Part shown: piece after piece, positions 1 to 64,000 of the stretch
Layout: every line of letters starts with the position of its first letter
Position numbering within the stretch: the first letter of the stretch is position 1
Source: a virus
Length of the DNA stretch: 64,000 nt
IMG/VR virus record: IMGVR_UViG_3300024239_000355
Coordinates: 62,001-126,000 of that record
Direction: 5' to 3' (one strand)
Notes under the pieces: model-generated
The model's input: only the letters and a program-made list of their open reading frames with translations
The model's database searches: none
What the model was told of the DNA's origin: nothing
Translations under genes and position numbers: made by a program

Positions 1-1
1 C

Positions 2-1009
2 GATACGATCCGCATCGCGCGGACGCCGTTCTTCACGGTGGAATTGGTTGATGGATCGGTTAATCGTGGGCGCATTGCCTATCGGGATTTGTTCGCGTCC
101 GTCAATATGTCTGAAGAGAACAAATTATTTGTCATCGCAATGGCAAGAAACAACGAACACCGCCCATCACAAAACACCAAACTCGGTGCTTGTTTCCAGA
201 ACTATATTTCGCCCAACTCTAAAGCGTATGACCCTAATTTCCACCAATTGATCAAGGATTTGCGTCCTGATTGGTTTATAAACAGTGCTGTCAAAATGAA
301 AGAATACCTCATTTCCCGCGCTCGCAATGGAGACGAATGCCCATCCACGTATAAACATTCCACCGATCACAAAATTGGTATGGCTCTGCGCCGATACGTC
401 AATCCCAATACAAACGTCTACGATTTGGTGTTTGACCAGACGATACGTAGTCTGCGCCCCGATTGGTTTGACGAAAGCACGGCTTCGTTAAAGAAGAAAA
501 TGCTGATCCAAATGGCGGTAAACAACGAGTCACAACCCACTCGGGGTTCCCACCCACAGTTGGCACTTGCATTCTACCGTTTTATCAACCCCGCATCTGA
601 TCGGTATGATGCAGATTTTACCATCAATATACGTGGTCTGCGACCTGATTGGTTTGAAAACAAAAACGACTCATTTGAAGAAGAATTGGTTTTGATGGCA
701 AAAAGCAAAAAACCGCGCCCGCGACAGAAAACGGAAATTGGTGCATTTTTAACTAGATGTACCACTGGTAAGAACAAAAATAGCGATTTTTCGTTAAAAT
801 TACGAGAGCTTCGCCCTGATTGGTTCATCCCAACTTCTACTTCGAATAAGGAAAAACTTGTAGGTATTGCAAAGAGTGGTGTGCCGCGCCCCCCGTTTTC
901 CTCTAAAATGGGTCAAGCTCTATCATGTTACACCACAAAGTCCGGGTGTTACGATGAAGAGTTCTATTACACACTCATTCACCTTCGACCTGATTGGTTC
1001 AAATCATGA
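2..1009 (+). CDS. Repeat protein with five LRPDWF motifs (5' partial)
   Basis: The frame is open to the window edge; a GTG at 38 is available, but the readable sequence upstream suggests the gene starts outside. The protein is made of five units of about 57-64 residues, each ending in L-R-P-D-W-F (residues about 75-80, 139-144, 201-206, 258-263 and 316-321 counted from the GTG). Each unit has a basic/proline stretch, then a Gly-x-x-(L/F) stretch, then a YD-x-x-F segment. I do not recognise the family. Regular modules with an invariant Trp-Phe end suggest a nucleic-acid or protein binding array, possibly the tail of an enzyme encoded upstream. The stop overlaps the next start (ATGA). Confidence 0.75.
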   Translation, partial: DTIRIARTPFFTVELVDGSVNRGRIAYRDLFASVNMSEENKLFVIAMARNNEHRPSQNTKLGACFQNYISPNSKAYDPNFHQLIKDLRPDWFINSAVKMKEYLISRARNGDECPSTYKHSTDHKIGMALRRYVNPNTNVYDLVFDQTIRSLRPDWFDESTASLKKKMLIQMAVNNESQPTRGSHPQLALAFYRFINPASDRYDADFTINIRGLRPDWFENKNDSFEEELVLMAKSKKPRPRQKTEIGAFLTRCTTGKNKNSDFSLKLRELRPDWFIPTSTSNKEKLVGIAKSGVPRPPFSSKMGQALSCYTTKSGCYDEEFYYTLIHLRPDWFKS

Positions 1010-1656
1010 CCTACGTTTGGTCCAACTCCGACCCGAAGCAAGCCTGTCGGGACAAAATCGTGGAAGTTGCCAACCAGCAGCTTCCACGGGTGCAACAGGT
1101 ATTCACGTTGCCTTCTGAAGAGGCATTGTGTGCCAAAACGTTTCGATCAACTTGGCCCATGTGTGCCATGGTCGGCGTGGAGCGACAGAAGGGCATTTTC
1201 GAGCGCATGGACCGCAGTAGTGGGATTGTGATGCGTCGGTGTACCCTGCGGGAATACATCGCGTCACAAACCCTCCCAGAGCATCACTGTGACGTGGCGT
1301 TCTTTGACCTTGTTGGACCCGCGTCGCTGCCCAACCTTGGCGACATCGTAGATTTTGTCGCCAATGATCTGGTGGTGCATCGCAAAAACCCAATGGTGAT
1401 GGCGGTTACGTTCAACAGCACATTCCGTCATGATCGGGATGCAAACCGTGTGTTGGATGCGATCACAACGGATGTATGGCATGAAACCGGGGAATTGATC
1501 GGCTATACCATCGAAACGGTAACCGCTCTATTGTGTCAGAAAATCAGGGAACGAACCAGGGTTCGGCGGCTATCCGTTGTTCACCACGAAAGCTATCAAG
1601 CTCAAGATGGGTCAACACCGATGTTCTTCATCATTTTGCTGGTTGAGAAATACTAA
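1006..1656 (+). CDS. Hypothetical protein, possible Rossmann/methyltransferase-like fold
   Basis: The ATG at 1006 overlaps the upstream stop as ATGA, which decides the start over a TTG at 994. About 216 residues. A hydrophobic strand followed by acid (CDVAFFDLVGP, residues about 92-102) and later strand-like segments (VMAVTF, FFIILLV) resemble the middle of a class I methyltransferase, but no glycine-rich SAM motif is clear. Function unknown; translationally coupled to the repeat protein before it. Confidence 0.7.
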   Translation: MTYVWSNSDPKQACRDKIVEVANQQLPRVQQVFTLPSEEALCAKTFRSTWPMCAMVGVERQKGIFERMDRSSGIVMRRCTLREYIASQTLPEHHCDVAFFDLVGPASLPNLGDIVDFVANDLVVHRKNPMVMAVTFNSTFRHDRDANRVLDAITTDVWHETGELIGYTIETVTALLCQKIRERTRVRRLSVVHHESYQAQDGSTPMFFIILLVEKY

Positions 1657-1663
1657 ATACCCC

Positions 1664-1885
1664 ATGCGTATACGAGAAATTATCGGTGAAAGTACCGACC
1701 AACAAACTGTTGAGTTAGAGCGAATACACGATGAAATCCATCGTCTGCGGACCCAGGCAACCCGCATGCGGGAAATCGGGCGGCTAAACGGGGGTAGTGA
1801 TACGTTGCCCGATGAGCTTGACGCCCAAGCATCGCGCCTCGAACGGTCGATCAAACGAGATAAAACCGCCGAGAAAGCTCAGTAA
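1664..1885 (+). CDS. Small coiled-coil protein (MRIREII start)
   Basis: Seventy-three residues, charged and predicted helical (LERIHDEIHRLRTQATRMREI). The longer frame reaches back into the previous gene, but MRIREIIGE looks like the true N-terminus: a similar opening (MRIAEILNENF) occurs in the gene at 41541-41969. A CTAAATA sequence at 1653-1659 is too close to the start to act as its promoter. Function unknown. Confidence 0.6.
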   Translation: MRIREIIGESTDQQTVELERIHDEIHRLRTQATRMREIGRLNGGSDTLPDELDAQASRLERSIKRDKTAEKAQ

Positions 1886-1889
1886 CCCC

Positions 1890-2057
1890 TTAGGGAAAGC
1901 TTACGGCTTGACGCATGCGACGCATTTCTATCTCTTTCTGGCGGCGTTCAAGATCAACATGATCAACTGCCTGAGACAGATACCGTTCGTCTTCGTTCTC
2001 TACCGGCGCCCGGAAAATGTCTTTGATGAATGCCCAGATAACAGGAATAACGTGCAT
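1890..2057 (-). CDS. DUF3563-like small protein
   Basis: Fifty-five residues. The pattern RYLSQAVDHVDLERR near the C-terminus matches the core of DUF3563, a family of small uncharacterised proteobacterial proteins. The N-terminus has a short hydrophobic stretch (VIPVIWAFI). A GGAGGG site just upstream fixes the ATG at 2057, and a late-type CTAAATAC motif lies 26 bp further up. Family recognition is from pattern memory; function is unknown. Confidence 0.65.
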   Translation of the reverse strand: MHVIPVIWAFIKDIFRAPVENEDERYLSQAVDHVDLERRQKEIEMRRMRQAVSFP

Positions 2058-2082
2058 AAGTTCCCTCCGATGCTGCACCGCA

Positions 2083-2090
2083 GTATTTAG
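2083..2090 (-). promoter_or_regulatory. T4-like late promoter motif (CTAAATAC)
   Basis: CTAAATAC on the minus strand, 26 bp upstream of the DUF3563-like start at 2057. Same motif and spacing as before many structural-type genes in the window. Confidence 0.5.
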
Positions 2091-2103
2091 GAGGGAACCA
2101 AAA

Positions 2104-2559
2104 TCATCGTGCTATAGTGATCCCCCAAAAACCAAACGTGCTGGCTACGTCATTCGTCCAAAGATCACCAAGAATTTCTTGGAGAACGGTTTTTATGTCA
2201 GAATATTCTAATGCTTTACACCACGAACCTTCATTTGATTCGCGGCTGAACGACAACCCATATCCAACGTAAAGAACCCACGTCGGCGCCTGCTTTTTCT
2301 TTAAAATTGGTTCGCCTTCACTAACAACCACGTACTTCCCGAATTTTTCGGATAGTTTTCCCTCGATTGTTTCCCGCAACGCCTCAAAGTCGTCACAGTA
2401 GTAATCGGTTGTGGTATTCCACATTGGCTTTCCACATACCGAGCAGAAATTACCAGTGCTTTCCGGGTGACTACAACCGCGACTGCGGGTCGTAGACGGT
2501 TCGGGAATATAATTCAGCTTAACCCCGATCATCGCATGATTTTCGTACCACACGCCCAT
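2104..2559 (-). CDS. Hypothetical protein with CSVCGKP metal-binding-like motif
   Basis: One hundred fifty-one residues, preceded by a good GGGGAA site. A Cys-x2-Cys-Gly (CSVCGKP, residues 39-45) follows an SRGC (residues 26-29), and two further cysteines/histidines could complete a zinc site. The rest is mixed alpha/beta with aromatic-rich strands. Part of a minus-strand cluster with tight spacing. Function unknown. Confidence 0.65.
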   Translation of the reverse strand: MGVWYENHAMIGVKLNYIPEPSTTRSRGCSHPESTGNFCSVCGKPMWNTTTDYYCDDFEALRETIEGKLSEKFGKYVVVSEGEPILKKKQAPTWVLYVGYGLSFSRESNEGSWCKALEYSDIKTVLQEILGDLWTNDVASTFGFWGITIAR

Positions 2560-2561
2560 AC

Positions 2562-2816
2562 TTATTCCCCAAACATCAATTTTTCACGGAATTCCTTGGT
2601 GATGATGGACATCCCAAAGGTTATTTCTGCCATTTGCCGGGCGAGAATGGGAATTGCCGCTTTATGAATAGCGGAATAGGTGTCACTAAACCCAAGATCA
2701 CGCAACGCAAATGAAAGTTCAGAGGTTCGTCCCATATATATTGCCGTCAGTCGTTCAATTGCCAGACGAACAGCAGCATCATATTCCTTGGTTCCGGGAA
2801 CAGGACGATCACTCAT
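2562..2816 (-). CDS. Hypothetical protein
   Basis: Eighty-four residues starting MSDRPVPG. The ATG overlaps the stop of the preceding small gene (ATGA), which selects 2816 over upstream in-frame ATGs at 2828 and 2837. Largely helical (AAVRLAIERLTAIYMG; AAIPILARQMAEITFG). Unknown function. Confidence 0.65.
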   Translation of the reverse strand: MSDRPVPGTKEYDAAVRLAIERLTAIYMGRTSELSFALRDLGFSDTYSAIHKAAIPILARQMAEITFGMSIITKEFREKLMFGE

Positions 2817-2992
2817 TTCTGTTTCCATCGCCAACAATTGTTCTCAAATACCATGGTTTCTTTCTTACAATATTTGCAAGTGTGTGTATCGCCCTCTTTC
2901 GGCGGGATGGTTGCCTCCAACATCGCTTCATCAATACTGGCGAGACAGCACCGAAACAGACCGCCGATATGAACATTGTATTCTTGTGCCAT
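2813..2992 (-). CDS. Small Cys-rich protein (CKYC knuckle)
   Basis: Fifty-nine residues beginning MAQEYNVHIGG and ending CWRWKQK. It starts directly after the argS stop and overlaps the next gene as ATGA, so it is positioned as a translationally coupled gene. A CC pair, a C-x2-C knuckle (CKYCKKE) and a late Cys could bind one zinc ion. Function unknown. Confidence 0.6.
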   Translation of the reverse strand: MAQEYNVHIGGLFRCCLASIDEAMLEATIPPKEGDTHTCKYCKKETMVFENNCWRWKQK

Positions 2993-4684
2993 TTACATAC
3001 GCTCCGGGATAGTAATACCCATAATGTCACACACGGTTTCCAACTGCTCCAACACCATTTCCACCATGGTGTAACGGGATGCCTCGCTGTCGCTCCCCAC
3101 CACAGTGTGCTTGTGGTAGAACTCGTTAAAGGCAGCCGCGACTTTGTAGGCGTGTTCTGCCAGCCAGTGCGGTTCCCGCCGGTCATGTGCCACCATCAGC
3201 ACATCCGGGGCACGCGCCAGTTCCAGCGCCACTGCCCGTTCTTCCGGGTTGGTGATTACGAAGTCGCCAGGGTCAACCTCGGATTTGCGGAGGATGCTTT
3301 TGCATCGCACTGCCGTGTAAAGGATATATGGTCCTGTACGCCCTTCGAACGAGAGGAAACGGTCAAGGTCGAACGCATAGTCAGTGCGCCGGTCATTTCG
3401 AAGGTCTGCATACTTGATTGCCGCCAGGGCGACATGTCGGGCAATTTCGTCCTTCTCGTTGTCGGAGAAATCGCTGACGATGCGGCTCTTGGCACGGGCT
3501 TCTGCATCATCGAGCAACGACGTGAGGCTGACTAAATCCCCATCACGGGTCTTGAATGGCTTTCCATCGGGTCCGTTAATGGTTCCGAAACCGATATGCT
3601 CATACGAAAACTCGTATCCGGCTTTTTCCCCCGCGTAGCCCATGTGAGTGAGCAACTGAGTGGTTGCCGCGAACACCTGTTTGAAGTGCAGGGATTGGCG
3701 CTGATCCACCACGTACAGCACATCCATGACCGGGTAGTTGGTCGGATCAGCAGTAACACGTGAAATCAGGGTTGCCACATCGGTGGTGCCATACAAAGCG
3801 GCACCGTCCGATTTCTGAAGGATCAGCGGCGGCATATCATCGCCCACCGGGATGACCAACGCCCCTTCGGATTCGTGCGCTAGATGATTGTACAGGGCAT
3901 AGTTGATGATCGTGGTGCATTCAACCTGGGAATCGCTTTCGCCGTTCCATAGGTCAAAATTCACGCCCATGCGGTCGAAAATCACCCGAACATCATTTAC
4001 GGAGATACGACGAAATGCTCTCCAAAGAGCAAATTCCGGGTCGTTCCCGTTTTGAAGGTTGGAAGTGCGAATTCGCGCGGCTTCCATCGCCAACGGATCA
4101 GTCTTACACCGTACCGACGCCGCACGATAAATGTCCAACAAATCATCGGCGGTAAGATTGGTGTGGTCACGGTTGGTATGGATGATTTCATCAATCACCA
4201 TGCCCATTTGAAGTCCCCAGTCGCCCAGGTGGATATCCGACGTGACGTTGTACCCGAGGAACCGGAAAAGCCGCTGTAAGCAGTCTCCGATGATGGCACT
4301 GCGCAGATGACCCACGTGCATGGTCTTGGCGACGTTTGGTCCCCCAAAATCGATCAACACGTTCTTGGTTGAGAAATCCGGCAGTTCTAAACAGCCATCC
4401 ACGGCGGTAAGCGTTTCTAGTAAGGAATCGGGCACGCGAATGTTGATGAAACCGGGACCGGTGACGGAAGCATCATACCCAAGGGCAACTAGCTTCTCGA
4501 CCACCCCCCTGGCAATTTCAGGGGCACTCGCACCGCTCTGTTTCGCCAGCGGCATCGCACCATTGCACTGATAGTCGGCCAATTCCGGGCGCCCGGATAC
4601 AACAACCTTCGCGAAGGTCGGATCGTAGCCAAGCTCGGAGAAAACCCCAGCGAGGGTCGTGTGCAAGGTTGCTTGAAGAGTCAT
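2993..4684 (-). CDS. argS: Arginyl-tRNA synthetase
   Basis: Class I synthetase that charges tRNA-Arg. Seen: an Arg-S-type N-terminal domain (residues 1-100) opening MTLQATLH, the HIGH-type motif HVGH at residues 123-126 within a VAKTMHVGHLRSA context, LGDWGLQMG, and the ArgRS-type substitute for KMSKS (GKPFKTRDG). The C-terminal helical DALR-like domain runs to the end (AAFNEFYHKHTVV). About 563 residues, close to bacterial ArgRS. I chose the ATG at 4684; an in-frame ATG at 4720 adds residues that do not fit the family. Aminoacyl-tRNA synthetases occur in some very large phages; here it forms part of a wider translation set (EF-Tu, Thg1, tmRNA). Confidence 0.93.
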   Translation of the reverse strand: MTLQATLHTTLAGVFSELGYDPTFAKVVVSGRPELADYQCNGAMPLAKQSGASAPEIARGVVEKLVALGYDASVTGPGFINIRVPDSLLETLTAVDGCLELPDFSTKNVLIDFGGPNVAKTMHVGHLRSAIIGDCLQRLFRFLGYNVTSDIHLGDWGLQMGMVIDEIIHTNRDHTNLTADDLLDIYRAASVRCKTDPLAMEAARIRTSNLQNGNDPEFALWRAFRRISVNDVRVIFDRMGVNFDLWNGESDSQVECTTIINYALYNHLAHESEGALVIPVGDDMPPLILQKSDGAALYGTTDVATLISRVTADPTNYPVMDVLYVVDQRQSLHFKQVFAATTQLLTHMGYAGEKAGYEFSYEHIGFGTINGPDGKPFKTRDGDLVSLTSLLDDAEARAKSRIVSDFSDNEKDEIARHVALAAIKYADLRNDRRTDYAFDLDRFLSFEGRTGPYILYTAVRCKSILRKSEVDPGDFVITNPEERAVALELARAPDVLMVAHDRREPHWLAEHAYKVAAAFNEFYHKHTVVGSDSEASRYTMVEMVLEQLETVCDIMGITIPERM

Positions 4685-4976
4685 CGGGTGCCCAACGTCG
4701 TTTGAAAAGTTCAAGATCATGTAATGACGAAAAACGAATATATCGCATCATCTTGTAATTTTCAACGACTTCTATTTCTATCCCGTGCGCCCGGCACCAA
4801 TCACGTATTTCCTGATTGAACGGTTCGGCATCTTCGTCCTCTTGGTCCATATATGGCTCTTCGTCATACTCAAGGAGCCATTTGTCATTTTCGTCCAAGA
4901 GCCATACTTCAAATGGATCACAATGTTCGAAGCCTTTGAAGCCGTAATCAGCAAGCGTTCTATAGACCTTATGCAC
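4518..4976 (-). CDS. Hypothetical acidic protein; 3' end overlaps argS
   Basis: GTG start overlaps the stop of the upstream gene (TAGTG). The first about 98 residues look natural: an acidic region (DEEPYMDQEDEDAEPFNQE) followed by a strand and the end-type motif FSSLHDLELFKRRW, resembling the C-terminus of the protein at 20889-21197. After the Trp the frame runs about 170 bp into argS with Arg/Trp/Cys-rich unnatural sequence. Either a real long overlap or a frameshift near 4690 that removed a nearby stop. Function unknown. Confidence 0.6.
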   Translation of the reverse strand: MHKVYRTLADYGFKGFEHCDPFEVWLLDENDKWLLEYDEEPYMDQEDEDAEPFNQEIRDWCRAHGIEIEVVENYKMMRYIRFSSLHDLELFKRRWAPDDSSSNLAHDPRWGFLRAWLRSDLREGCCIRAPGIGRLSVQWCDAAGETERCECP

Positions 4977-5485
4977 TACTTACCCAACACTTTGGTCAAA
5001 TACTGGTTGAACGCCGATTCTAGATACTTGGTTTCAACGCGCTGAAGAAGTTTGCGCATGACGATTCGGTCAGTCGGGTTCAGTTCTGCAACAAGCGAAT
5101 CGATCTTGGTACGGCGCTCCGGGTCATCATCCACAAGGAACTGCTCGACTTCGGCGGCGCTTTCTTCTTGTTGTTGCTTGAGAGCTTTTTCGATTGCTTT
5201 GCGCCCCTTTGGTTCCTCTTTAGGCGCAGACGCGACCGGGGCGAGGGTTGGTTCCGGTTCAGGAGCGGGCGGTGGGGGAACCGGGGTTGGTTCGGCAGGC
5301 GCAATCACCGGCTGAGCGACACTTGCCCTAACAGGGGCATCCGGCTGGACACGATTTTCCACGAAGGACACGATCCGGTTCGCATAGTCGAGAACCAGAT
5401 CAAGGTCGAAACGATCAGTTTGCGGGATCAATTGGGTCGCCAGTACGAAGCAATCGTACCGAATTTCCGAATCTGATTTGGACAT
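4976..5485 (-). CDS. Hypothetical protein with Pro-rich linker
   Basis: One hundred sixty-nine residues. A folded N-terminal part (about 1-55), a Pro/Ala/Glu linker (about 56-95) and a charged C-terminal part (about 96-169) ending in a helical domain. Strong GGAGG site before the ATG and a late-type ATAAATAC motif at 5509-5516. Looks like a virion-associated or assembly protein, by promoter type only. Confidence 0.7.
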   Translation of the reverse strand: MSKSDSEIRYDCFVLATQLIPQTDRFDLDLVLDYANRIVSFVENRVQPDAPVRASVAQPVIAPAEPTPVPPPPAPEPEPTLAPVASAPKEEPKGRKAIEKALKQQQEESAAEVEQFLVDDDPERRTKIDSLVAELNPTDRIVMRKLLQRVETKYLESAFNQYLTKVLGK

Positions 5486-5508
5486 AAAATACCTCCATAA
5501 CTGTGGAA

Positions 5509-5516
5509 GTATTTAT
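5509..5516 (-). promoter_or_regulatory. T4-like late promoter motif (ATAAATAC)
   Basis: ATAAATAC on the minus strand, 24 bp upstream of the ATG at 5485. Confidence 0.5.
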
Positions 5517-5561
5517 GACACTTCGCGGGTGTTGGTTCGGAACACCACGATGGCTTTGGTA

Positions 5562-6371
5562 TCAGAAAACCCCCTTGCGTGCGACGTAAACCAGCATATG
5601 GTCTTGACTACAGAAATCAAGACCATGCTTGTGATGGGCTTGCTTGATGAAACGTCCACAGCATCGGCAATGCGGTTGAAGTGCCTGCCGGGATGTCGTC
5701 GCTAGTGCCGGGTGATTCTCGATGGTCACGCCTTCGGGGATGGCGTCGCCATCCTCTTCCGATGCCCGTATGATCAGGAAGTTGATGAAGAGGCTGATCG
5801 GGAGGTTCAATACCTCCCCCTGTTTTACACCCAATCCACCAACGTACCGGATGAATTCTTCAAGGATATCGCTGGCATTCATATACCGGTTAAACTCGCG
5901 GATGCGGTTCGCTTTGTAGACAACTTCCGCTTCGCTATCGTCAATCCGGTAACTACCGTTCTTATCGATGTGGATGATCGAGCCATCTGCCATTTCGATT
6001 TGGGTGGCTCGACCCTGCTCAATACAGATGAGGTCAACGTTTCGAGGGATGTCTGTGCGGTTTTTGTGACGGTTGCTGTTCCCGATCCGGTAGCTGCCGT
6101 TTTCCTCGACAAGGATTAACCGCCCATCAGGCAGTTCGACTATGCAATCATGTCCCTTACCAATCTTGATGCGCCCCGCGCCACCAACATAAGCGTCGTA
6201 TGAATCGCGCCATATACACAAATTGTTTGCAACCCAATTACCACCGGGCGTTAGCGAACTTCCATACGTTGGTGTTGCCAAAGTATTTGTGGAGGTGGTT
6301 GTAGTTGCCCACCTCGACGTATGAGTGCGTATCACCGACAGAATACGGTTCGTGTATGTGGTGGCGGACAT
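5562..6371 (-). CDS. Hypothetical protein with C-terminal treble-clef-like zinc site
   Basis: Two hundred sixty-nine residues. Two internal half-repeats contain NGSYRIGNS and NGSYRIDDS around residues 91 and 133. The C-terminus has HCRCCGRFIKQ followed about 15 residues later by FCSQDH, a spacing like a treble-clef zinc finger. The N-terminal 45 residues are Ser/Thr-rich and could be mis-started, but a GGGA site precedes the ATG at 6371. Function unknown. Confidence 0.65.
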   Translation of the reverse strand: MSATTYTNRILSVIRTHTSRWATTTTSTNTLATPTYGSSLTPGGNWVANNLCIWRDSYDAYVGGAGRIKIGKGHDCIVELPDGRLILVEENGSYRIGNSNRHKNRTDIPRNVDLICIEQGRATQIEMADGSIIHIDKNGSYRIDDSEAEVVYKANRIREFNRYMNASDILEEFIRYVGGLGVKQGEVLNLPISLFINFLIIRASEEDGDAIPEGVTIENHPALATTSRQALQPHCRCCGRFIKQAHHKHGLDFCSQDHMLVYVARKGVF

Positions 6372-6374
6372 AGT

Positions 6375-6689
6375 TTACGTCCCGCAATTCAGCCAACGGT
6401 CGCGGAGGAAATGCGAAACCGATGAAGTCTGCATAGCAAGGTCGTTATGTTTCCAAACGTTGCGCTTTTCAATGGTAACAGTGCGGTGATCCGATGAATA
6501 CCGGTCAGAAGTCACTTTACCGTTCTGGATTACGCGGTAATGAAGATGCCCGCAATGGGGGCATTCGACCGCATGATTACCGTCAACATCAAAGTCAATA
6601 CGGGCGATAAAGTTCTTGTCGCAACTATGGCAGTATAGAGGCGTATTGACCATTCCCTGCTGTACATACATGTCTGCGGCGGTACTCAT
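6375..6689 (-). CDS. Zinc-ribbon protein
   Basis: About 104 residues starting MSTAADMYVQQG. CHSC and CPHCGH, about 23 residues apart, form a classic four-cysteine zinc ribbon (residues 20-48); HYRVIQNGKVTSDRY follows. The ATG at 6689 overlaps the stop of the small upstream gene and has a GAGGAA site. Zinc ribbons of this kind usually bind nucleic acid or another protein; specific role unknown. Confidence 0.7.
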   Translation of the reverse strand: MSTAADMYVQQGMVNTPLYCHSCDKNFIARIDFDVDGNHAVECPHCGHLHYRVIQNGKVTSDRYSSDHRTVTIEKRNVWKHNDLAMQTSSVSHFLRDRWLNCGT

Positions 6690-6838
6690 TGCTGTTCCTC
6701 GGCTGCAATGCGGTTTGCGTAGCTGGTTTCCAGCGCCTTCAGGCGCTCCACCGACCATCCCTCAGGAACCCCGTCGTAATCATGGATGATTTGGCGGCGG
6801 GCTTCCCGACGATGTTCTTCGGTGATCAGCGCGGACAT
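6686..6838 (-). CDS. Small basic/acidic helical protein (50 aa)
   Basis: Starts MSALITEEHRREARR and ends IAAEEQQ. Both ends overlap neighbours: it begins within the 3' end of the previous gene and its TGA overlaps the next ATG. Coupling and codon pattern support it as a gene although short. Function unknown. Confidence 0.55.
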   Translation of the reverse strand: MSALITEEHRREARRQIIHDYDGVPEGWSVERLKALETSYANRIAAEEQQ

Positions 6839-7311
6839 GATTCCACGGCGTCTTGCAGCTTGCGCAGCGCCTTTTCCACCTTCTTGACGCGCTTCTCAAC
6901 CAGATGGCTGTATTCGCCATCAGTGATGGCGCGGGCACGCAGCTTGAGGGATTCCGCCACACGGGCGGCGGCGCTGATCTGAACATCGGCGCTGACATAG
7001 CGCAAACCGGGCTTGACACCCGCCTTCATTACACGGTTGAAGTCAAAGGGCGTTTTGTCCCGCCACGTCCACTTTTCCTGGCAAACAGACTCTCCGCTTT
7101 TCCATGAAAACGCCTTCTTGAAATCCTTCTCGGTCATGGCATCCCGATAGCTGTATTCTGGGTTATTCGGATCAAACATTTCGTAGACGACGCGATCACC
7201 CTCGGTGCTTAAGACGAGAATCAGTGATCCATCATCGTGTTCCGCCCAGCACATCGCAGCAAGTTGATCGTGATTGGCGGGATTGTACCCAGGAACGTCA
7301 TTTGTGGACAT
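6826..7311 (-). CDS. Hypothetical protein
   Basis: One hundred sixty-one residues. N-terminal half is beta-type (DGSLILVLSTEGDRVVYEMFD) and looks like a small SH3-like or single-strand-binding-like fold; the C-terminal third is a long basic helix (VEKRVKKVEKALRKLQDAV). Family not recognised. Confidence 0.65.
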   Translation of the reverse strand: MSTNDVPGYNPANHDQLAAMCWAEHDDGSLILVLSTEGDRVVYEMFDPNNPEYSYRDAMTEKDFKKAFSWKSGESVCQEKWTWRDKTPFDFNRVMKAGVKPGLRYVSADVQISAAARVAESLKLRARAITDGEYSHLVEKRVKKVEKALRKLQDAVESCPR

Positions 7312-7339
7312 AGGCTATTCCTGCATTGGGTTGAAGGTT

Positions 7340-7753
7340 TTATCCGCGACCTTTTGCGGCATCTCGTATAGCAATGAAATCATCAACCGCATCACACCAC
7401 GCGGCGAGTGTAGTTCCGAAATCATCAACATCGCCAGCAAAAACCGGGCGCTGGGTCGTCCACCAATCAAGAATGGCAAGATTGAAGCGGGAACGGCACT
7501 GGCTGTACGTCATCAGCATTGAACCATCTTGAACGATGGGTTCGATGCTGATTACATTTCGCATCATCTTGAGGGTATTACCGATGATTGCAAAATCATC
7601 GGTACGGGTTGGTTGATCAAGAACTGCGATCAGCGTGGTCTTGTAGAGCGGTGCAACGATGCGTACACCTTTCACCATTGCCAGAATGTTGATTACCGTT
7701 TCGGTAATTGGCGTATCAATGGTAATTGTGCAAAAACGAACGCGGTCAGTCAT
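7340..7753 (-). CDS. Hypothetical protein
   Basis: One hundred thirty-seven residues from MTDRVRFC, chosen because the ATG overlaps the phosphoesterase stop (ATGA). Contains FCTITIDTPITETVINIL and an SRFNLAILDWW segment. Coupled to the phosphoesterase gene; function unknown. Confidence 0.65.
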   Translation of the reverse strand: MTDRVRFCTITIDTPITETVINILAMVKGVRIVAPLYKTTLIAVLDQPTRTDDFAIIGNTLKMMRNVISIEPIVQDGSMLMTYSQCRSRFNLAILDWWTTQRPVFAGDVDDFGTTLAAWCDAVDDFIAIRDAAKGRG

Positions 7754-8373
7754 TGAATGAATACTCCCTGCTTTCTTAGAAGCAGAAAAATGGAAGCCAT
7801 TTGGTCGGAATTGCAAGAATCTCCTAAAATTTTCTCAATTTCAAAATGCAACCCCGGAACCAATCGTGACTGAATTTCTTCCAAACATATCGGACGATAA
7901 TTCCATACATCTACACCGACGTCGGTGCGATTCCCCAAAGGGGTGATATTACCATGGGTATGACCATGCAAATGTAATGACCCATGGTATGCTGCGTTCC
8001 ACGACAGCAACGGGTAATGGGATAAGACTATGGTTTTACCACCGTCCTTAATCTGGTGGATGCGATCCACTACCTCAAAACAATCACGTAGATTGCGGCG
8101 GAACCGTTCGTCGTGATTGCCTGGGACTAGAACAATATGACCGTTCAGGCGTTTGCGAATGGTCTTCAGCCCTTGCCAGCTTCCAAAACCGAAATCCCCC
8201 AGATGATACACCGTATCCGCAGACGTGACGACTTCATTCCAATTGGCGATCAACGCCTCGTCCATTTCTTCGGCGGACGCATACGGACGGTTACAGAACT
8301 TGATAATACCAGATGGCATTTCACCAAGTTTGTTCCCGTGCTGAAAATGAGTGTCTGAAGTGAAATAAATCAT
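7750..8373 (-). CDS. Calcineurin-like metallophosphoesterase
   Basis: About 207 residues from MIYFTSDTHF. All dinuclear-metal motifs are visible: DTH at residues 7-9, GDFG, GNHDE, SHYPL and HGHTHG. The small size and the DTHF/GNHDER/SHYPLLSW pattern fit the YfcE/phage-type phosphoesterase group, whose members hydrolyse phosphodiesters or small phosphorylated ligands. The in-frame ATG at 8391 would add six residues not needed for the fold. Substrate unknown; a role in nucleotide metabolism or counter-defence against cyclic nucleotide signals is possible but not shown. Confidence 0.88.
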   Translation of the reverse strand: MIYFTSDTHFQHGNKLGEMPSGIIKFCNRPYASAEEMDEALIANWNEVVTSADTVYHLGDFGFGSWQGLKTIRKRLNGHIVLVPGNHDERFRRNLRDCFEVVDRIHQIKDGGKTIVLSHYPLLSWNAAYHGSLHLHGHTHGNITPLGNRTDVGVDVWNYRPICLEEIQSRLVPGLHFEIEKILGDSCNSDQMASIFLLLRKQGVFIQ

Positions 8374-8410
8374 ACCGAATACCATGCACAATTCGGGACA
8401 TTTTGCAAGT

Positions 8411-8438
8411 GGAAAGCCCGCCGCAAGGCGGGCTTTCC
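8411..8438 (-). terminator. Hairpin terminator after terC
   Basis: Near-perfect 12-bp stem (GGAAAGCCCGCC / GGCGGGCTTTCC) 16 bp after the terC stop; weak T-tract. Probably ends the ter transcript. Confidence 0.65.
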
Positions 8439-8453
8439 ATCATCAGCACCTTG

Positions 8454-9416
8454 TTAAGCCGCTTCGTCGGCTTCTTCTGGGTTCTTGACCACGAGAGAAT
8501 ACAGAACGCCAGTACCCAAGATGAAGGCGATAATCGACAGGCTGATCACGTTCGGGATGTGGACCCCGAAGGCGCTACCGATCAGTTTCGCGGCGACTAC
8601 TACCAACAGAACCATCACCGCTTTATCGAGCGCCCAGAGCTTGTTCTGAGCGGCAACCAGCAGGAAGTACAGCGACCGCAGACCAGCAGCAGCCCACAGC
8701 GACGAGGTGATCATCAGGTACGGATCGCGGACCACGGCAACGATGACTGGCATCGAGTCGAACGCGAAGATCACGTCGCAGATTTCGATGCAGATCAGGC
8801 ACAGGAACAGCGGGGTGACACCGTTCGAGAAGAACTTGCCCGCCGAGATATCGGGATTGGTCTTCCAGAACCGCTTGACCATGTTCACCGACCAGTGGTT
8901 GGTGTAGTCCACGTCCTCGTCGTCATCGCCGTCCTTCCACATCTTCCAGACGGTCCAGAGGATGATCAAAGCGAAGATGATCAGCACATAGTCGGACAGG
9001 TTGGCGACTGCGGCACCGGCACCCAGGAACAGTACGCGGAACACAATGGCGCCGAGAATGCCCCAGTAGAGGATTTTGTGCTGGAAATGCTGACGTTCGC
9101 CCGCGACCAAACCGAATGACTTGAAGATCAGGTAGAACGCGAACAAGTTGTCCAGCGCCAGTGCCTTTTCAAGGACATAGCCGGTAGTGAACAGGCTGGC
9201 AGACTCGGCACCTTTTGACCACCATACGTAACCAGCGAACATCATCGAGCAAATCACCCAGATGATTGACCACTTGAGAGCGTCACCCATGGAAATGGGT
9301 TCATTTGACTTGTGGGAAGTCAAATCAATATAGATGGCAAGAAGGAACGGAATAAGGAACGCCGCCGCGTCCATTAAGGAAATGCCAGAATAGGCAGCGA
9401 TCATCTGATCGAACAT
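8454..9416 (-). CDS. terC: TerC-family integral membrane protein
   Basis: About 320 residues with roughly nine hydrophobic segments. The family signature is present: an EKALALDNLFAFYLIF segment (acidic residue in the membrane) and EICDVIFAFDSMPVI. TerC proteins sit in the inner membrane and belong to the Ter stress/tellurite resistance system; related Alx/MeeY/YceF proteins have been linked to metal (Mn) efflux and secreted-protein metalation. A GGAGAC site supports ATG 9416 rather than 9455. Followed by a terminator and preceded by two TerD-type genes in the same direction, so likely one operon. Confidence 0.92.
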   Translation of the reverse strand: MFDQMIAAYSGISLMDAAAFLIPFLLAIYIDLTSHKSNEPISMGDALKWSIIWVICSMMFAGYVWWSKGAESASLFTTGYVLEKALALDNLFAFYLIFKSFGLVAGERQHFQHKILYWGILGAIVFRVLFLGAGAAVANLSDYVLIIFALIILWTVWKMWKDGDDDEDVDYTNHWSVNMVKRFWKTNPDISAGKFFSNGVTPLFLCLICIEICDVIFAFDSMPVIVAVVRDPYLMITSSLWAAAGLRSLYFLLVAAQNKLWALDKAVMVLLVVVAAKLIGSAFGVHIPNVISLSIIAFILGTGVLYSLVVKNPEEADEAA

Positions 9417-9470
9417 TGATCTTGTCTCCGGGTCAGGGTGGAACCGAAATTCCACCCTGCCTGTTTGGCT

Positions 9471-10121
9471 TTAGCCGTTGAGGTATTCGCGACCGATGGT
9501 CTGAACGGTTTCTTCCAGACGGCGATCACGGGTTGCCTGACCGATGGTCTGGAACTTCCAAACACCATCACGCTTGTACAGACGACCCATGACCATGCTT
9601 ACGTGATTGGCGAACGACGGGTCGTGGGCGACGTTGTACTTACCGACCACGGCGACATCCGCGTCGATGATCGGGCGCGGCGCACCCTCATAAATGCGTA
9701 TGGTCGCATAGGGAATGGTGGCGAAGTCGTGACCCTGGAACGAATTCAGGAAGAACACGACATGAGCCGCTTCACCGGGTGCCTTGGACAGATCAACGGA
9801 AATGGTTTCGTTATCCGTGCCATCATCACCATCGGTATCACCGACGCGATCATCACCCGAATGCTTGATCCAACCGCCTCGGGCGGTAAGATTGCGGAAC
9901 GACACCGTTTCGATCAGGCGACCGGTGGCGTCGAACACTGCACATGAAGCATCGAGATCAACCGCCTCGGTGCTACCACCCATGCCGAAGATACCCTTCT
10001 TCTGGATGGCGCCCCAGTTCAAACCAAGGCACACGTTGGTAAGCGACGTACCGTCAGCCTTGGACAGGTTGATTTTCTGCCCTTTGGACAGGTCGATAGG
10101 CGAAGTCGAAGTCGAAGTCAT
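9471..10121 (-). CDS. TerD-family calcium-binding stress protein
   Basis: Two hundred sixteen residues. Opens with the TerD-type IDLSKGQKINLSK, then VCLGLNWG, VDLDASC, and an Asp/Gly loop HSGDDRVGDTDGDDGTDNE that corresponds to the Ca2+-binding loops of TerD/TerE/TerZ; the C-terminus has IRIYEG and MGRLYKRDGVWKFQTIG. TerD-family beta-sandwiches are cytoplasmic, bind Ca2+ and act with TerC and TerB. Paralogue of the next gene upstream (10134-10751), 12 bp away. Confidence 0.92.
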   Translation of the reverse strand: MTSTSTSPIDLSKGQKINLSKADGTSLTNVCLGLNWGAIQKKGIFGMGGSTEAVDLDASCAVFDATGRLIETVSFRNLTARGGWIKHSGDDRVGDTDGDDGTDNETISVDLSKAPGEAAHVVFFLNSFQGHDFATIPYATIRIYEGAPRPIIDADVAVVGKYNVAHDPSFANHVSMVMGRLYKRDGVWKFQTIGQATRDRRLEETVQTIGREYLNG

Positions 10122-10133
10122 TGGCGGAACCCC

Positions 10134-10751
10134 TTACTCGTACCATTTGCTGATGATGTTGGCCAGTCCGTTCGGAGCTTTGCCGTGACCTTCACCCAAA
10201 CCGGTAAAACGCCAGTCGCCATCCTTGCGATACAGGCGACCCAATTCAGCGGCAGTTACCGCCGAAGCATCTTCATCCAGTTCGAAGGTGTAAAGGGCTT
10301 CACCATTGGTGTTGTTGTAAATGGTGATCTTCGGCTTGGCGACCTGTCCGAACAGGATCGGAGCGCAGTTCGGATTGGTTTCGACCTCGGGATTGTACGA
10401 GGTGCAGACGATGAGAAGCGCCTGGGCATCCGAGGCAACTTCATCCAGCTTGATGATGATGGTTTCGTTGTCGGCTTCACCATCACCGCCAAACTTGGCA
10501 TCACCCTTATGTTCGATACCGGGCAGCGACGGGTTGGTGTAATAGCACAGACCACGCGGCGTGTTGGGTTCGCCACCCTTGACCATCTTGTCGTCGGCTC
10601 CGAGCAGAACGACCGAGGCATCCAAGTCTGCGGTCTGACCGGGCTTAAGAAGCCACTTCAAACCAATACGAATTTCCTTGAGTCCGGGCTGTGCCTTGGA
10701 CAGGTTGATGCGCTCGCCCTTGGACAGGTTGATAGGTGCTGCTGACGCCAT
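10134..10751 (-). CDS. TerD-family calcium-binding stress protein (second copy)
   Basis: About 205 residues from MASAAPINLSKGERINLSK; ATG 10751 is supported by a GGGGAA site. Shares IRIGLKW, ADLDASVVLLG, the loop KFGGDGEADNE and FELDEDASAVTAAELGRLYR with TerD proteins. It differs clearly from the neighbouring paralogue, so the pair is an old duplication or two acquired genes, as in bacterial terDE operons. First gene of the minus-strand ter operon. Confidence 0.92.
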   Translation of the reverse strand: MASAAPINLSKGERINLSKAQPGLKEIRIGLKWLLKPGQTADLDASVVLLGADDKMVKGGEPNTPRGLCYYTNPSLPGIEHKGDAKFGGDGEADNETIIIKLDEVASDAQALLIVCTSYNPEVETNPNCAPILFGQVAKPKITIYNNTNGEALYTFELDEDASAVTAAELGRLYRKDGDWRFTGLGEGHGKAPNGLANIISKWYE

Positions 10752-11224
10752 GGTAGGTTCCCCGTAGTGGCATATTGCGAAAGAGTGAAGAGAAACAACC
10801 ATACGTCTTCACCCATGTCAAATGTTTTTGAATATGTGTTCTTCGGGGATGTTTGGAGATTTTACAAAATCAAAAATTTTACGTTTACATCCAAAAATTT
10901 TGGGTGGTTTCGTTCATTGAAACCACCCAATGCTAGGACGATAGAAAGCCATTGTAATGATTCGTTGTGCCCGCTTGCGTTAATTTGATGCACCTATACG
11001 GAAGGCTTTTGGGACGTATCCCAGGTGATGCCATCCACCAGATTTGTGACAAATAGACACTGATAAAATAGCCATCACATACCATATATATACTGTATTT
11101 ATCCTCCCTTTGTCCGGATAACACCAAAGTTAAGTCTGGTTTTTGAATTTTTTCCGACGATTAAATAGCCCTAGCGAAATGACAACTACGATGATACACT
11201 CCACTACACAATGGAGGTAATGTC
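10752..11224. other. Intergenic region between ter operon and DUF1178 gene
   Basis: About 470 bp, AT-rich and divergent. It holds a minus-strand hairpin followed by a T-rich stretch (10901-10929) and a late-type GGATAAATAC on the minus strand near 11092-11101. A 50-codon minus-strand frame (10933-11085) lies exactly between them but has no recognisable protein features. No tRNA could be folded. Promoters for both flanking genes presumably lie here. Confidence 0.5.
10901..10929 (-). terminator. Hairpin terminator (minus strand)
   Basis: Perfect stem TGGGTGGTTTC / GAAACCACCCA with a 7-nt loop, followed on the minus strand by AAAATTTTTGG. Nothing recognised ends here, so it may close a short transcript started near 11095. 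Confidence 0.6.
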
Positions 11225-11614
11225 ATGATTAGTTACACTCTCCAATGCGCGAATGGACATTCGTTCACGTCTTGGTTTCAGAGCAGCGAAGCTTATGAAA
11301 AGCTTGAAAAAGCTGGGCTTCTTTGCTGTGAAGAGTGTGGCAGCCACAATGTGAAGCGTGGTATCATGGCACCGAACATCTCCACGTCCGCGTCCCGCGA
11401 GGCTTCTCGACAAGAAGCCAAATACCGGGAGTTCCACGGCGTGAAGATGGAGGATGTTGGTGGGAAGTTCGCGGAAGAGGTCCGTGCGATCTACAATGGC
11501 GATAATCCCGACCGTCCGATATGTGGTACTGCTACCACTGATGAGGTAAAAGAATTGGTCGAAGAAGGTCACTCCATTGCAGTGTTGCCGGAAGAAGACC
11601 GTTCTACTCATTAG
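11225..11614 (+). CDS. DUF1178 family protein
   Basis: One hundred twenty-nine residues. Clear family pattern: MISYTLQCANGHSFTSWF, a C-x2-C zinc-type pair (CCEECGSH), MAPN, VGGKFAEEVRAIYNGD, and a C-terminal ELVEEGHSIAVLP. DUF1178 proteins are common in Alphaproteobacteria, have a zinc-finger-like N-terminus and no established function. A strong site TGGAGG precedes the ATG. Host-type gene in a phage; role unknown. Confidence 0.88.
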   Translation: MISYTLQCANGHSFTSWFQSSEAYEKLEKAGLLCCEECGSHNVKRGIMAPNISTSASREASRQEAKYREFHGVKMEDVGGKFAEEVRAIYNGDNPDRPICGTATTDEVKELVEEGHSIAVLPEEDRSTH

Positions 11615-11622
11615 GAGGAAGT

Positions 11623-11796
11623 ATGATTTACCACGTTCTACTCACTGAAACAGGCGATTGCTCAGCAATTTCGACTTATGTAAATTTCGTAGAGAACATG
11701 CGGTCGTCGGCAGGGGGAACAATTGTTCCCGTCGAAGCTACTACAATTGATGAAGCTGAGCAATTCGCCAAGCGCAGAGCCAACGAAAGAAAGTAG
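11623..11796 (+). CDS. Small hypothetical protein (57 aa)
   Basis: Starts MIYHVLLTETGD, ends KRRANERK; a TAGGAGGA site 9 bp before the ATG overlaps the end of the DUF1178 gene, so the two are one operon. Beta-strand then helix (IDEAEQFAKRRANE) pattern like small single-domain phage proteins. Function unknown. Confidence 0.65.
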   Translation: MIYHVLLTETGDCSAISTYVNFVENMRSSAGGTIVPVEATTIDEAEQFAKRRANERK

Positions 11797-11866
11797 CATT
11801 TCATTCAAATATACTGACTTAATTCCAATGACCACTCAGACGGGTACGTCATTTTTCTGCGTTGTA

Positions 11867-11895
11867 TTGACCTTCACATCCCAAGATCGTATCCT
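11867..11895 (+). promoter_or_regulatory. Sigma70-type promoter
   Basis: TTGACC, 17-bp spacer, TATCCT. Drives a short region ending at the terminator at 12070-12097. Confidence 0.5.
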
Positions 11896-11918
11896 TATGG
11901 TGTTTAAGGAGATACGCC

Positions 11919-11999
11919 ATGGGTATTCGCATCGAAATGGAATTCCATCCGGTCTGGTGGAAATGCGCTCCGCATTCGGAAGTGGCGCAGTTGTGGTGA
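11919..11999 (+). CDS. Possible 26-aa leader or micropeptide
   Basis: An excellent AAGGAGA site precedes ATG; the frame reads MGIRIEMEFHPVWWKC and stops after 26 residues. It sits between a sigma70-type promoter and a strong terminator, so a short transcript is likely. It may be a real small peptide, a leader, or a frameshifted gene. Nothing recognised. Confidence 0.35.
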   Translation: MGIRIEMEFHPVWWKCAPHSEVAQLW

Positions 12000-12069
12000 A
12001 CGTCATCACCGGAAAACCCACCCAACTCTAAAAGGCGCCTTATCTTTGTTTGGGAAACGTACAGAATCA

Positions 12070-12097
12070 AAACGGGGCGCCTTGCGACGCCCCGTTT
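12070..12097. terminator. Bidirectional terminator (tmRNA 3' side)
   Basis: Stem AAACGGGGCG(C/T)C with a short loop TTGC; T-rich on the minus strand (GTTTTGATT). Lies just after the tmRNA coding piece on the minus strand and after the small ORF on the plus strand. Confidence 0.75.
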
Positions 12098-12117
12098 ATT
12101 GGTTATTCTGTTGCCAG

Positions 12118-12420
12118 GGAACCAACCCCCACCTAACCGTTTGAGGGTTAGGGATTTACGGTTACCCGCGCTGCTACGCAGCGAGAGCGACAACCTCGCC
12201 GTTATCATTGGCAGTTGTTGTGTTTGGTCCGTGGACATTAGCCCCGGCGGTACCATACCGGCCAACTCCTTCGACCTTTTCTTGCGGCTCGATCCTAGTT
12301 CACCCCCATGCCACCCCGTGATAACTTCGGGAGAGATTTGGTGGAGGTGGGCGGTACTGCCCCGCCGTGACCTACAAGCTATTACGTCGCTATCATCGCT
12401 GACAGGGATATTTATATCGG
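12118..12420 (-). ncRNA. ssrA: Circularly permuted two-piece tmRNA (ssrA)
   Basis: On the minus strand an open frame encodes the tag ANDNGEVVALAA then TAG (12212-12174), which has the ANDN start and ALAA end of known SsrA degradation tags. Upstream, the RNA order is permuted: the acceptor piece comes first and ends CACCTCCACCA at 12339, with a T-stem GGCGG/CCGCC; after about 31 nt of spacer the coding piece starts GGGGGTG at 12307-12301. GGGGGTG pairs with CACCTCC to form a 7-bp acceptor stem (one G-U), and AGGATCGA resembles the D-loop. Permuted, two-piece tmRNA is typical of Alphaproteobacteria. It tags and frees ribosomes stalled on mRNAs without stop codons, using EF-Tu and SmpB. The 5' end of the acceptor piece and the 3' end of the coding piece are approximate. 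Confidence 0.88.
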
Positions 12421-12725
12421 TTTGTGTGTTGGGTGTCAATAACGATCTTTTTACCACGACCAACTTTCTTTGATTTTTCGACCGTGCAGAATTCCCGTAG
12501 CATCGCTTCATCGTCGCGATTGGAAATCTGCATGTGACATGACCAATCACCCCCTTGATGATGTAGGGGTGCTTCATATGGGTGGCACAAAAAACCGTGA
12601 GATCGTTTGTTCGTTTTCGTGAACCCATCTGGACCCCAGTGCGGTCCCTCGCTTTCGTCAATATCCAGCTTCTTATTGACTGAATGGACCACGAAGTCGG
12701 CAATCATTCCCGGTTCAAGATTCAA
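12393..12725 (-). CDS. Hypothetical protein upstream of tmRNA
   Basis: One hundred ten residues, MNLEPGMIADFVVHSVNKK at the start and a basic tail (KSKKVGRGKKIV). HGFLCHPYEAPLHHQGGDWSCH contains His/Cys that could bind metal. The stop lies close to, and may overlap, the start of the tmRNA acceptor piece. A competing 284-codon frame on the same strand crosses the tmRNA and is rejected. Function unknown. Confidence 0.55.
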   Translation of the reverse strand: MNLEPGMIADFVVHSVNKKLDIDESEGPHWGPDGFTKTNKRSHGFLCHPYEAPLHHQGGDWSCHMQISNRDDEAMLREFCTVEKSKKVGRGKKIVIDTQHTNRYKYPCQR

Positions 12726-12749
12726 TAATAACGCGGTATGGTACTCATT

Positions 12750-13400
12750 CTAGTTCTCTCGTTTTCGACAGACCCAAATTGATGTTGGTCCGTCCACACG
12801 TTCTTCGCAGGCAAAATACGGGGTCAAAAGCCCAAGGTACTCTTCTCGGGTGATCCAGCGGAAAACCGTGGTGTGCGGAACCATTCCGGTGGCGCACTGC
12901 ACATGGTGAACCATCCCATCCACCAACTGTGAAACTTCAACATAGTCCAGCCCGGTATCTGCTAGATGGTACTGTTTGACCACCGGTACGGATGGCATAT
13001 TGTTGAATGTGTTGAACACGAACAGCCCATCGGTATCTATTACCTTGGATACCATGCGAGCGGTGGTAGCGGTCAGCCAGTAGTTTACTGCCTGCTGACA
13101 CGCTACTACATCCCACGACTGTCCAAACCCAATGGCGTTTGGTAATGCTTCTTCAACCGTTTGATTGACTACCCAGATGCCCATGTCTTTAGGGAAATGA
13201 GGGACCATTCGCGTCTCAGCTTCCAGATACACGACTTTAGCCCCCATGCTGGCGGCATAGGTGGATAAACGCCCACCCCCGCCGCACAAATCAAGGAGCC
13301 GTTTTCCTTTTAAGTCGATACCATGAAACAAATCCGCCACCGGACGCTTGAAGTAACGCGCGTATAGGGTCGCATAGGTGTCGTGGTCTGGATACCGCAT
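12750..13400 (-). CDS. Class I SAM-dependent methyltransferase
   Basis: About 216 residues from MRYPDHDTYATLYARYF; the ATG overlaps the upstream TGA (TGATG). SAM motif I is LLDLCGGGGRLSTYA (residues about 33-47), followed by an acidic strand end VVYLEAE and WDVVACQQAVNYWL (motif IV/post-I region). Small-molecule-type methyltransferase by pattern; the substrate is unknown. Coupling to the CoaB/aldolase fusion gene suggests a shared small-molecule pathway. Confidence 0.8.
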   Translation of the reverse strand: MRYPDHDTYATLYARYFKRPVADLFHGIDLKGKRLLDLCGGGGRLSTYAASMGAKVVYLEAETRMVPHFPKDMGIWVVNQTVEEALPNAIGFGQSWDVVACQQAVNYWLTATTARMVSKVIDTDGLFVFNTFNNMPSVPVVKQYHLADTGLDYVEVSQLVDGMVHHVQCATGMVPHTTVFRWITREEYLGLLTPYFACEERVDGPTSIWVCRKREN

Positions 13401-14572
13401 CACACCATATACTCCGACATTGGATCGGTGCCCTTGAAGAGCAGAAAACATCCATGACCAGCGATGTTGAAGCTCCCCTTCACTTCACGGATCGAATCGC
13501 GCACCGTTCCTGGGGGTGCATATGGGAGGGTCGGCAACCCATCAATTTGTTTATGTAGATGCACGATGACATTTGCCTCGGTCGTGCGGAACAAGTGATC
13601 GAGTAACGGCGCGTTCAGGGTTGCCTTATTACCGATGACGTTTACACAGCGGTTATCGTGGTCAATTCCAACCACGGTCGTAAACTCGTCCAATTCGTTC
13701 TTCCCGCGCGCCGTGGTCAGCATCGATTTGAATTGCCCACCCCACCAGCGCACTGCTACCGTACCAAACACATACCCTTCCGGTGATGTGGGGAACTCGG
13801 CACGGAAATGATCTATGAAACGACGCATAGTATTTCCATATCCGGTATTCATGGAAGCCGACACATACGAATCCGCATCCGCATACGGGTACGACGACTC
13901 ATGGTTCGTGTGGTAATAGCCATCCCGCACACAGTCCATGACGAATTCCACGATGCCGTCTTTGTGCATCGGATGAACGCCGCGTTCCTTGGTCACGATA
14001 TATTTCTGGGTCAAATCGTCGGTCTGGTTCGCGAACACCGCCGTTGCCTTAGACCAGAGCAAGGTTTCGTAGGCAGCGTGAACCAACTCATCATGGCTCA
14101 CCCCAGCCAGCAGCTTAAACCCAAACAAGTGGGTTTTCGGCGCGACTTCTTTCACCATATCGATGATGCGGGGCGCAATGGTGAAGTTGATCGGGATGAT
14201 GTCCCCGACCTTATAATTATGGCTGGGGAATTTTCCCTTGATTGGTTCGGCTGGGATTAGGTTGGCGACCGCCGCCCCTAGGATAACCGCATCCATAGTC
14301 GGCGCGAGTTCGAGAACCTTATCACGGTAATCGAACAAACCATCATGATGCACGATGGTCAGATTACGCCCCAATGGTTGCGGTTCCTTCTGATTGCGCG
14401 CAGTCAAGTATACAATCTCGACTGCCGCTGGATCACCGACATAGGCACCGCGATTCCGGTCGCAAAACTGCTCGGCAAGTTCTGCCATGAGTCCGCCGCG
14501 AAAGCGGTTGGTGATGATTTTTACCGCATCCAGATAGGCGTGGACGGGACCACCGGTAATCAAAATTCTCAT
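13400..14572 (-). CDS. Fusion: CoaB-like (phosphopantothenate-cysteine ligase) + class II aldolase-like domain
   Basis: Three hundred ninety residues from MRILITGGPVHAYLDAV (ATG 14572 with AAGGA site). Residues 1-215 look like the CoaB half of CoaBC: N-terminal Rossmann ITGG, DAVILGAAVANLIPAEPIKGK (98-114 region) and HLFGFKLLAG. Residues about 265-385 look like a class II aldolase/adducin domain: FGTVAVRWWGGQF, VIVHLHKQ with HLH at 338-340, and NIAGHGCFLLFKG with GHG at 372-374; these three His are the usual Zn ligands. CoaB activates a carboxylate with CTP or ATP and joins cysteine; class II aldolases cleave or isomerise phosphorylated sugars. I know no standard enzyme with this order. Product unknown. 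Confidence 0.7.
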   Translation of the reverse strand: MRILITGGPVHAYLDAVKIITNRFRGGLMAELAEQFCDRNRGAYVGDPAAVEIVYLTARNQKEPQPLGRNLTIVHHDGLFDYRDKVLELAPTMDAVILGAAVANLIPAEPIKGKFPSHNYKVGDIIPINFTIAPRIIDMVKEVAPKTHLFGFKLLAGVSHDELVHAAYETLLWSKATAVFANQTDDLTQKYIVTKERGVHPMHKDGIVEFVMDCVRDGYYHTNHESSYPYADADSYVSASMNTGYGNTMRRFIDHFRAEFPTSPEGYVFGTVAVRWWGGQFKSMLTTARGKNELDEFTTVVGIDHDNRCVNVIGNKATLNAPLLDHLFRTTEANVIVHLHKQIDGLPTLPYAPPGTVRDSIREVKGSFNIAGHGCFLLFKGTDPMSEYMV

Positions 14573-14880
14573 GGCATTATCCTTGTTGAACAGACCGGTA
14601 CGATGTGCGAACACCGTTTGCGCCCGCCATCGCAATAGCGGACGATCTTGCACGGTTTGTGCTTGAGTATCCACTTGATGTCCGGGTCTTTGGTATTGTA
14701 CGCCCACTTTATGTTGATAGGAAGACCACGTTCCAAGGAACAAATCCGCTGCCAGATTTGTTCCCGACGTTTCTTACAGGTTCCCGCGTTCCGGTGAAGC
14801 CATGCGTTCGCCTTGTGCGGCGGACGATTCTCTTTCAACCATTGAAGCTGTCGTGGGGTCTTGGCTTTAAACACGATCAT
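14569..14880 (-). CDS. Hypothetical basic protein
   Basis: One hundred three residues from MIVFKAKTPRQLQWLKENRP. Rich in Lys/Arg/Trp with a cysteine-rich C-terminal half (CKKRREQIW, KPCKIVRYC, RCSHIVPVC), perhaps a metal-stabilised nucleic acid binder. Overlaps neighbours on both sides by ATGA. Function unknown. Confidence 0.65.
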   Translation of the reverse strand: MIVFKAKTPRQLQWLKENRPPHKANAWLHRNAGTCKKRREQIWQRICSLERGLPINIKWAYNTKDPDIKWILKHKPCKIVRYCDGGRKRCSHIVPVCSTRIMP

Positions 14881-15038
14881 TCTTCGAGTTTTGCGCGAAC
14901 TGCCACCGGGTCTAGCCCAAGAAGGCGACACGCTGCGTCAAATGCTTCCGTGGCGGAATATGTTTCAAAGAAAAGTTTTGCATTTTCGCAGCCATGGAGG
15001 AAAAACAATAACGTCGCAAGGTCACTTTTTGCGTCCAT
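14877..15038 (-). CDS. Small helical protein (53 aa)
   Basis: Starts MDAKSDLATLLFFLHGCENA and ends RAKLEE. The TGA overlaps the next ATG. Amphipathic helices; no family recognised. Accepted because of tight coupling and typical codon use. Confidence 0.55.
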   Translation of the reverse strand: MDAKSDLATLLFFLHGCENAKLFFETYSATEAFDAACRLLGLDPVAVRAKLEE

Positions 15039-15059
15039 AATTTTACTTCCAGTGTCGTT

Positions 15060-15851
15060 CTAGTCGTTGTTGCGTGCGATCACATACGAGAACGTCTGCC
15101 CAGTGGCGTCGAGGATGAAACACGTTTCGCTATTACACTTGGCAGAAGATTTCAACGAAATACTCATTTGTCCGATCTCATTTGCAACTACCATGAGAGC
15201 ATCCAAATCAGTATTCTTGCTGACCAGTTCCGGACGTGCAGCCAACAGAACGGCATCATCACGACCCATGGGATTGTACCCATGTACGTAATAGAAGGAC
15301 TTGGGGTTTGCCTTAATCTTCTCTCGAATCTCTTCGGGGGCTTTACGCAACCACTTATCCAGATCATCGTCAGGAATCATACCCACAAAAGTATCGTTTT
15401 TAAAACGATAGACGCCATATGCAACCACATTCATGTCATTAATTTCGATGTCGAGCGACGCTCCCGGCGCATCGTCAACCGCATGTTCATTCGTTGCGGG
15501 GGTCGGCATTGCCGCCATCATCAGCTTCACTGCTGACGCCGGGTCCGTCGCAAGTTCTTTCTCGACCAAATAATGGACAAATCGAATTTTGAAATTGTCA
15601 TCCCATTGTTCGAACGGAATGGCATCAGCGCCGATCTCGGCATGGCGCACCATGAAACGTACCCGAACTTGTTCGGATACCCCATGCCCCATATCAAGGG
15701 CAAGGCAACATAGCATTGCCGCAGGACCAACCGGAACCTTCATCGTTTCATACATCTCGATGACCATGGGGGTCACCGCCGACGCCACATCACCCGCGAT
15801 TTCCGAATCGGGAAATGATTCGTAGATACTCTTTTCGATGATCTCACGCAT
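15060..15851 (-). CDS. Hypothetical protein
   Basis: Two hundred sixty-three residues; GGAG site upstream. N-terminal half mostly helical (DVASAVTPMVIEMYETM), C-terminal half mixed with VVAYGVYRFKNDTFVGMI and YYVHGYNPMGRDDAVLLAARPEL, and a final strand pair with two Cys (KCNSETCFILDATG). Not recognised. Confidence 0.65.
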   Translation of the reverse strand: MREIIEKSIYESFPDSEIAGDVASAVTPMVIEMYETMKVPVGPAAMLCCLALDMGHGVSEQVRVRFMVRHAEIGADAIPFEQWDDNFKIRFVHYLVEKELATDPASAVKLMMAAMPTPATNEHAVDDAPGASLDIEINDMNVVAYGVYRFKNDTFVGMIPDDDLDKWLRKAPEEIREKIKANPKSFYYVHGYNPMGRDDAVLLAARPELVSKNTDLDALMVVANEIGQMSISLKSSAKCNSETCFILDATGQTFSYVIARNND

Positions 15852-15875
15852 CAGTGTGTCTCCTGTGCGAAACGC

Positions 15876-15913
15876 AAACTGGCGATAGACAAAACAAGTC
15901 TATCGCCAGTTTG
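15876..15913 (-). terminator. Strong hairpin terminator
   Basis: AAACTGGCGATAGAC and its exact complement around a 7-nt loop, 24 bp after the stop at 15937. Ends transcription of the 740-aa Ter-associated gene. Confidence 0.75.
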
Positions 15914-15936
15914 CAATCAGTTATGACGAGCGAACA

Positions 15937-18159
15937 TCAGTCGCCAACAACATTCGCAACCTCGATGGGTTCGAACTCGTTGGCGGCATTCTGTCGGACG
16001 AATACGTAAGCGGGTCCGCCGTTAATCATCACTTCGGCATCCGAATACACCACCGGAATGGTGCCCGGTTTACCATGGACGAATACATCCGCCACGGACG
16101 GCAGCGCCGACAGGTACTCCAAGAAAGCCGGAAGCTTCTCTTGCAGATGACCGCCATTCTCAGCCGCCGAACGGATTGAACCATACAGATTGGCGTCGAT
16201 GTACACAGCCTTACGCTCCATCACGTCGATGTACGCGATGTACTTGGTCAAATTGGCACCCTTGATCGGGAACACCATTTGGGCACGCGACGGCTCATAG
16301 AGCGCCCCAGCCTCGGCATTAACGCCCCATTGAATGGTGGCGAGAACGTCTTCAGCATCATCGAACTTGATGCTGCTGTAGCTCAGAATGTTCCAAACCG
16401 CGTAGCGGACGCCTTGCTTCGCCAGTTTATCGAGGTACAAATCGATCATCTGACAACCGCGACCTTCGATTTCCTTGCTGGTGGTCGGATCACCCGAGAA
16501 AATCGCCGCTGTGTATTCGGTGATTTCGAGACGACGGTTCCAGTCCTGCCCACCATGAACAGGGAAACGTTCTTCCGACCAGCAACAGGCACCTACCGGA
16601 ACCCACGACTCATCAAAGAAATTCACCCCGTTGTCGAACCAAATATTTCGCCCAGTAGTGGAAACTTGCTTCCAATAACTGGCAACACGGACAAAGTTCA
16701 TTTCCGCTGGAATTTCAAAGACGGTGCCGCGACCATACGGCGCAAGCTTCTGATCGTTGGTTTGAAGCTTCACGCGATCCGCATTGCAATCCACATTGAA
16801 ACCAGCCGGATACGACTCGTCCAGACGCGAGGCGATGACACGCGAAATAGCTGCACGGAGCTTGCGCAGATGATCGAAATCGATCTTCACTTTACTGTTG
16901 GTACGAATCTGCGCACGGGTCCAGTTACCTTTGGGCGCCGCGATCAGCGTGGTGCGGTTGTTGATGGTGGACAGATAGCCGTCCAGCTTCAACAACTGCA
17001 TGGTGGACAACTTCGGAACCACGGTCACAAAGGCATCCACTGCCGCGCCACCAAACACCGCGTAGGTCTTGTGCAGACGACGCATAAATTCACCCGGACG
17101 GGTCCGCAGCGACTCCAGAACCACAGGGTCACCCATGGCGATGCCGTACTCGACCATCCCCGCAAAAGTCTTGTGAACACCACGATACAGGATATCATAG
17201 GCTTCCGACACGCGCGGAAAGTTGTAGTCGCCCGGACGCAGGGAACGCAGCAGCTTCTTCCACACCTCGGGACGCAGATAAAAATCATCCACCAGATGCA
17301 CGCAGTTCTCCAACAGCGCCAGCAGGAACTTGCGCTTGGAACGGTTGAACTTCGCGAACTTGGTGCCGTACTGGAACGGCGGCACAGTCGGCTTCACCCG
17401 ACGACCCCAGCCACGCACGGGCGCGGACAGAATGCGCTTGCACAGCGCACGATGGGCTTCGGTAATCTTGCTGGTACGCAGGGATACGTCACCACCAGAC
17501 AATCCAACTGCCAAACGCAGTACGTCAGTCGCAGTGGACATCTTCACCGTCCGACCTCCGTCAACCGCCTGTACTGCGAGCAGAATGGCGTTTTCCTTGA
17601 AACCGAACGCATCTACGTCAATGGATGGCATCAGATAGCCATACAGATAGAACGCATGGTCCTTCTGCGAATCAGTCCACCGCGTGGGCAGCTTACACAG
17701 ATTCTCAAAGATAATGTGCGGAGTGTCGTCGGTGCCGAGCGCCAACACCTTCAGTGAAACCTTTTCCTTCAGTTCCGGGCGCTGTTCTTCGGACTGAGTG
17801 AACCACTCATTGGGCGTACCAATGTACATAAGAATCTGGTTAAACCAGTAATGCGCCCGCGACATTTCAAGAACTTCCTTCGGGAAATTCTTGTAAACGA
17901 CGAAATCCGCCATGTTGCGGTCGGCACCGGTCACGTTTTTGACCGCAGGCTCGATCTGCTTCCAGAACTCACCAAGTTCCTTGGTGGTTAGGGAAACGAG
18001 AGCGCGAACGGTATCCGGCGCTGGGACAAATCCATAGTAGGCGAGGTTGGACAGTACCGTCCCCAGGTAAATCTCCTTCATTTCCGGCTTTGCTTCGGTC
18101 GCCCGCGATTTCGGAACCGGAAGAAAGCCGTTGGAGATCAGGAGAATGCAGTTGTCCAT
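15937..18159 (-). CDS. Large protein, possible C-terminal TerD-like domain (Ter-associated)
   Basis: Seven hundred forty residues from MDNCILLIS (ATG 18159 with GGGGG site; a TTG start at 18171 is less likely). Residues 1-450 are mostly helical, with conserved-looking segments YYGFVPAPDTVRALVSL and MADFVVYKNFPKEVLEMS. Residues about 510-720 are beta-rich: SWVPVGACCW, TEYTAAIFSGD, GVRYAVWNILSYSS, LYEPSRAQMVFPI and RKAVYIDANL recall TerD-type sandwiches fused to other domains in bacterial Ter clusters. Its place on the same strand near terC and two terD genes supports a role in the Ter system. A helical array plus a beta domain also recalls TROVE/vWA proteins, but I see no MIDAS motif. It has its own sigma70-type promoter and leader. 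Confidence 0.65.
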   Translation of the reverse strand: MDNCILLISNGFLPVPKSRATEAKPEMKEIYLGTVLSNLAYYGFVPAPDTVRALVSLTTKELGEFWKQIEPAVKNVTGADRNMADFVVYKNFPKEVLEMSRAHYWFNQILMYIGTPNEWFTQSEEQRPELKEKVSLKVLALGTDDTPHIIFENLCKLPTRWTDSQKDHAFYLYGYLMPSIDVDAFGFKENAILLAVQAVDGGRTVKMSTATDVLRLAVGLSGGDVSLRTSKITEAHRALCKRILSAPVRGWGRRVKPTVPPFQYGTKFAKFNRSKRKFLLALLENCVHLVDDFYLRPEVWKKLLRSLRPGDYNFPRVSEAYDILYRGVHKTFAGMVEYGIAMGDPVVLESLRTRPGEFMRRLHKTYAVFGGAAVDAFVTVVPKLSTMQLLKLDGYLSTINNRTTLIAAPKGNWTRAQIRTNSKVKIDFDHLRKLRAAISRVIASRLDESYPAGFNVDCNADRVKLQTNDQKLAPYGRGTVFEIPAEMNFVRVASYWKQVSTTGRNIWFDNGVNFFDESWVPVGACCWSEERFPVHGGQDWNRRLEITEYTAAIFSGDPTTSKEIEGRGCQMIDLYLDKLAKQGVRYAVWNILSYSSIKFDDAEDVLATIQWGVNAEAGALYEPSRAQMVFPIKGANLTKYIAYIDVMERKAVYIDANLYGSIRSAAENGGHLQEKLPAFLEYLSALPSVADVFVHGKPGTIPVVYSDAEVMINGGPAYVFVRQNAANEFEPIEVANVVGD

Positions 18160-18184
18160 AGGAACCCCCAAAAAGAAATGTGGA

Positions 18185-18250
18185 CGGAAAGCGTCTCGGT
18201 AATTTCAGCCAAATGATTGTAGAAGGAACCGAGGACATAGCCGCCCACGC
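18185..18250 (-). repeat. Conserved leader, copy 1 (direct repeat)
   Basis: Shares GGCTATGTCCTCGGTTCC and TTACCGAGACGCTTTCC with copy 2 at 18343-18410 (minus-strand reading). CTCGGT and ACCGAG can pair to form a stem around about 25 nt, suggesting a structured 5' leader of the 740-aa gene. Confidence 0.7.
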
Positions 18251-18255
18251 CGAAC

Positions 18256-18284
18256 AAAGTAATGGTTCGCGATAATCTTGTCAA
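18256..18284 (-). promoter_or_regulatory. Sigma70-type promoter P1
   Basis: TTGACA (18284-18279), 17-bp spacer, TACTTT (18261-18256). Upstream of leader copy 1 and the 740-aa gene. Confidence 0.65.
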
Positions 18285-18294
18285 TAGCCCAAAC

Positions 18295-18335
18295 AAAAAA
18301 GAAATGGGCTGGTAAAACCAGCCCATTTCTTTTTT
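18295..18335. terminator. Bidirectional terminator between the two leader cassettes
   Basis: Perfect palindrome AAAAAAGAAATGGGCTGGT / complement with a 3-nt loop and T6 tracts on both strands. Ends the transcript from P2 and insulates P1. Confidence 0.85.
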
Positions 18336-18342
18336 ACGTGCC

Positions 18343-18410
18343 CGGAAAGCGTCTCGGTAAGATCATTTACAAGTGAGTTTAGAAGGAACCGAGGACATAG
18401 CCGCTCACGA
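18343..18410 (-). repeat. Conserved leader, copy 2 (direct repeat)
   Basis: Second copy of the leader. Here it runs from promoter P2 straight into the terminator at 18295-18335, so its product would be an RNA of about 120-130 nt. It could hold a 13-residue peptide (MFSLVSGYVLGSF). Confidence 0.65.
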
Positions 18411-18415
18411 GAGAG

Positions 18416-18444
18416 AACATAGTGCCCCAGATACCCCGTGTCAA
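18416..18444 (-). promoter_or_regulatory. Sigma70-type promoter P2
   Basis: TTGACA (18444-18439), 17-bp spacer, TATGTT (18421-18416), at the 3' end of the gene at 18447. Confidence 0.65.
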
Positions 18445-18446
18445 TA

Positions 18447-18785
18447 CTAATTTTCAGGTCCACGCCGCTGATCTTCAAAAAAACGGACCAAATCAGGAGG
18501 GACAATCGCCATGGGAAGACTACGCCATACGTCACACAACCTGAACCCGAATGCCACTTTCGGCTTATGCCGAAGATGAAACGCCTTGGACATATTAAAA
18601 TGAAGCTCGGAAAAATCATTGTTGAGCTGCTGTTCAACATCCTTCATGGGGATGAAGTAGCGCCCCGGTGCATTCTCGATGAACGTCAGCAAGTGAAACC
18701 GAATCTCATCCGGTGGAGCGTCGTCGTGTAACAACTGACGAACCAAATAAATGAGATCGCGGCGCAGGAAAACATCATGCCGCAT
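18447..18785 (-). CDS. Hypothetical protein
   Basis: One hundred twelve residues from MRHDVFLRRDLIYLVRQ; GGAGGG site selects ATG 18785. Helical N-terminal half, then YFIPMKDVEQQLNNDF and a C-terminal half with FGFRLCDVWRSLPMAIVPPDLV. No family recognised. Its end is abutted by promoter P2. Confidence 0.65.
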   Translation of the reverse strand: MRHDVFLRRDLIYLVRQLLHDDAPPDEIRFHLLTFIENAPGRYFIPMKDVEQQLNNDFSELHFNMSKAFHLRHKPKVAFGFRLCDVWRSLPMAIVPPDLVRFFEDQRRGPEN

Positions 18786-18856
18786 CTTGATTCCCTCCAC
18801 AATTCTCACGAATGGCGCCCATGAAAATCAGGTCGCATAATTCCAACCCATACGAA

Positions 18857-18880
18857 AAGGGCGGGGGAAACCCCGCCCTT
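18857..18880 (-). terminator. Terminator after EF-Tu gene
   Basis: Stem AAGGGCGGGG / CCCCGCCCTT with a 4-nt loop, followed by TT on the minus strand; starts 6 bp after the tuf stop. Confidence 0.75.
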
Positions 18881-18885
18881 GCCGA

Positions 18886-20073
18886 TTACTTGATCACCTT
18901 GGTGACCACACCGGAACCAACCGTGCGTCCACCCTCGCGGATGGCGAAGCGCAGACCTTCGTCCATGGCGATGGGAGCCAGCAGTTCCACCGTGACTTTG
19001 GTATTGTCACCGGGCATCACCATTTCGGTACCTTCCGGCAGGCTGATAGTGCCAGTCACGTCCGTAGTACGGAAGTAGAACTGCGGACGATACTTGGTGA
19101 AGAACGGGGTGTGACGACCACCTTCGTCCTTGGTCAACACATACACCTCACCCTCGAACTGGGTGTGCGGGGTGATCGAACCCGGCGCGGCGAGAACCTG
19201 ACCACGCTCGACTTCATCGCGCTTGATGCCGCGCAGCAGAATGCCCGCGTTGTCACCGGCACGGGCATCGTCCAGCGACTTCTTGAACATTTCGATGCCG
19301 GTCACCGTGGTCTTGCGGCTCTCGCCCAGACCGACGATCTCGACTTCGTTGCCCACCTTGGTGGTGCCGCGCTCGACACGACCGGTCACCACGGTGCCGC
19401 GACCGGCGATGGAGAACACGTCTTCGATGGGCATGAGGAACGGCTTGTCGAGTTCCTGCACCGGCTGCGGGATGTAGGCGTCCACCGCTTCCATCAGCTT
19501 CAGGATGGCGTCACGACCCAGTTCCGGGTTGCGATCTTCCAGGGCACACAGAGCCGAACCACGGACGAACGGAATGTCGTCGCCGGGGAAGTCGTAGGAC
19601 GACAGAAGCTCGCGCATTTCCATTTCGACCAGATCGAGCAGTTCCGGATCATCCACCATGTCGCACTTGTTCAGGAAGACGACCAGGGCGGGCACGCCGA
19701 CCTGACGGGCGAGCAGGATGTGTTCGCGGGTCTGCGGCATGGCGCCGTCAGCAGCCGACACGACCAGAATGCCGCCGTCCATCTGGGCAGCACCAGTGAT
19801 CATGTTCTTCACATAGTCGGCGTGACCGGGGCAGTCCACGTGCGCGTAGTGGCGGTTCGCCGTCTCGTACTCGACGTGAGCGGTCGAAATGGTGATGCCA
19901 CGAGCCTTCTCTTCGGGCGCCTTGTCGATCTGGTCGTAAGCGGTGAATTCCGCGCCGCCAGTTTCCGCCAGCACCTTGGTGATCGCAGCAGTTAGGGATG
20001 TTTTCCCATGGTCTACATGGCCCACTGTGCCAATATTGCAGTGCGGCTTGGTACGCTCAAACTTTTCCGCCAT
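18886..20073 (-). CDS. tuf: Translation elongation factor EF-Tu
   Basis: Full-length EF-Tu of 395 residues; AAAGGA site fixes ATG 20073. All GTPase motifs are intact: GHVDHGKT (18-25), T61 in RGITI, DCPGH (80-84, catalytic His84), NKCD (135-138) and SAL (about 173). Domains 2 and 3 are complete ([48 protein letters not shown]). It delivers aminoacyl-tRNA, and Ala-tmRNA, to the ribosome. The sequence is close to alphaproteobacterial EF-Tu, and its GC content is higher than that of its neighbours, which suggests acquisition from a host. A GIY-YIG endonuclease gene lies head to head 50 bp away. Possible use: replacing a host EF-Tu that has been cleaved or modified by defence systems (inference). 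Confidence 0.96.
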
Positions 20074-20122
20074 TTTTCCGTCCTTTCGGCATAGGTACAA
20101 TCGGTCATGAATAAATACATTC

Positions 20123-20899
20123 ATGACTTACGAACTTTACTTGATCACAAACACCACCAACCAGAAACGCTACGTCGGTATCACCAAGGGCACCCATCTA
20201 ACGCGATGGAAGAAACACCTTTGGAACGCGGCGAAAGGGCGTGGTGGCAAACAGGTCGCACTATATAACGCAATCCGTAAGTACGGTAAAGAGGCATTCT
20301 GCGTCGAATGTATAGATTCGGCACCGGACTGGGATACGCTTCAAATGATGGAGATTGCCGCCATCGAGAAGTACAATACGTTCATCGAAGACGGCTGTGG
20401 GTATAACATGACCCGAGGCGGTGACGGTACTCAAGGGTACAAGTTCCGCCCAGATCAACGCGCCAAATCGCTTTCCGAAGAACATAAAGCCAACATCGCT
20501 GCCAACAACGCCAAGTATTGGCAGGGCAAAACCCATAGCGACCAAACCAAACAGAAATTGGCTACATATTCTGGGGACAAAAACTCACAAGCACGATCAT
20601 GCGTGGTTGATGGTATTCATTACCCCACTGTCACCGACGCCGCAAACGCACTTGGGATGTCCTATGCGGGTATGAAGAAACGACTTGGTAGCCCGAACTA
20701 CCCGACCTACCAATATCTGGGCGAACCGCGTGGTACCCGGTGTTCAGGATCATCAAACGGCAAATCCCGCAAAGTTCAGATAGGGGATCAGATATTTGAC
20801 AGTTTGAAGGAAGCGGGTGCATATCTGGGCATTCATCCGGACAACGTGCGTAACCGCATCAAGTCCCCGAATTTCCCGGATCACAATTATGCTAACTGA
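20123..20899 (+). CDS. GIY-YIG homing endonuclease with NUMOD-type repeats
   Basis: Two hundred fifty-eight residues. The GIY-YIG core is [18 protein letters not shown] at the N-terminus, followed by the conserved Arg (TRWKKHLW), a Tyr-bearing LYNAIRKYG segment and the Glu helix ([20 protein letters not shown]). The middle has [17 protein letters not shown] and the C-terminus two NUMOD1-like HTH units ([19 protein letters not shown] and [19 protein letters not shown]). Such enzymes cut an empty allele and spread by repair. Lies divergent from tuf, 49 bp away. Confidence 0.92.
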
Positions 20900-21197
20900 C
20901 ATCCGTTGTTGGGAAATCTACGTTCCCGTCCTCCCCGAAACCTACGGGGATTATTTCGACGGCGTGGCGGTCGCTTTTGCAATGTACCACGATTACGTGA
21001 CGATTGAGCAGTTCAGAGAACGTGCTGAGCCATTGATTCGACACCTGACCAAGAACGCAAAAGGGCAGGTTCGGTGGCGCTATGATACGGTTGATGCGGG
21101 AATACATTGCAAGGAATGGGGCGCGGAAGTCATTGTTGGGTTCGATGACCCCGCAGATGCGCGCCGGTTCGCGGTCTGGGTCAAGATGAACAGTTAG
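20889..21197 (+). CDS. Hypothetical protein
   Basis: One hundred two residues from [14 protein letters not shown], starting within the last codons of the GIY-YIG gene (11-bp overlap). Ends with FDDPADARRFAVWVKM, an alpha-beta end similar to the gene at 4518-4976. Convergent with the next gene. Function unknown. Confidence 0.65.
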   Translation: MLTDIRCWEIYVPVLPETYGDYFDGVAVAFAMYHDYVTIEQFRERAEPLIRHLTKNAKGQVRWRYDTVDAGIHCKEWGAEVIVGFDDPADARRFAVWVKMNS

Positions 21198-21751
21198 ACT
21201 CTCCCCATCGTCCACACGTCATCGGGTGTGATCGTCAGATAGTAGTCATCGTTGCGGATGATGACTTCCTGTTCCCACTGGACGTAAGACCGCCATTCCT
21301 GGCTATCCATCAAGTCATAGTTCTCATAGAACCATGGAACGTTGATCACGACGTTTTCGGGGCGCGGTTCCTTGGTGATGACGACCACCTGATCATCTTG
21401 CCCCAACCCATATTTCGCCGCACGAATTTCCCTGGCAGCGGAGGGTGATTTGGTCCAGCTAGAATAACGACGGGGTTCCAGACGAATGGTTTCGCCCCGT
21501 TTCAGCGCCTCGATTTGTTCGGTCGGGAGAACCATCACCCGCAGCAAATCACGGATGCGCCCTTGTCGATCTTCCGGCGCGAGAATTTCGTCCAACCGAT
21601 CTAGCCGCTTTTCCATCAGTTCGACATGGGTGATCTGCCCGCCCGTAATATACTCGCGGACGATCTTAATCGCTTCGTTCATGGGTTGCTGGGCAACGAC
21701 GGAGTTCTTTGTATTTCTGGGCGCTTTCCGCGCGACGGAGACGGTGTACAT
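21194..21751 (-). CDS. Possible ADP-ribosyltransferase (R-S-E type)
   Basis: One hundred eighty-five residues; GAGGT site upstream. The C-terminal part has features of mono-ADP-ribosyltransferases: an Arg in TIRLEPRRYSSWTKS (residues about 91-105), an S-x-T/S-like SSWTKS, hydrophobic strands (VVVITKEP, VVINVPWF), and EQEVIIRNDDYYLTI with E-x-E-like EQE (about 159-161) near the end. The N-terminal 80 residues are helical. Phage ARTs such as T4 Alt/Mod modify host RNA polymerase and translation proteins. The assignment rests on motif order only; it could be an unrelated beta protein. Confidence 0.45.
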   Translation of the reverse strand: MYTVSVARKAPRNTKNSVVAQQPMNEAIKIVREYITGGQITHVELMEKRLDRLDEILAPEDRQGRIRDLLRVMVLPTEQIEALKRGETIRLEPRRYSSWTKSPSAAREIRAAKYGLGQDDQVVVITKEPRPENVVINVPWFYENYDLMDSQEWRSYVQWEQEVIIRNDDYYLTITPDDVWTMGRV

Positions 21752-21807
21752 AGATCAACCTCGTTAGCCCAGACACACGTTATAGTATTCGAGACGGGGT
21801 GTCAAGG

Positions 21808-21835
21808 TTGACAAATCCGAAAAGCACTGTATTAT
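21808..21835 (+). promoter_or_regulatory. Sigma70-type promoter
   Basis: TTGACA, 16-bp spacer, TATTAT, 28 bp before the small gene at 21863. On the opposite strand TTGACA (21804-21799) with TATAAC may serve the ART-like gene, so this is a divergent promoter pair. Confidence 0.6.
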
Positions 21836-21862
21836 TGCTTTGAAACTGCCCGAGTACCTTTG

Positions 21863-22072
21863 ATGGTCCAGATTTACACCGCCAACCACAATCCCCATCA
21901 TATTGGGGAAAAAGAGACGGCACTTCGTCGCATCCATGCGTTGGCAGTCCAGGCAATGGGTCCGACTGTTAATCTGGATGATGCACGGTTTGAACCGTTG
22001 CTTCGGGAGATTGCACGTCTCACTGAATGTCAGGCGAGAATCATTCAAGACGACGACCACCATTACCGTTAA
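21863..22072 (+). CDS. Small hypothetical protein
   Basis: Sixty-nine residues, MVQIYTANHNPHHIGEKE at the start and TECQARIIQDDDHHYR at the end. No clear Shine-Dalgarno sequence; the good promoter 28 bp upstream could give a nearly leaderless mRNA. Function unknown. Confidence 0.5.
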   Translation: MVQIYTANHNPHHIGEKETALRRIHALAVQAMGPTVNLDDARFEPLLREIARLTECQARIIQDDDHHYR

Positions 22073-22134
22073 GTAAGATGACACGGTAGTTTGGGCGTTA
22101 TATCGTTCTGCTCTCAACTTATCCCGAGAGAGAT

Positions 22135-23142
22135 ATGATTCCCGAAATTCCGTTAGTCAACGTTGGGCGTGGTGGTGCGGTAGCTGTCGCCAAGGCACAT
22201 CCTGAAAAACTGGTCAATCTGCTTGAGGAAGCCAAGAGCGTCTACACGGCAGCAGGTATCAGCCTGGGCGACAATCTTTCCAAATCATGGTTAGAAAAAG
22301 CCAACAACCCCTACGCGGGGGAAATGACCGCTATTGCCGAAATGCTTAGGCGTCCTGGCGCTCATGCGCTCAATATGAGCTATGAGTGGGCATGTACCTC
22401 TGGTGTCAGCCATGATGTTATCGGCAACCAATTGCTCCGTATTCTGGACTGGTCGTTGACTGGTCTGGGGTCCAACCTCGTGGTGGCAGAGCAGGAAACC
22501 GACGCCGGGGTGTACTACAACATTACGTGGCCAGGTTATACCGGCGTGTTGACGGCTATGGCGCCGAAACGGTTTGCTGCATCGATCAACCAACCGCCGA
22601 TGCGAACCGAGAACCACATGACCTATCCCCTCGATTGGATCACGGGTAAGTTCGCGTTCTTCAAAGAAAATCGCGATCTTCCGCCCGCGCATTTGCTGCG
22701 CAAGGTGTTCGAAACCGCAAAATCCTTCAACGAAGCCAAACAGATGTTGGTGGAAACGCCGATCTGCATGCCGGTTTTCTATACGCTGTGCGGCATCAAT
22801 CCCGGTGAAGGCTGCGTGATCGAACGCACCGAGAATAAAGCGATGGTTCACGATCTCGCACTTAGGTCGGTTGGTTCGGTGCGTCCCAGCATTGCCGTCG
22901 CCAATAGCTGGATCGGACTGGAAACCGGCGGCATTTCGCGTGGCTATGAGTCGGATATCCGGCGCAAGTTGATGATCGAGGTGCTACACCAGTCGCATGA
23001 AGACTTGGATTGGGTGGTCTATCCGCTGGTTAACGAGACGACGCGCTTGGTCACCAAAATGAATCCGGCGGAAGGTACCATGATCCTCAAGGGATATGAG
23101 AGCCAGGGTCCGGTGACTAAGACCTTTCGGTTAAAGGCGTAA
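22135..23142 (+). CDS. Ntn hydrolase of the acid ceramidase/NAAA-like type
   Basis: Three hundred thirty-five residues. The nucleophile region YEWACTSGVS (Cys87) and LRILDWSLTGLG (101-112) match the C-T-S and R-x-L-D-W motifs of acid ceramidase, N-acylethanolamine acid amidase and related linear-amide C-N hydrolases; WPGYTGVLTAMAPKRFAASIN fits the next conserved block. These enzymes cleave themselves before the Cys, so the first 86 residues would be a propeptide. No signal peptide, so the enzyme is probably cytoplasmic. Candidate substrates are N-acyl amides or acyl-homoserine-lactone-type signals (inference). Unusual in a phage. Confidence 0.7.
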   Translation: MIPEIPLVNVGRGGAVAVAKAHPEKLVNLLEEAKSVYTAAGISLGDNLSKSWLEKANNPYAGEMTAIAEMLRRPGAHALNMSYEWACTSGVSHDVIGNQLLRILDWSLTGLGSNLVVAEQETDAGVYYNITWPGYTGVLTAMAPKRFAASINQPPMRTENHMTYPLDWITGKFAFFKENRDLPPAHLLRKVFETAKSFNEAKQMLVETPICMPVFYTLCGINPGEGCVIERTENKAMVHDLALRSVGSVRPSIAVANSWIGLETGGISRGYESDIRRKLMIEVLHQSHEDLDWVVYPLVNETTRLVTKMNPAEGTMILKGYESQGPVTKTFRLKA

Positions 23143-23144
23143 TA

Positions 23145-23171
23145 AAAAGGGGAGGCTAAGCCTCCCCTTTT
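23145..23171. terminator. Bidirectional terminator
   Basis: AAAAGGGGAGGC / GCCTCCCCTTTT with a 3-nt loop; between the Ntn hydrolase (+) and the minus-strand gene ending at 23156, which it overlaps. Confidence 0.75.
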
Positions 23172-23398
23172 ACTTTCCGGTGATTGCACCAGTTGATCGC
23201 GTCCGCTTCATCGGTGAAAAAGCGCCCAAACGTCATACCGATCAGTTCGTGGCGCCAGCACTCGAACGAGCCACCGTGATCGATATATCCACCCGACGCA
23301 CTACCGAGTTTTTCACCGTTCTCGTACATTAGGTAGAAATCGACCTGACGTTCGCCGCATTCGTTGGTGGTTTCCACCGATCCTTGTTTAAGCGTCAT
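23156..23398 (-). CDS. Small hypothetical protein
   Basis: Eighty residues: MTLKQGSVETTNECGERQ, a beta-hairpin-like middle (VDFYLMYENGEKLGSASGG) and FFTDEADAINWCNHRK, a helix pattern seen at the end of many small phage proteins. The stop lies inside the terminator stem. Function unknown. Confidence 0.6.
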   Translation of the reverse strand: MTLKQGSVETTNECGERQVDFYLMYENGEKLGSASGGYIDHGGSFECWRHELIGMTFGRFFTDEADAINWCNHRKVKGEA

Positions 23399-23417
23399 TT
23401 AGCGCCTCGTGATGAAA

Positions 23418-23891
23418 TTAGTGGACCTGACCCTGACCGGGCGGAACCGGAACCACCGAGATCGAATTCTTGGGGCTGCCGTCGATCAGCTTGTCAGAGT
23501 AGACCAAATAGGTCAGGACGTTGCGCTTGGCATCGAGGATGCGAACGACCTGAATCGTCTTGAACGCCCACGAAGTGGACTTCTTGAACACGTCCTCACC
23601 CTTGGGATCGAACTTGTCCTTATACGCAATGGTGCCGACCTGACGGCAGGCAATGGAGGCGTCAGACGGGTCTTCTGCCAACCCCACGGCGCCAGTGACA
23701 CCGCCCTTCTTGGCGCGTGACAGATAACATGTCACGCCGTCGATCTTCGGGTCATCGAACGCTTCGATGATAATCTTGTCGTTCGGTCCCATCATATTGA
23801 AGACGGTGGACACTTCACCAATCTTCTCAGCATGAGCAACGCTGGCGACACCACAGGCAATGGCGGCGGCAATCAAAAGAACTTTCCGCAT
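23418..23891 (-). CDS. creA: CreA-family periplasmic protein
   Basis: One hundred fifty-seven residues from [21 protein letters not shown], a good Sec signal peptide with an AHA cleavage site. The mature part matches Cre[63 protein letters not shown] site fixes ATG 23891. CreA is a periplasmic protein of unknown function in proteobacteria. In a phage it would be exported during infection and might alter the envelope; this is inference. Confidence 0.9.
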
Positions 23892-23944
23892 CAGGAACCT
23901 CCTAGAATTTACCGCTGCCAAATTACGACCTATAATTGGGGATG

Positions 23945-24772
23945 TCAAGACATCCCAAGCCGCGCGCCGAGAACATTAGTCACGGCAATTGCGAGATCAT
24001 TATCAAAATCAACACTACCTTCTTTTAAGCGATCAAGCTCCCGTAGTGCCCACTCGAAGTAGTCTGTAGGAATTTCAGTAAGCAACGTTCCCTGATGCTT
24101 GCCGCGATGGGGCCAACGAATAACGGGGATAGGCGACCAGCACAAGTCATGCAATTGTTTACCAATATCACCGGCAGCGTCAATCTTACCCGACGCGACC
24201 AGCAATTCAACAATGCGCCCGAACAGCACAAGATTCACCTTGGTATCGGCACCAGCACGATGCGGCGCCTGCCCGTCAACTTCAGTCAAATCGAAGAAGT
24301 ATCGGAGATACTGCTGATTGAAGCGAAGCTCGGGGTTGTCAAGGGGTACCAGAAGGTGGCGAGCCAAACGCATGCTGCACAACGTGCGATCCTTCTGCAA
24401 CGGTTTTACGTCGATGCCGGTGCGTTCGATGTTAGTTGCGATAACCCGAAGGTCAAACTCAGCATTATGGGCGACATAATATCCTGTCATTCCCAGCACC
24501 AACCCCAAAAATTGGGCACTATCAGCAAACGATACCGCATTTCCCACCATGGCGTTCGAAATGTTATTCACACCTGATGTCTCGGGTCTGATAGGATTGG
24601 TGGGCTTGAAAAGCGACTCAAACGTGTTGATTTCGCCATTTGCACTGCGGATGCTGACTGCTATCTCAATTATTTCGGCAGTCTCATCAGTTGTCGTGGT
24701 TTCACAATCCACATGTGCGGTAGTTTGCAGAAACGCGGCAATTGCCGTTTTTTGGTTATCAGAAAGAGTCAT
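23945..24772 (-). CDS. DnaQ-like DEDDh 3'-5' exonuclease
   Basis: Two hundred seventy-five residues from [14 protein letters not shown]. Exo I is VDCETTTTD (D and E), Exo [16 protein letters not shown] (AHNAEFD), and Exo III H-x-x-G-A-D-T ([14 protein letters not shown]). The overall size and the ExoX-like spacing suggest degradation of single-stranded DNA or RNA ends; a proofreading role would need a partner polymerase. The C-terminal 80 residues ([16 protein letters not shown]) resemble the extra region of ExoX-type proteins. Confidence 0.88.
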
Positions 24773-24918
24773 TGTATCCCCGTTGTGGCAGAAGAGACTC
24801 CTAAATAACCCACCAAGCACTATTTGGTCAATTTTTACATTCTAGCGGATTTTATGAGCAAAGGAAACCGATATCACACTTGAAGTGTTGATGGGAATGT
24901 ACAATAAAAGGATAGAAT

Positions 24919-25674
24919 ATGACTAAGTGTATTTACGCCATTGGAGATATTCACGGTCGGCTCGATTGTCTGTTAGACATGCAAGCACTGATCAAAGCAG
25001 ACGCTTCCAAATACGACGAAAAAACTGTCGTATATCTTGGTGATTTCATTGATCGTGGCCCCAACAGCCGTGGGGTTATCGAACATCGTCTTTACAACCC
25101 CATGGAAGGCTTCACGGAAATCGACATTCGTGGCAACCATGAACTTTTTATGCTTGGTACCATAAAGGGGGTTTTCCGCCCGTCAATGATGGCATCCTGG
25201 CTAATGCACGGTGGTCAAGCAGTGGTGAAAAATTATGGTCTTGATCTCAATGACTATGGCACACCGCATGAGCTAGGCAAGGCATACAGTCTCATGCCTA
25301 ATACATTTGCATGGGATGAAATAATGCATGATTTGGTTAGTGCGGTTCCAGAAGAACATCTGGCATTTCTCGAACGCACTAAGCTCTTTCATTTCGAGGA
25401 CGGGCACCTCTTTGTTCATGCCGGAATTAACCCGAATGTTCCACTTTCGGAGCAGGCAGAAGACGATTTGCTCTGGATACGAGAGGAATTTCTAAACTCA
25501 CCTAAAGATTATGGCATGGTAGTTGTTCACGGACACACGCCTGCGGAGAATGTGGAGTTTCGTCATAATCGCATTGGATGTGATACCCGCGCCTATGCCA
25601 CAGGAATATTGTCATGTGCAGTAATTGCGGATGATGGTTATAGAGTGCTTCAAACAGACTGTGGAACATTGTGA
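24919..25674 (+). CDS. PPP-family phosphatase (lambda PP/ApaH-like)
   Basis: Two hundred fifty-one residues with the full PPP signature: GDIHGR (8-13), GDFIDRGPNS, RGNHE (about 73-77), FVHAGINPNVP and VVHGHTP. Size and motif spacing match bacteriophage lambda phosphatase and PrpA/PrpB more than symmetric Ap4A hydrolase ApaH, though ApaH activity cannot be excluded. Would remove phosphate from Ser/Thr/Tyr proteins or hydrolyse nucleoside tetraphosphates. Stands alone on the plus strand before gcrA. Confidence 0.9.
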   Translation: MTKCIYAIGDIHGRLDCLLDMQALIKADASKYDEKTVVYLGDFIDRGPNSRGVIEHRLYNPMEGFTEIDIRGNHELFMLGTIKGVFRPSMMASWLMHGGQAVVKNYGLDLNDYGTPHELGKAYSLMPNTFAWDEIMHDLVSAVPEEHLAFLERTKLFHFEDGHLFVHAGINPNVPLSEQAEDDLLWIREEFLNSPKDYGMVVVHGHTPAENVEFRHNRIGCDTRAYATGILSCAVIADDGYRVLQTDCGTL

Positions 25675-25787
25675 AACGCTTGTGTTTCCTTTATTTTCCC
25701 TAAAAAATGATGTATCGAAACGATACCCCTTTACAAAACGGGGAATACGGGGATAAAGTGCAGCCCGCCACAAAAAGGGGGTCAATA

Positions 25788-26600
25788 ATGCGCTGGAAGG
25801 ATTATAAAGACCTAGTACGCCGGATGTGGTGCGATGAGGATAAAAAGATGGAGGATATTGCCGATGTTCTTACCGAACTTTCCGGCGAACCTATCAATCG
25901 CAACATGGTCGCAGGCGCACTCAATCGCTTCAACCTGACCAAAAAAGCACTCAGGGCACAAGGCGTCGAAGTAAAGGATAATCGTGGGGGTTTCCGCTCT
26001 ACTCAAGAATCCAACACTGATGAAGCTTCGAAACCTAGGCGTAAGTACACCCGGCGCATTAAAACACAAAAAGAGCAAGTCCCCCAGTGTCAGGACTTTG
26101 GTGACGATTTTGACCGCATGTTCGCATTTGCAGGTGGATGTTGGGGACAGGAATACACCGAAGATTCTCCTACCACCGAAATTACCGTGGAAGTAGTAGA
26201 AGTTCAACCCGCCGATGAAGTTATCGTGATCGAACAGATTGTATCACAAGAAGTTGTTGAAGAACCCGTTGACGTTCCGCTTGAATCGGAACCCAATCAT
26301 CACGTGGTTCTTATGGAAGAGCCACTGACAGTTGACGTAATTTCCGAACCGGAAACCATGGTGGAAGTGGCGAAAACCGTGGAAAACCCACAAGCATCAA
26401 ATGATGATGCGGGACTGCCAATGTACGACCGGTTCCCCCGTTCCGGAAAGTGTTTATTTCCCATCGGTGATCCACGGGATACTGATTTTCATTTTTGTGG
26501 TGAAAATACTGTTAGGGAAAAGCCCTACTGTGAATGCCACATGAAGATTGCTTATGATCCGCCATCGGATCATAAGCGTGCCGCCGGTGGTCGGTTTTAA
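25788..26600 (+). CDS. gcrA: GcrA-type cell-cycle transcription regulator
   Basis: Two hundred seventy residues from MRWKDYKDLVRRMW (ATG 25788 with AGGGGG site). Residues 1-50 form the GcrA N-terminal HTH (MEDIADVL, INRNMVAGALNRFNL). A long acidic linker (about 100-210, rich in Val/Glu) leads to the GcrA C-terminal signature GKCLFPIGDP (220-229), FHFCGE and KPYCECHMKIAY, which in GcrA contacts sigma70 and carries conserved Cys. GcrA is known only from Alphaproteobacteria and their phages, where it recruits RNA polymerase at promoters methylated by CcrM (GANTC). The linker is longer than in host GcrA. The phage copy may redirect host sigma70 polymerase (inference). Ends at a strong terminator. 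Confidence 0.9.
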   Translation: MRWKDYKDLVRRMWCDEDKKMEDIADVLTELSGEPINRNMVAGALNRFNLTKKALRAQGVEVKDNRGGFRSTQESNTDEASKPRRKYTRRIKTQKEQVPQCQDFGDDFDRMFAFAGGCWGQEYTEDSPTTEITVEVVEVQPADEVIVIEQIVSQEVVEEPVDVPLESEPNHHVVLMEEPLTVDVISEPETMVEVAKTVENPQASNDDAGLPMYDRFPRSGKCLFPIGDPRDTDFHFCGENTVREKPYCECHMKIAYDPPSDHKRAAGGRF

Positions 26601-26626
26601 CCATCCGTAGTCCAAAAAACTTAATT

Positions 26627-26662
26627 AAGGCGTCCCTGGTATCAGGGACGCCTTCTTTTTTT
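26627..26662 (+). terminator. Strong terminator after gcrA
   Basis: AAGGCGTCCCTG / CAGGGACGCCTT stem with a GTAT loop followed by T-rich CTTTTTTT. Confidence 0.9.
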
Positions 26663-26676
26663 GATTTCATCGAAAA

Positions 26677-26684
26677 GATAAATA
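26677..26684 (+). promoter_or_regulatory. T4-like late promoter motif (GATAAATA)
   Basis: 32 bp before the GIY-YIG start at 26716. Confidence 0.45.
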
Positions 26685-26715
26685 TCCAAAGTTCCGCCCA
26701 CCGGAGATACTTTGG

Positions 26716-27465
26716 ATGTATCAAAAAACGTATAATTATTTGTATCGCATAACAAATCTTTTGAACGGCAAAATCTATATCGGATGTCATCAGACTAATG
26801 ATATGAACGACGGTTATATGGGTTCTGGTATTTTAATCAAACGAGCAATTGCGAAATATGGAATCCATAATTTCAAGAAAGAAATACTTGACTTTTATGA
26901 AGATGCAGAGAGCGTTTTTGAAGCAGAAAGAAAAATAGTTACTAAAGAATTTATTGATGATGACACTGATGGTATAGAACGAATACGCACCAGCCGTTCA
27001 AATAAAATATTAGCAAAAAATGAGATTGGTAATGCAATTTGCATTGAGAAGGATGATCCCCGATGGGAAACTAAAGAGCTTGTCGGATATACCACGGGCA
27101 AAGCTGTTTTGCGGGATGTCACGGGGCATATAGTTGTTACCACCACCGACGATCCTCGGTATATATCAGGCGAATTGGTTGGTTATACAAAAGGAAAAAT
27201 ATCAGTTAAAGATTCTTTTGGTAATTGTTTTTTGGTGTCAAAGGATGATCCTCGGTATATATCAGGTGAATTGGTGGGGGTGACAGCGGGTTCGACGCAG
27301 ACGGAAGAATCAAACAAATTACGTAGTCAAAAATTGCGCGGTCGCCCCAAGGACAAACGACCATTAGTTACATGTATTATTTGCAAGAAAACAACGGATG
27401 TAGCAAATTTTGCCAAGTGGCATTCTACATGCAGCATCCATCATAGCACAGAGGTCAACACATGA
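26716..27465 (+). CDS. GIY-YIG homing endonuclease (Seg-like) with three KDDPRY repeats
   Basis: Two hundred forty-nine residues. GIY-YIG core [18 protein letters not shown], then the Seg-type [16 protein letters not shown] and the Glu helix ([11 protein letters not shown]). Three repeats of [13 protein letters not shown]-type sequence follow at residues about 112-124, 146-158 and 178-190; two of them share nearly identical DNA (from 27149 and from 27244). The C-terminal CIICKK and C-x5-H-H suggests a zinc finger. AT-rich, and its stop overlaps the dnaK start (ATGA), so it is a free-standing endonuclease placed directly against dnaK. Confidence 0.88.
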
Positions 27466-29306
27466 CAGTTTTGGGAATTGATTTGGGTTCTACGAATTCG
27501 TGCGTCGGAATCATTGAGAACGGTAAGTATAAAATCATAGCCAACGCAGAAGGGTCGAATACAACACCATCTATTGTTGGTTTCACAAATGACGGTATCA
27601 CAGTCGGACAACCGGCCAAACGTCAGGCAGTGACCAATCCGGTAAACACGATTCATTTGTCCAAACGGCTCATCGGGCGTCGTTTTGATGATCCTTTAAT
27701 CAAACAGCATCAAGCATTGATTGCGTATGAAGTTGTACCATCAGAAAATGGTGATGCATGGATACAAACTGAAAAGGGAGCATACTCCCCATCACAAATT
27801 TCAGCATATGTATTATCCAAAATGAAGTCTACTGCCGAGGATTACCTCGGACACAAAGTTTCTCAAGCAGTTATCACCGTCCCGGCATATTTTAATGATG
27901 CACAACGACAAGCAACCAAGGACGCTGGGCGGATTGCCGGGTTGGATGTGATTAGGATAATAAATGAACCAACTGCTGCATGTTTGGCATATGGACTTGA
28001 TGGTAAAAAAGAAGGAATTATCGCGGTTGTAGACCTTGGTGGATCGACGTTCGACATTTCGATCCTCGAAATTGGGGATGGCGTGTTTGAGGTTCGCTCG
28101 ACCAATGGTGACACCTTCCTTGGTGGCGAAGACTTTGATAACGCCCTGATCGACCACCTCGCGGAAGAATTCCAGAAGACCACTGGGATCGATTTGCGCA
28201 AGGACGTGCTTGCTCTACAGCGTCTTCGCGAGGCTGCCGAGAAAGCAAAGATCGAACTGTCCGGGTCCATGCAGACGGATGTCAACCTTCCGTTCATAAC
28301 GGCTGACCAGACGGGTCCGAAGCATCTTCAGGTATCGATTACCCGTGCCAAATTCGAATCCCTGGTCGAACCGCTGATCCAGCGGACCCTTGAACCATGC
28401 CGCCAAGCATTGGTGGATGCCGGGGTGTCCCTATCCCAGGTTGATGAAATTGTACTGGTCGGTGGTATGACCCGGATGCCGCGCGTTCAGGCGGCGGTGA
28501 AGGCATTCTTCGGTAAAGAACCGCATAAGGGTGTGAACCCCGATGAAGTAGTTGCTGCTGGTGCTGCGATCCAGGCGGGTGTGCTTCAGGGGGACGTGAA
28601 AAACATCCTTTTGCTGGATGTGACACCATTGAGCCTGGGGATTGAAATTGGTGGTGGAATGTTTGCGCCGCTAATCCCACGTAATACCACGATCCCAACT
28701 AAGAAAAGCGACGTATTCACCACGGTACATGATAATCAGGACACGGTACAGATCGTTGTGTATCAAGGTGAGCGTCAGATTGCTCAACACAACAAACTCC
28801 TGGGGCAATTCCAGCTTACCGGCATTCGCCCGGCTCGTCGCGGCACTCCACAGATCGAAGTGACGTTCGATATCGACGCCAACGGCATGGTTCATGTCTC
28901 GGCAAAGGATCGCCAAACCGGCAACGAACAGCGCATTGAAATCACCGCCAATGGTGGTTTGACCGAAGATGATATACAGGCGATGATTCGGGACGCCGAA
29001 ATTCATGCCGAAGAAGACGCGGAACGTAAAAAGGTCATTGAAGGCAAGAACATGCTTGATGGCGTGATTGCGGCGGCTGAGAATGCCGTTGAAGAGCATG
29101 GGTCGTATGTCGATGGCGCTGCGCTGGAAAGCGTCCGTTCAGCCCTGGAAAACGCCCGTGCGTTGATGGAGAACCCCAACGCCACCTCTCAGAGCATTGC
29201 GGATGCCACCCAGCAGCTTTCCGACGTAATAACCACCCTGGCAAAAACGGCGCAAGCGACCCAGGAAGTCCAGACGGGGATTATTGACGGCGAAATCGTT
29301 GGATGA
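27462..29306 (+). CDS. dnaK: Hsp70 chaperone DnaK
   Basis: Six hundred fourteen residues. N-terminal ATPase motifs: [54 protein letters not shown]; substrate-binding domain follows ([19 protein letters not shown]) with the helical lid to about 590. The phosphate loop reads [11 protein letters not shown] where the family has GGGTFD, so one Gly is Ser. The C-terminus ends IIDGEIVG rather than the usual acidic EEVD-like tail. The first about 550 bp are AT-rich with different codon use, and the remainder is GC-rich: a mosaic next to a homing endonuclease. ATP-driven folding factor, probably for virion or replication proteins. No dnaJ or grpE seen in the window. Confidence 0.95.
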
Positions 29307-29311
29307 TGTAT

Positions 29312-29346
29312 AGTATCTGGGGAGAATAACAGTTCTCCCCAGATAC
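29312..29346. terminator. Bidirectional terminator between dnaK and converging gene
   Basis: Perfect 15-bp stem AGTATCTGGGGAGAA and complement with a 5-nt loop. T-tract weak. Confidence 0.75.
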
Positions 29347-29350
29347 TCTC

Positions 29351-29662
29351 CTAATTTCGCTTTCGTGAAAATTCGAAATAGGCGTCGTAATTTTCGCAGT
29401 ACGCAGGTTTGTCGTATTTTACGGTCCATCCGGCTTTCCGGAACACGTCTTCCACATCCAACCAATGGTTATCGAACAACTGGTCCTCGGTAATTTGGGT
29501 AGCAGCCACAATTCGCGCTACCACGTCTTTCTGTTTTATCACAGCGCGACCAGATGACAGCTTTTCAACGATCATATCGTTGAAAGCCTTAATCACTTCA
29601 TCTGGGATTGAGTGGTTTTTAAGTTTCTTCGCCTCGTCAGGCGTAATCGGTGCTACTGGCAT
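29351..29662 (-). CDS. Hypothetical protein common in large phages
   Basis: One hundred three residues from MPVAPITPDEAKKLKNHSIPDEV; GAGGT site fixes ATG 29662. Pattern PDEVIKAFNDMIVEKL, VIKQKDVVARIV, HWLDVEDVFRKAGWTVKYDKPAYCE recalls a widespread small family in giant phages and plasmids with no assigned function. Convergent with dnaK. Confidence 0.75.
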   Translation of the reverse strand: MPVAPITPDEAKKLKNHSIPDEVIKAFNDMIVEKLSSGRAVIKQKDVVARIVAATQITEDQLFDNHWLDVEDVFRKAGWTVKYDKPAYCENYDAYFEFSRKRN

Positions 29663-29725
29663 TTTTACCTCGGCCAAAACTACCGGGTGATAATACCAAA
29701 GCACGCCGAATCATCAAAAAAGAAA

Positions 29726-29748
29726 AGGGCGGGATTTCTCCCGCCCTA
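29726..29748 (-). terminator. Terminator after thg1
   Basis: AGGGCGGGA / TCCCGCCCT stem and TTTTCTTTTTT on the minus strand, 8 bp after the stop. Confidence 0.85.
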
Positions 29749-29755
29749 TCTTGGC

Positions 29756-30577
29756 TTATTCAGCCGTTTCCGGTTCTGCACCATCGAAAAGGACATCCAC
29801 GCGGTTCACCACTTTACGGAATGGCGGCATTTCAATCTCTGCGATTTCACGCCGTTCAACCGGGGCAGTGGGTCGTCGTCCCTCGGGGATGCGAGCAAGA
29901 ACCTCAGGGGTGAGTTCCTTGATCACGGTTCTCCGCTGAACAAACGTTCCGCGTTTAAATGCAGCCGGGTAGTCATTGAAGTTGATGCCAGCCTTAGCCC
30001 ACATCATTTCCTGCATTTCTTTACCCGACTTACCGTCAAGCTCCTTGTGGGAGAAAACCGACCGAGCCGCCATCGAAACAGCGTTTTTGGTCGCGTCTAC
30101 TTCTCGCCACAGAAAAGCGTTGGCGGCTTCATTCTTCGTAGGAAGCTGGAAGATGCGACAGTCAAAAACCGGTCGCGCCTTCATCACCTTCTCTGGCCAA
30201 ACTTTCATGGCTTCCATCATGAATGCCGACGTTGCCATCGCCGCCAAGATGGAGGTCATCTTGAAAATTTTTCCATCGAAGAAAACCTGCGAATCGTAGC
30301 TGTCACTGTACCAGAGAAGACTTATCTCATCCGATTGAGTGTAGCCGACGCGCGCATTGGTCGCCTCGACAAGGTACTTTACAGTCTCGATCATGCACCG
30401 AGACATGTTCACGTCATAGGGACGCTCCATGCCTTTGGTGAACTTCGAGAAGCACTTTCCGTCAATACGAGCGTAGATCGGGAGCAACGGAATAAACCGA
30501 CGCCCAGTCTCCTGGCGTTCCAGCATTTTCATGCGGTCGCCAAAATTATCCATGCTCTTTTTTTCCACTTTCGCCAT
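29756..30577 (-). CDS. thg1: tRNA-His guanylyltransferase (Thg1 family)
   Basis: About 273 residues from MAKVEKKSMDNFGDRMK. Motifs: LPIYARIDGKCFSKFT (metal-binding Asp) and GYTQSDEISLLW (second acidic pair), plus SAFMMEAM and FDCRIFQLP. Thg1 family enzymes add a nucleotide to the 5' end of tRNA-His or repair tRNA 5' ends by 3'-5' polymerisation. Thg1-like proteins are found in several giant phages. Here it accompanies ArgRS, EF-Tu and tmRNA, fitting a translation-support function. A degenerate tRNA-like sequence lies immediately upstream on the plus strand. Confidence 0.92.
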   Translation of the reverse strand: MAKVEKKSMDNFGDRMKMLERQETGRRFIPLLPIYARIDGKCFSKFTKGMERPYDVNMSRCMIETVKYLVEATNARVGYTQSDEISLLWYSDSYDSQVFFDGKIFKMTSILAAMATSAFMMEAMKVWPEKVMKARPVFDCRIFQLPTKNEAANAFLWREVDATKNAVSMAARSVFSHKELDGKSGKEMQEMMWAKAGINFNDYPAAFKRGTFVQRRTVIKELTPEVLARIPEGRRPTAPVERREIAEIEMPPFRKVVNRVDVLFDGAEPETAE

Positions 30578-30591
30578 GCTGTCCTCCATAC

Positions 30592-30678
30592 GGCGGGTTA
30601 AGCATAGCTCAGCGGTAGAGTTTTAGGTCTGACCCCACGATTTCTTTTGGAAGGAAATCGCTGGTCCACTCGCCACCA
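30592..30678 (+). tRNA. tRNA-like element, probably degenerate
   Basis: GGCGGGT at 30592-30598 pairs with ACTCGCC at 30668-30674 (one G-U) to give an acceptor stem followed by ACCA. A D-arm-like TAGCTCAGCGGTAGAG is present. But the T-arm lacks the GGTTC-type loop, the anticodon arm does not fold, and there are extra bases before the D-arm. It may be a decayed tRNA, a tRNA mimic, or chance. Confidence 0.35.
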
Positions 30679-30736
30679 GTTCTCCTTTCGGAAAACAAGT
30701 GCATCATAACGTTTGGTACATACAATGTCAAATACT

Positions 30737-30768
30737 AAAAAGCCCGCCAATCGCTTGGCGGGCTTTTT
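30737..30768. terminator. Bidirectional terminator
   Basis: AAAAAGCCCGCCAA / TTGGCGGGCTTTTT. Closes the plus-strand tRNA-like unit. Confidence 0.85.
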
Positions 30769-30779
30769 CCATTTAATCG

Positions 30780-30840
30780 TTTGCGGCGTTAAGGAACGGG
30801 AATTTCTTACCGTTAAGCCCGGCGCAGCATGTATTAGAAG
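30780..30840. other. Short non-coding stretch between terminators
   Basis: Contains AACGGGAATTTCTTACCGTT, a small hairpin, and repeated TTAAGG/TTAACG words. Bounded by terminators on both sides; nothing recognisable encoded. Confidence 0.4.
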
Positions 30841-30841
30841 A

Positions 30842-30868
30842 TTAAAACCCGCCATTGGCGGGTTTTAA
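30842..30868. terminator. Terminator after the DUF550 gene
   Basis: TTAAAACCCGCCA / TGGCGGGTTTTAA, 2 bp after the minus-strand stop at 30870. Confidence 0.85.
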
Positions 30869-30869
30869 T

Positions 30870-31181
30870 TTACTCGATGTGTTCGATAGCTTTACCGGGT
30901 TCGACTGTTCGCCAATCCGGCCATTTCCGTTCTTCGTTCTTCGTCAGTTTTGCATCAAGTGCTGTTGCAATTTCTTCCGGGGAAAATCCCCGGCGCCATG
31001 CACCATCACACGCCAGAAGAATAACGTCGATCCATTCAGTAAGATCGTGGGGGTCTTTTTCAATCTCTACAATCTCTTTTCGAAGATGATCAATGACCCC
31101 ATCCGTTTTTTCCCCAGGACCGAACGTGCGCTCGGAGAACGCTTTTTGACGGTATAGGTGTGCAACTAGATCGAACTGCAT
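30870..31181 (-). CDS. MazG-like/DUF550 nucleotide pyrophosphohydrolase
   Basis: One hundred three residues matching the DUF550 pattern: FDLVAHLYRQKAFSERTFGPG, GVIDHLRKEIVEIEKDPHDL, EWIDVILLACDGAWRRG, PDWRTVEPGKAIEH. Family members are MazG-fold dATP/dGTP pyrophosphohydrolases with E-x-x-E and ExxD metal sites (EIVEIE, EWIDV). In phages they may balance dNTP pools for a modified genome or lower ppGpp-like alarm signals. Translationally coupled to the Sm-like gene. Confidence 0.88.
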   Translation of the reverse strand: MQFDLVAHLYRQKAFSERTFGPGEKTDGVIDHLRKEIVEIEKDPHDLTEWIDVILLACDGAWRRGFSPEEIATALDAKLTKNEERKWPDWRTVEPGKAIEHIE

Positions 31182-31561
31182 TAGCGGCTAAACCCCGGAC
31201 CAGTCACCCCACCAACCCCACCCGGCGTAATCGGCGGAATGGTAGATGCGACCTGAATGCTGGAAGTCAATTGGCGATACTGCGCAGCAGCATCCGACCG
31301 TGCCTTGTCCACCGTGATGATGGCGGTCTTGCTCAACGGCAGTTTGGCATCTTCGTTTACACCGAGCATGAATGGAGCCATTGCAACCATACCCTGCCCA
31401 CCATGACTACCGGCGAGAACCAGGGTCAGCGGCTTGGTAATGGTCAAATGGGTAGCACTGTCCTCAACGAAACGTGCAATCACTTCTTCACCAGACAGAA
31501 GCTTGAGAGCGACAATCTCTTCCTTCGCGAATGTCGGCGTTTTGTTCTTTTCAACTAACAT
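31181..31561 (-). CDS. Sm-like (Hfq/LSm) phage protein
   Basis: One hundred twenty-six residues. EEIVALKLLSGEEVIARFVEDSATHLTITKPL is an Sm1-type strand set, and AAIITVDKARSD-like LSKTAIITVDKA forms the later part of the fold; Sm-like proteins of this type occur in T4-like phages of cyanobacteria and other hosts. The C-terminus is Pro/Gly-rich. Likely binds RNA as a ring. Overlaps the genes on both sides, so it is part of one operon with DUF550. Confidence 0.75.
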   Translation of the reverse strand: MLVEKNKTPTFAKEEIVALKLLSGEEVIARFVEDSATHLTITKPLTLVLAGSHGGQGMVAMAPFMLGVNEDAKLPLSKTAIITVDKARSDAAAQYRQLTSSIQVASTIPPITPGGVGGVTGPGFSR

Positions 31562-31874
31562 TATTCACCTTTTCAAAATGAGCCGGGGTGTAATCATAGG
31601 CATCCGCCCCGAAAATCGATCCTAAACAAATAGCTTGCATCATCTGGTTATAGTAAATCTCCCAGAGGTCGATACCAAAATCACCTCCGAGTTTACCAGT
31701 GGGCTGGATGAAGTCGATTCCGTTACCTTCACCGGTTGCTGCGTTATAGGCAGCTTGAAGGGCAGCATCAATGTAGGTTGTAATCACCGACTTATGAGAA
31801 TTACTCAATTGCGATGATTGAGCTACGAGAGCCAATATTTCTTCTGCGGTGTAAGTTTTATTATCACCTGTCAT
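31551..31874 (-). CDS. Hypothetical protein
   Basis: One hundred seven residues from MTGDNKTYTAEEILAL; GAGGT site before ATG 31874. Helical (SHKSVITTYIDAALQAAYNAA) with a beta part (GKLGGDFGIDLWEIYYNQMM). Overlaps the Sm-like start by 11 bp. Unknown function. Confidence 0.65.
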   Translation of the reverse strand: MTGDNKTYTAEEILALVAQSSQLSNSHKSVITTYIDAALQAAYNAATGEGNGIDFIQPTGKLGGDFGIDLWEIYYNQMMQAICLGSIFGADAYDYTPAHFEKVNNVS

Positions 31875-31882
31875 ACAATACC

Positions 31883-33082
31883 TCATACCAGTTCGAGACG
31901 TTGATTAAAAATCATCAACCGATAATCATACCCAAGGGTGCGGGTCGCATTTTCTTTGGCTTGATTTCTTTCAAGGTGTAGGAAGTATGTATAATCGCTT
32001 TTTACCTCGACAATCAATTTCTTTTCTGGAAGGTAAAAATCTGGATAATAACGACGTATCTTCCCGTCATGCTCATACCAAATTTCCGGCATATCACCAC
32101 GTCGATAAAGTATATTTTCTTCGGTTAACCCTTCATCCAACAATATCTGATACGCATATGGCTCATAACCCTGTAGACGGAGCAATTTTCCAGAGGGTGT
32201 TATATAGTCACGATGTCGGAATGCAGCGTGTAATACTTTTTCCGCGATATCAGGGTCATGCATATAATGATCCACACCATAGCGTTCACGGCATGTCTGC
32301 TGGAATTTAGCTCGCACGTCAGGTGATTGGGCGGGGTATTCAACACCGAAATGTTCATGTGAGGTTGACCGCGCTTTCGCCCGCATTTCTTCTGACTGCA
32401 TGGTGTATTCAACGCCATACCGTTCCATGTGAGTCTTTCTATACTTTTCTTGAACATCTGGATGAGACGTTGCACTTTCAAACCCATATTTCTCAAGACA
32501 TGTTGCTCGCATCTTTGCTTGAACATCAGGAAGTCCAGTGACGTATTCAGTGCCAAATTTTTCTAAACATGTCTGACGCATCCGCGACTGTACATCCCCC
32601 AAATGGGTTGCACGGGTTGCCCCGTACCGTTCGAGGTGCGTTTGATCGCAACGAGTCTTCCCCATTTCAGTCTGCATAATATTATCTGCACCATAGCGAT
32701 CACGTTGTGTCTGTCGCGACTTCGCAAGAAAAACCTCGGATTGCATATTATGCTCAACCCCATGCCGTTCAACCATGATGGCTGACCGGCGTTCTTGGAA
32801 ACCGTCTGCTTGAAATGGGTTCTCAACACCATATTTCTGAATATTGGTTTGTTTTGTTTTTTCTCGTACATCAGCGCGTTGTTGGTGGGTTTCTACCCCA
32901 TACTTTGCAAGGTTGTTTTTTCGTTTCTTCTCTATTGTTCCGGGGCAACTTGCGTGAGCATTACAACAGCACCATTTCAGTTGTTTTGTGATTTGCCAAT
33001 GCGCAGGTTGCCCACATCCGTATTCACAAATACGAGTGGCGGTTTCGTGATAGATTGGTTTCTGAGTGTTATATTTTGCCAT
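31883..33082 (-). CDS. Homing-type endonuclease with repeated KYGV units and PD-(D/E)XK C-terminus
   Basis: Three hundred ninety-nine residues. N-terminal Cys cluster (CEYGCGQPAHW; CCCNAHASC) looks like a zinc site. Then about nine repeats of an L-E-K/R-Y-G-V/A unit about 25 residues apart (KYGVETHQQ, RYGADNIMQ, RYGVEYTMQ), as in phage endonuclease-associated DNA-binding repeats. The end has YYPDFYLPEKKLIVEVKS, a D...E-x-K nuclease motif. Sits directly downstream of the ribonucleotide reductase gene. Probable free-standing homing endonuclease. Confidence 0.82.
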   Translation of the reverse strand: MAKYNTQKPIYHETATRICEYGCGQPAHWQITKQLKWCCCNAHASCPGTIEKKRKNNLAKYGVETHQQRADVREKTKQTNIQKYGVENPFQADGFQERRSAIMVERHGVEHNMQSEVFLAKSRQTQRDRYGADNIMQTEMGKTRCDQTHLERYGATRATHLGDVQSRMRQTCLEKFGTEYVTGLPDVQAKMRATCLEKYGFESATSHPDVQEKYRKTHMERYGVEYTMQSEEMRAKARSTSHEHFGVEYPAQSPDVRAKFQQTCRERYGVDHYMHDPDIAEKVLHAAFRHRDYITPSGKLLRLQGYEPYAYQILLDEGLTEENILYRRGDMPEIWYEHDGKIRRYYPDFYLPEKKLIVEVKSDYTYFLHLERNQAKENATRTLGYDYRLMIFNQRLELV

Positions 33083-33094
33083 TCGTCACCTATG

Positions 33095-33128
33095 TAAATA
33101 CCCCTGTGAGAAATCACAGGGGTATTTA
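33095..33128. terminator. Inverted repeat combining terminator and late promoter
   Basis: TAAATACCCCTGTG and its complement around a 6-nt loop. It sits after the RNR stop and before the endonuclease gene; the arms also carry the TAAATAC late motif (minus strand, 33122-33129, 40 bp before 33082). Confidence 0.6.
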
Positions 33129-33151
33129 TCATTCGTGGGTGTCCATTTGAT

Positions 33152-35557
33152 TTATGCTACATCGGTTGATGAAGCTTTTTCTTCGTTGAAGTCGATAGGA
33201 CAACCACCGGCTGAAGAGCAATCAATGTGTTCGAAACCAATGTCTTCGGACATTGCCTGCTGGATGGCATTGGCAAACTTTTCGAACTCGGTCTTCGTTA
33301 CGGCTTCCTCTGGGGTATATTCGAACGCCGCCATGTTGATCTGAGGCATGACCGAGCAGCAGCGAACCTTGCTCTGATGTTCACGGAGCGAATCCGCAAA
33401 CGACTTGTAGTCCACCAGTTCAGGCTTGTACTTGAGAGTGTAGCTGATCTGGTTGCCGTAGTTGTCCGACGCAGGAACACCCTGCTCGTCCGTACCATGT
33501 ATCCAGAACTTCTCACCTAGCATCAGCCAGGAATACTGTTCATCCGGAGTCGCCTCACCAGCCATAACCAACTTCTCACCCATACCGAGCGAAGCAATGG
33601 TCGGTTCAGTCGGGAAGCCAACAATAACGGTACCCTCGTACTGCTTGAGCGCACGGGTCGGATAACCGTTCTTCTTGTACTGCTCCACCAACGGATCATC
33701 GTTGCGGAACTGCACCCAACGCATGTACCACGCCAGAGCGGGCAAGTGCCAACCCTCGGTCAGCCCAAACAACTTGGACGTGGTGCCAGCGGGCTTAATC
33801 GTGGTCATGGTGTGCGGCACCTTGACACCCAGCACACCGGCATAACGGATCGCCTCTTCCTTGACGGAACGATTGAAGCGAGCCATCGTCAGCCAGAACG
33901 CCAGCGGCTTGGCAGCCTCAATCTTCGCCTGCGGCCAACCATCGACATATTCGATATCGGCAGCCGTAGCGACGACCTTGCCGCCTTCGACCACGTTACC
34001 GGACACCGGATCGACCTTGATCACGTCGCGGAAACCCAGACCGAAGAACTTGAAGGCGAATTCGTGGACACCGGTCATGCCGACGCCGATACGGTTGGTG
34101 CGCTCGACTTCCTTCTTGTACAGGGAGTCCATGGTGTTGACGCGCATTAGCGCACGCACCGCGACACGGAATGCCTCATCAGCCTCGTCCAGGGTCTCGG
34201 CATGGAAGGGAACCACGTCCGCAATCACACAGTAACCGCCCAGGATGTTCAGGGCAATCTCACCGCAAGGATTGGTGATGGTGTGGTACTTCTTTGACTT
34301 CGCCTTCTTGGCAAGACGACCCAAGTAGATTTGGGTGTCGTCGTTGACCTTGTACTTGGCAGACTCAACAAAGTCACCACGGTTAAGGTCTGCCCATCCG
34401 TCATCCTTCTGCACCAGTTTGTGGGCATTGATGATGCCCGGCTCACCAGTACCATCACCATACGCAGCCTGTGACAGCAGCTTCCACACCTTACGGGCAT
34501 GCTGTGCATCAGCAGTCATGTACTCTTCGGTGCCACGTTTCAGTTCCAGCAGCTTCCAGAACTCATCGTCAACCATGACAGAGTTGTTGGACGACCACAA
34601 AAAGCCCATAGGCGCAATCTTCGCCTGCTCACGGTAGGCAATCACATCCTCGAACGACTTACCGCTATACTCAATCGGGCGCTTGATCAGGATAAATTCA
34701 GCGATGGTAGGATCGCGCCACCATTTAGTCGCCATACGAGCCGCACGGCGGGCACCACCGACCAGAACACATTCCGCAAAATAGTGGTCGATGTACATGG
34801 CTTGCAGCCACTTGGACAGACCGGCACCACGCAGCGACGCTGCCTTCAGGAAGGCATTCATCAGTGGTACAGGACCGGACGCCGGGCGGTTCTGCATACC
34901 TCCAATCGGGGCACCCTTCGGGCGGACTTCGGAGAAATCGAGAATCAGCAGCTTATCTTTATGAATTTTCTCAAACGCGGCATTTTCCCAGAGTTCCAGT
35001 GCCTTTGCCCAACCCTCACGGCTGTCTGGCACTTTGAACCACATCACGTCGCGACCAGTACCGTACTTGTGCTTGGCGTCGCGGACGCTTTCGTGTGCCG
35101 ACCAGTCAAAATCCGGATGAGTGTGATCAATAACACAACGAATAGCAGGCGCATTATCCCAGTCAACCAGCATCATGTCGTCATCGTAGCAACGACCGAC
35201 ACCACTGCCGTTCAACAGCAGATAGAATTCGACAAAGCTCGATGCGCTGGTGGCGCAGTTGGTGAACACTTCCATATTACGGAAGGGCTGGTTCTCATCA
35301 CCATGCTGAAGGTGACGACCAGACATCAGCAAACTAGCATTGGCAATGTGCTTCCGAAGAAGCGAATATTCAGCCTGCTGTTCATCCTTTGTTCGCGCCA
35401 AAAGTGAATTACCGAGAGCAACACGGCTGGCAACATCGCCCCAATTTTCAAGGGTACCATCTTCTTTCTTGCGTAGGATAGTGCGCTCGGCAACTGCCTG
35501 ACCCATCCCAGGGTGCAATTCCCGATATTCATTCTTGATAACTCTAAGTTCCGCCAT
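33152..35557 (-). CDS. nrdJ: Class II (adenosylcobalamin-dependent) ribonucleotide reductase
   Basis: Eight hundred one residues. Catalytic-region motifs: TNCATSASSF (first redox Cys), ITNPCGEIALNILGGYC (thiyl Cys), HTMTTIKPAGTTSKLFG, and a C-terminal Cys pair SSAGGCPIDF. The single-chain size and lack of R2 genes nearby fit the monomeric B12-dependent class. It reduces ribonucleotides to deoxyribonucleotides for phage DNA synthesis. Class II RNR is also used by T4-type phages of Sinorhizobium, consistent with an alphaproteobacterial host that makes or imports cobalamin. A GGAGAG site precedes the start. Confidence 0.92.
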   Translation of the reverse strand: MAELRVIKNEYRELHPGMGQAVAERTILRKKEDGTLENWGDVASRVALGNSLLARTKDEQQAEYSLLRKHIANASLLMSGRHLQHGDENQPFRNMEVFTNCATSASSFVEFYLLLNGSGVGRCYDDDMMLVDWDNAPAIRCVIDHTHPDFDWSAHESVRDAKHKYGTGRDVMWFKVPDSREGWAKALELWENAAFEKIHKDKLLILDFSEVRPKGAPIGGMQNRPASGPVPLMNAFLKAASLRGAGLSKWLQAMYIDHYFAECVLVGGARRAARMATKWWRDPTIAEFILIKRPIEYSGKSFEDVIAYREQAKIAPMGFLWSSNNSVMVDDEFWKLLELKRGTEEYMTADAQHARKVWKLLSQAAYGDGTGEPGIINAHKLVQKDDGWADLNRGDFVESAKYKVNDDTQIYLGRLAKKAKSKKYHTITNPCGEIALNILGGYCVIADVVPFHAETLDEADEAFRVAVRALMRVNTMDSLYKKEVERTNRIGVGMTGVHEFAFKFFGLGFRDVIKVDPVSGNVVEGGKVVATAADIEYVDGWPQAKIEAAKPLAFWLTMARFNRSVKEEAIRYAGVLGVKVPHTMTTIKPAGTTSKLFGLTEGWHLPALAWYMRWVQFRNDDPLVEQYKKNGYPTRALKQYEGTVIVGFPTEPTIASLGMGEKLVMAGEATPDEQYSWLMLGEKFWIHGTDEQGVPASDNYGNQISYTLKYKPELVDYKSFADSLREHQSKVRCCSVMPQINMAAFEYTPEEAVTKTEFEKFANAIQQAMSEDIGFEHIDCSSAGGCPIDFNEEKASSTDVA

Positions 35558-35747
35558 CTCACATACTCTCCATTCTCGTACTTAACCTCACCGACGCAAT
35601 GCCTCAACAATCCAAAACGGTATTGGAACCAATTGCATAGTTGGTGAATATTCAGATTTGACCAGTTGGCTGGGTGGTTTATTTAGATATACGTCTTTGC
35701 CATAATGTAGGTGGTTTTTATACACCCATCTAAAACAAAGGAGCAAT
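35558..35747. other. Gap of about 190 bp
   Basis: AT-rich, with TCTAAATAAACC (minus) near 35680-35692 and otherwise no gene, terminator or RNA that I can support. Confidence 0.4.
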
Positions 35748-36212
35748 TTATTTCCGGTTTGTTCTCACATAGATTCCATCCACGAAAGTATAGGTTTCCA
35801 TGCGATCCACTTTGTTCCCAAGGGTATTGACGGCAACAATACCACCCAGGGCATAGTTCAGAACCCATTGATTATCAGCGACAACCACGATGAAAATTCC
35901 CTGTTCTTCGTCTTTGATCAACTCTAGCTGCAAACGACCATCCCACCGTTGATCGGTGACATACAATAGGGTGTGATACATACAGATCGCGACCCCGGTC
36001 GCACACAACTGCCCTTCATGTATCAGTTGCCATGGTTCAGGCCAATTTTTTGGTTGATCCCAATCCACATAGAATTGGACAAGTGGAATATCTGACCAAT
36101 ATTTTGCGACCAACGTCAATTGCTGGTCATCGGACAAATTAGACGTAAGTGTATCCCGAAAACGTTTCCATTCACGAAAGCGTTTAGATGGGGGAATATT
36201 AAGGATGGTCAT
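35748..36212 (-). CDS. Hypothetical phage protein (PEPWQL motif)
   Basis: One hundred fifty-four residues. DWDQPKNWPEPWQLIHEGQLC and VAICMYHTLLYV recall a conserved small protein found in T4-like phages of marine and soil hosts. Directly downstream of the tail-spike-like gene. Function unknown. Confidence 0.7.
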   Translation of the reverse strand: MTILNIPPSKRFREWKRFRDTLTSNLSDDQQLTLVAKYWSDIPLVQFYVDWDQPKNWPEPWQLIHEGQLCATGVAICMYHTLLYVTDQRWDGRLQLELIKDEEQGIFIVVVADNQWVLNYALGGIVAVNTLGNKVDRMETYTFVDGIYVRTNRK

Positions 36213-36215
36213 GAA

Positions 36216-38132
36216 TTAATCCGTTTTCCATTTGCGAACAAAAATATACAGACGTGCATCGTTCCCTGCACTCATCGTGTACTGCATCTGAAGCTTGGAA
36301 GTCGCAGAATCCTTGACAAAAGAGAACACCACTCCGATGTTTGCCATTTCTTGGTAATCATCATCGGTTGCGATGGTCGTATCTGTCGCAATACACCGTA
36401 ACATCCCAACGCGCAAAAACGAATCACGTTTCAAACTGTATTCGACAATCAACGTATTTGTTTCGTTGAGATCGAAAAATGCCTCTTCTCCATTTGCGAA
36501 GGAAATTTGCTGTGGTTGGGCGGTTGGGGTGAGGACAATGGCATCTACGTTCATGGGGTCCATCATGATCCCACCCATGCTAATACCATCAGAATATTGC
36601 GCCCATGTATTGGTAATAACGGTATTTTTTCCGTTTTCATTACCAATACGATACAACACACCATCTTTATTGACACATGGTATCACATCGTAGTGGATAT
36701 CCTGACGACCAAACGAATCACCAATGGCGAAGTTATCAGTCGCTCCTTCACGATTCGGGGCGGGATCGCTGTAGAAAAATATCGCTTCGTACTCGAAGTC
36801 ACATGGGGTCACTGCCCCGCCGGGGATCGTACAGACATTTGTCAACGCAATCCCGGTACGCTCGTAATGGTTCGATAAGGAACCATTGTTGGTTCCTGGG
36901 GTGAAAACTGCAAATCCATATCGGCGAATCATATCGAAATGGGACGTTTCTACATGAACGCCACGCGGACCCCACAGATATTCCACCGAACTAGGGTTGG
37001 CAACCGGCGACCCAACGTCCCCCAAATCCTCACCGACATTCACGCCATCAAATAGGTCAGTGAACATCGAATTCATCACGGTGACTTGCACTACGTCATC
37101 TTTGGCGTAAAGACCATAGCCACGTTTTGAGAAACGACAGTCGGAGAACGTAATTTTCTTGGTCTTCATGGCGTGATCAACGTCCGATCCGGACGGACCC
37201 GATACGTAGACGGCCCGGGAAAGAGTCGAGGTGGCACCGATTACCGGAGTTTGACTACAATCGTATTCATAACCAACAAAATCACAATCAATAAAACTAA
37301 CGTTTTGGGCATTTGCCACGCGAACTACATCTCCTTGTGTAGTATTCATAAACGTAATTCCCGTTACAAGGATGTCTTCAACCGGGAACCCAAGTTGTAA
37401 AATATCACCACCCGCCCATTGTGCATTAGGAACGGGTGGAAATTCAAAACGATCAAATAGACCAACGTCGTCGGGATAATCGGCAAATGTTTGGGAAGCA
37501 TTTTCACGCTGGAACGTAGCCGTACCAGCTACGTAGTCTTGCCCGGCTACCGCAGGTACTCCCATTTTGATAATGGTACGTCCACTCCCATCCCCGATCA
37601 AGATAGTCTTGCGAAGAAACGGTAGTGGACGATTAATTACATAAATTCCAGCCGGGACATACAGCGCCCGCCATGGTCCTACTGAACCATCATACAAACT
37701 GAATGGCTCACGCAGGAACATTTCGTACATTGCTCTGCGCAAATTTAGGGTTTCTTCATCAACCGCCAACGGATTTTCGTTGCCATCGCCGCGCACCCCA
37801 AATGCTTTTACTGAAACACGTTCATCAAGGCGTTCTTGAAGACGACGAAGAGCTTGCCACCCAGCGTTCACACGCGGTACCAAAGAACCCGTTAACGGGT
37901 CTTTTTCCCGCCATAGGTACTGATATCGCATCAAATCAAGATGAGGACTGAATTCAGTGAAAACTTCGGTATTGCCTTCTTGAGTGGCACCCTCCGCAAT
38001 TTCACCGTTGCCAATGAACAAGCGGCGTTTGTCCAACGCCCACGCAATCTCGCCAGAAGCCAGATTCAGTCCTTTAAAATCACGGAAAAGACCTCTCCGG
38101 TGCTGAATTCGTGAAATGGTCGTGATTGCCAT
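36216..38132 (-). CDS. Tail fibre/spike protein with N-terminal Mtd-type domain and beta-helix
   Basis: Six hundred thirty-eight residues. The N-terminus (IQHRRG, LASGEIAWALDKRRLFIGNG) is the repeated-strand motif used at the base of phage receptor-binding proteins. Residues about 108-480 have pectate-lyase-type beta-helix features: VKAFGVRGDG, ALYVPAGIYVINRPL, ILIGDGSGRTIIKMG, VSFIDCDFVG. The C-terminal part is beta-rich and likely trimerises. It would bind or cut host surface glycans. Preceded by a late motif at 38164-38171. Confidence 0.82.
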   Translation of the reverse strand: MAITTISRIQHRRGLFRDFKGLNLASGEIAWALDKRRLFIGNGEIAEGATQEGNTEVFTEFSPHLDLMRYQYLWREKDPLTGSLVPRVNAGWQALRRLQERLDERVSVKAFGVRGDGNENPLAVDEETLNLRRAMYEMFLREPFSLYDGSVGPWRALYVPAGIYVINRPLPFLRKTILIGDGSGRTIIKMGVPAVAGQDYVAGTATFQRENASQTFADYPDDVGLFDRFEFPPVPNAQWAGGDILQLGFPVEDILVTGITFMNTTQGDVVRVANAQNVSFIDCDFVGYEYDCSQTPVIGATSTLSRAVYVSGPSGSDVDHAMKTKKITFSDCRFSKRGYGLYAKDDVVQVTVMNSMFTDLFDGVNVGEDLGDVGSPVANPSSVEYLWGPRGVHVETSHFDMIRRYGFAVFTPGTNNGSLSNHYERTGIALTNVCTIPGGAVTPCDFEYEAIFFYSDPAPNREGATDNFAIGDSFGRQDIHYDVIPCVNKDGVLYRIGNENGKNTVITNTWAQYSDGISMGGIMMDPMNVDAIVLTPTAQPQQISFANGEEAFFDLNETNTLIVEYSLKRDSFLRVGMLRCIATDTTIATDDDYQEMANIGVVFSFVKDSATSKLQMQYTMSAGNDARLYIFVRKWKTD

Positions 38133-38163
38133 GGTGCCGCCCTCAACTCGCTAAGACTTCAAT

Positions 38164-38171
38164 GTATTTAG
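38164..38171 (-). promoter_or_regulatory. T4-like late promoter motif (CTAAATAC)
   Basis: 32 bp upstream of the tail-spike-like start at 38132. Confidence 0.55.
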
Positions 38172-38178
38172 CGATTTA

Positions 38179-39006
38179 TCAGGCAGCTTTGTCACTATGG
38201 AACGTACCAAAGCGATGCAACCACTTATCCATATACTTATTGAAAGTTCGACCGGTAACCATAAATTCTTTAAATTTTAAATCGCGGTCAACCATCAATA
38301 TTACAACAGTGCTAATATCTGTCCCAAATAGCTCATTATGAGCTAAGGAGTAGGCGCTTCCCTGTAGGAAGTAGTCTTCGATATCTTCCTCTTTCTTGAT
38401 TTTCTTAGCCGATTTATAGTCGATGATAGCGGGTTTACCACGGTATACCCCGATCAAGTCGGCAGTACCGGCATATAACGAAGGGAAATACAGCCCTTCT
38501 TCCATGCCCCATACCTCGTTGAGGTGTTTAAGCCCGCATTCAATGATCACATCCGACATATCACGAGCCATTTTACGAATGACATTACTACCAGTCGGGC
38601 GTTCAATACTCATGATAAAATTTTCAAGGTGGGTATGCATTAAGCTCCCCAACCGGGTCGCCTCAGTACGAATTCGTTCTGCTTCAACTTCACCAACACG
38701 CTTCTTCCACATTTCGAGGAAGGTTTTGTCGCCCGTGGCGCTAAGAATGGTGGTTACCGATGTGAGGTTGCCGGTAGGTGTCGCATAGTATCGCTTACCA
38801 GAAACGCTGTCAGTCACGCGCTGCATATAGTCAGTGGCGATCTCACCGGTCGGATAAAGCCATGCATGCTTACCGTCTTGATGTGTCTTGGTAACTTTAG
38901 TGCCATCACGATCTGCAAAGTAAATTGCGCCAGTTTCTTCGTCTTGTTTTTCTTCGATTACCGAGCAGTATTGGAATTGTTTATTATAAGGGGGTGGGGT
39001 AAACAT
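38179..39006 (-). CDS. PD-(D/E)XK exonuclease (MGME1/Cas4-like)
   Basis: About 275 residues from MFTPPPYNKQ (AAGGTG site). Motifs: SVTTILSATGDKTFLEMWKKRVG, RLGSLMHTHLE (helix with His), YAGTADLIGVYRGKPAIIDYKSAKK (D...D-x-K active site) and DYFLQGSAYSLAHNELF (motif IV QxxxY). It belongs with the RecB-like nuclease found in T4-like cyanophages, probably a DNA end-processing exonuclease for recombination or packaging. Confidence 0.85.
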   Translation of the reverse strand: MFTPPPYNKQFQYCSVIEEKQDEETGAIYFADRDGTKVTKTHQDGKHAWLYPTGEIATDYMQRVTDSVSGKRYYATPTGNLTSVTTILSATGDKTFLEMWKKRVGEVEAERIRTEATRLGSLMHTHLENFIMSIERPTGSNVIRKMARDMSDVIIECGLKHLNEVWGMEEGLYFPSLYAGTADLIGVYRGKPAIIDYKSAKKIKKEEDIEDYFLQGSAYSLAHNELFGTDISTVVILMVDRDLKFKEFMVTGRTFNKYMDKWLHRFGTFHSDKAA

Positions 39007-39086
39007 GTTCACCTTTTGTTCCAAATGAAGTGAGGGGAAAACCCACACGCAACGGATTTTCACCCTCACCGGATGCCTAAGTCAAT

Positions 39087-39389
39087 TTATTCTGCTGCCG
39101 CTGCCGGTTCGTAATGCACCACTTGTTCGGCAATATTGATGATACGGTCAATGTTGTCTTTCAACTCGGAAAGACCCGGATCGCGTTTTTGGGGACGGAG
39201 GACGCTCGTTAAAGAATTCGGATCAATAACACGACTGGTTGAAATCATATAAAACATATCATCCAACATCATACGTGCATCATGATGCAATTCCTTGTTT
39301 ATGATAGTCGAGAACAGACCATTTTTCATAGCCGACTTGCCAATTTGGCGCTGGTAGTCGTACAACCGGAATACCTTATCTGCAAACAT
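39087..39389 (-). CDS. Hypothetical protein
   Basis: One hundred residues. Helical, MFADKVFRLYDYQRQIG at the N-terminus, and an Ala/Glu tail. Short gap from the exonuclease. Function unknown. Confidence 0.65.
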   Translation of the reverse strand: MFADKVFRLYDYQRQIGKSAMKNGLFSTIINKELHHDARMMLDDMFYMISTSRVIDPNSLTSVLRPQKRDPGLSELKDNIDRIINIAEQVVHYEPAAAAE

Positions 39390-39406
39390 TTCGTTCTCCT
39401 TGAGGT

Positions 39407-39706
39407 CTACAATTGTTCTCTTAGGCGACCGATCTCATCGAGAAGATCGCGCCTAATTTCGCGCAATCCTTTCGTCCCCACCTCCTTTCCAAAACGTTTA
39501 AGAATTTCGTAGGACTCGGCTGAAATCCGATATTCGGTTTGAGCCAACACTAATTGCTCCGTGATGGTATCTATCACAGAGTAATAAGCACGTATTGCCG
39601 CAAAAACCTTACGTTGTGCGTCGGTCTGTGGGGCATAACTTTCAATAAAAACCTCTATTTCAGGTTTTTCTTTTTGGAGGTCTTTTAAGAAGTCAAAACT
39701 GGACAT
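39407..39706 (-). CDS. Hypothetical helical protein
   Basis: Ninety-nine residues from MSSFDFLKDLQKEKPEIEVF; long charged helices (IRRDLLDEIGRLREQL). Unknown function; same direction as the neighbours. Confidence 0.6.
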   Translation of the reverse strand: MSSFDFLKDLQKEKPEIEVFIESYAPQTDAQRKVFAAIRAYYSVIDTITEQLVLAQTEYRISAESYEILKRFGKEVGTKGLREIRRDLLDEIGRLREQL

Positions 39707-39729
39707 CACAAACCCCCTCCGGGGTAGGG

Positions 39730-40107
39730 TTACAGCAGCCCGGCGAGGTGCCGCATACGATGGATACTCTCGTTCATACCATTTTGACCCGGCTTTGTGG
39801 GTTTGGTGGGCTTGTTTGGCGTATTCCCCACCGTATCACCCTCATCATCACCATCGGATGCAACAATATTATCCACATCAACCGTTTCGGTATGCCCGGT
39901 ATCATCGCGTACAACTGCTTTATTACCAGTTTTTGCAACAAATTCTTTCGCCACACCTGCTTCATCAGTATCCACTACCGTGTCACCACGTTTGAGTTGG
40001 GCTACTTTCATAGCAGCAGCGGCATTCTTTACTACGGATTGTACGGCATTTTCAGCAAGAACTTCCGAGAAATAACTTGTGAGTGGTTTAATTTGCTTAC
40101 CGTACAT
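39730..40107 (-). CDS. Hypothetical virion-type protein ending RMRHLAGLL
   Basis: One hundred twenty-five residues. Helical N-terminal region, a beta part (KRGDTVVDTDEAG), then a Thr/Pro/Lys linker and the ending SIHRMRHLAGLL. The RMR-x-LAGL motif also occurs inside the protein at 45195-46379. Late-type motif at 40134-40141. Confidence 0.65.
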   Translation of the reverse strand: MYGKQIKPLTSYFSEVLAENAVQSVVKNAAAAMKVAQLKRGDTVVDTDEAGVAKEFVAKTGNKAVVRDDTGHTETVDVDNIVASDGDDEGDTVGNTPNKPTKPTKPGQNGMNESIHRMRHLAGLL

Positions 40108-40133
40108 AGTATCACCCTTAAAATGTGGTATCA

Positions 40134-40141
40134 GTATTTAT
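40134..40141 (-). promoter_or_regulatory. T4-like late promoter motif (ATAAATAC)
   Basis: 27 bp upstream of the start at 40107. Confidence 0.5.
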
Positions 40142-40153
40142 CTATCTTTTGAT

Positions 40154-40354
40154 TTATTGTCCAAAACCACGTTTGAAAATACGTTTAGATGTCTTTATGG
40201 GGTTAAACCCTTCATCCATCTCTAATCGCTGCTTACGATCACTTTCGATAGTCGCATCTCCCATGTCATACACACATCGAAACAATTTCTTGAAAAATGG
40301 ACGAACGTATTCTGGTTTTTCGGGTTCGGGTTCTGGTGGAATGTCACAGGTCAT
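40154..40354 (-). CDS. Small hypothetical protein
   Basis: Sixty-six residues: an acidic Pro-rich N-terminus (PPEPEPEKPEYV) and a basic C-terminus (KTSKRIFKRGFGQ). Follows the 280-aa gene by 4 bp. Unknown function. Confidence 0.55.
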   Translation of the reverse strand: MTCDIPPEPEPEKPEYVRPFFKKLFRCVYDMGDATIESDRKQRLEMDEGFNPIKTSKRIFKRGFGQ

Positions 40355-40358
40355 TTGG

Positions 40359-41201
40359 TCACCATGTAATGAGGACTTTATAAGCTGGTCCTGTTGATTT
40401 ATAGACTATTTCATTGGTATTTACTTCATACCCGCGATCCCGCATAGCGGCTTTAAATTCCGCCATGGTGTTTGGCGAACCACGCGGTACATCCATATCA
40501 ATGAATGCGTACCGTTGTCCAACCGCTTTCATCCGTTCAATCTCTGCATCCGCAATCTGCGCATACAGGACACCAGGGATATCGGTTACAATGGTGCTAG
40601 AAGGCGCTGCTGACGCCGTGGAAGCCCCACAGGTATTCATGGCTATCGCATTGCTCATAGACCCGTACACAGCTTCCACCGAGTTTGCAGGCAGTGTGGC
40701 TGTCATGGTTGGGAACATCGGCAAATCAGCCTGCGTAACGCCCTGTTGACCAACATGCATCACCTGGGTCACACCCGGCGCATGCGTCACCATGGCGGTG
40801 TCCACTTTACCTTTGACAAACTCGCTCAGCACCGGCTTCTGTTCGGTGAGCATCTGGTGCTTCACACCCGCTTTTGGGGCGTTCTTAAGCCACGGCTGGG
40901 TATGATACTCATTGCGCCCTTTAGCAGCCGTAATCTCCCCTACCATGTCCTGATAGAATTGCGCTTGTGCTTTCTCTTGGGCACGTCGAACCGCCGCCAT
41001 AGGGTCCGCAAGGTCTTCCAATTCGCGATCAGAGAGTTCGCGACCGGTGTTTCCGTCGATGTTAATTACTTTATGCCCGGCAACCATTTTGCCTTGGGTC
41101 GGGTCGAAAATGGGATTTTCCCAGTCATCAACAACTTTTTTAGTCGGCTGAATGCCTGCCGGTTTACCCCGGTCACTCAACCGGCGTGCCTGATGGGTCA
41201 T
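40359..41201 (-). CDS. Hypothetical protein
   Basis: Two hundred eighty residues. An extended N-terminal half (basic and acidic, AQEKAQAQFYQDMVGEI), an Ala/Thr/Ser-rich stretch (ATLPANSVEAVYGSM, TASAAPSSTIV), and a C-terminal alpha-beta part (MAEFKAAMRDRGYEVN, YKSTGPAYKVLITW). Not recognised; position suggests a structural or assembly role. Confidence 0.65.
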   Translation of the reverse strand: MTHQARRLSDRGKPAGIQPTKKVVDDWENPIFDPTQGKMVAGHKVINIDGNTGRELSDRELEDLADPMAAVRRAQEKAQAQFYQDMVGEITAAKGRNEYHTQPWLKNAPKAGVKHQMLTEQKPVLSEFVKGKVDTAMVTHAPGVTQVMHVGQQGVTQADLPMFPTMTATLPANSVEAVYGSMSNAIAMNTCGASTASAAPSSTIVTDIPGVLYAQIADAEIERMKAVGQRYAFIDMDVPRGSPNTMAEFKAAMRDRGYEVNTNEIVYKSTGPAYKVLITW

Positions 41202-41206
41202 TTACC

Positions 41207-41539
41207 TCACCACTGAATATGCCAGTAAAAAGTCTGTGGATTGCTCGGGCTTTGTTTACGAACAATAGAGTATCCGAGGTCACGAAAATACTTCTCCACA
41301 TCATTCATGTGCATTTCAAGAGCGCGATCTTCCATTTGTTCGCGCCAGACCTTCCAATAACGAACAGGAAGACAATCCCCCTGTCCGCCCATGGTCATCG
41401 GGGAATTGCTTACGAAACATTCAAGTTTACCATCATCAATGGCATACATGACTTCAATTTCGACATGCCGGATTTCAGCCAGGATCGGAAGAATGGTCTT
41501 CGGAGCCAGGGTACGAGCCTGGGATGCTGATGGGAACAT
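41207..41539 (-). CDS. Hypothetical protein
   Basis: One hundred ten residues. HVEIEVMYAIDDGKLECFVS, then a helix (MHMNDVEKYFRDLGYSIVR) and the ending QTFYWHIQW, an alpha-beta end common in T4-like phage proteins. Coupled to 41541-41969. Unknown function. Confidence 0.65.
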   Translation of the reverse strand: MFPSASQARTLAPKTILPILAEIRHVEIEVMYAIDDGKLECFVSNSPMTMGGQGDCLPVRYWKVWREQMEDRALEMHMNDVEKYFRDLGYSIVRKQSPSNPQTFYWHIQW

Positions 41540-41540
41540 T

Positions 41541-41969
41541 TTACTTGTCCTTTACGCTCTGCTTAGCCTGCTGAGTTGCTTTGGACGATACCTTTTCTTT
41601 TGTCTGGTCTTGCTTTTCCTCACCAGCCTTAGCTTTATCATCCATACCTTCCTCTTCGGCGTCGTCTTCGTCATCCCCATCATCACCAGCGAAATCATCG
41701 CTATTCGGGGTGAAGCTGTCATCAATAACAATGAAGTCTTTGTCCTCATCAAAGTCACTAATCAATCCAGCTTCCTTCTGCCGATCAAGAAATTCCTTCA
41801 ACCAGTCTTCATCAATATCGAAACCTTGTTCCTGGGCGCTCCGTAGGAATTCAGTAAAACCAATTTTTTCAGTTCCGGGTCTAGCCTTGAACGTATCAAT
41901 CAGTGTTACCAAATCCCATTCCGGATCGTTGTCAAGGAAGTTCTCGTTGAGGATTTCCGCGATGCGCAT
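41541..41969 (-). CDS. Hypothetical acidic protein (MRIAEIL start)
   Basis: One hundred forty-two residues. A folded N-terminal part (KIGFTEFLRSAQEQGF) followed by a strongly acidic stretch (about 85-110) and a Lys/Gln tail. Its last base overlaps the start of the next gene. Opening similar to the protein at 1664-1885. Could be an assembly or core protein (inference). Confidence 0.65.
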   Translation of the reverse strand: MRIAEILNENFLDNDPEWDLVTLIDTFKARPGTEKIGFTEFLRSAQEQGFDIDEDWLKEFLDRQKEAGLISDFDEDKDFIVIDDSFTPNSDDFAGDDGDDEDDAEEEGMDDKAKAGEEKQDQTKEKVSSKATQQAKQSVKDK

Positions 41970-43936
41970 TACTTGCCCGCCTTCTTGACCTTCTTCGCTT
42001 CCTTAATGGTAGCCTTGTTGCCGATGAAAGCAGCCATGTCCTGTTCAAACTGCTTCTTGATACCCTGATAGGTTTCATCAAGCTGTGCCAATTTGTCGTC
42101 GGCGAAGTCATCCAAACGACCATGCGCATCTGCATGTTCCTTGACGACGTTATGAACTTTCTTAAGAATAGTCAGCACGGAAGTCTTTGCTTCACCAGAC
42201 ACTTTCTGGATATTCTCGACCAGGGCATCGAAATTCTTCAGACCGTTGTTTTCGTACCACTTACCAAAACCGTCAGCGGCAACCACATCATGCATGCGGC
42301 TGATCACCCACACTGCCTGCTCTTTGTCGTTCAAATCAAGGGATTGACCTTCGGTAAGAGTGCGTTGCATATCAAGGACACGACCGACAAAAGCGGTGTA
42401 GCTTTCGAATACGGGGTTGCGCTTGTTCTCAACCATCTTAGCGATCCAACCGGCAACCACCTTCGGCTTTTCTGCGGTCTGCTCAGCAACCTTGGCAACG
42501 AACGCATTGTAGCGTTCCTTGTCAGCAAAGTTCTTCTTCGACTCTTCGAAATATTCCAACATTGTCGAACGGAAATCAGCTTCAGTCAGCCCCGCTGCCT
42601 GAATGGCTTCTGATAGTTGGAACGGCATCTTCAGACCGTTTAAGGCAACAACACGCAGAAGACGTTCCTTATTCTCGATAATATACTTATCGAGAGTTTC
42701 TTCCATCTTACCAACGCTGATCAGTACATCATCCTTCACGGTTTCGCGAAGCTTCGTGTAGCTGGCAAGAACAGCCTTCCGAGCTTCGGTCAGGTTGTTC
42801 TTGCGGCGCTTCACACGGTATTCGAGGTCTTCACACACGGTGACAACCTCCGGAGGAAGGGTCAGATCAACCGCTTCACCGAACTTTTTTTTTACGTCGA
42901 GCGGAGCCTTTTTCGGCAGAACACTTTCCTTTTTGGCACGCCCAACCGGCTCGGATTCTGGACCAGATGCCGCATCTGCACCACTGAACTCATCACCCAA
43001 GTCTTCCAATCCTTCGGTCGAGTCACCAGTGTCACCCAGGTCCAAATCATCACCTTCACCACCAGTGTCACCAGTGTCACCCAGGTCCAAATCATCACCT
43101 TCACCACCAGTATCAGCATCACCAGTGTCACCAAGGTTCAGATCATCACCACCCATATCGCCCATGTCAGCAGCCATATCGTTACCTAGCTCATCAACAC
43201 CTTGACCATTCAAAGTCAAAATTTGATTATCAATACCTTCCTTAGCAGCCGATAGCGCATCAATCGCAGTCTGAAGTTTTTCTTTTACCCCGCCATCAAA
43301 ACTCTTTGCCATATTGGGGTCGAACACACTAGTGATACGATCTTTCAGGTCCATCAAATCCTGAACCTGCATTTCTGCTAATTTAGCAAGCATTTTCTGA
43401 ATTTGTTGAGTAAGATCACGAGCGGCGAGAATAACTTCTGCTTGCTCAAGGTCATTTTCCAACAGTACACTCAACTTAGTGACGGTGCTTTCCGTGACCT
43501 TCTTCACTGGAATCTTAGAAGACGCCAATTTATTTGCACGCTCTTGAAGAGCTTTTAACTTCTTCTCAAGCAAAGCCTTCTTTTCGAGCAATGCCTTATT
43601 ATTCTTCACGGGCTTCATATGGGACTCCTCAACTGGCATCTTTGTGGTGGCGATAGCTACTGATTCGCGAACATCTTGACGACGACGCGGCTTACGTTTT
43701 GGCGCAATTTCACGCAAGAAAATACGAATAGCTTCCATAATAAGAATATTTTGCGTGTACGTTGGATCACGATGATAGTTATTAAACTGTGCTTCATTAA
43801 TAATGCGATTTTTCTCAGCAACAGCAGCGGAGTATGCCTCACGCAGATCACGCTCGGATGACCGGTCGAAATCAATCTCAACACCATGTAACATCTTCAG
43901 CGTATGTGTAATTTGCTTGAGTTTACGATTAGACAT
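41969..43936 (-). CDS. Large virion-type protein with Asp/Gly repeats
   Basis: Six hundred fifty-five residues from MSNRKLKQITHTL. Three regions: a coiled-coil N-terminal third (ALLEKKLKALQERANKLAS), a central acidic section (about 250-310) made of repeats of GDDLDLGDTGD-type sequence, and a helical C-terminal half (VEYRV-like repeats, KKVHNVVKEHADAHG). The late motif at 43974-43982 supports a structural role such as a head-core or injected protein. Not recognised by family. Confidence 0.7.
   Translation of the reverse strand: MSNRKLKQITHTLKMLHGVEIDFDRSSERDLREAYSAAVAEKNRIINEAQFNNYHRDPTYTQNILIMEAIRIFLREIAPKRKPRRRQDVRESVAIATTKMPVEESHMKPVKNNKALLEKKALLEKKLKALQERANKLASSKIPVKKVTESTVTKLSVLLENDLEQAEVILAARDLTQQIQKMLAKLAEMQVQDLMDLKDRITSVFDPNMAKSFDGGVKEKLQTAIDALSAAKEGIDNQILTLNGQGVDELGNDMAADMGDMGGDDLNLGDTGDADTGGEGDDLDLGDTGDTGGEGDDLDLGDTGDSTEGLEDLGDEFSGADAASGPESEPVGRAKKESVLPKKAPLDVKKKFGEAVDLTLPPEVVTVCEDLEYRVKRRKNNLTEARKAVLASYTKLRETVKDDVLISVGKMEETLDKYIIENKERLLRVVALNGLKMPFQLSEAIQAAGLTEADFRSTMLEYFEESKKNFADKERYNAFVAKVAEQTAEKPKVVAGWIAKMVENKRNPVFESYTAFVGRVLDMQRTLTEGQSLDLNDKEQAVWVISRMHDVVAADGFGKWYENNGLKNFDALVENIQKVSGEAKTSVLTILKKVHNVVKEHADAHGRLDDFADDKLAQLDETYQGIKKQFEQDMAAFIGNKATIKEAKKVKKAGK
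43025..43135. repeat. Tandem repeat coding for Asp/Gly stretch
   Basis: The word GGTGAAGGTGATGATTTGGA (minus strand) recurs with GACACTGG spacers, encoding two to three copies of a DDLDLGDTGD unit in the gene at 41969-43936. Confidence 0.65.
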
Positions 43937-43973
43937 ACTCGCCATCCTAATAACTATGTGTAGCGCACTGAAC

Positions 43974-43982
43974 CTATTTATA
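43974..43982 (-). promoter_or_regulatory. T4-like late promoter (TATAAATAG)
   Basis: Full TATAAATA octamer, 38 bp upstream of the start at 43936. Confidence 0.65.
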
Positions 43983-43984
43983 CT

Positions 43985-44722
43985 TTATCCACGCGCATGC
44001 AACTTCTTCAAAGCGTTGCGTGCAGCCACCGCTTCATCCTTGGCCCGATCATAACGTGCCTCGAACACATTAGCGGCATGCCCATCACCTTTCTGACGAT
44101 GTTTTAGTGCATGACGCCGGAAATTGGCGGCATCTGCCCATTGCGTGGCGAACTTATCTTCAAGACGAAGAACTTCACGAACTTCCTGGCTGGTAATAGT
44201 TTTACCTTTGTTAAAATGACGAACCAGTAGGTCGGCAGCTTCAAAAAGCATCAAGTCTTCAGCAAGCACCGTGTTGGAACCAGCCTGGACGACACTGTAA
44301 TACTTAATCTGTTTGGCAGACTGGCTTTCCGATAGACGGACACGAATTTCCCATGCGCCGACACGAACACCATTGTCCACTTCTTCCGTCATAATAGCGC
44401 GACGAACTTCCGGATTCGTGCGGCTCTCTTCCACCAACATTTCCGCAGTACCATCAGCAACCTGATGAAACCGTTCCAGAATGGACGCCATCTGACGCAC
44501 ATCTTCCTGCGAACAGAAAGTCGAACCCATCACCGGATCATAGCTTTCAGTAATTGGCTGCTGGCGGGGAGCCTGCTGTTGACCGTAATTTGCGTAATTA
44601 CCCTGAACGTGCGCTGGAAGGTTTGCACTACCACCATTCATAATGTTCATGAGACGGCTCATTTCAAGTTTGTCCTTCTCAGTCGGGACAGCGGGTACGG
44701 GAAGATAGTAGTCGTGTGTCAT
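43985..44722 (-). CDS. Virion-type protein
   Basis: Two hundred forty-five residues from MTHDYYLPVPAVPTEKDK; strong AAGGAGA site. Gln/Pro-rich segment (about 45-60), then a long mixed region (QMASILERFHQVADG, WEIRVRLSESQSAKQ, VFEARYDRAKDEAVAARN). Preceded by a perfect late motif. Probably part of the particle or its assembly, but not recognised. Confidence 0.65.
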   Translation of the reverse strand: MTHDYYLPVPAVPTEKDKLEMSRLMNIMNGGSANLPAHVQGNYANYGQQQAPRQQPITESYDPVMGSTFCSQEDVRQMASILERFHQVADGTAEMLVEESRTNPEVRRAIMTEEVDNGVRVGAWEIRVRLSESQSAKQIKYYSVVQAGSNTVLAEDLMLFEAADLLVRHFNKGKTITSQEVREVLRLEDKFATQWADAANFRRHALKHRQKGDGHAANVFEARYDRAKDEAVAARNALKKLHARG

Positions 44723-44750
44723 GTGTGTCTCCTTGGTTCTAACCGTGTCG

Positions 44751-44759
44751 GTATTTATA
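44751..44759 (-). promoter_or_regulatory. T4-like late promoter (TATAAATAC)
   Basis: 29 bp upstream of the start at 44722; a second CTATAAATATTC lies at 44783-44792. Confidence 0.65.
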
Positions 44760-44802
44760 CTCGGCTTCGTTGCCAATGCTGAATATTTATAGAGGACAAA
44801 TA

Positions 44803-44835
44803 AAAAAGTCGGACACTTTCGTATCCGACCTTTTT
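44803..44835 (-). terminator. Terminator after the 44851 gene
   Basis: GTCGGA / TCCGAC stem with T-runs on both sides (TTTTTTA on the minus strand), 16 bp after the stop. Confidence 0.75.
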
Positions 44836-44850
44836 ACCATGCATTGAATA

Positions 44851-45195
44851 CTAATCTCGCCATACGTCATCTAACCCATTAAACCGGTAGGCAATCTCAT
44901 CTTCTTCACGTAAACGCAACAACACGCCGCGCGATGTTAAACGGAAGGCAACTTCGCGTTCACGTTCGCTAAGATTGCTCTTGCGAATACTGCCTTCCTT
45001 CTCAATTTTCTCAATCAACTCATTTTCTTCGTTGTTGACCGATATCACCAAACCACCCCGAACCTCACGAATCTTCATTTCCTGAAGACGTTTTTGAGGT
45101 ACAGGAACCACGGGTGCTTGGGCTGGCTGATTTTCCAGAATCCCAAGCAACTCAATGAAACTACGGATTTGCGACTTTTCTTCAAACCGAGACAT
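44851..45195 (-). CDS. Hypothetical protein
   Basis: One hundred fourteen residues. Begins MSRFEEKSQIRSFIELLGILE, middle beta strands (GGLVISVNNEENELIEKIEKE) and end with EDEIAYRFNGLDDVWRD. Starts one base before the stop of the next upstream gene. Unknown function. Confidence 0.65.
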   Translation of the reverse strand: MSRFEEKSQIRSFIELLGILENQPAQAPVVPVPQKRLQEMKIREVRGGLVISVNNEENELIEKIEKEGSIRKSNLSEREREVAFRLTSRGVLLRLREEDEIAYRFNGLDDVWRD

Positions 45196-46379
45196 TAGAA
45201 CGTCACATCTGCCGGGGGCACAAACGGAGAAGTAGTCGGCGCCGCAGAAGGCATAGCAGTGGCAATTGCATTATCAATGTCCAAAAACCGCTTACCAGTT
45301 TCCTTGACTTTATTATGGAAATCTTCAGCGCGATCCACAAACATCTTGAATTCGCTGATTTTCATATCCATAACCAACCGCGAAATCCGATCAAGTGCCT
45401 CAACAGCTTCCTTGTATTCTTCACTAAAATCATCACCACCCATCGCTATTGCACCACCAACAGGTGTCGGAATTGGTGCGACCGTCGATGGAGCCGGAAG
45501 AGCCGGAAGAGCAGGTACCGCGTCTAAATCATCAACCGGTTCCATGTCATCAACTATATCAGCGGCGGGTTCGTCGTTCATAACAACCGGTGGCGGGTCG
45601 AGCGGATCATTCCCCATATCCAACATCGGCTCATCTGATTCATCTTCAGTGATCGGCAGACCCGCTAGTTGGCGCATACGAGATAAGGCAGCTACATTAG
45701 TCATGCCTAGCACACCCTCTGTTACTTTCGTCACTTCACGACGGTTAACCATCTGAAGCTTACCATTGACAACAACGCCGATTGTATTTGCAGGACCATT
45801 TGGTACCTGAACCACAGTACGGCGACCTTCGTAAATTACTTTTTCACCCTTGGTGAAAGAAACCGGTCGTTGAATTTTCATGTCTGCGCCCTCAATGCAT
45901 TGGGTTTTACCAGAATATTTATTATTCTGGTTCTTTCGGCTTTCCAAAATTCTAGTCAACCGAGCCTCAAGCATTGGTTCAGCTTTAATAAACATACGCG
46001 ATCCAACACTACGAAACGCAACGTTGTTCAACTTTAACCATTTCTCTAGACCAGAACGGCGAGAACTTTCCGAAATCGTCACTACGAAATTAAACCCTTG
46101 CTTCTTCAACGATTCAGCAGTCACCGTTGTTTGGTTTTCGCGTTTGTTACTTTCGGCTTTGGATATCAGCGTATCCACGGTTTCCTCATCATCATAATCA
46201 ACAGCCAACTGAAGAGAGAGGTAGTCTTCCGCACCAAGATGCTTGGTCACGTTCTCAGAACGCTCCTTGAACTGATTGAACTTTGGGTGTTTCTCTTCCA
46301 TTCCCGGCTTAACAGTAATGCCGTTCTGACGCATCAGCATGGATGCTAACCGAATTTCAAGTGGTTTCTTCTCATCCAT
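45195..46379 (-). CDS. Virion-type protein with Pro-rich linker and RMRQLAGL motif
   Basis: About 394 residues from MDEKKPLEIRLASML (GGAGGA site supports ATG 46379). N-terminal half has a folded domain (HLGAEDYLSLQLAVDYDDEE; FNFVVTISESSRRSGLEKWLK), then a beta part (YEGRRTVVQVPNGPANTIGVVV), an RMRQLAGLPITED motif and an Asp/Pro/Ala-rich linker before a C-terminal helix pair. A structural or maturation protein is plausible but not proven. Confidence 0.65.
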   Translation of the reverse strand: MDEKKPLEIRLASMLMRQNGITVKPGMEEKHPKFNQFKERSENVTKHLGAEDYLSLQLAVDYDDEETVDTLISKAESNKRENQTTVTAESLKKQGFNFVVTISESSRRSGLEKWLKLNNVAFRSVGSRMFIKAEPMLEARLTRILESRKNQNNKYSGKTQCIEGADMKIQRPVSFTKGEKVIYEGRRTVVQVPNGPANTIGVVVNGKLQMVNRREVTKVTEGVLGMTNVAALSRMRQLAGLPITEDESDEPMLDMGNDPLDPPPVVMNDEPAADIVDDMEPVDDLDAVPALPALPAPSTVAPIPTPVGGAIAMGGDDFSEEYKEAVEALDRISRLVMDMKISEFKMFVDRAEDFHNKVKETGKRFLDIDNAIATAMPSAAPTTSPFVPPADVTF

Positions 46380-46593
46380 TATTTTTTCCTCCACGCTGCG
46401 CGGGTAAACTGACTGGGTTTCCGGCGTTCTTCTTGATAACAAACCGGCGTTTGAACGAAGGGCGTTTAGTTTCGTCCTCTTCCTCTTCGGAAACACGGGT
46501 CAATTCACCATCACGGCGCACAAAACGAACTACATTCGTTTCATGAAGTGCAGCGCGACCAACCCAATCTTCGAACATTTCAGATAGTAGCAT
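46372..46593 (-). CDS. Small hypothetical protein
   Basis: Seventy-three residues from MLLSEMFEDWVGRAAL. The late motif at 46617-46626 lies 24 bp before ATG 46593, which favours it over a GTG at 46605. A basic, Glu-rich middle (SEEEEDETKRPSFKRRF) and a Gly/Asn tail. Overlaps the next gene by 8 bp. Unknown function. Confidence 0.55.
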   Translation of the reverse strand: MLLSEMFEDWVGRAALHETNVVRFVRRDGELTRVSEEEEDETKRPSFKRRFVIKKNAGNPVSLPAQRGGKNNG

Positions 46594-46616
46594 GCTAAAA
46601 CTCACAAACTATTTCA

Positions 46617-46626
46617 GATATTTAGC
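46617..46626 (-). promoter_or_regulatory. T4-like late promoter motif (GCTAAATATC)
   Basis: 24 bp upstream of ATG 46593. Confidence 0.5.
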
Positions 46627-46666
46627 ATTTGTATCAGACGTTTATATACAACCAGTCTGGATCAAC

Positions 46667-47017
46667 TCAATTATCTGATAAGTAACGAATCATTAAATCA
46701 GTAAGCCTATCGAGCTTAACATCAAGTTTTTCTTGACCATATCGAAGTTCATCGGCGCGTGCCGCTAAATTCTTATGATTTGCTTCGATGGTGGCAATCC
46801 GTTGTTCAATACCACTCATGTCACATTCTTCTTTGAGATCATCATAGGCTTTGACTACGTTTTTTTGGACATGCTCCATACGGGAAATGCGTTTTTCAAG
46901 CTCCATGTCAGCGCGTTTCCAATCCTCATTGGTTCGCGATTCTTGAAACATTTTCACAATCGCGAAAGCCAGCGCGAAAAGACCGCCTATTACAGTAATC
47001 GCCACTGGCCAATCCAT
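46667..47017 (-). CDS. Small membrane protein with coiled coil
   Basis: One hundred sixteen residues. One N-terminal transmembrane helix (WPVAITVIGGLFALAFAIV) followed by a long heptad coiled coil (RISRMEHVQKNVVKAYDDL; IATIEANHKNLAARADELR). Topology resembles phage holin/spanin-type or scaffold proteins, but lysis function is not shown. Late motif TAAATA at 47048-47054. Confidence 0.65.
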   Translation of the reverse strand: MDWPVAITVIGGLFALAFAIVKMFQESRTNEDWKRADMELEKRISRMEHVQKNVVKAYDDLKEECDMSGIEQRIATIEANHKNLAARADELRYGQEKLDVKLDRLTDLMIRYLSDN

Positions 47018-47047
47018 ATTGCACCGCCCTTAGTCGTAGTTACTATA

Positions 47048-47054
47048 TATTTAC
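47048..47054 (-). promoter_or_regulatory. T4-like late promoter motif (GTAAATA)
   Basis: 31 bp upstream of ATG 47017. Confidence 0.45.
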
Positions 47055-47126
47055 GTCTCAGAAGTTATATAATAAACCCACAGAGACTAAACTATTGTTA
47101 TTGTTTATGTTGTTACAAACAAAAAG

Positions 47127-47160
47127 AAAAGGCGGGATGTAATATACATCCCGCCTTTTT
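47127..47160. terminator. Bidirectional terminator
   Basis: AAAAGGCGGGATGT and complement with a 6-nt loop; T5 tracts at both ends. Ends the gene at 47176 (minus). Confidence 0.9.
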
Positions 47161-47175
47161 GTGGTCTAACGAAGA

Positions 47176-47586
47176 TTAGAGAACTTCGTTACGAACAACG
47201 GCGACGTTGTTGCCGCTGGTGTCACCAACGGAGAAGGAGAAACCTTCGATACCGTCGAGAGCCAGAGCAAGGTCTTCACCATCTTCACCCCAAGCACGGG
47301 TATGCTCGATGGCGAACTTGAAGGTGTAGACCGAAACCGTTGCGCCAGTGCCAGCAGCCGGGAGGTCGGCAATCGGACCAGTCTCGCTGGTGACGGTTAC
47401 ATCGCTCAGAATGACCGGCTGGGCACGCAGGTTGATGGTCTCAACCAGCTTGTCCAGGCTGTGCTGGGAAGCGTTAGCCGGGTTGCCAGTAACGCGAATG
47501 TCCACAAGGGTGCGGACAGTGAAGAAGTCCATATTGCCGGTAAGCTTCTCACCAGCGAAAACGTGACCGTGAACCTTCTCTACCAT
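47176..47586 (-). CDS. Virion-type protein (probably structural)
   Basis: One hundred thirty-six residues, rich in Val/Thr/Ala beta strands (MVEKVHGHVFAGEKLTGNM; VSVYTFKFAIEHTRAW) and a loop VGDTSGNNVAVV. Own late motif and terminator, so it is a single-gene late unit, as expected for an abundant structural protein. Family not recognised; a tail or decoration protein is possible. Confidence 0.65.
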   Translation of the reverse strand: MVEKVHGHVFAGEKLTGNMDFFTVRTLVDIRVTGNPANASQHSLDKLVETINLRAQPVILSDVTVTSETGPIADLPAAGTGATVSVYTFKFAIEHTRAWGEDGEDLALALDGIEGFSFSVGDTSGNNVAVVRNEVL

Positions 47587-47633
47587 GGTAATCTCCTAAA
47601 TTTCAATTATGGGTTCGGGGTGATCCCTTCTGA

Positions 47634-47642
47634 AATTATTTA
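47634..47642 (-). promoter_or_regulatory. T4-like late promoter motif (TAAATAATT)
   Basis: 48 bp upstream of ATG 47586, on the minus strand. Confidence 0.45.
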
Positions 47643-47713
47643 GCATCAATTTTTGAAGACTATTGGAAACCAGCTTTTCTGCGGTTTTTAACCCTTGGTC
47701 TTGTATTTATTCA

Positions 47714-47732
47714 CTTACACATGAGGTGTAAG
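47714..47732 (+). repeat. Left-end hairpin of an IS200/IS605-like element
   Basis: CTTACAC and GTGTAAG with loop ATGAG, just before the TnpB-derived gene. IS605-group elements have such subterminal hairpins. Confidence 0.45.
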
Positions 47733-47744
47733 CTAAATAGAATT

Positions 47745-48806
47745 ATGTGGCTTACATATCGATATCGCCTATACCCAACTACTACCCAGAAAGCAGCAAT
47801 TCACCGTATTTGTGGAAGCCAGCGGTGGGTGTGGAACATGCTGCTCGGGTTGAACATCAAACGATACCGAGAACGGCGGGACGTATTGTCATATCCGCAG
47901 ATGTGCGAAAAACTTCCCTTGCTCAAAACCCAATGCCCATGGCTTAAAGAAGTTCCATCACAAGCATTGCAGTATGTAGCGCGTGAACTCGACCGGGAAA
48001 TTCAGTGGCACCTACGCAACACGCAGTCGTTTCCTACCTTTCGTAAGAAAAAGGAAGCGCACGGCAAGTTCACCGTTCCTCAATTTGTGAAGCCGGGCAC
48101 CAAGACCATTACGATCCCGAAAGTCGGGGAAGTGCCATGGATTCGCCATAGCGACCATACACCAATCAACGGCGGGTCGGTTGTGTGGGATGGGGACCGG
48201 TACTTCATCGAGTTCCGGATAGAAATTACCCAGCGCCAACCCAAACGTGACATCCCAAAGACGCAGGCAATTGGTCTTGTTCTTGGATCGGAGCATTTCC
48301 TGACTGACTCGAACGGGGAGCAAATTACTATTCCCCCTACCGTCCCCAAAGCCACGGCACGCCTGGAACGACTTCAACGACAAATGAAGCGCAAGAAAAA
48401 TGGGAACAATCAGATCAAATTAGGAAAAGTAATCCGATGCCAGGAAATGCATCTTGCAGATGCGCGTCGAGATTTCTTTCACAAAATCAGTCGCTATCTA
48501 TTGATTCGCAACGACCTCATTTGTGTTGAAAACTCTCTGAGAACCAAAGAGGGTGATCTGTTCGTGGCGATTCTCAAGGGAAAAGCAGAACGGTACGGTA
48601 AAAAGGTCATCGTGATCGACCGTTTTCATCCGTCCCATCTAACCTGTCATGCCTGTGGACAAAAAGAAGTCACCATGACCGGGTGCGGTTCTTGCGGCAC
48701 TACGTTCAGTCCATGGATCAATGGAGCCATAAACGCCCTGGAATGGGGCTACAAACAATACCGCCGGGGCGGCGGTAATCTACGCCTTTCAGATACGAGT
48801 GCGTAA
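47745..48806 (+). CDS. TnpB-derived protein with damaged RuvC site (nuclease-dead, TldR-like)
   Basis: About 353 residues from MWLTYRYRLYPT; ATG 47721 is an alternative. TnpB layout is clear: N-terminal RNA-binding fold (RWVWNMLLGLNIKRY), a WED-like core, RuvC-I at AIGLVLGSEHFLTDSNG, RuvC-II at DLICVENSLR, and a zinc ribbon (C301, C304, C314, C317). In active TnpB, RuvC-I is GIDLG: here the Asp is Val179. The last catalytic Asp before NAA-NI is Trp324 (FSPWINGAIN). Only Glu262 remains. The region between RuvC-II and the zinc ribbon is shortened. TldR proteins are nuclease-dead TnpB descendants that use a guide RNA to repress promoters. No tnpA nearby; orientation is opposite to the flanking structural genes. 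Confidence 0.82.
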   Translation: MWLTYRYRLYPTTTQKAAIHRICGSQRWVWNMLLGLNIKRYRERRDVLSYPQMCEKLPLLKTQCPWLKEVPSQALQYVARELDREIQWHLRNTQSFPTFRKKKEAHGKFTVPQFVKPGTKTITIPKVGEVPWIRHSDHTPINGGSVVWDGDRYFIEFRIEITQRQPKRDIPKTQAIGLVLGSEHFLTDSNGEQITIPPTVPKATARLERLQRQMKRKKNGNNQIKLGKVIRCQEMHLADARRDFFHKISRYLLIRNDLICVENSLRTKEGDLFVAILKGKAERYGKKVIVIDRFHPSHLTCHACGQKEVTMTGCGSCGTTFSPWINGAINALEWGYKQYRRGGGNLRLSDTSA

Positions 48807-48880
48807 GTCCAAGTAGTCGGAAGACCAATTGGCCGCATTCGGGGAAGGAAGCCGCAAGGCAGCCCACACCAGTGTACCTT
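48807..48880 (+). ncRNA. Candidate guide-RNA region (omega/TldR RNA) and right end
   Basis: Directly downstream of the TnpB-derived gene, with GGAAGCCGCAAGGC (GCC/GGC hairpin) and CACACcaGTGT (48865-48875), similar in layout to the right ends of IS605-type elements, where the guide RNA scaffold lies. Boundaries and guide are guesses; the guide would start at about 48876. Confidence 0.35.
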
Positions 48881-48886
48881 GATATC

Positions 48887-50608
48887 TTACCGCCGAATAA
48901 GTACCGGCTTCGCAGGTTTCTTCTTTTTGCCTTTCTTAGGCGGGTAAATCGAAGCATTCGGGTCGCCTGCACCCAACGCGGTGGCAGCAGTCGCGACACA
49001 GCCCGCTGTGGTGCCGTTTTCGATGATGGTGTTACCCTGGTGTTGGAATGACGGCCCAACGAAGCCAGCGCGGGCGCTAACGCCCTTATTGGCGGTACCC
49101 GGCGGATCGTACTTAATGTGCTTCTCTGCCTTATCGAAACCAGCATCATCGGACTGGTAATTACCCTTTGTCCGTTTCTTCTTGGCTTCGTCAACCATGC
49201 TCTTATAGGCATCTCCAAGAGCCTCTTCGGGTTCATTACCCTCAACATCCCCACCCGCAGCCATGGTATCTCCCCACTTTTTAAAGGATACCGAAACGGC
49301 TTCTGGTTTAGATGGTTTTGTTGGCTGTGTGGCAATTGGGGTATCGAATACGTTCAGATCACCTTCAACGTCATCTTCCGTTGCAAACTCAAATTCGTTC
49401 GTATCGGTCTCATCTTCACGGTGATTAATTTCAAAATACATCACCGGCTCGTGACCAAATTTCTTAGTAAACATTCGGACGATATCAACCGCATCATAGT
49501 CCAACTCAGCAGCCACGCCCGCAACGATATCATTGATTAATGCAGAATACGGACCAAAAATTGCATTCTTGTCACGCAGATACTTGCTCATTTTAGACAG
49601 AACTCGATTAGCGATCTTGTCCTCGTCATCAGAGGCGTCCTTTTCAGGTGCTACCGTATCATGTCGCACATTATATTTACGCAGTACGTCATCGGTGTAA
49701 GACGGCTCGTGATTTGGTTCAGCGTTGTTTGGTACCGCCGTATCAGTACGGGGTGGAAGCGATGCATAAATGGACGGATCATCACTGACCGGGGCTTCCG
49801 CTCCATCGACTTCCGTTCCGTCAACATCAGCCGATTCGCCCATATGCATCAACTTACGCCCAAGTTTATACCCGAGATAAGTCGCACCCAATACCGCAGC
49901 ACCTTTCAGAAGCTTATTACCAGACCCAGATGCCCCAGTGGTTCCGGTGTTGGTTTCGGGATTATTAACCCCTTTAAGCTCAAGTTTTTGTGCCTTTGCC
50001 AGTTGTTCCAAATACGGAAGAAGCTCACTTTTCTTGGCTCGGGTACGGAGAGCCAAAAGAAGCCGCGTCATTGTAAGCTGCTTTTCGGAATGATTTAGGT
50101 CTTCCCAATCTATAATCAAACGACGAATTGCGCGATAACCCGAATCCCGTATATTAAGAGCATTTTCCATTTTAAGCAAAAAACGTCGATCCATGTTAAT
50201 ATCAGTATCATTTTGCGCCACCATCCGAAGCCAGCGCACAATATCAACTTCACGAGCATCTACATCTTCAAGATGAGTGCGGCTGGCATCCGGTTTCTTG
50301 TACTTTCCCTCATTGCCATTTAACAATTGAAATAACAGCAAATAAAGATCGGTACCCATACGCCGAAGCTGCTTAAAATGTCCATACATAACGGTTGCCT
50401 TGGCGTATTTGGCTGCCACAGGCGCGAAATCAAACTCGCTCTTAAGAATTTTCAAGGAGAGAAGATAGAGGAAGATAAAATCCGTGACATCTTTGGCAGT
50501 ATAATTACCAAATGCCTTTTCGTTACGGATCAAGGTAGACTCAAGCATACCGTCCACAACTTGATATTCGCCGTCTACGAAATTATTCAGAAAGGTCTTC
50601 TCGCTCAT
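48887..50608 (-). CDS. Large virion-type protein
   Basis: Five hundred seventy-three residues from MSEKTFLNNFVDGEYQVV (GAGGT site and late motif support ATG 50608; the longer frame upstream is not coding). Helical N-terminal half (VTDFIFLYLLSLKIL; LRRMGTDLYLLLFQLL), a low-complexity middle with a short hydrophobic stretch (LLKGAAVLGATYLGYKLG, about 246-263), an Asp/Glu region, and a Lys-rich tail ending KPVLIRR. No family recognised. Confidence 0.7.
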   Translation of the reverse strand: MSEKTFLNNFVDGEYQVVDGMLESTLIRNEKAFGNYTAKDVTDFIFLYLLSLKILKSEFDFAPVAAKYAKATVMYGHFKQLRRMGTDLYLLLFQLLNGNEGKYKKPDASRTHLEDVDAREVDIVRWLRMVAQNDTDINMDRRFLLKMENALNIRDSGYRAIRRLIIDWEDLNHSEKQLTMTRLLLALRTRAKKSELLPYLEQLAKAQKLELKGVNNPETNTGTTGASGSGNKLLKGAAVLGATYLGYKLGRKLMHMGESADVDGTEVDGAEAPVSDDPSIYASLPPRTDTAVPNNAEPNHEPSYTDDVLRKYNVRHDTVAPEKDASDDEDKIANRVLSKMSKYLRDKNAIFGPYSALINDIVAGVAAELDYDAVDIVRMFTKKFGHEPVMYFEINHREDETDTNEFEFATEDDVEGDLNVFDTPIATQPTKPSKPEAVSVSFKKWGDTMAAGGDVEGNEPEEALGDAYKSMVDEAKKKRTKGNYQSDDAGFDKAEKHIKYDPPGTANKGVSARAGFVGPSFQHQGNTIIENGTTAGCVATAATALGAGDPNASIYPPKKGKKKKPAKPVLIRR

Positions 50609-50635
50609 ATCTACCTCGGTGTAACGCTGACCGAG

Positions 50636-50643
50636 GTATTTAT
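50636..50643 (-). promoter_or_regulatory. T4-like late promoter motif (ATAAATAC)
   Basis: 28 bp upstream of the start at 50608. Confidence 0.55.
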
Positions 50644-50648
50644 CCAGA

Positions 50649-50676
50649 TTGACACTAGACGCAAACGTGATATGAT
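50649..50676 (+). promoter_or_regulatory. Strong sigma70-type promoter
   Basis: TTGACA, 16-bp spacer, TATGAT, 26 bp before the zeta-like gene. Overlaps the late-promoter region of the opposite strand, so the two genes are divergent early/late. Confidence 0.75.
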
Positions 50677-50702
50677 GTTTTAATTTGGAATGGTGATAAC
50701 TA

Positions 50703-50969
50703 ATGTTTAACCACACCACCGACCTGCGCACATGGGGCGCTAAGAAAGCGACGGATGAGCAGCGGTATGTTGCTCGGGAAAATGAGGCATTCCGGGTTGA
50801 AGCCCGCCGAAATAGATTACTTGGTGAATGGGTTGCCGCCAAAGTGGCGCCCTTCAAGAATTTGAGGATATGGCTCGCTTCCAAATCATGGTCGGGCAGC
50901 CCTAGATCACGCTGCGTTCCGACGAACAAAAAGCGCCTTACGCTCGCTTTCCTTCATGAAATTCCGTGA
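50703..50969 (+). CDS. DUF1476/F1-ATPase zeta-inhibitor-like protein, possibly frameshifted
   Basis: The N-terminal half matches DUF1476: WGAKKATDEQRYVARENEAF, then FRVEARRNRLLGEWVAAK (ARRN-LLG-W is the family core). The alphaproteobacterial zeta subunit inhibits the F1 ATPase. From about codon 48 the annotated frame turns Lys/Arg/Ser-rich and runs into the opposite gene. A shift of one frame at about 50842 gives GALQEFEDMARFQIMVGQP and a stop at 50904-50906, which fits the expected size better. So either a sequence error or a frameshift. A phage-encoded ATPase inhibitor would be an early host-takeover protein (inference). Confidence 0.6.
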   Translation: MFNHTTDLRTWGAKKATDEQRYVARENEAFRVEARRNRLLGEWVAAKVAPFKNLRIWLASKSWSGSPRSRCVPTNKKRLTLAFLHEIP

Positions 50970-51179
50970 AACAATATTCGTCAGTATCGTGTTGACGGAA
51001 AACTGGGTCCATTCCATACCCTCGGGATGGCGAAGCACAGCGGTAGTTTGCCGATTAAGCAAATCGGAAAGTTCCAGGTAAGTAGAGACTTCGTTCTCAA
51101 TGAGAAGGTTCCGCAAATGGTAGAGGAAATCGTTCGCCCAGCGAGCCGACAATCGAACCGGTGCTTTTACTTTGGACAT
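50907..51179 (-). CDS. Hypothetical protein
   Basis: Ninety residues, MSKVKAPVRLSARWANDFLYH, helical (LIENEVSTYLELSDLLN) with a basic C-terminus. Its start overlaps the next upstream gene by 13 bp. Unknown function. Confidence 0.6.
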   Translation of the reverse strand: MSKVKAPVRLSARWANDFLYHLRNLLIENEVSTYLELSDLLNRQTTAVLRHPEGMEWTQFSVNTILTNIVSRNFMKESERKALFVRRNAA

Positions 51180-51490
51180 TCACAATCCCCGCACATCTTG
51201 ACTTTTCGCGTAATGTATTGTTTATCGCCAGGAAGACGATACTCAATTTTCACGTCCCGAAGATGGTTCTCGTGATACGTTCCACCGCAGGACCAGCATA
51301 CCATCTGGTCACCCATATCGATTTCTTCAACACGCAACACCACACAGACCAAGTGTTTTCGATCACTCGGGTGATATGTGCGAAGAACGAAACGATCATC
51401 GATATGGGTAACGCCAAAGCCAGCCTTGGCGATTCCCTGACGAATGATTTCGAGGATTTCTTCCTCGCGTTGGTTCAGTGTGACTTCCAT
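51167..51490 (-). CDS. Zinc-binding hypothetical protein
   Basis: One hundred seven residues from MEVTLNQREEEILEIIRQG. CWSCGGTYH and a final CGDCECPK give two C-x2-C pairs, a likely zinc ribbon; the middle is beta-rich (DRKHLVCVVLRVEEIDM). The ATG overlaps the previous stop (TAATG). Unknown function. Confidence 0.65.
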   Translation of the reverse strand: MEVTLNQREEEILEIIRQGIAKAGFGVTHIDDRFVLRTYHPSDRKHLVCVVLRVEEIDMGDQMVCWSCGGTYHENHLRDVKIEYRLPGDKQYITRKVKMCGDCECPK

Positions 51491-51732
51491 TACCACCACT
51501 CATACCCGGCATCATGAAGGAGCGGGCGAAACAACGGTTCATAGTCCGGATCACGCAGCACTTTGTGCATTTCAGAGCTATTGAAACGTTTCTTCGGACG
51601 ATCCTTCAACTGACAATACCACCGAGGGGGCGACCAGCGCCCCTTCGTATTGTCATACAGAATTTCATGCTTGGGCAACGCCCACAGCTTACGAAGCCAC
51701 TTCTCGTTTTTGCGACGCATCGTGCGCGACAT
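51490..51732 (-). CDS. Small basic protein
   Basis: Eighty residues from MSRTMRRKNEKWLRKLW; GGGAG site upstream. Trp/Arg/Lys-rich, ending HDAGYEWW, with a WSPPRWYCQLKDRPKKRF stretch. Could bind nucleic acid. Longer upstream frame rejected. Unknown function. Confidence 0.6.
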   Translation of the reverse strand: MSRTMRRKNEKWLRKLWALPKHEILYDNTKGRWSPPRWYCQLKDRPKKRFNSSEMHKVLRDPDYEPLFRPLLHDAGYEWW

Positions 51733-51802
51733 GATACACTCCCATGTTAGTACATGAGAGTGTGTCGTAGACGCGATAATGCTTATTGAGGACGACCACG
51801 TT

Positions 51803-52381
51803 TCACCCCAGATTCTGCCGCATCCAGTACAACCCAATGATCAGGCTGGACGTATTCAGTTCGCCACGATCCAGCTTCAGGTAGGCTTCCTTGAGCGGCA
51901 TCTTGATCACCTTGATGTCCTCGTGGTGATCCTGAAGCCCCCCATGGGTAGCCGCACCGCTGGAGTCGATGTCCGCGACGAAAATATGCAGCTTCTCGGT
52001 ACAGGCACCGGGGCTGGGATACAGCGAGGTGGCGTGGAAGATGTGGTTGATCTTACAGCCGGGCGCCTCTTCCTCGACCTCACGACGCGCCACATCTTCG
52101 GGCGCCTCACCTTCCACATCCATGGACCCGGCGACAATTTCTTTTAGCCAAGGATCATCACCATTAACGGCGGCACCAACCCTGAACTGTTCGGTGATCA
52201 CGATCTCGTCGGTAGCTCGGTCGTACAGCAAAATACCAACACTGTCACCACGATGAAATACACAACGACTAAAAGCCACGGTATCCGTCCCATCATACCG
52301 TTCATGTTGAATCGTGACAGTCTTAAACACAAATTTTCCAATTTGCGCCAACACCCGATCATCGACACACGAAAAACGCAT
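51803..52381 (-). CDS. NUDIX hydrolase (ADP-ribose pyrophosphatase-like)
   Basis: About 192 residues from MRFSCVDDRVLAQIG; GAGGT site. The Nudix box is present with E92, R100, E101, E104 and E105 (REVEEEA); only the leading Gly is Ser86. EQFRVGA, WLKEIVAGSMD and SLYPSPGACTEK match ADP-ribose pyrophosphatases (NudF type). Cleaves ADP-ribose to AMP and ribose phosphate. In a phage it could clear ADP-ribose made by NAD-consuming defence systems or by ARTs. Own sigma70-type promoter. Confidence 0.88.
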   Translation of the reverse strand: MRFSCVDDRVLAQIGKFVFKTVTIQHERYDGTDTVAFSRCVFHRGDSVGILLYDRATDEIVITEQFRVGAAVNGDDPWLKEIVAGSMDVEGEAPEDVARREVEEEAPGCKINHIFHATSLYPSPGACTEKLHIFVADIDSSGAATHGGLQDHHEDIKVIKMPLKEAYLKLDRGELNTSSLIIGLYWMRQNLG

Positions 52382-52408
52382 TTCACACCTCGCTGACTTT
52401 CGCAGTGA

Positions 52409-52437
52409 TGTATAGCATACAAAGATCGAAAATGCAA
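52409..52437 (-). promoter_or_regulatory. Sigma70-type promoter for NUDIX gene
   Basis: TTGCAT, 17-bp spacer, TATACA, 28 bp before ATG 52381. Confidence 0.55.
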
Positions 52438-52448
52438 GAAGTCTGAAA

Positions 52449-53603
52449 CTACAAGCACACCGGGATGCACCGTCGAATGTTGTGGTAACGGCTGTCTGGA
52501 ATTTCTCGAAGGAAAACCGCCGTCTCGTGCTTAATTTTGTCAAAGTCAGTTTCCCAGATATAGACTAAATTGTACCCTCCGTTGATAATTTTTCGTTCCC
52601 GCTCAATGGTCTTTCGAAACAAATCCCCGTAAGAATGCTTGTTGGAGCGATTAATTTCGGTCGGATGATATATTTCCGGGTTACCATGCCAATAATCCCC
52701 ATAAAACTCGTAGACCGTATTACTGTGTGGATCAAAACCATCCACACGAACCCACACCCCATCATCGAATTGAAGTTTATACTCGATGAATTCTTTCCCA
52801 ACTTGATACAATGACAACCAGTCATTTTGTTTCTTTGTCATACTACAAGATGGACACCCCCGCCCCTGTAAATGTCCCAAAGGACGTTGTTCAAACAATC
52901 CATGTTGCGGGCAAATAATTTTCACTTTCGTCGTGGAATCCTCATATGAAACCAAGTTGTAATCATATTTGTTCCCATGCACCATACGTGATCTGGTAAT
53001 AAAAATTTCAGTAGTAAGGAACATCGACTCATATACACACTTAGGACAGTTTGCTCCACCCAAATGTTCTTCGGGAGTTTGCTCGAACAACCCATGTTTA
53101 TGACATATTATTTGTACTTTAGTCCTGTTGTTAGTGTAATCAACCATCGAGTAATTATATCGATCCTGATGTACTTTCGTGGCGGCTAAAACAAAATCTT
53201 TGGTTGTTCTCCGTTGATTATTAGCACATTTCGGACATCCATGTTTACTACTGATATGTTTATTTGGCATTTGAAAGAACTCTCCATGTTCCGCACAAAT
53301 AATTCTAACTGGCGTTTTATTATTACAATACACCACATTAGAATAATCATATCGATTTCCATGCACAACCGTAGCTCGTTGTATAAAATCATCAGTGGTT
53401 AGGGTGTCCTTTCCGCTACATTTCATACACCCCTTGCCACAAAGATGGTTAGATGGTAATTGCTCAAAATCACCATGCTCATGGCAGGTAATTATTACTT
53501 TTACAGTTTGTTTAACGTATTTGGTATGAGAGTAGTCATATTTGTCGCCGTGAATAGCTTTGCATTCAGCGATAAAGTGTTCTGTTGTTTTTCTTGATGA
53601 CAT
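52449..53603 (-). CDS. Homing endonuclease with four DUF723-type repeats
   Basis: Three hundred eighty-four residues. Four repeats of about 62 residues: H-G-x-K-Y-D-Y-S, then V-x-I-x-C-x-x-H-G-x-F-x-Q, then H-L-x-G-x-x-C-x-K-C, each with a zinc knuckle. The C-terminus has RVDGFDPHSNTVYEFYGDYW and HGNPEIYHP, the EDxHD-like nuclease fold. AT-rich compared with neighbours. Typical free-standing phage homing endonuclease, here next to the NUDIX gene. Confidence 0.9.
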   Translation of the reverse strand: MSSRKTTEHFIAECKAIHGDKYDYSHTKYVKQTVKVIITCHEHGDFEQLPSNHLCGKGCMKCSGKDTLTTDDFIQRATVVHGNRYDYSNVVYCNNKTPVRIICAEHGEFFQMPNKHISSKHGCPKCANNQRRTTKDFVLAATKVHQDRYNYSMVDYTNNRTKVQIICHKHGLFEQTPEEHLGGANCPKCVYESMFLTTEIFITRSRMVHGNKYDYNLVSYEDSTTKVKIICPQHGLFEQRPLGHLQGRGCPSCSMTKKQNDWLSLYQVGKEFIEYKLQFDDGVWVRVDGFDPHSNTVYEFYGDYWHGNPEIYHPTEINRSNKHSYGDLFRKTIERERKIINGGYNLVYIWETDFDKIKHETAVFLREIPDSRYHNIRRCIPVCL

Positions 53604-53824
53604 GTTTTACACCTGCTAAATAGACCCATGCGGGACAGCCCTCTCAACACCTGCGAGGGTTTTATCGAGGGGTAGGAGCCTCGATAATTACCGCTATCTC
53701 TATTTATCTTCAGGGTCTCGAATGATTAGCTGCCACAAAGTAAAGCCAGTTAGATATTTTGGCGTAGCTTGACAGGAGACTAAGTACAAGCTACTATGGC
53801 ACTATTAGGCAAGGAGGATTTGCC
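53604..53824. other. Structured leader between endonuclease and small protein
   Basis: About 220 bp, divergent. Holds two hairpins on the minus-strand side (CCCTC/GAGGG and ATCGAGG/CCTCGAT), a GATAAATAGA motif near 53696-53705 (minus) and a sigma70-type promoter (plus) at 53769-53797. Otherwise no gene. Confidence 0.5.
53769..53797 (+). promoter_or_regulatory. Strong sigma70-type promoter
   Basis: TTGACA, 17-bp spacer, TACTAT, followed by AAGGAGGA before ATG 53825. Confidence 0.7.
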
Positions 53825-54085
53825 ATGTTCGGCTTTATCAGACAGATCATTCGCGACCTTCGCACCCCGGATACACCGGTAAACATCGAGAAGGCGCATC
53901 GCGAGTCCTACAATCGTGCCCGGATGGGTACCGACAATCTGACCGAAGCGCAATTGAGCCGTCCAGTTCCGCAAAAAAAGTCGGAGCCGAAAACAGTTCC
54001 GGCTCCGACTAACAATGATGACGACATCTGGGCAGTCGTTAACGCGGAAATCGACCGCCGACTTGCCGAGGATGCTAAGAAGTAG
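53825..54085 (+). CDS. Small hypothetical protein
   Basis: Eighty-six residues, MFGFIRQIIRDLRTPDTP at the start, a Lys/Pro-rich middle (VPQKKSEPKTVPAP) and an acidic helix at the end (DDIWAVVNAEIDRRLAED). Excellent promoter and ribosome site suggest an early abundant protein. Converges with 54075-54863. Function unknown. Confidence 0.65.
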   Translation: MFGFIRQIIRDLRTPDTPVNIEKAHRESYNRARMGTDNLTEAQLSRPVPQKKSEPKTVPAPTNNDDDIWAVVNAEIDRRLAEDAKK

Positions 54086-54863
54086 CGTGCGCCCGCGCAG
54101 CCTTGTAAACGGCGTTCGCAAAGTCCGGATTGTCCGCCATGGCGTCGTTCACGGCGTCTAGGAACTTCTTGCGCTTTGCAGGATCGTTTATAATGTCATC
54201 CAGCTTTTGGGTGGTACCCTGCTGTGTAGAACCCTGGTTACCCGCTTGCCCTGGCGAACCTTGACTCGGTGATTGCTGCGGTTGGGCTTGATTGGGCTGG
54301 TCTTCTGCTGCTTGCGCAGCTTCCCCAGTACGATCTTGCCAGTCGTGAATGATAGTCGTGAGCTTCTTAAGAAGCGTACCTTTATCTTCCAAGTAATAGC
54401 CACGACCCTTGGGGGACCAGAGGTTGGGTTCGCGCATCAATTTCTTCAAATCTGCGACAGCTTCTTGGTCTTTTTCAATCCCGCGATAGGCGGTCTTGAT
54501 CCAGCTAGTTAGAGTTTCGCCCCACGCACCCGTCTTCTGGGGATTTTCGCCACGGCGCGAAATGTACTGGGACAAACTCTTGGCCACATCCATTTGTGTG
54601 CGTCGGTTCTGCTTCCACCCCGAGAATTTGCCTTTAACCCCTGCCCAGGCAGTGCCGATGCCTTCGTCGGTGATTTCCTCCGAGACAGCATCCTCTCCGA
54701 TGATCCTTGGTTCATCGGCGGTCTGCTCAGCGGTTTCGCTCAACTGCTTAATAAAGCCAAATTCAGTGGTTTCCGTGATGGTGGCTTCGGCGGTATCCGA
54801 CTGGGGAGCAGCCGTACCCTCCAATAGCGCAATCATTTTACGCATATCATCTGTATTGCTCAT
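54075..54863 (-). CDS. Virion-type protein with Gln/Pro/Gly linker
   Basis: Two hundred sixty-two residues beginning MSNTDDMRKMIALLEG, a start seen in small particle-associated proteins of T4-like phages. A helical middle (YISRRGENPQKTGAWGETL; VADLKKLMREPNLW), a Gln/Pro/Gly-rich linker (about 190-215) and a C-terminal helix bundle (FLDAVNDAMADNPDFANAV). Unknown function. Confidence 0.6.
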   Translation of the reverse strand: MSNTDDMRKMIALLEGTAAPQSDTAEATITETTEFGFIKQLSETAEQTADEPRIIGEDAVSEEITDEGIGTAWAGVKGKFSGWKQNRRTQMDVAKSLSQYISRRGENPQKTGAWGETLTSWIKTAYRGIEKDQEAVADLKKLMREPNLWSPKGRGYYLEDKGTLLKKLTTIIHDWQDRTGEAAQAAEDQPNQAQPQQSPSQGSPGQAGNQGSTQQGTTQKLDDIINDPAKRKKFLDAVNDAMADNPDFANAVYKAARAHATS

Positions 54864-55120
54864 TTTTCCTCCTTGCGCTCTCGGAGTTGGCGCATTGTAT
54901 TCTTAAATTTTTGGGGGCTACGGCTACGAATAGCCAAGAAAAGACGTTTTTCAATTTTTTCTACATCGTCCGTATCGAACGAATTCTCACAAAATTCCAT
55001 AAGGCGGATAGCTGCTGCAATGACATGCTCCGCTTGAACTTCGACAAAAGACTCTGAATTTCGTTTCGGGACGAAATTTGTGATTTCATCGATCATTGAC
55101 TTGATACGCTTATCCGTCAT
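54860..55120 (-). CDS. Hypothetical helical protein
   Basis: Eighty-six residues, overlaps neighbours on both sides by ATGA (54860, 55117). Charged helices (VQAEHVIAAAIRLMEFCE; FKNTMRQLRERKEEK). Unknown function. Confidence 0.6.
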   Translation of the reverse strand: MTDKRIKSMIDEITNFVPKRNSESFVEVQAEHVIAAAIRLMEFCENSFDTDDVEKIEKRLFLAIRSRSPQKFKNTMRQLRERKEEK

Positions 55121-55779
55121 TTTGTATGTCCTTCAATCACGAAACCGTATTTTTGCTGAAGTGTGTCGATGATATCATTAATACAATGTGATGCCAGAAT
55201 AGGTCCACTGCCCTGTTCTTCCGACAATACTTCATCCCGCGACCATTTATTGACCAATGCCACAAGATCGTTCACGAGATTGCCGTAGTTCACTGCATTA
55301 ATGTGATCGGCACTTTCCGCCAATTGGGTGATGCCGTGGTTATCATACTCAGCAAGAGCAGTTCCGAGGGTTTGGATAAGACCGTAAACATCGATCTCTT
55401 CACCTGAAAATGCATCCAAACCCAGTATTTGCGCAATATTGTTCTCTTCCAACACTGAAAAATATGAGTGAAGTTGACGTGCAGTCTCAATAACCAAATT
55501 GGCATCATCCTGCTTAAATGCTTCACACAAAGTATCAATCGTCTGCGATGCATATACGGCATCAATCCCGCTCAATACCACCGACAAATCTTCAGCAGTT
55601 ATTCGCTGGACATGACGATAGAGATGTTCCGTGATATTCACGATACGACGGTACAGGTCATCCTTACGCACAGTCCGTTTATCGGCGGTGCGAGGCACTG
55701 AGATACCAGTGCCCGTTTGAACCGTCTCTAGCAGGTATCGCATGTGCCGGATTTCATTATCACCCGGTTGATATGCCAT
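55117..55779 (-). CDS. Hypothetical helical protein
   Basis: Two hundred twenty residues, MAYQPGDNEIRHMRYLLE at the start. All-helical, rich in Leu/Ile/Asp/Glu. Late motif TAAATAC at 55812-55817 (minus), 33 bp upstream. Likely virion-associated, not recognised. Confidence 0.65.
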   Translation of the reverse strand: MAYQPGDNEIRHMRYLLETVQTGTGISVPRTADKRTVRKDDLYRRIVNITEHLYRHVQRITAEDLSVVLSGIDAVYASQTIDTLCEAFKQDDANLVIETARQLHSYFSVLEENNIAQILGLDAFSGEEIDVYGLIQTLGTALAEYDNHGITQLAESADHINAVNYGNLVNDLVALVNKWSRDEVLSEEQGSGPILASHCINDIIDTLQQKYGFVIEGHTK

Positions 55780-55810
55780 TACGTCAGCCTCTCTAATACA
55801 CTATTCGTTG

Positions 55811-55818
55811 GTATTTAT
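55811..55818 (-). promoter_or_regulatory. T4-like late promoter motif (ATAAATAC)
   Basis: Minus-strand motif 32 bp upstream of 55779. Forms a divergent pair with the plus-strand motif at 55833-55840. Confidence 0.5.
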
Positions 55819-55832
55819 CATTGATGCGAAAT

Positions 55833-55840
55833 TATAAATA
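55833..55840 (+). promoter_or_regulatory. T4-like late promoter (TATAAATA)
   Basis: Perfect octamer, 33 bp upstream of ATG 55873. Confidence 0.6.
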
Positions 55841-55872
55841 CAGGGGAGCCGCGTCGCCCAGGAGTTGGACAT

Positions 55873-56271
55873 ATGACAAAGAAAATCGACAAGAAAGCAA
55901 TTATGGAATTCGTTGAAGTTCTTGCGGAACTTCAAACCCCCATTTCCCCCGAAGACGCAACAACCATTCACGGCGGTGATGAAAAAACGGAAATTGGTGG
56001 TGGTGAAGAGAGCTATGATCTTCTAAGCCCAGACGATCCTCGTGTAATGAGCATTCAACGTGTTGCCAGATTGTTTGGTGATGATCCGGCAAGTCCCAGT
56101 GTATCAACAATACAAGTCGCATTACGACGCTTAATTGATCACGATCACCTTACACACGAATACCTTGAACTTCTGTCGAATATGTTCCGGATCACCGTAG
56201 AAGCTTTGATAATGGACCAAAGCCTCTACTCTCGTATGCGTTACATTCTGAACAAGAACTCCCCTGCTTAG
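55873..56271 (+). CDS. Hypothetical protein
   Basis: One hundred thirty-two residues. KKIDKKAIMEFVEVLAELQ, an acidic linker, then VALRRLIDHDHLTHEYLELLSN and a helical end. The stop overlaps the helicase stop region on the other strand. Late motif upstream. Unknown function. Confidence 0.65.
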   Translation: MTKKIDKKAIMEFVEVLAELQTPISPEDATTIHGGDEKTEIGGGEESYDLLSPDDPRVMSIQRVARLFGDDPASPSVSTIQVALRRLIDHDHLTHEYLELLSNMFRITVEALIMDQSLYSRMRYILNKNSPA

Positions 56272-57737
56272 TTGGTGATGCGCCGAAGAGTGTTGAGGAT
56301 TCGACTCTTTTCGGCCATCGACTGTTCCCGATCAGTTGGGGTTTGGCTTGCTGCCTCTGCTGCACGTTGCTTATATTTATCGGCAATAGCCCGCGTTTCC
56401 TTAATCTTACTCATGATGTCTACATTTCCACCACCAGATTTACCCTTAGTATTGGGCATATGGATGGGTTCTTCGTCGTCATATTCCGGCTGGTCAACAT
56501 CCGAAATAATCAGGGTATCATGGGCAAAGCCAAGGAAAACTTTCCGACCAACGCCGTTCGAAGAACGGGTTTTGATGAACTGAACGCGATATAACCCTTC
56601 ATCTTCCATCTTCTTGTCACGGAACATTGTCAACACCACGTCGGCGGTGTTAATCTTGGAGATACCACCGGCAATGTGACTATGATCGTACTCGGGTTTG
56701 CCACCAGACTCGGTTGCCGCTTTTGTTGCCTCGCGCCCAAGCTGAGAAGCGGTCGCTAAATACAACCCCATTTCGGTCGCCATACCGCGCATTTCCTCGG
56801 ACACAAACTTGTCCTTTGTGAAGGCGTTGCCGATATCAATACCTTTGGCGTTTGGATGCAGCAGATCAAGGTAATCAATCGCGATGGCATCTGGGGTAAT
56901 ACCCGTCTGAATGGTATATTCTTTCAAATAGGCACGGATGTCATTAATGGTCGAACCCTGTGGCATCTGCTTGATCTGAATGGCGCCTGCTTTTTTGGCG
57001 GCAACACCAACCTTGATCTCCACGTCGTCCATACGCCGGAACAAATCCTTTGTGGACATTCCAGCATCCATCGCATAGAGACGCAACGCAATTAGGTCTT
57101 CGGGAAGTTCCAGCGAAATGTAGATGACATTCAGACCAAGCCGTGCCCATGTGCGGGTAATATTCTGTAAGAACAGAGACTTGCCCATACCAGAGGAACC
57201 CGCAAAAATGTTCAGGGCGCCTTTATCAAAGCCGCCATACAGCAGATCGTCAATAACCTTCCAGCCAGTGGTGATTTTGGCATCCTTGGTGCGTATGCGC
57301 TCAAGACGACCCTTTGGGTCTTCCCAGTAATTGGCACCCATGTTTTTCTGAAGGGAAATCATCAGGGCATTCTTCACGGCGATTTCTACATCACCATACT
57401 TACCCTCATTCAAATAATCAGGAGCTTTGTAAATGGCATTTTCCAACGCACGATGGCGGCAGAAACTCTCATACATGTCAAGGAATGCATTTATGTGTTG
57501 TTCTTTACGCACGATGTCATCAGACAACCGATCCAGTTTAATCCCAGTTTCGGCTTTAATATGCTCAAATGATGGTAACGCACGATAGGAATCAGCGTAT
57601 TCCTTAACGTACCGAACAACAGGCTTTAGTGATTGATCAAAATAATCAGCACTTAAGATATTCTGCGCACGGACATAAACTTCTTCATTAGACAGAAGAA
57701 ATTTTAAAATTAGTTGTTGCTTGTCTTCATTATACAT
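56268..57737 (-). CDS. Replicative DNA helicase (DnaB/T4 gp41-like)
   Basis: Four hundred eighty-nine residues. Walker A GSSGMGKS at 180-187 in a RecA fold, then VIYISLELPEDLIALR (Walker B region), AIAIDYLDLLHP, and the DnaB-type arginine-finger region (VQFIKTRSSNGVGRKVFLGF). The N-terminal 130 residues are the helical dimerisation domain. Hexameric 5'-3' helicase at the phage replication fork. Gene is adjacent to primase, as in T4 and relatives (22 bp gap). Confidence 0.92.
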   Translation of the reverse strand: MYNEDKQQLILKFLLSNEEVYVRAQNILSADYFDQSLKPVVRYVKEYADSYRALPSFEHIKAETGIKLDRLSDDIVRKEQHINAFLDMYESFCRHRALENAIYKAPDYLNEGKYGDVEIAVKNALMISLQKNMGANYWEDPKGRLERIRTKDAKITTGWKVIDDLLYGGFDKGALNIFAGSSGMGKSLFLQNITRTWARLGLNVIYISLELPEDLIALRLYAMDAGMSTKDLFRRMDDVEIKVGVAAKKAGAIQIKQMPQGSTINDIRAYLKEYTIQTGITPDAIAIDYLDLLHPNAKGIDIGNAFTKDKFVSEEMRGMATEMGLYLATASQLGREATKAATESGGKPEYDHSHIAGGISKINTADVVLTMFRDKKMEDEGLYRVQFIKTRSSNGVGRKVFLGFAHDTLIISDVDQPEYDDEEPIHMPNTKGKSGGGNVDIMSKIKETRAIADKYKQRAAEAASQTPTDREQSMAEKSRILNTLRRITN

Positions 57738-57759
57738 CCACGTTCACCTTTTGTTCTAG

Positions 57760-58803
57760 TTAGCGAGTACGAACCGCCTGTTTTTTACCCATCATAATAG
57801 CAAACCGATCTGCGGTGGCTGCATCAAGAATTGTTTTCAAGGTGTAAATTCGTCCATATTTGCGAACCGCATCAGCAACGTCTTTTACCCCGTAATCCCA
57901 TACCGGAAAACTAGCGGAAAATTTATACTCCAATGCAAAATCCACAAGATTTACGTCGGCATGCTCGCGATCCCCAACCAAAATCACTTCTTTACCCGAT
58001 TGCTTCAGCCAATGAGCTTGTGCCTTCGATAATTTCTTCCCAAGACTCGCAACGCCATCTATCGCAATTGCATCGAGTTCCCCTTCTACCACAATCACAA
58101 AACGGCGATCTCGACGCAATAAAACATCGTTATTGAAAAGAAAATCTGGTTGTACATACTTGATGTACTTCCGTCCCTTTCCATCTGCCTTAACTAATCT
58201 AGTAGTCCACCCAACAATGTCGCCCCGCCAGTAATACGGGACAATAAGACGATGGTTCAAGAACGAAACTGGGGTCTCACACGTCACTGATTTATACTTA
58301 GGGGACCAATAATAAGTCCATCCATTAAAAATATGCTCACCACGCCCAAAAAGGTATTCCATCGCAGCGATAAATTCTTTTGGGGGATGGGCAAGACCCG
58401 CCCAATACGAAATAGGCTTGGCCCCCTCAGGTAATGGGACAGACTTGAACTCAGGAAGACGAACGGATTGAATCAATTCTTCCCGTTTCATAGTTTCCCG
58501 GTCACGCGCAATTTGAAATTTTAATTTATCGATAGTGTCCGAAGGAACACCTAGCCGACCTAGCAGATAGCACATGTTCTTGGACAGGAATTCGCCGGGG
58601 CGCCAGCCTGTCTTGAAGCCACAGTTGAAGCAATTGTATACGATTGATCCATCCGGTTCCGGACGCACCCCGCCACGCTGCTTGGTATCAGGGCGCATTT
58701 CGCCGTGATCGATACAGCAGGGACAGTCGAAACTAGTCCACCCCGAGGGAGTGAATTTGCGCTTAAATGGAGCGTAGGAGAGGAATAGATCGTACAGAAT
58801 CAT
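57760..58803 (-). CDS. DNA primase (T4 gp61/DnaG-like)
   Basis: Three hundred forty-seven residues. Zinc-binding domain at the N-terminus: CPCC (27-30) and CFNCG (58-62), a CHC2-like ribbon. TOPRIM motifs: VVEGELDAIA and VGDREHADVN later on. RNA-primer synthesis at the replication fork with the adjacent helicase. Size and layout like T4 gp61. Confidence 0.9.
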   Translation of the reverse strand: MILYDLFLSYAPFKRKFTPSGWTSFDCPCCIDHGEMRPDTKQRGGVRPEPDGSIVYNCFNCGFKTGWRPGEFLSKNMCYLLGRLGVPSDTIDKLKFQIARDRETMKREELIQSVRLPEFKSVPLPEGAKPISYWAGLAHPPKEFIAAMEYLFGRGEHIFNGWTYYWSPKYKSVTCETPVSFLNHRLIVPYYWRGDIVGWTTRLVKADGKGRKYIKYVQPDFLFNNDVLLRRDRRFVIVVEGELDAIAIDGVASLGKKLSKAQAHWLKQSGKEVILVGDREHADVNLVDFALEYKFSASFPVWDYGVKDVADAVRKYGRIYTLKTILDAATADRFAIMMGKKQAVRTR

Positions 58804-58870
58804 GATGGGATGACTTTATGCCAGCCCCAGACCCAGAGTCAATTTAGTCCATATTCCAATATTGGCTAAG

Positions 58871-59722
58871 TCAAACCCGCATCAGAATTTTGGTCAAACG
58901 TCCTTCACCTTCAAGGCGTTGACCGCCTAACTGCTGGAATATTGTCCCATTCTGAATATCATCAGGTTCGACAACGAATCGAATCCACTTCATTTTGTCG
59001 CTGAAGTTAAACGACTCAATCCCGGTCGTATTGACGAACTGATAGTACGGATGTCCTGTTCCAAGGTCGAGATCGTACCATTCGGTATCCTCGTCGCTGG
59101 GCTGTTCCGCAATACTTCCCTGGACCCACAGCTTGCCATAGAACTTAGTCGTGTAAACCGCGATGGTGGTGATCCCACAGCTTGCCGGATATGCCCCGGC
59201 ATACCAACGGGTGATGAATGGGTCACCAAACCCACCAAGCCCCTGTGGGGTCAAGTTAGTAGGGGTCATATCGATCACCAGGGCATCTTGAACACGCGGA
59301 ACCGCATCGTTTCTTACTTCCAGATGTCGCGTGGCAGCTTGCTTCTGGTCAAAGTATAAAAATTCCTGAGAACCATCTTCATTTGTCATCACGACACTAT
59401 AGCGATAATGTCGCGGCGTAATATCCCCTAAATCACGAGGATCAAAGTTCACAATCACTCGACCCTTATGAGGATCAATCACCTTCATGCGCTTTCGAAG
59501 TTGCACCTTACCGGTGGTACGGTCCATAAGGACCAAAACCAGTTTCTTACCGACCAAATTAATTGGCTTGCGGTCATTGTTGCGCACCACGAAGTCGATG
59601 CTCACCAATCCGCCTTTCTGAATGGAAAAATCTGTTTGCGTCATCGGTCGGTTCTCGTTCTTCACACCGTGACCGACCGAGGACAACTCTACAACGATTG
59701 GGAATTTGTACAGCTTGATCAT
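58871..59722 (-). CDS. Virion-type protein (baseplate/collar-like beta domain)
   Basis: Two hundred eighty-three residues. The start at 59722 (MIKLYKFPIVVELSS) is chosen because a GGATAAATAT late motif lies 29 bp upstream, inside the longer frame. N-terminal Ig-like strands of the type used in phage tail proteins (SIQKGGLVSIDFVVRNNDRK; HYRYSVVMTNEDGSQEFLYF), then a beta-rich C-terminal part (TTIAVYTTKFYGKLWVQG). Structural role likely. Confidence 0.7.
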   Translation of the reverse strand: MIKLYKFPIVVELSSVGHGVKNENRPMTQTDFSIQKGGLVSIDFVVRNNDRKPINLVGKKLVLVLMDRTTGKVQLRKRMKVIDPHKGRVIVNFDPRDLGDITPRHYRYSVVMTNEDGSQEFLYFDQKQAATRHLEVRNDAVPRVQDALVIDMTPTNLTPQGLGGFGDPFITRWYAGAYPASCGITTIAVYTTKFYGKLWVQGSIAEQPSDEDTEWYDLDLGTGHPYYQFVNTTGIESFNFSDKMKWIRFVVEPDDIQNGTIFQQLGGQRLEGEGRLTKILMRV

Positions 59723-59750
59723 CGGTCGTCGCTCGTTATTGGGTTCGACA

Positions 59751-59760
59751 ATATTTATCC
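59751..59760 (-). promoter_or_regulatory. T4-like late promoter motif (GGATAAATAT)
   Basis: 29 bp upstream of ATG 59722; decides the start over ATG 59767. Confidence 0.55.
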
Positions 59761-59772
59761 TCACCATATAAA

Positions 59773-59801
59773 TTGACTAGGTTTGCCATACTCCATAGGA
59801 T
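59773..59801 (+). promoter_or_regulatory. Orphan sigma70-type promoter
   Basis: TTGACT, 17-bp spacer, TAGGAT. The only downstream element is a strong terminator about 80 bp away. Confidence 0.65.
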
Positions 59802-59807
59802 ACCGGG

Positions 59808-59916
59808 GTTCCTCTCGGTAGCAACTCGTATGGGGCGAAAAAGGAACAATGTGCTAAGATCGAGAATAGGCACATACATGAAAGGCGGTACTTTTTAAAG
59901 TACCGCCTTCTTTTTG
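59808..59916 (+). ncRNA. Candidate small RNA
   Basis: Region between an orphan promoter (59773-59801) and a terminator (59882-59916): about 110 nt, no coding frame with a ribosome site. A 22-residue basic frame starting MGRKRNNV is present but has no Shine-Dalgarno. 5' part GGGGTTCCTCTCGGTAGC could fold. Possible phage sRNA. Confidence 0.5.
59882..59916 (+). terminator. Strong terminator (plus strand)
   Basis: AAGGCGGTACTTT / AAAGTACCGCCTT stem with a 2-nt loop and CTTTTTG tail. Confidence 0.9.
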
Positions 59917-59936
59917 CAAAATTGTATTTTTATGCG

Positions 59937-59944
59937 TATAAATA
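59937..59944 (+). promoter_or_regulatory. T4-like late promoter (TATAAATA)
   Basis: First of two perfect octamers before 60019. Confidence 0.55.
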
Positions 59945-59971
59945 ACCAGACATAAGCTATTGTCAGCACTG

Positions 59972-59979
59972 TATAAATA
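59972..59979 (+). promoter_or_regulatory. T4-like late promoter (TATAAATA)
   Basis: Second perfect octamer, 39 bp before ATG 60019. Confidence 0.6.
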
Positions 59980-60018
59980 CCGCTGATTTTATCCACACAT
60001 ATCAAGAGGAACGTATTT

Positions 60019-60390
60019 ATGGAAAACGTATTTTCCGAGCTAAGCAGTAATTTTCCGTTCCTCACAATTGGACGCTATATCGAAACCGACTACATCGGTA
60101 TCGTCCAGAATTGTGATACGCAATTCATATCTATTTATTGCTATGATGCAATTCCAATGGAAATGCGTCCAAAATTTTTGGAATTCGGTGAGGAATGGTG
60201 GTGGGAAAGCAACCGTCAAATCCCGATCAATATGTATCTTGGCGACAAATTCAAAATTTTCCGCCCATATCTGAAGACATTTTCGAAGAAAAACTTTGAA
60301 ATCAGCTATGGTCCAACCACATCACTGGGTGATGTGATTCAAAAGAGAATTAAGCGGCGCCAAATTCAACTGTTAATAAAGCCACGTTGA
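60019..60390 (+). CDS. Hypothetical phage protein (EEWWWESNR motif)
   Basis: One hundred twenty-three residues, AT-rich. IETDYIGIVQNCDTQFISIYCY, then EEWWWESNRQIPINMYL and a basic end (KRIKRRQIQLLIKPR). Recalls a small conserved protein of T4-like phages. A GAGGAA site and two late octamers point to late expression. Unknown function. Confidence 0.7.
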   Translation: MENVFSELSSNFPFLTIGRYIETDYIGIVQNCDTQFISIYCYDAIPMEMRPKFLEFGEEWWWESNRQIPINMYLGDKFKIFRPYLKTFSKKNFEISYGPTTSLGDVIQKRIKRRQIQLLIKPR

Positions 60391-60407
60391 GCCACGTTGA
60401 TGCATTG

Positions 60408-61022
60408 TCATTCCCCCCTGTGTGCCATAAGCTTCATCCCAAGAACTTGCCATTCCTTGAACACGGCAAACGCAGCCCGATAACATACCAACAGCAAATC
60501 ATGTTCGAACCGATTAACATAGTTGTGGGGAATGAACACGCGCTCGTACTGATTATCAAAGTAGTATGACCGCAAAAATTGTCCAAATTTCGTTCGTTTG
60601 TCCGGCCACCGGATGTAAACATCACCCAGTTCTCCGCGAACATCAACGTAATTTTCAGGTACGTCGTCGTCGGGATTATCAGGGTCACCAAGGAATATTT
60701 GATAGCTGACTTTGGGATGCTTTCGATCCCATTCCGCACCGGCTTCGTTTGCCGCATTGATAGCTCGGCGCATGACCGCGTGGAAGTAGGCGACGCCGAA
60801 ATGATCATTGATGGGAATTTTGCTTCCCAAATGTGCTTTCTCGGTGTTGCATTTCCGGATCATCTGATCCGCCTGCGCCTCCGAGAGGGGCTTTTTCGTG
60901 TCGCGATAATCCAGCTTTCGTTCACTTGCGAGATAAAGCGCCCACCGTTGCCTCACGGTAGCGGTAGCTTCATCGCGATCCCACCCGAGATTGTGATATT
61001 TGCCCTTGGCGCTGGCTCGCAT
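60408..61022 (-). CDS. Hypothetical protein
   Basis: Two hundred four residues from MRASAKGKYHNLGWDRD. Mixed alpha/beta with basic and aromatic patches (LSEAQADQMIRKCNTEK; FLRSYYFDNQYERVFIPHNY). Preceded by a promoter with a palindromic operator. Not recognised. Confidence 0.65.
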   Translation of the reverse strand: MRASAKGKYHNLGWDRDEATATVRQRWALYLASERKLDYRDTKKPLSEAQADQMIRKCNTEKAHLGSKIPINDHFGVAYFHAVMRRAINAANEAGAEWDRKHPKVSYQIFLGDPDNPDDDVPENYVDVRGELGDVYIRWPDKRTKFGQFLRSYYFDNQYERVFIPHNYVNRFEHDLLLVCYRAAFAVFKEWQVLGMKLMAHRGE

Positions 61023-61037
61023 GGTTGCCCTAAACCA

Positions 61038-61061
61038 AAATTGTACACCGTAGTACAATTT
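61038..61061. promoter_or_regulatory. Operator-like inverted repeat
   Basis: AAATTGTAC, 6-nt spacer, GTACAATTT: perfect 9-bp arms at the transcription start of a minus-strand sigma70 promoter (TTGACA 61086-61081, 17-bp spacer, CTAAAT 61063-61058). Good candidate repressor site; repressor unknown. Confidence 0.6.
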
Positions 61062-61157
61062 AGGGCAGCAAACCCCATCCTGTCAAGTGGTAGTTTAAAA
61101 CCGTTTATTATTTCCGCATGGGTTTTCTTAAATATCCCAAAGAACGGGAGAGAACCC

Positions 61158-61934
61158 ATGGCAGCACGGCAAGATCAAAAAACGGGAAGCAAAGTTACAT
61201 ACCCACGAGTTTGTGAATGTGGTTATTCAGCAAATAATCCGGCGATGTGGTCGTATCACCAGAAAACACACAAACCCATTCCCGATGGAACGCTCTGTCA
61301 TCATGGCTGCGGACAACCGGCTCAATATTGCGGCACTGGTGGCATTTATACATGTGACCGAATAAGCCAGCATTGTCCCGAATACATAAATCGGCACCGG
61401 ACCCGCATAAAAGAACAATGGAGCGCAAACGATTGGACGGAACGGCGCACAAAAACCGGGTTAATTATGAAGAACATGTCTCCGGAAGATAAAGAAAAAT
61501 TCTTTGCCAAAATAAGCGACACAAAATATAAAAAAATGTTGGCACAACCAATGACCGCCGACCGCAAAAAATACATTCGGCAAATTCACCAATTAAGCCA
61601 ATACCATTTGCGAATGTTTCCTACAATTGTCAATCCCGAAAAACACCAAATTGGGCTAACCGACTATCATCTTGATCATATTGTTTCCAAGCATATTGGA
61701 TGGTTACTTCAAATACCTGCGGAATATATTGCATCTACACACAATCTCCGCGTTGTATCTTACACAGATAATACACATAAATCAATCGGATGTGGCGTAC
61801 ATCCGATTGATTTATTACAAATATGCAATGCCCCACAAGAATTAATCACGAAAGTTGAGCTTGCAATTTCTCAACTATCAGATTCACTTGTACAACGATT
61901 GCCAGCGCGTATGCAAAACTATGACTACGTTTGA
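61158..61934 (+). CDS. HNH homing endonuclease with zinc fingers
   Basis: Two hundred fifty-eight residues from MAARQDQKTGSKVTYP; GGGAG site. N-terminal zinc fingers (CECGYSANNPAMWSYHQKTH; CHHGCGQPAQYCGTGG). HNH core: YHLDHIVSKHIGWLLQIPAEYIAS with H-N (HNLRVVSYTDNTHKS). Like phage HNH homing enzymes of the T4 type. Its end overlaps the next gene on the other strand. Confidence 0.85.
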   Translation: MAARQDQKTGSKVTYPRVCECGYSANNPAMWSYHQKTHKPIPDGTLCHHGCGQPAQYCGTGGIYTCDRISQHCPEYINRHRTRIKEQWSANDWTERRTKTGLIMKNMSPEDKEKFFAKISDTKYKKMLAQPMTADRKKYIRQIHQLSQYHLRMFPTIVNPEKHQIGLTDYHLDHIVSKHIGWLLQIPAEYIASTHNLRVVSYTDNTHKSIGCGVHPIDLLQICNAPQELITKVELAISQLSDSLVQRLPARMQNYDYV

Positions 61935-62451
61935 AGCACTGCTTTGCTTTCTGCGGGTCAGTAGGGATCGTCCAGATTTCAGCTTCAACCTCGGACCACG
62001 ATTTGCCGATCAAATGCAACTTTGGCGGACGGATCAACGCGATGACCATTGCCAGTTGCTCGACCGAACGCGGCTTCATGGTTTGGAGAACATCGGCACG
62101 ATTGTGAATCTGCCAAATTTGCTGCCTTTCCACGAAGTCTTTATCTTGCAGCAGTTCCCAAATCGGCTCACGCGCCATCAATTCATCAAGATGTGCTTCA
62201 CTCCGAACTCCATTGAAATAGGTTACATTGAGGAAGTCGATTTTGAAAAAACCCATATCCTCGGCTTCCTTGAACGGGATGCTACAACAACCCGTTACCG
62301 GATCAACCGGGACATGATGGAAGTACACGCCGTTTGGATGGGATCGCAGATCATCCCGCTCCAAACGGCTTGCCGGAACATACCGCAATAGTTCAAGAAC
62401 CTCCAAGCGGTCCCAAACGTCAATATCAATATCGGTGTTAGCGGCTTTCAT
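61846..62451 (-). CDS. DnaE-derived fragment
   Basis: Two hundred one residues. Contains MKPRSVEQLAMVIALIRPPK and FKRSHSFAYALAIVVQVNL, which match two separate motifs of DNA polymerase III alpha (the DLxxxxALxRPG finger segment and the FNKSH-AAYALISYQTAY segment). A D-I-D-I-D-V start is also DnaE-like, recalling the catalytic PDxD(I/F)D. At about 200 residues it cannot be a complete polymerase. It may be a regulator or a relict domain; similar stand-alone proteins occur in T4-type phages. Confidence 0.6.
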   Translation of the reverse strand: MKAANTDIDIDVWDRLEVLELLRYVPASRLERDDLRSHPNGVYFHHVPVDPVTGCCSIPFKEAEDMGFFKIDFLNVTYFNGVRSEAHLDELMAREPIWELLQDKDFVERQQIWQIHNRADVLQTMKPRSVEQLAMVIALIRPPKLHLIGKSWSEVEAEIWTIPTDPQKAKQCFKRSHSFAYALAIVVQVNLIVEKLQAQLS

Positions 62452-62716
62452 TTGCGGCAGCGACTATGTTTTCAAGCTTTGTTCGGAGTTCATCAACCAT
62501 CGGGTTGAATGTCTCGGTGAAGAAACGCTGATGTTCGGTTTCCGCCATGGCGTTAAACCGCTCCATCCCCTCTGCTACCCCGGCGTACCGTGCCTTGTCA
62601 ATTTCCTCGGCAATCGCGGTGATCAACCAATCAAACATCGACTTGGGCAATTTGGTTCCGGCGGCAGTGACAGCCCGCATTCCACGGGCTGTCTCCAACG
62701 CTGCCTCAGAGGGCAT
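62438..62716 (-). CDS. Hypothetical protein
   Basis: Ninety-two residues; helical (AITAIAEEIDKARYAGVAEG-like pattern). Overlaps both neighbours. Unknown function. Confidence 0.6.
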   Translation of the reverse strand: MPSEAALETARGMRAVTAAGTKLPKSMFDWLITAIAEEIDKARYAGVAEGMERFNAMAETEHQRFFTETFNPMVDELRTKLENIVAAANESR

Positions 62717-63426
62717 TACGCGGTCACATCAACCGAAAGTACCGCCTGGGCGGTCATCGCGACCTTACGGGACACGGAGAACCCAGTCACATCATCACCA
62801 CCAGCGGTTTCTTCACCACCGAGGTTGTTTCCGCCACCAAAATTGGTGGCTTCAAGCGAGGCTGCCGCTGCAAACTTTCCACCCTTCGGGCTGTTACCGG
62901 AATACTGCGTGGCGATCTCAAACGGTGACAATGCCTCCGATACCTGACCGGCACTAAAGCGGACACTACCCACGCGGTATACGCGACCAAACGCCTTAAA
63001 AAGAGAGGTCAATTCGGTGCCGATGCGGGTATAGAGCATCTTGCGCAATTCAGCGTTCTTATTTTCCAGTTCAGCCTTGGTCGGGGTGTAATCGACCTTG
63101 GAAACACGAATTTGCAGACCCGGCTTGCTCACTGCCTTGCAGCGGGACGCCATGCCGTTGATTTCCTTCTCGGCAATGCGCTGCTGCACCACTGCCTGCC
63201 ACCGCTCAAAGCCCGTCGAGTCTGTATACTTCTGAAGGTTGATGAAGCGCCACTGAACATCAAGAATACCCTTTAGGGCATCCACGATTTTGTCACGGGC
63301 AGCTACCGCGTCCTTGGCCTCAATGGCGGCGTCGATGCGGAGGCTGATATCTGCCTCGGCTGTTTCAATCCAATCCTCGACTTCAAAATTTACTGTGATG
63401 CTGTCATCACGATTAGCGTTACTCAT
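62716..63426 (-). CDS. Hypothetical protein
   Basis: Two hundred thirty-six residues. A coiled-coil-like first half (IDAAIEAKDAVAARDKIVD; KGILDVQWRFINLQ), a central part with KVDYTPTKAELENKNAELR, and a Gly/Ala-rich C-terminal stretch. Not recognised. Confidence 0.65.
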   Translation of the reverse strand: MSNANRDDSITVNFEVEDWIETAEADISLRIDAAIEAKDAVAARDKIVDALKGILDVQWRFINLQKYTDSTGFERWQAVVQQRIAEKEINGMASRCKAVSKPGLQIRVSKVDYTPTKAELENKNAELRKMLYTRIGTELTSLFKAFGRVYRVGSVRFSAGQVSEALSPFEIATQYSGNSPKGGKFAAAASLEATNFGGGNNLGGEETAGGDDVTGFSVSRKVAMTAQAVLSVDVTA

Positions 63427-63435
63427 ACATGTATC

Positions 63436-63891
63436 TCACTTCTTTGTATTGTCCACAACAACTGTTAGTTTTGGACGCGGTTGTTCTTCTTCGTAGCTCA
63501 TAGCAACCGTTTGATCGATTACCATTTCGAAATTAACCCGGTAATTACCCAGGTGCCGCAAACGCAAGAGATCAACATTATCACCAGTGAGCAGCATCAC
63601 TTTCAGGCACATCCCCGTGATGAGAAAACGAAGCTGCTCAACTTGTTCTACCGACATTGAATCAGTGTCATCAATTAATTCTTCAAGCGTCTGGATGATG
63701 AGTAACCGATACTGCATTGGGGGAACATCAGACCACTGTTGATATGGTTCCGCCATATCTGCGAAATAATTTCGCAACGCATCATCCGGACGAACCCACG
63801 CATCCATCATCCGATCATAATCAGTTTCAGAGATAACAAGAAAAATGCGAGTATCTTTACCAAATGCGTCAATATTTACTGCGGTTTCCAT
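63436..63891 (-). CDS. Hypothetical protein
   Basis: One hundred fifty-one residues, METAVNIDAFGKDTRIFLVI at the start and LTVVVDNTKK at the end; helical core (MQYRLLIIQTLEELIDD). Unknown function. Confidence 0.65.
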   Translation of the reverse strand: METAVNIDAFGKDTRIFLVISETDYDRMMDAWVRPDDALRNYFADMAEPYQQWSDVPPMQYRLLIIQTLEELIDDTDSMSVEQVEQLRFLITGMCLKVMLLTGDNVDLLRLRHLGNYRVNFEMVIDQTVAMSYEEEQPRPKLTVVVDNTKK

Positions 63892-63893
63892 GG

Positions 63894-64000
63894 CTATCTC
63901 ACATAGTCCACTTTACCCGCGAGTTCTTTTCGAAGCGAATTTAACTCTGCATTAATCCGCTTATTCTCAGCTATAAGTCGATTCACTGTTGTCGTCAGAG
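63894..64000 (-). CDS. Partial coiled-coil protein (C-terminal end)
   Basis: Only the last 35 codons are in the window: a heptad sequence (VNRLIAENKRINAELNSL) ending GKVDYVR and TAG. The start lies beyond the right edge. Cannot be identified. Confidence 0.55.
   Translation of the reverse strand, partial: LTTTVNRLIAENKRINAELNSLRKELAGKVDYVR

What the first reader, a model, noticed from the sequence alone, without database searches (positions are those of the whole stretch)
47714..48880. Nuclease-dead TnpB (TldR-like) gene in a late structural cluster
RuvC-I Asp is Val179 and the last RuvC Asp is Trp324, while Glu262, the zinc ribbon and the RNA-binding N-terminus are kept; the RuvC-II to zinc-ribbon segment is shortened. 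TldR proteins repress promoters by guide RNA. A copy in a giant phage, with an intact frame and left/right hairpins but no tnpA, could be an RNA-guided regulator of host or phage genes.
Basis: partly seen in the sequence, partly recalled or inferred. Interest (0 to 1): 0.92.

Follow-up and report, generated by a model that had tools for sequence, protein, structure and literature searches.

The report
Nuclease-dead TnpB in a jumbo phage
A giant bacteriophage carries a gene for an RNA-guided DNA-cutting protein (TnpB) that has lost its cutting residues but kept its overall fold, an unbroken reading frame and part of its guide-RNA scaffold, so it may now bind DNA without cutting it; what it binds is unknown.

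Summary
Window 47721 (more likely 47745) to 48806, + strand, encodes a TnpB whose first and last RuvC aspartates are Val and Trp (residues 187 and 332 from 47721; 179 and 324 from 47745). The RuvC-II Glu and four zinc cysteines remain. Of 166 relatives, 165 keep Asp-Glu-Asp; the other is only truncated. About 14 lid and 6 zinc-ribbon residues are deleted.

It is not simple decay. The protein is far more diverged than any relative (32 of 80 conserved columns lost), yet the frame is open; simulated neutral drift that far gives about 8 stops (0 of 200 runs intact). The predicted fold matches solved TnpB (TM 0.81). The 5' guide-RNA scaffold is found at the expected place by a covariance model built without it, although the nearest relative reads that DNA in another codon frame. 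The 3' scaffold end is altered; its model does not recognise it.

The gene is an insertion absent from the same site in related jumbo phages, with no tnpA in the 195-kb record. No convincing guide target, orthologue or cargo gene was found. Best reading: a nuclease-dead, probably RNA-guided DNA-binding protein that works like TldR; TldR membership is not shown.

The parts
47721..48806 (+). nuclease-dead tnpB gene (361 aa; likelier start ATG 47745, 353 aa)
48279..48281 (+). codon GTT, Val187 in place of the RuvC-I Asp
48528..48530 (+). codon of Glu270, RuvC-II Glu, kept
48714..48716 (+). codon TGG, Trp332 in place of the last RuvC Asp
48755..48792 (+). 5' module of the omega (guide) RNA scaffold, overlapping the end of the gene
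   Evidence: covariance model R2, 19.7 bits, E 0.0012, best hit in 64 kb; read in another codon frame in L009
48785..48790 (+). 5' arm CCUUUC of a long-range helix of the RNA
   Evidence: nearest kin have CCUG pairing with CAGG
48843..48848 (+). 3' arm GGAAGG of that helix
48851..48860 (+). short terminal hairpin GCC-GCAA-GGC
48861..48867 (+). inferred 3' end of the scaffold, AGCCCAC where kin have TAGTTCAC
   Evidence: comparison; not recognised by model R1
48868..48887 (+). candidate guide, ACCAGTGTACCTTGATATCT
   Evidence: inferred from the family boundary; expression untested
47706..47710 (+). candidate TAM, TTTAT
   Evidence: TTTAT also precedes the left ends of L009 and L190; weak
47714..47732 (+). 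candidate left-end hairpin, 7 bp
   Evidence: P 0.066 in shuffles; weak

Best explanation
An IS605-type TnpB element inserted between two genes of a jumbo phage, lost tnpA and both catalytic aspartates of its RuvC domain, and was then kept as a protein-RNA pair. Most likely the protein still binds its own omega RNA, made from the gene's 3' end, and uses the guide that starts near 48868, beside a T-rich TAM, to bind DNA without cutting it, acting as an RNA-guided roadblock to transcription in the way TldR does. Shown here: loss of the active site, kept fold, open frame despite deep divergence, RNA-level conservation of the 5' scaffold. Inferred: RNA binding, DNA binding, repression and the identity of the target.
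For: Val-Glu-Trp against Asp-Glu-Asp in 165 of 166 relatives. 32 of 80 conserved columns lost but none of 13 in residues 16-90. Neutral drift to that extent leaves no open frame in 200 runs. Confident model, TM 0.81 to the TnpB-omegaRNA-DNA complex 8h1j. Model R2, built without the query, finds the 5' scaffold at 48755-48792 as the best hit in 64 kb. The same DNA is 83% identical in L009 although read in another codon frame. Long-range RNA helix kept with changed letters on both sides. No tnpA.
Against: No target beyond chance for the guide in the record. No orthologue above about 36% identity, so no direct dN/dS. No linked cargo gene. Model R1 of the RNA 3' end fails on the query. N-terminal retention was a split chosen after seeing the data. 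Expression unknown.
Confidence: 0.58

Rival explanations
1. A dying TnpB: nuclease lost recently, no function, the open frame survives by chance until it is deleted.
For: Singleton insertion absent from the same site in related phages. Both active-site residues, the lid and the RNA 3' end are altered.
Against: Losses at conserved columns far exceed any relative's, yet the frame is open; drift to that extent gives about 8 stops. The fold is confidently predicted. If much of the divergence predates inactivation this argument weakens.
Confidence: 0.17
2. It is kept for RNA or protein binding other than guided DNA targeting, for example as a dominant-negative or immunity factor against active TnpBs of related elements.
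For: The N-terminal, RNA-contacting part is the best kept. A related 457-kb phage has an intact TnpB. The altered RNA 3' end would fit loss of guide use.
Against: The four zinc cysteines and the overall bilobed fold are kept. No direct evidence for an antagonist role.
Confidence: 0.14
3. It is still a nuclease with a rearranged active site.
For: Rearranged RuvC-II Glu positions are known in some TnpB and Fanzor proteins (own knowledge).
Against: By sequence, neither lost Asp has an acidic residue at a replacing position: D196 is shared with the active-type relative L009 and the segment FSPWINGAINAL has no acid before E341.
Confidence: 0.03

Closest known systems
TldR, TnpB-like nuclease-dead repressors, e.g. 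the fliC-associated TldR of an Enterobacter prophage (PMC13418256)
   Same: TnpB with inactivated RuvC, no transposase, encoded by a phage, guide-RNA scaffold at the gene's 3' end
   Different: No target found, no linked cargo gene, no clade of orthologues; jumbo-phage setting; lid and zinc-ribbon deletions; altered RNA 3' end. No known TldR sequence was aligned here.
IS605-type TnpB, nearest relative L009 (IMG/VR contig 3300004770_001954) and solved ISDra2 TnpB (8h1j)
   Same: Fold (TM 0.81), domain order, four zinc cysteines, 5' RNA scaffold
   Different: L009 and ISDra2 keep Asp-Glu-Asp; about 33-36% identity to L009; canonical TAGTTCAC RNA end in L009
Cas12m, a Cas12 that binds DNA without double-strand cutting (PMC11013384)
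   Same: Related RuvC fold and a binding-only mode of action (8hhm)
   Different: CRISPR effector with crRNA array; structural match far weaker than to TnpB

Membership tests
TnpB superfamily | OrfB/TnpB sequence profile and fold | tested here: met
TnpB superfamily | Asp-Glu-Asp RuvC catalytic triad of an RNA-guided nuclease | tested here: not met
   Val-Glu-Trp
TnpB superfamily | omega RNA scaffold at the 3' end of the gene, ending at the element boundary | tested here: inconclusive
   5' module met; 3' end not recognised
TldR | TnpB with inactivated RuvC | tested here: met
TldR | kept guide-RNA scaffold beside the gene | tested here: inconclusive
TldR | guide matching a genomic target beside a TAM | tested here: inconclusive
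   none beyond chance in 195 kb; one weak lead, P 0.01-0.1; host genome not available
TldR | genetic association with a non-transposon gene across a clade (many, not all, TldRs) | tested here: not met
   no orthologues found; site empty in relatives
TldR | RNA-guided repression of transcription | not testable with these tools
   needs RIP-seq, ChIP-seq or a reporter assay

The most novel reading that the evidence does not exclude
An independently evolved RNA-guided DNA-binding regulator in a jumbo phage whose TAM (TTTAT) is the complement of the core of the phage group's own NATAAATA late-promoter-like motif, so that the complex binds late promoters, or the empty allele of competing sister phages, and blocks late transcription. 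The motif lies upstream of the neighbouring 136-aa gene in most relatives and TTTAT adjoins the putative left end; the rest is conjecture.
Probability: 0.08. Interest if true: 0.85.

Novelty: new variant of a known kind. Interest (0 to 1): 0.57.

Why it matters
Nuclease-dead TnpBs that act as RNA-guided repressors are described from prophages and bacterial chromosomes (PMC13418256). A selected copy in a jumbo phage would be an independent origin of RNA-guided DNA binding in a setting where it could act on the host, on the phage's own genes or on rival phages, and it gives a compact dead effector with a partly defined scaffold to test.

Tried and rejected
Single-sequence searches for close relatives of the protein and of the flanking genes found nothing; alignments were needed. 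DNA search of 46600-50600 in GenBank phages: no match. Rfam on the locus: nothing. Covariance model of the RNA 3' end: no hit in the window. Guide 18-mer in viral contigs: none. Guide against the record with several boundaries and TAMs: chance-level matches plus one weak lead. A 10-nt match at record 173,280 lies inside a tail-like gene and is expected by chance. Automated counts of the long-range RNA helix over all relatives were noisy (22 of 50 and 24 of 59 fully paired, against shuffled maxima of 15 and 16), so the helix is support, not proof. A claim that lost residues as a whole are concentrated in the nuclease half was not made, because only the 16-90 segment stands out. Sequencing error rejected: Asp to Trp needs three base changes. 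The original TldR paper was not in the library, so its criteria come from PMC13418256 and own knowledge.

Full report
What is there. The ORF at 47721-48806 (+) is a TnpB homologue by Pfam, PHROGs and NCBIfam. ATG 47745 is the likelier start because it aligns with the start of the nearest relative. Aligned with 166 relatives from phages, viral contigs, bacteria and archaea, the catalytic triad reads Val-Glu-Trp here and Asp-Glu-Asp in 165 of them; the other is only truncated. The segment after the RuvC-II Glu has lost about 14 residues of the lid and the zinc ribbon 6 residues, with all four Cys kept. Most relatives were fetched with patterns covering the catalytic motifs, so the sample leans toward intact proteins, although the patterns also admitted the query's residues.

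Decaying or kept? The query departs from 32 of 80 columns that are at least 80% conserved; other members depart from 5.8 on average and 21 at most. None of the 13 conserved columns in residues 16-90 is lost, against 32 of 67 elsewhere (Fisher P = 0.001, with a split chosen after seeing the data). Its end branch in a tree is 2.17 changes per column against a median of 0.24. Random mutation of the query's or three relatives' genes until a third of residues had changed gave about 8 stop codons on average and never an open frame in 200 runs. The actual frame is open, and codon-position GC resembles neighbouring phage genes. AlphaFold gives a confident model (pLDDT 89.7) that matches the TnpB-omegaRNA-DNA complex 8h1j with TM 0.81. 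So the protein was under selection during most of its divergence. This argues against a functionless remnant but does not name the function, and it is weaker if much of the divergence came before inactivation.

The RNA. In the family the RNA ends in AAGCC-hairpin-GGGTAGTTCAC and the guide follows, a boundary confirmed by pairs of related elements with different flanks. A covariance model of the 5' module, built from 22 relatives without the query, finds 48755-48792 (+) as the best hit in 64 kb, 19.7 bits, E = 0.0012; E-values of this tool are rough. On sequences outside the model it scored 50 bits in L190 but only 12.8 in L191, so its sensitivity is moderate. Query and L009 share 83% of 41 nt there although L009 reads them in a different codon frame, so RNA rather than protein explains the conservation. 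The 3' side is weaker. A helix CCUUUC/GGAAGG forms where nearest kin have CCUG/CAGG. A short GCC-GCAA-GGC hairpin and AGCCCAC stand where kin have the long hairpin and TAGTTCAC, but the model of that end does not recognise it. The guide would start at about 48868.

Setting. The record is 195,192 bp. Flanking genes match jumbo phages Phosso (Sinorhizobium) and Atu_ph07 (Agrobacterium), and an alphaproteobacterial-type tmRNA lies at 12097-12443 (-), so the host is probably an alphaproteobacterium. In Phosso the gene ending VIRR is followed after 54 nt by the 136-aa gene, with no tnpB between; the other syntenic loci hold no tnpB either. A related 457-kb phage has an intact TnpB elsewhere in its genome. 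The record has no Y1 tnpA. The left end may be TTTAT at 47706-47710 plus a hairpin at 47714-47732; TTTAT also precedes the left ends of the nearest elements L009 and L190. TTTAT is the complement of the core of NATAAATA, a motif upstream of the 136-aa gene in most relatives and present 55 times in this record. That is noted as an idea, not a result.

Target. No site in the record matches the candidate guide beyond chance under the TAMs tried. The best lead, TTTATT followed by CCAGTGTAC at record position about 151,830 inside a tail-like gene, has P = 0.01 if only TTTAT is allowed and 0.1 over five TAMs. The host and the rest of the phage are not available.

Comparison. It resembles a TldR on the features that could be tested: dead RuvC, kept fold, scaffold kept in part, no transposase, phage location. 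Published TldRs have a target and many have a linked gene (PMC13418256); neither was found here. I therefore call it a nuclease-dead TnpB that probably binds DNA under RNA guidance, and leave TldR membership open.

Noticed in passing
window 18886-20124 (-): A full-length elongation factor Tu gene (751 bits, far over the NCBIfam cut-off) in a phage record, with a GIY-YIG group I intron-type endonuclease gene directly beside it at 20123-20899 (+).
   Followed up: partly
window 27462-29306 (+): A full-length DnaK chaperone gene, with a second weaker GIY-YIG endonuclease gene at 26716-27465 (+) directly upstream.
   Followed up: partly
window 12097-12443 (-): A tmRNA of the alphaproteobacterial two-piece type (Rfam RF01849, 132.6 bits; ARAGORN tag ANDNGEVVALAA), a strong hint to the host group.
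   Followed up: partly
L190:2655-3051 (IMG/VR contig 3300021083_000185): An internally deleted L009-type element that keeps the tnpB N-terminus, the last zinc-ribbon half and the whole guide-RNA end in one open frame of 123 aa.
   Followed up: partly
record G000, 55 sites; e.g. window 43982, 44759, 44791 (-): NATAAATA motifs resembling T4-type late promoters; 30 of 55 have a ribosome-binding-like motif within 82 nt downstream, without a control for chance.
   Followed up: partly
L191:526-1830 (457-kb phage IMG/VR 3300021979_000001): An intact-triad TnpB in a related jumbo phage, at a different place in the genome.
   Followed up: partly
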